The notes beneath the pieces were generated by a model. The model worked only from the letters and a program-made list of their open reading frames with translations, was not told the DNA's origin and made no database searches. Shown here piece after piece: positions 1 through 8,393 of a stretch of 8,393 nt of DNA. Position 1 is the stretch's first letter. Each line of letters opens with the position of its first letter. The stretch is from Hydrogenothermaceae bacterium (GTDB lineage: Bacteria > Aquificota > Aquificae > Hydrogenothermales > Hydrogenothermaceae). The translations under genes were made by a program, and so were the position numbers. The stretch is taken from positions 1-8,393 of the forward strand of contig JALSSE010000366.1 in NCBI GenBank assembly GCA_026984415.1, given 5' to 3'.

Positions 1-829
1 TTGGCTGTGCCATTTGAACATCTAACCTTTTTACAATATCTGATATCTCATCAAGCACTTCTCTTGGAGCTTTAACTATTACTGCATTCTGGGATTTTAA
101 ATTGTAAACTTTAAAAAATACACCTTTTTTTGTAAGGTCAGAAAATATAACATTTAAAGATGAAGAAACTTCTGAAGATGTTGCATACTGAAGTCTATAA
201 ATTTTTACTTCTTCTTCTGGAGAAACGCTGTCTATAATATCTAAAACATTTTTCATCACACTTATATTTGATGCAAAATCTGTAATAATAATAGTCCTTG
301 AAGGATTGTAAGGAAGTACATTTCCCCTTGGGGATTTTAATCCTCTCAATACAGCCATAACACTGTTCATATCTGCATTTTTTAGTTCATAGACAAAAGT
401 CGCTATTTTATCTCCATTCGTAGTTTTTGTGATAATAGGTGGAGTTGTTTTCCTTGAAATTCCTTCAGGAACTATTTCTACGTAAGAGCCTTTATCAATT
501 GCATTGTAATTTTTTGATTTTAGAATGGCTGTATATATATCCCATGCCTGTGAAATTGTTATAGGTTTTGAAAAAATAAGTGAAACATCTCCTTTAATAT
601 TTGGGTCTATAACTAAATTTTTATTTGTTAGTTCAGCTATAAAGTAAGAAAGGAGTTTTAAATCTATTTTTTCAAAGTTCAGTTTTGCCTTACCTGATTT
701 TTTAAAAAGTTGAGCCTGCTGTATTATTTCCTGAAATGTTAATTCCTTTTCTTCCTGTGCCTTTGAAAAAGTAGTTAAAATAAACAGAAATGATATACCA
801 GTTATTAATAGAATTTTTACGTTTTTCAC
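1..829 (-). CDS. gspD: Type II secretion system secretin GspD, N-terminal part (cut by the window edge)
   Basis: This is the N-terminal 276 residues of the outer-membrane secretin that forms the type II secretion channel. The start is a GTG at 827-829, with a GAGGT ribosome site six bases upstream (836-840 on the plus strand). Residues 1-24 look like a Sec signal peptide (MKNVKILL, a hydrophobic run, then SKA before QEE). The mature part reads as the usual periplasmic ring domains. N0 covers about 50-120 (NFEKIDLKLLSYFIAELT, NLVIDPNIKGDVSL). N1 covers about 144-203 (TFVYELKNADMNSVMAVLRGL, PSRTIIITDFASN, VLDIID). N2 covers about 208-273 (VKIYRLQYATSSEVSSSLN, NAVIVKAP, VKRLDVQ). N3 and the secretin barrel lie beyond position 1. 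It begins 12 bases after the gspC stop, so the two are probably co-transcribed. Related secretins (PilQ, HrcC) are less likely given the GspC neighbour and the N0-N1-N2 order. Confidence 0.9.
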   Translation of the reverse strand, partial: MKNVKILLITGISFLFILTTFSKAQEEKELTFQEIIQQAQLFKKSGKAKLNFEKIDLKLLSYFIAELTNKNLVIDPNIKGDVSLIFSKPITISQAWDIYTAILKSKNYNAIDKGSYVEIVPEGISRKTTPPIITKTTNGDKIATFVYELKNADMNSVMAVLRGLKSPRGNVLPYNPSRTIIITDFASNISVMKNVLDIIDSVSPEEEVKIYRLQYATSSEVSSSLNVIFSDLTKKGVFFKVYNLKSQNAVIVKAPREVLDEISDIVKRLDVQMAQP

Positions 830-841
830 TAATCTACCTCT

Positions 842-1741
842 TTATTGTATTTCGTAAGTTATTGTTTTTTGTTCGCCTTTTCTTTCAACTACAAGGGTGA
901 TTGTACTCTCGTTTCTTAAAATATTATATAATTTAAAGGCTTCCTCTGCAGTTTTTACTGGCATTCCGTTAACACTTACTATAAAATCTCCAGACCTTAA
1001 CCCATATTTATATAAAATACTTCTCGGACTTACATAAGCTAATTTATAGCCTTTTGTTTCCCCATTTTCAACAACTGGTATAATTCTCACATACCTTAAT
1101 ATTTTTCCTAAATCTGCAGTTTGCTTTTCTACTTCCCTTTTACTTATTTTATAAGTATCTGTAGATGATTGGTTATTTGAAACTGAAGCCATTTCTACTT
1201 TTCTTTTTACAGGTCTTTTTCTAAAATTATTTTTACCTTCTTTTAAAGATAGGGTGATTTCATACTGGTTAACTCCATCAGTAAGTATTAAAGAATAACT
1301 TTTTATATCTTTTATTTTAAGATTACCAATTTTATCGTTTACCTTAACAAGCTCTAATTTTCCATTTTTCTCAATAAATGCAGCTTTATCATTTTTTGTA
1401 ATGATTGTCCCTAAAAGCTTTATGTTTAAGTTTGAAGTGGAAACAGGTTTTGCCGCTTTTTCATGTGGTTTATTTCCAAATTTTCTCTCATTTGAAACTA
1501 TTTTTTGAGGAACTATAGGGGCTTTAAAAAGGTAATCTAAACTGTTGTAACTTTTTGTTAATTTTTGAACTGTTTTGTGAACAATAGTTATTCTGTCATT
1601 TAAATTAAAAAATTTGTAAAATATATAACTGTTAATTGTAAGTGCTAAGAAGAAACTAAAACTTATAACAAACATAACAATAAAAAGGAAATTTAAAATT
1701 TTAAAAAAGTTAATTTTATCTTTCAGGTCTACTATCATTTC
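842..1741 (-). CDS. gspC: Type II secretion system inner-membrane protein GspC with C-terminal PDZ domain
   Basis: GspC links the inner-membrane assembly platform of type II secretion to the GspD secretin. From the chosen start the protein has about 299 residues. It has a short cytoplasmic tail, one membrane segment (about 12-38, from FFKILNFLFIVMF), a linker with scattered Lys and Pro, and a homology region at about 105-165 (LNIKLLGTIITKNDKAAFIE to YSLILTDG). It ends in a PDZ domain at about 220-299, with the ligand-loop region SPRSILYKYGLRSGDFIVSV and then NGMPVKTAEEAF. The HR domain normally contacts GspD N0, encoded just downstream. I chose ATG at 1739-1741 because GGTGG lies five bases upstream. 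A GTG at 1745-1747 would add three residues but has no clear ribosome site. HR plus PDZ in this order, beside gspD, makes the call firm. Confidence 0.88.
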   Translation of the reverse strand, partial: EMIVDLKDKINFFKILNFLFIVMFVISFSFFLALTINSYIFYKFFNLNDRITIVHKTVQKLTKSYNSLDYLFKAPIVPQKIVSNERKFGNKPHEKAAKPVSTSNLNIKLLGTIITKNDKAAFIEKNGKLELVKVNDKIGNLKIKDIKSYSLILTDGVNQYEITLSLKEGKNNFRKRPVKRKVEMASVSNNQSSTDTYKISKREVEKQTADLGKILRYVRIIPVVENGETKGYKLAYVSPRSILYKYGLRSGDFIVSVNGMPVKTAEEAFKLYNILRNESTITLVVERKGEQKTITYEIQ

Positions 1742-1773
1742 CACCACCAGAATTTTTCTTTAAATTTTCCATA

Positions 1774-1801
1774 TTTATATCCACTTTTCCCCTAAAATCA
1801 A
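1774..1801 (-). promoter_or_regulatory. Candidate sigma-70-type promoter for gspC-gspD
   Basis: Read on the minus strand, TTGATT (plus-strand 1796-1801) and TATAAA (1774-1779) are separated by 16 bases and resemble -35 and -10 boxes. Transcription would start near 1767, leaving a leader of about 25 bases before the gspC ATG. The -35 match is only four of six in an AT-rich region, so this is a tentative prediction. Confidence 0.3.
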
Positions 1802-1821
1802 TAGTTATGACAACTATCATA
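1801..1821. promoter_or_regulatory. Overlapping inverted repeats in the divergent gspC / mrp intergenic region
   Basis: Two short perfect inverted repeats overlap. ATAGTT (1801-1806) pairs with AACTAT (1812-1817) across five bases, and TATGA (1806-1810) pairs with TCATA (1817-1821) across six bases. They sit between divergent genes and just upstream of the candidate gspC promoter, where a regulator could act on both directions. The arms are short and chance occurrence in AT-rich DNA is possible. For mrp I see a TATATT (1847-1852) that could be a -10 box, but no convincing -35 box. Confidence 0.25.
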
Positions 1822-1887
1822 GTGTAATTATCTCAATGATTTATTCTATATTAAAAGTTAGAACAAGTAAATTTCAGGAGGCAATTA

Positions 1888-2955
1888 ATGGCTTTACAGG
1901 GTGTAATGGATTCTTTGAAAAGAACCACTTTAGATGAAATCGGGGTAAGCTTTTCTTTAGCTGACCTTCTTAGGGACATAAAAATAAATGATGAAAATGT
2001 TGAAATTTTATTATTTTCTCCAAGTGAAAAATATTACGAATTTTTGCAGAAAAAAGCAGAAGAAGCTTTAAAATCTGTTGGAGCAAAAGAAGTGAAAGTT
2101 GAATTTACTTCAGAACCGCCAAAGCAACAACAACAGGCACCAACACCTCCACCACAGGAAAATCCATTTGAAAATAAAAAAAGAATACCAAAGGTTAAAA
2201 AAGTTATTGCCGTTGCTTCAGGTAAAGGTGGCGTTGGAAAATCAACAGTTGCAGTAAATCTTGCAGCAGCTTTAAAAAAGATGGGATACAACGTCGGTTA
2301 TTTAGATGCAGATATGTATGGTCCATCGGGTCCAACAATGCTTGGAGCAAAAGATAAACAGGTACTTGCAAAAGGGGATAACATATTTATAGCCCCAGAA
2401 AGCCATGGAATAAAAATTATGTCAATCGGTTTATTACTTCCTTCTGAAGACACTCCAGTAATATGGAGAGGTCCTGTTCTATTTAAAGCTTTAAGTCAAT
2501 TTTTATTTGATATAGATTGGGGAGAAGAAGAACTTGATTTCTTAGTAATTGATTTACCACCGGGAACTGGTGATGTCCAGATAACACTTGGTCAGACTGC
2601 TGAAATAGACGGTGCTATAATTGTAACAACACCTCAAGATGTTGCCTTAATTGACGTAAAAAAAGGAATACAGATGTTTAACGAAGTTGAAATACCTATA
2701 TTAGGAATAGTTGAAAATATGTCTTTCTTTGTATGTCCAGACAATAACAAAAAGTACGAAATTTTTGGAAAAAGTAAAACAGAAGAGATTGCAAAGCAGT
2801 ATGGAACAGAAATATTAGCCAAAGTTCCAATAGAACCAAAAGTTGCAGAATTTGGAGATTTAGGAGTACCAATTGTACTTGCCAAACCTGATTCTGAATC
2901 ATCAAAAGCATTTATGGAAGCAGCACAAAATTTAATAAAAAGATTAAGCCAATAA
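1888..2955 (+). CDS. mrp: Mrp/ApbC/NBP35-family P-loop ATPase, with the CxxC motif degenerate (CPDN)
   Basis: This belongs to the cytoplasmic ATPase family that carries and delivers iron-sulfur clusters. The start ATG has AGGAGG at 1876-1881, six bases upstream. Residues 1-75 resemble a shortened MIP18/DUF59 domain (IGVSFSLADLLRDIKI, ENVEILL, AEEALKSVGAKEVKVEF) without the usual Asp-Pro-Glu and cysteine motifs. A Pro/Gln-rich linker covers about 77-95. The ATPase follows, with deviant Walker A GKGGVGKST (112-120), YLDADMYGPSGPT (138-150), WRGPVLFKALSQF (193-205) and switch II DLPPGTGD (222-229). At the family's cluster-binding site the sequence is ENMSFFVCPDN, so C283 is kept but the second cysteine is N286. 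C283 is the only cysteine in all 355 residues. The downstream IscS-like gene starts 14 bases after the stop, so the pair probably forms one operon. Family membership is certain; classical cluster carriage is not. Confidence 0.93.
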   Translation: MALQGVMDSLKRTTLDEIGVSFSLADLLRDIKINDENVEILLFSPSEKYYEFLQKKAEEALKSVGAKEVKVEFTSEPPKQQQQAPTPPPQENPFENKKRIPKVKKVIAVASGKGGVGKSTVAVNLAAALKKMGYNVGYLDADMYGPSGPTMLGAKDKQVLAKGDNIFIAPESHGIKIMSIGLLLPSEDTPVIWRGPVLFKALSQFLFDIDWGEEELDFLVIDLPPGTGDVQITLGQTAEIDGAIIVTTPQDVALIDVKKGIQMFNEVEIPILGIVENMSFFVCPDNNKKYEIFGKSKTEEIAKQYGTEILAKVPIEPKVAEFGDLGVPIVLAKPDSESSKAFMEAAQNLIKRLSQ

Positions 2956-2969
2956 GGAGGTTTTAACTT

Positions 2970-4187
2970 ATGATAGGAGACAAAGTTTACGTAGACCATT
3001 TAGCAACAACTCCAGTAGCAGATGAAGTTATTGAAGCAATGATGCCATATTTTAAAGAAAAATTTGGAAATCCAACTTCATTACATACATTAGGTGTAGA
3101 AGCAAAAAAAGCTATTAACAAAGCAAGAGAACAGGTTGCAGAACTTTTAAATGTTGGACAACCAGAAGAAATAGTATTTACATCAGGTGCAATTGAGGCA
3201 AACAACCTTGCAATAAAAGGTTTTGCAAAAGCTCCAGGAATTACAAGGAGAGGAAAACATATAGTTGTATCAGCCCTTGAACACCACTCTGTTTTACACT
3301 CAGCAAAAACATTAGAAAAGGAAGGGTTTGAAGTTACAACAGTTCATCCTGATGAGTATGGAATAATAGACCCTGAAAAATTAGCGGAAGCTGTAAGAAA
3401 AGATACAATTTTAGTTTCTGTTGGTTTTGCAAATAGGGAAATTGGAACTATTCAAGATATGCCTGCACTTGTTGCAGCTGTAAAAGAAAAAAATCCAAGA
3501 ACAGTATTCCACTCTGATATTGCAGCGGCAGTAGGACATATGCCTGTTGATATTGAAGGATGGGGACTTGATATGGCTTCTTTCACAGGACATTACTTCT
3601 ATGCCCCAAAAGGAGTAGGAGGATTATATGTTAAAAAAGGAGTAAGACTAAAACCATTAATAGAAGGTGGAATTCAAGAAGGTGGAAGAAGAGCAGGAAC
3701 AGAAAATGTACCGGGAATAGTTGGAATGGGTGCAGCAGCTGAACTTGCTATAAAAGAAATGGACGACAGAGTAAACAGATTAAAATATTTAAGGGATAAA
3801 TTGAAAAAAGGTATTGAAGAAAGAATTCCGTATATAAAATTCACAGGTCATCCTGAAAAAAGACTGCCAAACCATTTATCTTTAATTGTTATGTATATAG
3901 AAGGTGAGGCAATGCTATTAATGTTAAATATTAAGAAAACCTATACTGCTTCTGGTTCTGCATGTGTTTCATACGCATTAAAACAATCCCACGTATTAGC
4001 AGCTGTTGGCGTTGGTGCAGAAGAATCTAACGGTTCAATCGTTTTCTCTTTAGGTAGAGACAATACAGAAGAAGACATAGATTACATCATTGAAGAATAT
4101 CCAAAAGTTATCCAGAGATTAAGAGAGATTTCACCATTTGGTCCTGAAAACTGGGATGAATTTGTTAAAAAATCTTCTAAACATTAA
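2970..4187 (+). CDS. IscS/NifS-fold protein lacking the PLP-binding lysine (cysteine desulfurase homologue, probably not a conventional desulfurase)
   Basis: The 405 residues align from end to end with IscS/NifS cysteine desulfurases, which release sulfur from cysteine for Fe-S assembly. Family landmarks are present: ATTPVADEV (12-20), FGNPTSLHTLG (32-42), EIVFTSGAIEANNLAIKG (67-84), EHHSVLH (104-110), REIGTIQD (156-163), HSDIAAAVG (181-189), RRAGTENVPGIVGMG (240-254) and the cysteine loop SGSACVS (328-334, C332). The PLP lysine of the SGHK motif is replaced: the sequence is TGHYFYAPKGVG, with H208 kept and Y209 in the Lys position (codon TAC at 3594-3596). Compared from memory with E. coli IscS, three other cofactor contacts also differ: Thr76 is Ile75, Asn155 is Arg156 and Gln183 is Ala186. 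Asp183, His105 and C332 remain. A ribosome site AAGGAGG (2954-2960) overlaps the mrp stop, so translation is probably coupled to mrp. Standard annotation would say cysteine desulfurase; I infer a cofactor-free scaffold or partner. Confidence 0.9.
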   Translation: MIGDKVYVDHLATTPVADEVIEAMMPYFKEKFGNPTSLHTLGVEAKKAINKAREQVAELLNVGQPEEIVFTSGAIEANNLAIKGFAKAPGITRRGKHIVVSALEHHSVLHSAKTLEKEGFEVTTVHPDEYGIIDPEKLAEAVRKDTILVSVGFANREIGTIQDMPALVAAVKEKNPRTVFHSDIAAAVGHMPVDIEGWGLDMASFTGHYFYAPKGVGGLYVKKGVRLKPLIEGGIQEGGRRAGTENVPGIVGMGAAAELAIKEMDDRVNRLKYLRDKLKKGIEERIPYIKFTGHPEKRLPNHLSLIVMYIEGEAMLLMLNIKKTYTASGSACVSYALKQSHVLAAVGVGAEESNGSIVFSLGRDNTEEDIDYIIEEYPKVIQRLREISPFGPENWDEFVKKSSKH

Positions 4188-5191
4188 TTGAAAGGAGGAT
4201 TCTTTCCTCCCTTTTTTATTTTTTTAATAATTTCTTCAACAAATTTTTCTTCAACTTCCACATCGTAAAGAAGAGCGTATATATTTTTTTTGTTTATTTT
4301 TATAATGTCTTTTTCAGTCGTTAAGTATAAATCTGCTTCTGGGAGTTTTACGTCTTTATAATCGTAATGGTCTGGAAATTCTAAAAATTCTTTTATTTCA
4401 AAATTGTACTTTTTAGACAAATTTTTGACTGTACTGAAAAACTGCTTATTATTCCCAAGTCCTGAAAAAACAACAGCTTTTTTATTTTCTAAAATCTTAA
4501 AATCAAACTGTTTTCCTTCACAATCAATTAAACCTGTAAATTTTTCCTCTGTAAAAAAGAAAGGTTTTTTTAAATTTTTCAATTTATTTTTAATTTCATT
4601 TAGCCTGCTTTCAGAAACGGACAATAGTTTCGTTACAACAATAAAATCTGCATATTTGTAAAAAGACTTTGGTTCTCTCAATCTACCTAAAGGTAAGAGA
4701 TTATCTTCCCAGAATGGTTTAATAGCATCCGTCACTAAAATATTTACATCTCTGTAAAGTTGATAATGCTGAAAACCATCATCTAAAATAAAAATATCAA
4801 CTTCTAACTCTTTTAAAGCTTTAATTCCTGCTTCATACCTCTTTTTACCTACAACAACTGGGATACCTCTTCTGGCAATAATATAAGGCTCATCTCCAGA
4901 TTCTTCCCAGCTTACTTTTATATTTTTTCCATCAGAAACGATTATTGTTTCGTCTGTTTTTCTTTTATATCCCCTTGATAATACACAGGGTTTAAAACCT
5001 TTTTTTTGAAGTTCTTTAGCCAAGAAAATTGTTAAAGGTGTTTTTCCTGTTCCGCCAACTGATAAATTTCCTATTGAAATAACAGGTAAAGGCAAATGTT
5101 TCTTTTTAAGGATACCTTTTTCATACAAAAATCTCCGTAAAAAAGCAAAAAAACCGTATAAATAAGACAGTAATTTGAGAAAAATTTTCAT
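4184..5191 (-). CDS. lpxK: Tetraacyldisaccharide 4'-kinase LpxK (lipid A biosynthesis)
   Basis: LpxK phosphorylates the 4' position of the tetraacyldisaccharide 1-phosphate precursor of lipid A, on the cytoplasmic face of the inner membrane. The protein has 335 residues, the normal family length. An N-terminal hydrophobic/amphipathic helix (1-22) is followed by LPLPVISIGNLSVGGTGKTP, which contains the P-loop (about 41-52, Lys50). Next come LSRGYKRK (71-78), SGDEPYIIARR (98-108, containing the catalytic-region Asp100), ILDDGFQHYQL (135-145), LPLGRLREP (166-174) and FPDHYDY. The start is ATG at 5189-5191, with AGGA eight bases upstream (plus-strand 5200-5203). A TTG at 5228-5230 would add 13 residues but has no ribosome site and falls before the usual family start. 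It converges with the IscS-like gene: the two TAA stops overlap within TTAA at 4184-4187. No terminator is visible beyond its own stop. It indicates an LPS- or lipid A-bearing outer membrane. Confidence 0.95.
   Translation of the reverse strand: MKIFLKLLSYLYGFFAFLRRFLYEKGILKKKHLPLPVISIGNLSVGGTGKTPLTIFLAKELQKKGFKPCVLSRGYKRKTDETIIVSDGKNIKVSWEESGDEPYIIARRGIPVVVGKKRYEAGIKALKELEVDIFILDDGFQHYQLYRDVNILVTDAIKPFWEDNLLPLGRLREPKSFYKYADFIVVTKLLSVSESRLNEIKNKLKNLKKPFFFTEEKFTGLIDCEGKQFDFKILENKKAVVFSGLGNNKQFFSTVKNLSKKYNFEIKEFLEFPDHYDYKDVKLPEADLYLTTEKDIIKINKKNIYALLYDVEVEEKFVEEIIKKIKKGGKNPPFN
4191..4226 (+). terminator. Rho-independent terminator of the mrp / IscS-like operon, inside the end of lpxK
   Basis: GGAGGA (4194-4199) and TCCTCC (4205-4210) form a six-pair stem around TTCTT. 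Flanking AAA and TTT can extend it past one bulged C. The stem is followed by T6 at 4212-4217 and a further T-rich run. It begins a few bases after the IscS-like stop codon on the plus strand. The same bases encode the last residues of lpxK on the other strand. Confidence 0.75.
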
Positions 5192-5336
5192 TTCAGTTTT
5201 CCTATTAATATTACAACAGATATCTGTCAATTTCGTTAAATTTTATTAATCAATTAAAAATTTAATAGTATCAAAAATTTATCAACCATTACCCAGCGTC
5301 CGAAAATTTTACAAAATCTAAAAAAGGTGTAAAATT

Positions 5337-7658
5337 ATGGAAATAAAAAAAGTGTTTCTTAAAAGGTGGATTAGATTGTCAGTATTTATGTCTATTGTTT
5401 TAATTTTATTCTCAATTTTTTCTTGTGGTGGTGCTGCAGACCAGACATCTACCCAGTCATTAGAACAGTATCCAGAAGAAATCATAACAGACCAATCTTT
5501 ATCACAGTATAAAATCTATGTTTTAGGAAATGACAATGCCCTTAATTTTGCCGCAAAAGAATTATCTGAAAGATTATCAAAACTTACCAAAACAGATATA
5601 AAAATCTATCAGGAAAATTTCTTTAGAAAAGAATTCCTCAATGAAAAAGCAATAATTTTAGGAACAGAAAAAAATATAAATTTATTAAAGGCTTTAAATT
5701 CATCTTTAAAAACAACAAAAGACGAAGCTTTCTTACTGAAAAGTAAAGGAAATAGTCTTATTATAATCGGTAAAAAACCTATTGGAACAATTTACGGGGT
5801 TTATGAATTTTTAGAAAAATATGTAGGTTTTAAATGGTTATCAAAAGATTATGAATATATACCAAAGAATGTTAATTTTGATTTGTCTAAAATAAATGAG
5901 ATAAATAAGCCACGATTTATATATAGAGAAGTATTTATAAATGAAGGTGATAATCCTGATTTCGCATTAAAATTAAGAGACAACGGAAGGTTAGGACACA
6001 GAAATTTAATTCCTTTAAAATATGGAAATGTATTTATAAAAGGAGCACATGAATTAATACCTGAAAAATATAAAAAATCACACCCTGAATTTTTCTGTGG
6101 TGGTCAGTTAGATTACACTTTAAACAAGGTAAAAAAAATTGCTTTAAAAAGTGTAAATAGAGAATTAAAAAAGCTTGATAATTCTATACATTACTACTTT
6201 GTAATTGGACACAGGGATATAGGTTCTTACTGTACAAATGATATGAGTAGAAGAAGTATCAAAAGAGGAGGTTCACCGGCAACTCCTTATATTGAATTTG
6301 TAAGTTATATTGCAAGAAAGCTAAAAGACAGATATCCAAATGTTACTTTTTTAGCATCAGCTTACCAGTGGAGTAGAAAACCGCCTAACTCTACCGTTTC
6401 TATACCAGATAATATGGGAATATTTTTCTCTGACATAGATGCAGATTTTTCAAAACCATTAAAACATCTTGTTAACAGACATATTTTAAATGATTTAAAT
6501 GGATGGACTAAACTTACAAAACATATCCTTATATGGCATTACATAACTAATTTTAATAATTACTTGCAACCATTTCCAAATATTAAAGCTACATACATAG
6601 ACATAAAAACATTTGCAAAAATACCTGAAGTTAAAGGTATATTTTTACAGGGAGCTTATGGTCAGGTTACAGGTGATTTATCTGATTTAAAGCTGTGGGT
6701 TTTTTCAAAACTGCTATGGAATCCAAACCAAAAATTAGGTGATTTACTGAGGGAATTTACAAATTATTACTACGGAAAAGGTGCACCTTATATAAGAAAA
6801 TACATAACATTAACTTACAAATCTATAAGGAATAATCCAACTCCGTTATTTGCAAAAACACCTCCATCTGTACCTTACTTAAATGTTGAGTATTTTATCA
6901 AAGCAGAAGATTTATTTAATAAAGCCTTAAAAGCAGTAAAAGGGAATAAAGAATTAGAAAACAGAATTAAAAAAGCCAAATTAAGTGTTGATGTATTGCT
7001 CCTTTTAAATAAAGGAAAATTAGAAAACGAAGCAATGGAAAAAGGTCTTCCGTGGTTTGATGAAGCATATTTACAAAACTTACTTGAAGAAGTAAAACAA
7101 ACAATTAAAAGGGAAAATTTAAAAGGCTATTCAGAAGGAGGTAAAATTGAAGATTTAATTCAGATTTTATCCTTAAATAGAAAAGCGGCGTATACTCCAG
7201 ATAAAGTTATAGGGTTGAAAGAAGGAAAAGACTGGTTTGATTTTCAGGAATACACATTAACAAACTGCTGTGGAACGAGATTAGAGGAAGACTATCTTGC
7301 TTCTGATGGTGTTGCCGTAACTTTACCGGGAAATACACCAGTTTGGGGAATACAGATGAACCTCGGTTATTTACCACCTGAAGGCAAATGGAAAATGTAT
7401 TTTAGAATTCGTATTTCTTTAAAGAAAAATGATATTAATCTAATAGATAAAATAAAATTTGCCTTTAGATACGGAGTTTATCCTTTAACAAGAGGACATG
7501 TTGGGTTTATTACAAGTTTTATTGATGAAGAATACCACACAGTAGAAATTGGAACTTTTGAAAGGAACAAGAATGCATCCCTTTGGATTGCACCACCAAA
7601 CAACGATTTAGTTGAAAAAATATACGTTGATAGGGTTTTCATAGTCAGGGAAAATTGA
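5337..7658 (+). CDS. Predicted lipoprotein with DUF4838 (GH67/GH20-like fold), possible glycan-active protein
   Basis: The reaction is unknown. The 773-residue protein begins with a basic, hydrophobic signal peptide ending in IFSC, so C30 is the likely lipidated cysteine. Residues about 58-180 form an alpha/beta domain like that before alpha-glucuronidase or GH20 barrels, ending in the signature YGVYEFLEKYVGFKWLS (153-169) and YIPKN. About 190-490 is the DUF4838 body: HPEFF (249-253), GQLDYTLNKVKKIA, FVIGHRDIGSYC (288-299), ASAYQWSRKPP (340-350), IWHYITNFNNYLQPFPN (399-415), KGIFLQGAYG and LLWNP with YYYGKGAPYIRKY. A helical part (about 510-615) leads to a beta-rich C-terminal module (about 625-773, ASDGVAVTLPGNTPVWGIQM) resembling the end module of other DUF4838 proteins. 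ATG at 5337 has AAGGTG seven bases upstream. It stands alone between divergent lpxK and the arsC operon. I infer an envelope location and action on exopolysaccharide. Confidence 0.82.
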   Translation: MEIKKVFLKRWIRLSVFMSIVLILFSIFSCGGAADQTSTQSLEQYPEEIITDQSLSQYKIYVLGNDNALNFAAKELSERLSKLTKTDIKIYQENFFRKEFLNEKAIILGTEKNINLLKALNSSLKTTKDEAFLLKSKGNSLIIIGKKPIGTIYGVYEFLEKYVGFKWLSKDYEYIPKNVNFDLSKINEINKPRFIYREVFINEGDNPDFALKLRDNGRLGHRNLIPLKYGNVFIKGAHELIPEKYKKSHPEFFCGGQLDYTLNKVKKIALKSVNRELKKLDNSIHYYFVIGHRDIGSYCTNDMSRRSIKRGGSPATPYIEFVSYIARKLKDRYPNVTFLASAYQWSRKPPNSTVSIPDNMGIFFSDIDADFSKPLKHLVNRHILNDLNGWTKLTKHILIWHYITNFNNYLQPFPNIKATYIDIKTFAKIPEVKGIFLQGAYGQVTGDLSDLKLWVFSKLLWNPNQKLGDLLREFTNYYYGKGAPYIRKYITLTYKSIRNNPTPLFAKTPPSVPYLNVEYFIKAEDLFNKALKAVKGNKELENRIKKAKLSVDVLLLLNKGKLENEAMEKGLPWFDEAYLQNLLEEVKQTIKRENLKGYSEGGKIEDLIQILSLNRKAAYTPDKVIGLKEGKDWFDFQEYTLTNCCGTRLEEDYLASDGVAVTLPGNTPVWGIQMNLGYLPPEGKWKMYFRIRISLKKNDINLIDKIKFAFRYGVYPLTRGHVGFITSFIDEEYHTVEIGTFERNKNASLWIAPPNNDLVEKIYVDRVFIVREN

Positions 7659-7693
7659 TATTTAATCCCTTAGAAGTTTTACTGTATCAATTC

Positions 7694-7716
7694 TTTTTAT
7701 ATATAAAAATTTTTTT
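7694..7716 (+). terminator. Possible weak terminator: AT-only palindrome followed by T7
   Basis: A perfect 16-base palindrome TTTTTATATATAAAAA (7694-7709) is followed by seven T residues, 36 bases after the DUF4838 gene stop. The position suits a terminator, but the stem has no G-C pairs and would be very weak at high temperature. It may instead be part of the AT-rich DNA just upstream of the next promoter. Confidence 0.25.
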
Positions 7717-7721
7717 ATTTA

Positions 7722-7730
7722 TGATATAAT
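7722..7730 (+). promoter_or_regulatory. Extended -10 promoter for the small cysteine protein and arsC
   Basis: TGATATAAT is a perfect extended -10 element (TG, one base, then consensus TATAAT at 7725-7730). Transcription would start near 7737, about 26 bases before the ATG at 7763. The -35 region is only a TATAAA-like AT stretch, which is tolerable with an extended -10. No operator-like inverted repeat was recognised downstream of it, so arsenic control through an ArsR-type repressor is not visible here. Confidence 0.55.
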
Positions 7731-7762
7731 CATATAAATTAAATTTTATATGAGGTGTGAAA

Positions 7763-8041
7763 ATGAAAAAAAGAACAATAAAAGACGTCAGTGAAGTTAA
7801 AAAGACTGAGGGTGGTGTGGTTATTGAGGTGAAAGACAGTTCTGTGGAAGCTCAAAAAGTAAAAGAGATAGTAGAAAACTGCCAGACTGGAAAGTGTGAT
7901 TGTATGAGTGAAGAAACAAAACAAAAAGTGACATTTATGGATTTTAAAGCAGAAAATGGTAAAGTTGCTATTGAAATAAAAGGAGATTTAACTGAAGAAG
8001 AAATTAAAGAAGCAATGAACAGAAGTAAAAAAGAGTTGTAA
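7763..8041 (+). CDS. Small protein of unknown function with a C-x4-C-x-C motif, upstream of arsC
   Basis: I do not recognise this family. The 92-residue, highly charged protein has no signal peptide or membrane segment and is probably cytoplasmic. Its only cysteines, C40, C45 and C47 (NCQTGKCDCM), form a compact cluster that could bind a soft metal or metalloid. The two sides resemble each other: GGVVIEVKDSSVEAQKVKEIV (17-37) and GKVAIEIKGDLTEEEIKEAM (66-85) both read as a strand followed by a helix, suggesting internal duplication. The start is ATG at 7763-7765, with GAGGT (7752-7756) six bases upstream. The in-frame GTG at 7757 touches that ribosome site and is unlikely. The gene follows a strong promoter and ends 21 bases before arsC, so the two are probably co-transcribed. 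An arsenic- or metal-handling role is inference from this context and the cysteines. Confidence 0.75.
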   Translation: MKKRTIKDVSEVKKTEGGVVIEVKDSSVEAQKVKEIVENCQTGKCDCMSEETKQKVTFMDFKAENGKVAIEIKGDLTEEEIKEAMNRSKKEL

Positions 8042-8062
8042 TAAAAGTTAGAGATTGGTTAA

Positions 8063-8393
8063 ATGAGTATTAAAATAGGATTTATATGCACTGGAAACTC
8101 AGCAAGAAGTCAGATGGCTGAAGGATTTGGGAAATACTATACAAAAAAGCTTGGTAAAGGTATAGAAGTTTACTCTGCAGGTTCAAATCCATCTAAATAT
8201 GTTCATCCTTTAGCCATTGAAGTAATGAAAGAAAAAGGAATTGATATATCAAAAAATAAATCAAAATCTTTAGAAGATATACCTTTAAATGAACTTGATT
8301 ATGTTATAACTCTTTGTGGAGATGCTGCTGAAAACTGTCCTGTTATTCCAAATGCAAATACTATCCACTGGGGACTTCCTGACCCTGCAAAAG
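8063..8393 (+). CDS. arsC: Arsenate reductase ArsC, thioredoxin-coupled low-molecular-weight phosphatase type (3' end missing)
   Basis: This enzyme reduces arsenate to arsenite in the cytoplasm, with disulfide exchange through thioredoxin; arsenite is then normally exported. The first 110 residues are present. They show the P-loop CTGNSARSQMAEGFG (C9 to R15-S16), VYSAGSNP (37-43) and HPLAIEVMKEKGIDIS. The redox pair follows in ITLCGDAAENCP (C85 and C92, six residues apart), then HWGLPDPA with the general acid Asp107-Pro. This three-cysteine pattern separates it from plain protein tyrosine phosphatases of the same fold and matches the S. aureus pI258 ArsC type. The position equivalent to Cys15 of that enzyme is Ala14, which is not part of the catalytic relay. 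ATG at 8063 is preceded only by a weak GAGAT (8051-8055), so expression may depend partly on translation of the upstream small gene. About 25-30 residues are probably missing beyond the edge. Confidence 0.9.
   Translation, partial: MSIKIGFICTGNSARSQMAEGFGKYYTKKLGKGIEVYSAGSNPSKYVHPLAIEVMKEKGIDISKNKSKSLEDIPLNELDYVITLCGDAAENCPVIPNANTIHWGLPDPAK

Follow-up and report, generated by a model that had tools for sequence, protein, structure and literature searches.

The locus and its genes

The window, i.e. the whole stretch of 8,393 nt that was analysed, carries an uninterrupted reading frame from ATG to stop for an IscS/NifS homologue. The protein has the fold and the full-length homology of this family and retains the cysteine of the persulfide loop, while the Schiff-base lysine is absent. 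A gene for the P-loop ATPase Mrp/ApbC ends 14 nt before the iscS start, and a ribosome-binding site precedes the start codon. The features are as follows, with the basis of each in brackets.

1888..2955, + strand: mrp/apbC, encoding a P-loop ATPase that carries Fe-S clusters; next gene upstream of the lysine-less iscS (NCBIfam)
2954..2960, + strand: ribosome-binding site AAGGAGG, which overlaps the stop codon of mrp (read from the sequence)
2970..4187, + strand: lysine-less IscS, 405 amino acids (reading frame, homology)
3192..3194, + strand: codon of Ile75, E. coli Thr76 (alignment)
3435..3437, + strand: codon of Arg156, E. coli Asn155 (alignment)
3525..3527, + strand: codon of Ala186, E. coli Gln183 (alignment)
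3594..3596, + strand: codon TAC of Tyr209, E. coli Lys206, the Schiff-base lysine (codon read, alignment)
3963..3965, + strand: codon of Cys332, E. coli Cys328, in the sulfur-carrying loop (alignment)
4041..4043, + strand: codon of Val358, E. coli Arg354 (group comparison)
4119..4139, + strand: LREISPF tail, residues 384-390 (motif comparison)

The mrp/apbC product matches the NCBIfam models MrpORP and ApbC with E values of 1e-89 and 8e-87, below their curated cut-offs. The window IscS stays under the NCBIfam cut-off of every family listed (466.9 bits against 530.75 for NifS; 375.8 against 643.2 for IscS). Its top two protein matches show 99% and 90% identity, the second from Sulfurihydrogenibium sp., which places the window in a Hydrogenothermaceae-like member of the Aquificota. 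The closest genome, G085, has 84.7% DNA identity over window positions 1875-4188 and the same gene order, gspD-gspC-mrp-iscS-lpxK-DUF4838. An iscU adjoining the lysine-less iscS was not found in the window. Positions 5337-7658 (+) encode a 773-aa protein with a DUF4838 and a GH67 N-terminal domain, in which a cysteine after the hydrophobic start resembles a lipoprotein signal. A 94-aa reading frame at 7757-8041 (+) has no Pfam or NCBIfam match and is followed by an ArsC-type gene at 8063.

Active-site residues

The window protein is 44% identical to IscS of E. coli K-12 (NC_000913) over 390 columns. The two proteins have the fold, the cysteine loop and the tail in common, whereas Lys206, Thr76, Asn155, Gln183 and Arg354 of the E. 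coli enzyme are all replaced. Four of these replacements, Tyr for the Schiff-base lysine as well as Ile75, Arg156 and Ala186, had been claimed in an earlier note on this DNA and were confirmed residue for residue by the alignment. The same holds for the retention of Asp183 (E. coli Asp180), His105 (His104) and Cys332; His208 (His205) is also kept. The fifth replacement, Val358 at the position of Arg354, was absent from that note's list. In a group comparison using only rows with more than 380 aligned residues (91 of the 95 Aquificota orthologues), this site is Val in 92/92 lysine-less rows and Arg in 109/110 lysine-containing rows. Among the latter, 40 archaeal rows were chosen for His-Lys at the active site and have the lysine by construction; 69 rows from outside the Aquificota (L012-L080) were not chosen in this way. 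Gly152 for Met, Thr206 for Ser and Gln339 for Pro are further fixed differences of the lysine-less rows. According to PMC9978102, the E. coli variants K206A and Q183E are inactive, while R354K is still active. The Arg354 change alone is therefore weak proof.

Distribution in the Aquificota

Lysine is missing at the Lys206 site in all 121 proteins of a set consisting of the window protein and the 120 best-listed of 7972 matches (Tyr 36, Leu 84, Phe 1). Matches to the window protein occur in 102 of 136 Aquificota genomes, and the sequences from 101 were read. Orthologues, defined by >60% identity over >250 aligned residues, were obtained from 95 genomes. They carry Tyr (37), Leu (57) or Phe (1) at the site, in no case Lys, and Cys332 is kept in 95/95. 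Two fragments fall outside this set, G034 with Leu at the site and G099, which does not cover it; the site is thus readable in 96 genomes, the 95 plus G034. All 69 relatives outside the Aquificota possess the lysine. Given these counts, the loss is neither chance nor a read error. Within the Aquificota, this gene is the orthologue of iscS. The bacterial lysine-less IscS postulated in the earlier note is thus real; it is not a lone case, being the orthologue of a whole lineage of the phylum.

The C-terminal LRxxSP motif, which from work on E. coli IscS we take to be the IscU-binding element, is present in 91/91 full-length lysine-less orthologues and in 0/32 full-length lysine-containing NifS paralogues of the phylum. 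It also occurs in 54 of the 69 relatives outside the Aquificota and in 36 of the 40 archaeal lysine-containing IscS proteins.

Fe-S cluster assembly context

In 60 of the 62 Aquificota loci that extend over 4.5 kb or more, the next gene upstream is mrp, on the same strand; G061 and G029, the latter a fragment at a contig start, deviate from this. IscU (PF01592) is encoded in 98 of 136 Aquificota genomes, comprising 92 of the 96 with the lysine-less gene and six others. By hand count, iscU is located within 4 kb downstream of the lysine-less gene in 27/37 Tyr-form genomes. The ligand motifs are present in 30/30 IscU proteins examined. With mrp upstream and iscU nearby in relatives, the setting fits the role in Fe-S assembly suggested earlier. 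SufBD was found in 29/136 genomes, none of which has IscU or the lysine-less gene. SUF as a second scaffold beside the lysine-less gene was thus rejected: among the 136 genomes it was not found in any with that gene. As an observation in its own right, ISC and SUF are mutually exclusive in this set (IscU 98, SufBD 29, both 0).

A PP-loop gene with a tRNA_Me_trans/ThiI-like and an NFACT-R_2 domain (located at L127:1893-3005) is separated from iscU by about 100 bp and has the same orientation in 10/10 genomes (G041, G042, G044, G047, G048, G050, G062, G064, G069 and G101). Its product is possibly a tRNA thiolase taking sulfur from IscU or from the cluster of IscU.

Lysine-containing paralogues

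A second, lysine-containing NifS, for which the earlier note had suggested a search, exists in most Tyr-form genomes (28/37), the closest genome G085 included. The window protein and this NifS are about 35% identical. Its neighbours in G085 encode TsaD-family, KaiC, Yip1 and MgtE proteins and give no hint of its role. Only 6/59 Leu/Phe-form genomes possess such a NifS, and one more contains a fragment. At the level of the phylum, the inactive-looking IscS is the conserved protein and the lysine-containing NifS the dispensable one. In two genomes with the lysine-less gene, the lysine-containing NifS is split into two frames (G090:C1:1692834-1693963, L352; G010:C17:37044-37810, L099). The lysine-less gene of G010 is also broken, near residue 365, and draft errors are possible there.

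Nine of the ten genomes listed above, all except G044, are single-contig genomes, with a main contig equal to the genome size as rounded. No lysine-containing IscS, NifS or SufS was found among their PF00266 matches (E to 1e-3), an absence that refers to desulfurases of the PF00266 fold. The lysine-less protein of G041 is the one named for Hydrogenobacter thermophilus TK-6. A NifS or SufS hidden among other class V enzymes was considered and rejected for the nine genomes, as the remaining PF00266 matches are of the BhcA/AGXT, GcvPA/B, AspAT, ArgD and DegT types. These were typed by NCBIfam (10 matches, one from G044), by reading the sequence or by BLAST to those already typed; the typing covers all but three weak matches (17.6-22.5 bits; G064, G069, G101) and L387 and L388 (17.5 bits). 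An MnmA-type gene is kept in 10/10 genomes, the nine plus G044. Another source of sulfur may therefore be required for the thiolation of tRNA as well.

The paralogues bear on a rival explanation, in which Cys332 accepts persulfide from a lysine-containing NifS or a sulfane carrier and passes it to IscU. The protein would then act as a sulfurtransferase and not as a cluster ligand. The strict conservation of Cys332 agrees with such a relay, as does the NifS of the Tyr-form genomes, which lacks the IscU tail. The scarcity of this NifS in Leu/Phe-form genomes and its absence from the PF00266 matches of the nine single-contig genomes speak against it, and the relay is considered rather improbable.

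Additional lysine-less copies were observed. A second paralogue that has also lost His205 (FDGPSLLGP-type motif) occurs at L257-L260 (G041, G047, G040, G062) and falls within the Aquificota lysine-less group. A diverged copy with the motif FAGHYFYAPHYS and 49% identity is encoded at L263 (G043:C112), in addition to a normal copy of the Leu form.

The remodelled cofactor pocket

Half of the PLP site is invariant: His104, Asp180, His205, Thr243 and Ser203 (as Thr; E. coli numbering) are fixed in 92/92 lysine-less rows. The pocket is therefore not to be taken as empty, nor the cofactor-free state proposed in the earlier note as given, and judging from these residues, PMP/PLP or another ligand could bind. 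This leads to a second rival explanation, namely that PMP, PLP or another small ligand is held non-covalently by Arg156, His105, Asp183 and His208, serving stability, sensing or an altered reaction. Arg156 is likewise invariant in 92/92 rows, and the lysine-less IscS of Archaeoglobus fulgidus is said to bind PMP. Some PLP is retained by E. coli IscS K206A (PMC9978102). The contacts of Thr76, Asn155, Gln183 and Lys206 are gone, though, and the Gln183 site is Pro in many lysine-less rows; such a ligand-binding role appears distinctly unlikely.

Relation to the lysine-less IscS of Archaea

IscS of A. fulgidus is inactive through a Lys to Asp replacement and provides a cysteine ligand to the IscU cluster, and IscS1 of Methanosarcina acetivorans also lacks the lysine, as PMC7585200 reports. 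The absence of the lysine is what M. acetivorans IscS1 and the window protein have in common. A. fulgidus IscS2 (P0179; PDB 4eb5, 4eb7 and 4hvk; D199K variant 4r5f) shares more with the window protein: the missing PLP lysine, Ala for Gln, the loop cysteine, the LRxxSP tail and the loss of Arg354. The Ala and the GHPEKRLPN motif, cited in the earlier note, were indeed found in P0179. In a comparison of structures, the lysine-less A. fulgidus IscS ranked first, in a tie with IscS of human and E. coli, which scored less than 1 Z lower; the predicted structure of the window protein was built from 41 of the 121 proteins, with a pLDDT <50 in the cysteine loop.

The substitutions differ between the two groups. 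In the archaeal set around A. fulgidus, Lys is replaced by Asp and His205 by Asn, and Thr76 is retained (119/120 matches). The Aquificota clade retains His205 and carries Tyr or Leu at the lysine site, with Ile at the site of Thr76 and Arg at that of Asn155. In the tree, a check that the earlier note had suggested, the lysine-less homologues of the Aquificota group together, while the A. fulgidus clade stands apart; the supports of the two groups are 100/100 and 100/99. Their union in one clade gave p 0.0396 in the AU test, a marginal value. A common origin with the A. fulgidus protein is thus disfavoured, if marginally. The lysine was probably lost separately in the Aquificota, with different substitutions.

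Nine pairs of the window gene with relatives gave dN of 0.02-0.10 and dS of 1.1-2.7; the resulting dN/dS of about 0.02-0.08 is rough because dS exceeds 1. The loss is old and under purifying selection, which upholds the earlier view of selection and not decay. A sequencing error or a decaying gene is practically excluded by the same losses in 95/95 orthologues, the intact frame and these ratios.

Structures and literature

Seven PDB chains of an Aquifex-type homologue (9wep, 9wer, 9wew, 9wf8, 9wfb, 9wfe and 9wfy) are deposited as cysteine desulfurase. The chain 9wfy aligns with window residues 6-401; it is lysine-less and has Arg156, Pro186 and Val358 as in the Leu form, with Leu at the lysine site where the window protein has Tyr. 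In the other six, at least two of the changed sites have the canonical residue, presumably by engineering. All are absent from the matches of the fold comparison, whose library ends in April 2026, and are therefore probably newer. Their existence indicates that the Aquifex-type clade is under study by others. A literature search, with subscription journals mostly outside its scope, yielded nothing on lysine-less IscS in Aquificota and no paper for 9wep-9wfy.

Proposed function

The protein is probably a platform that does not desulfurate: it would hold IscU and offer Cys332 to the cluster as this forms, and the sulfur would be delivered as sulfide or sulfane. The residue losses, their conservation throughout the phylum, the position of mrp, the retained tail and Cys332, the absence of SufBD from genomes with the gene and the lack of a lysine-containing desulfurase among the PF00266 matches of the nine single-contig genomes are observations; the loss of activity, the binding of IscU, the ligation of the cluster, the source of sulfur and the part played by Mrp are deduced from homology and conservation. 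In an ancestor of the Aquificota lineage, the PLP lysine disappeared together with three other PLP contacts and Arg354, and most likely cysteine desulfuration with them. Since then the protein would have served the ISC scaffold as a dimeric platform. The LRxxSP tail may be the docking site of IscU, and the Cys332 loop may reach into IscU to cap or ligate a [2Fe-2S] cluster in the making, on the model of A. fulgidus. The sulfur would take another route, either as sulfide or as the sulfane sulfur of another protein. Mrp, encoded just upstream, may carry the cluster onward. The invariant half of the PLP site and the lack of an adjoining iscU in the window count against this platform, as does the NifS of the Tyr-form genomes, which could supply persulfide.

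A wider proposal is put forward tentatively, as a serious possibility. ISC-bearing Aquificota may build Fe-S clusters without a cysteine desulfurase, the lysine-less IscS, IscU and Mrp taking sulfide or sulfane directly. Several members, H. thermophilus TK-6 for instance, would manage without any lysine-containing IscS, NifS or SufS, and this ISC variant would have arisen independently in bacteria and in archaea.

Significance

Cysteine desulfurases are regarded as the near-universal entry of sulfur into bacterial Fe-S clusters and thiolated tRNA. The name "cysteine desulfurase" on the lysine-less proteins of Aquificota appears to be misleading. If the proposed function is true, the scaffold role of IscS is separable from catalysis, with a strictly conserved ISC core in genomes where SufBD was not found. 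The Aquificota would then offer bacterial systems for testing the direct use of sulfide, as reported for Methanococcus (PMC7585200). The findings suggest that IscS acts as a platform throughout a large group of thermophilic bacteria and that their cluster sulfur has another origin.
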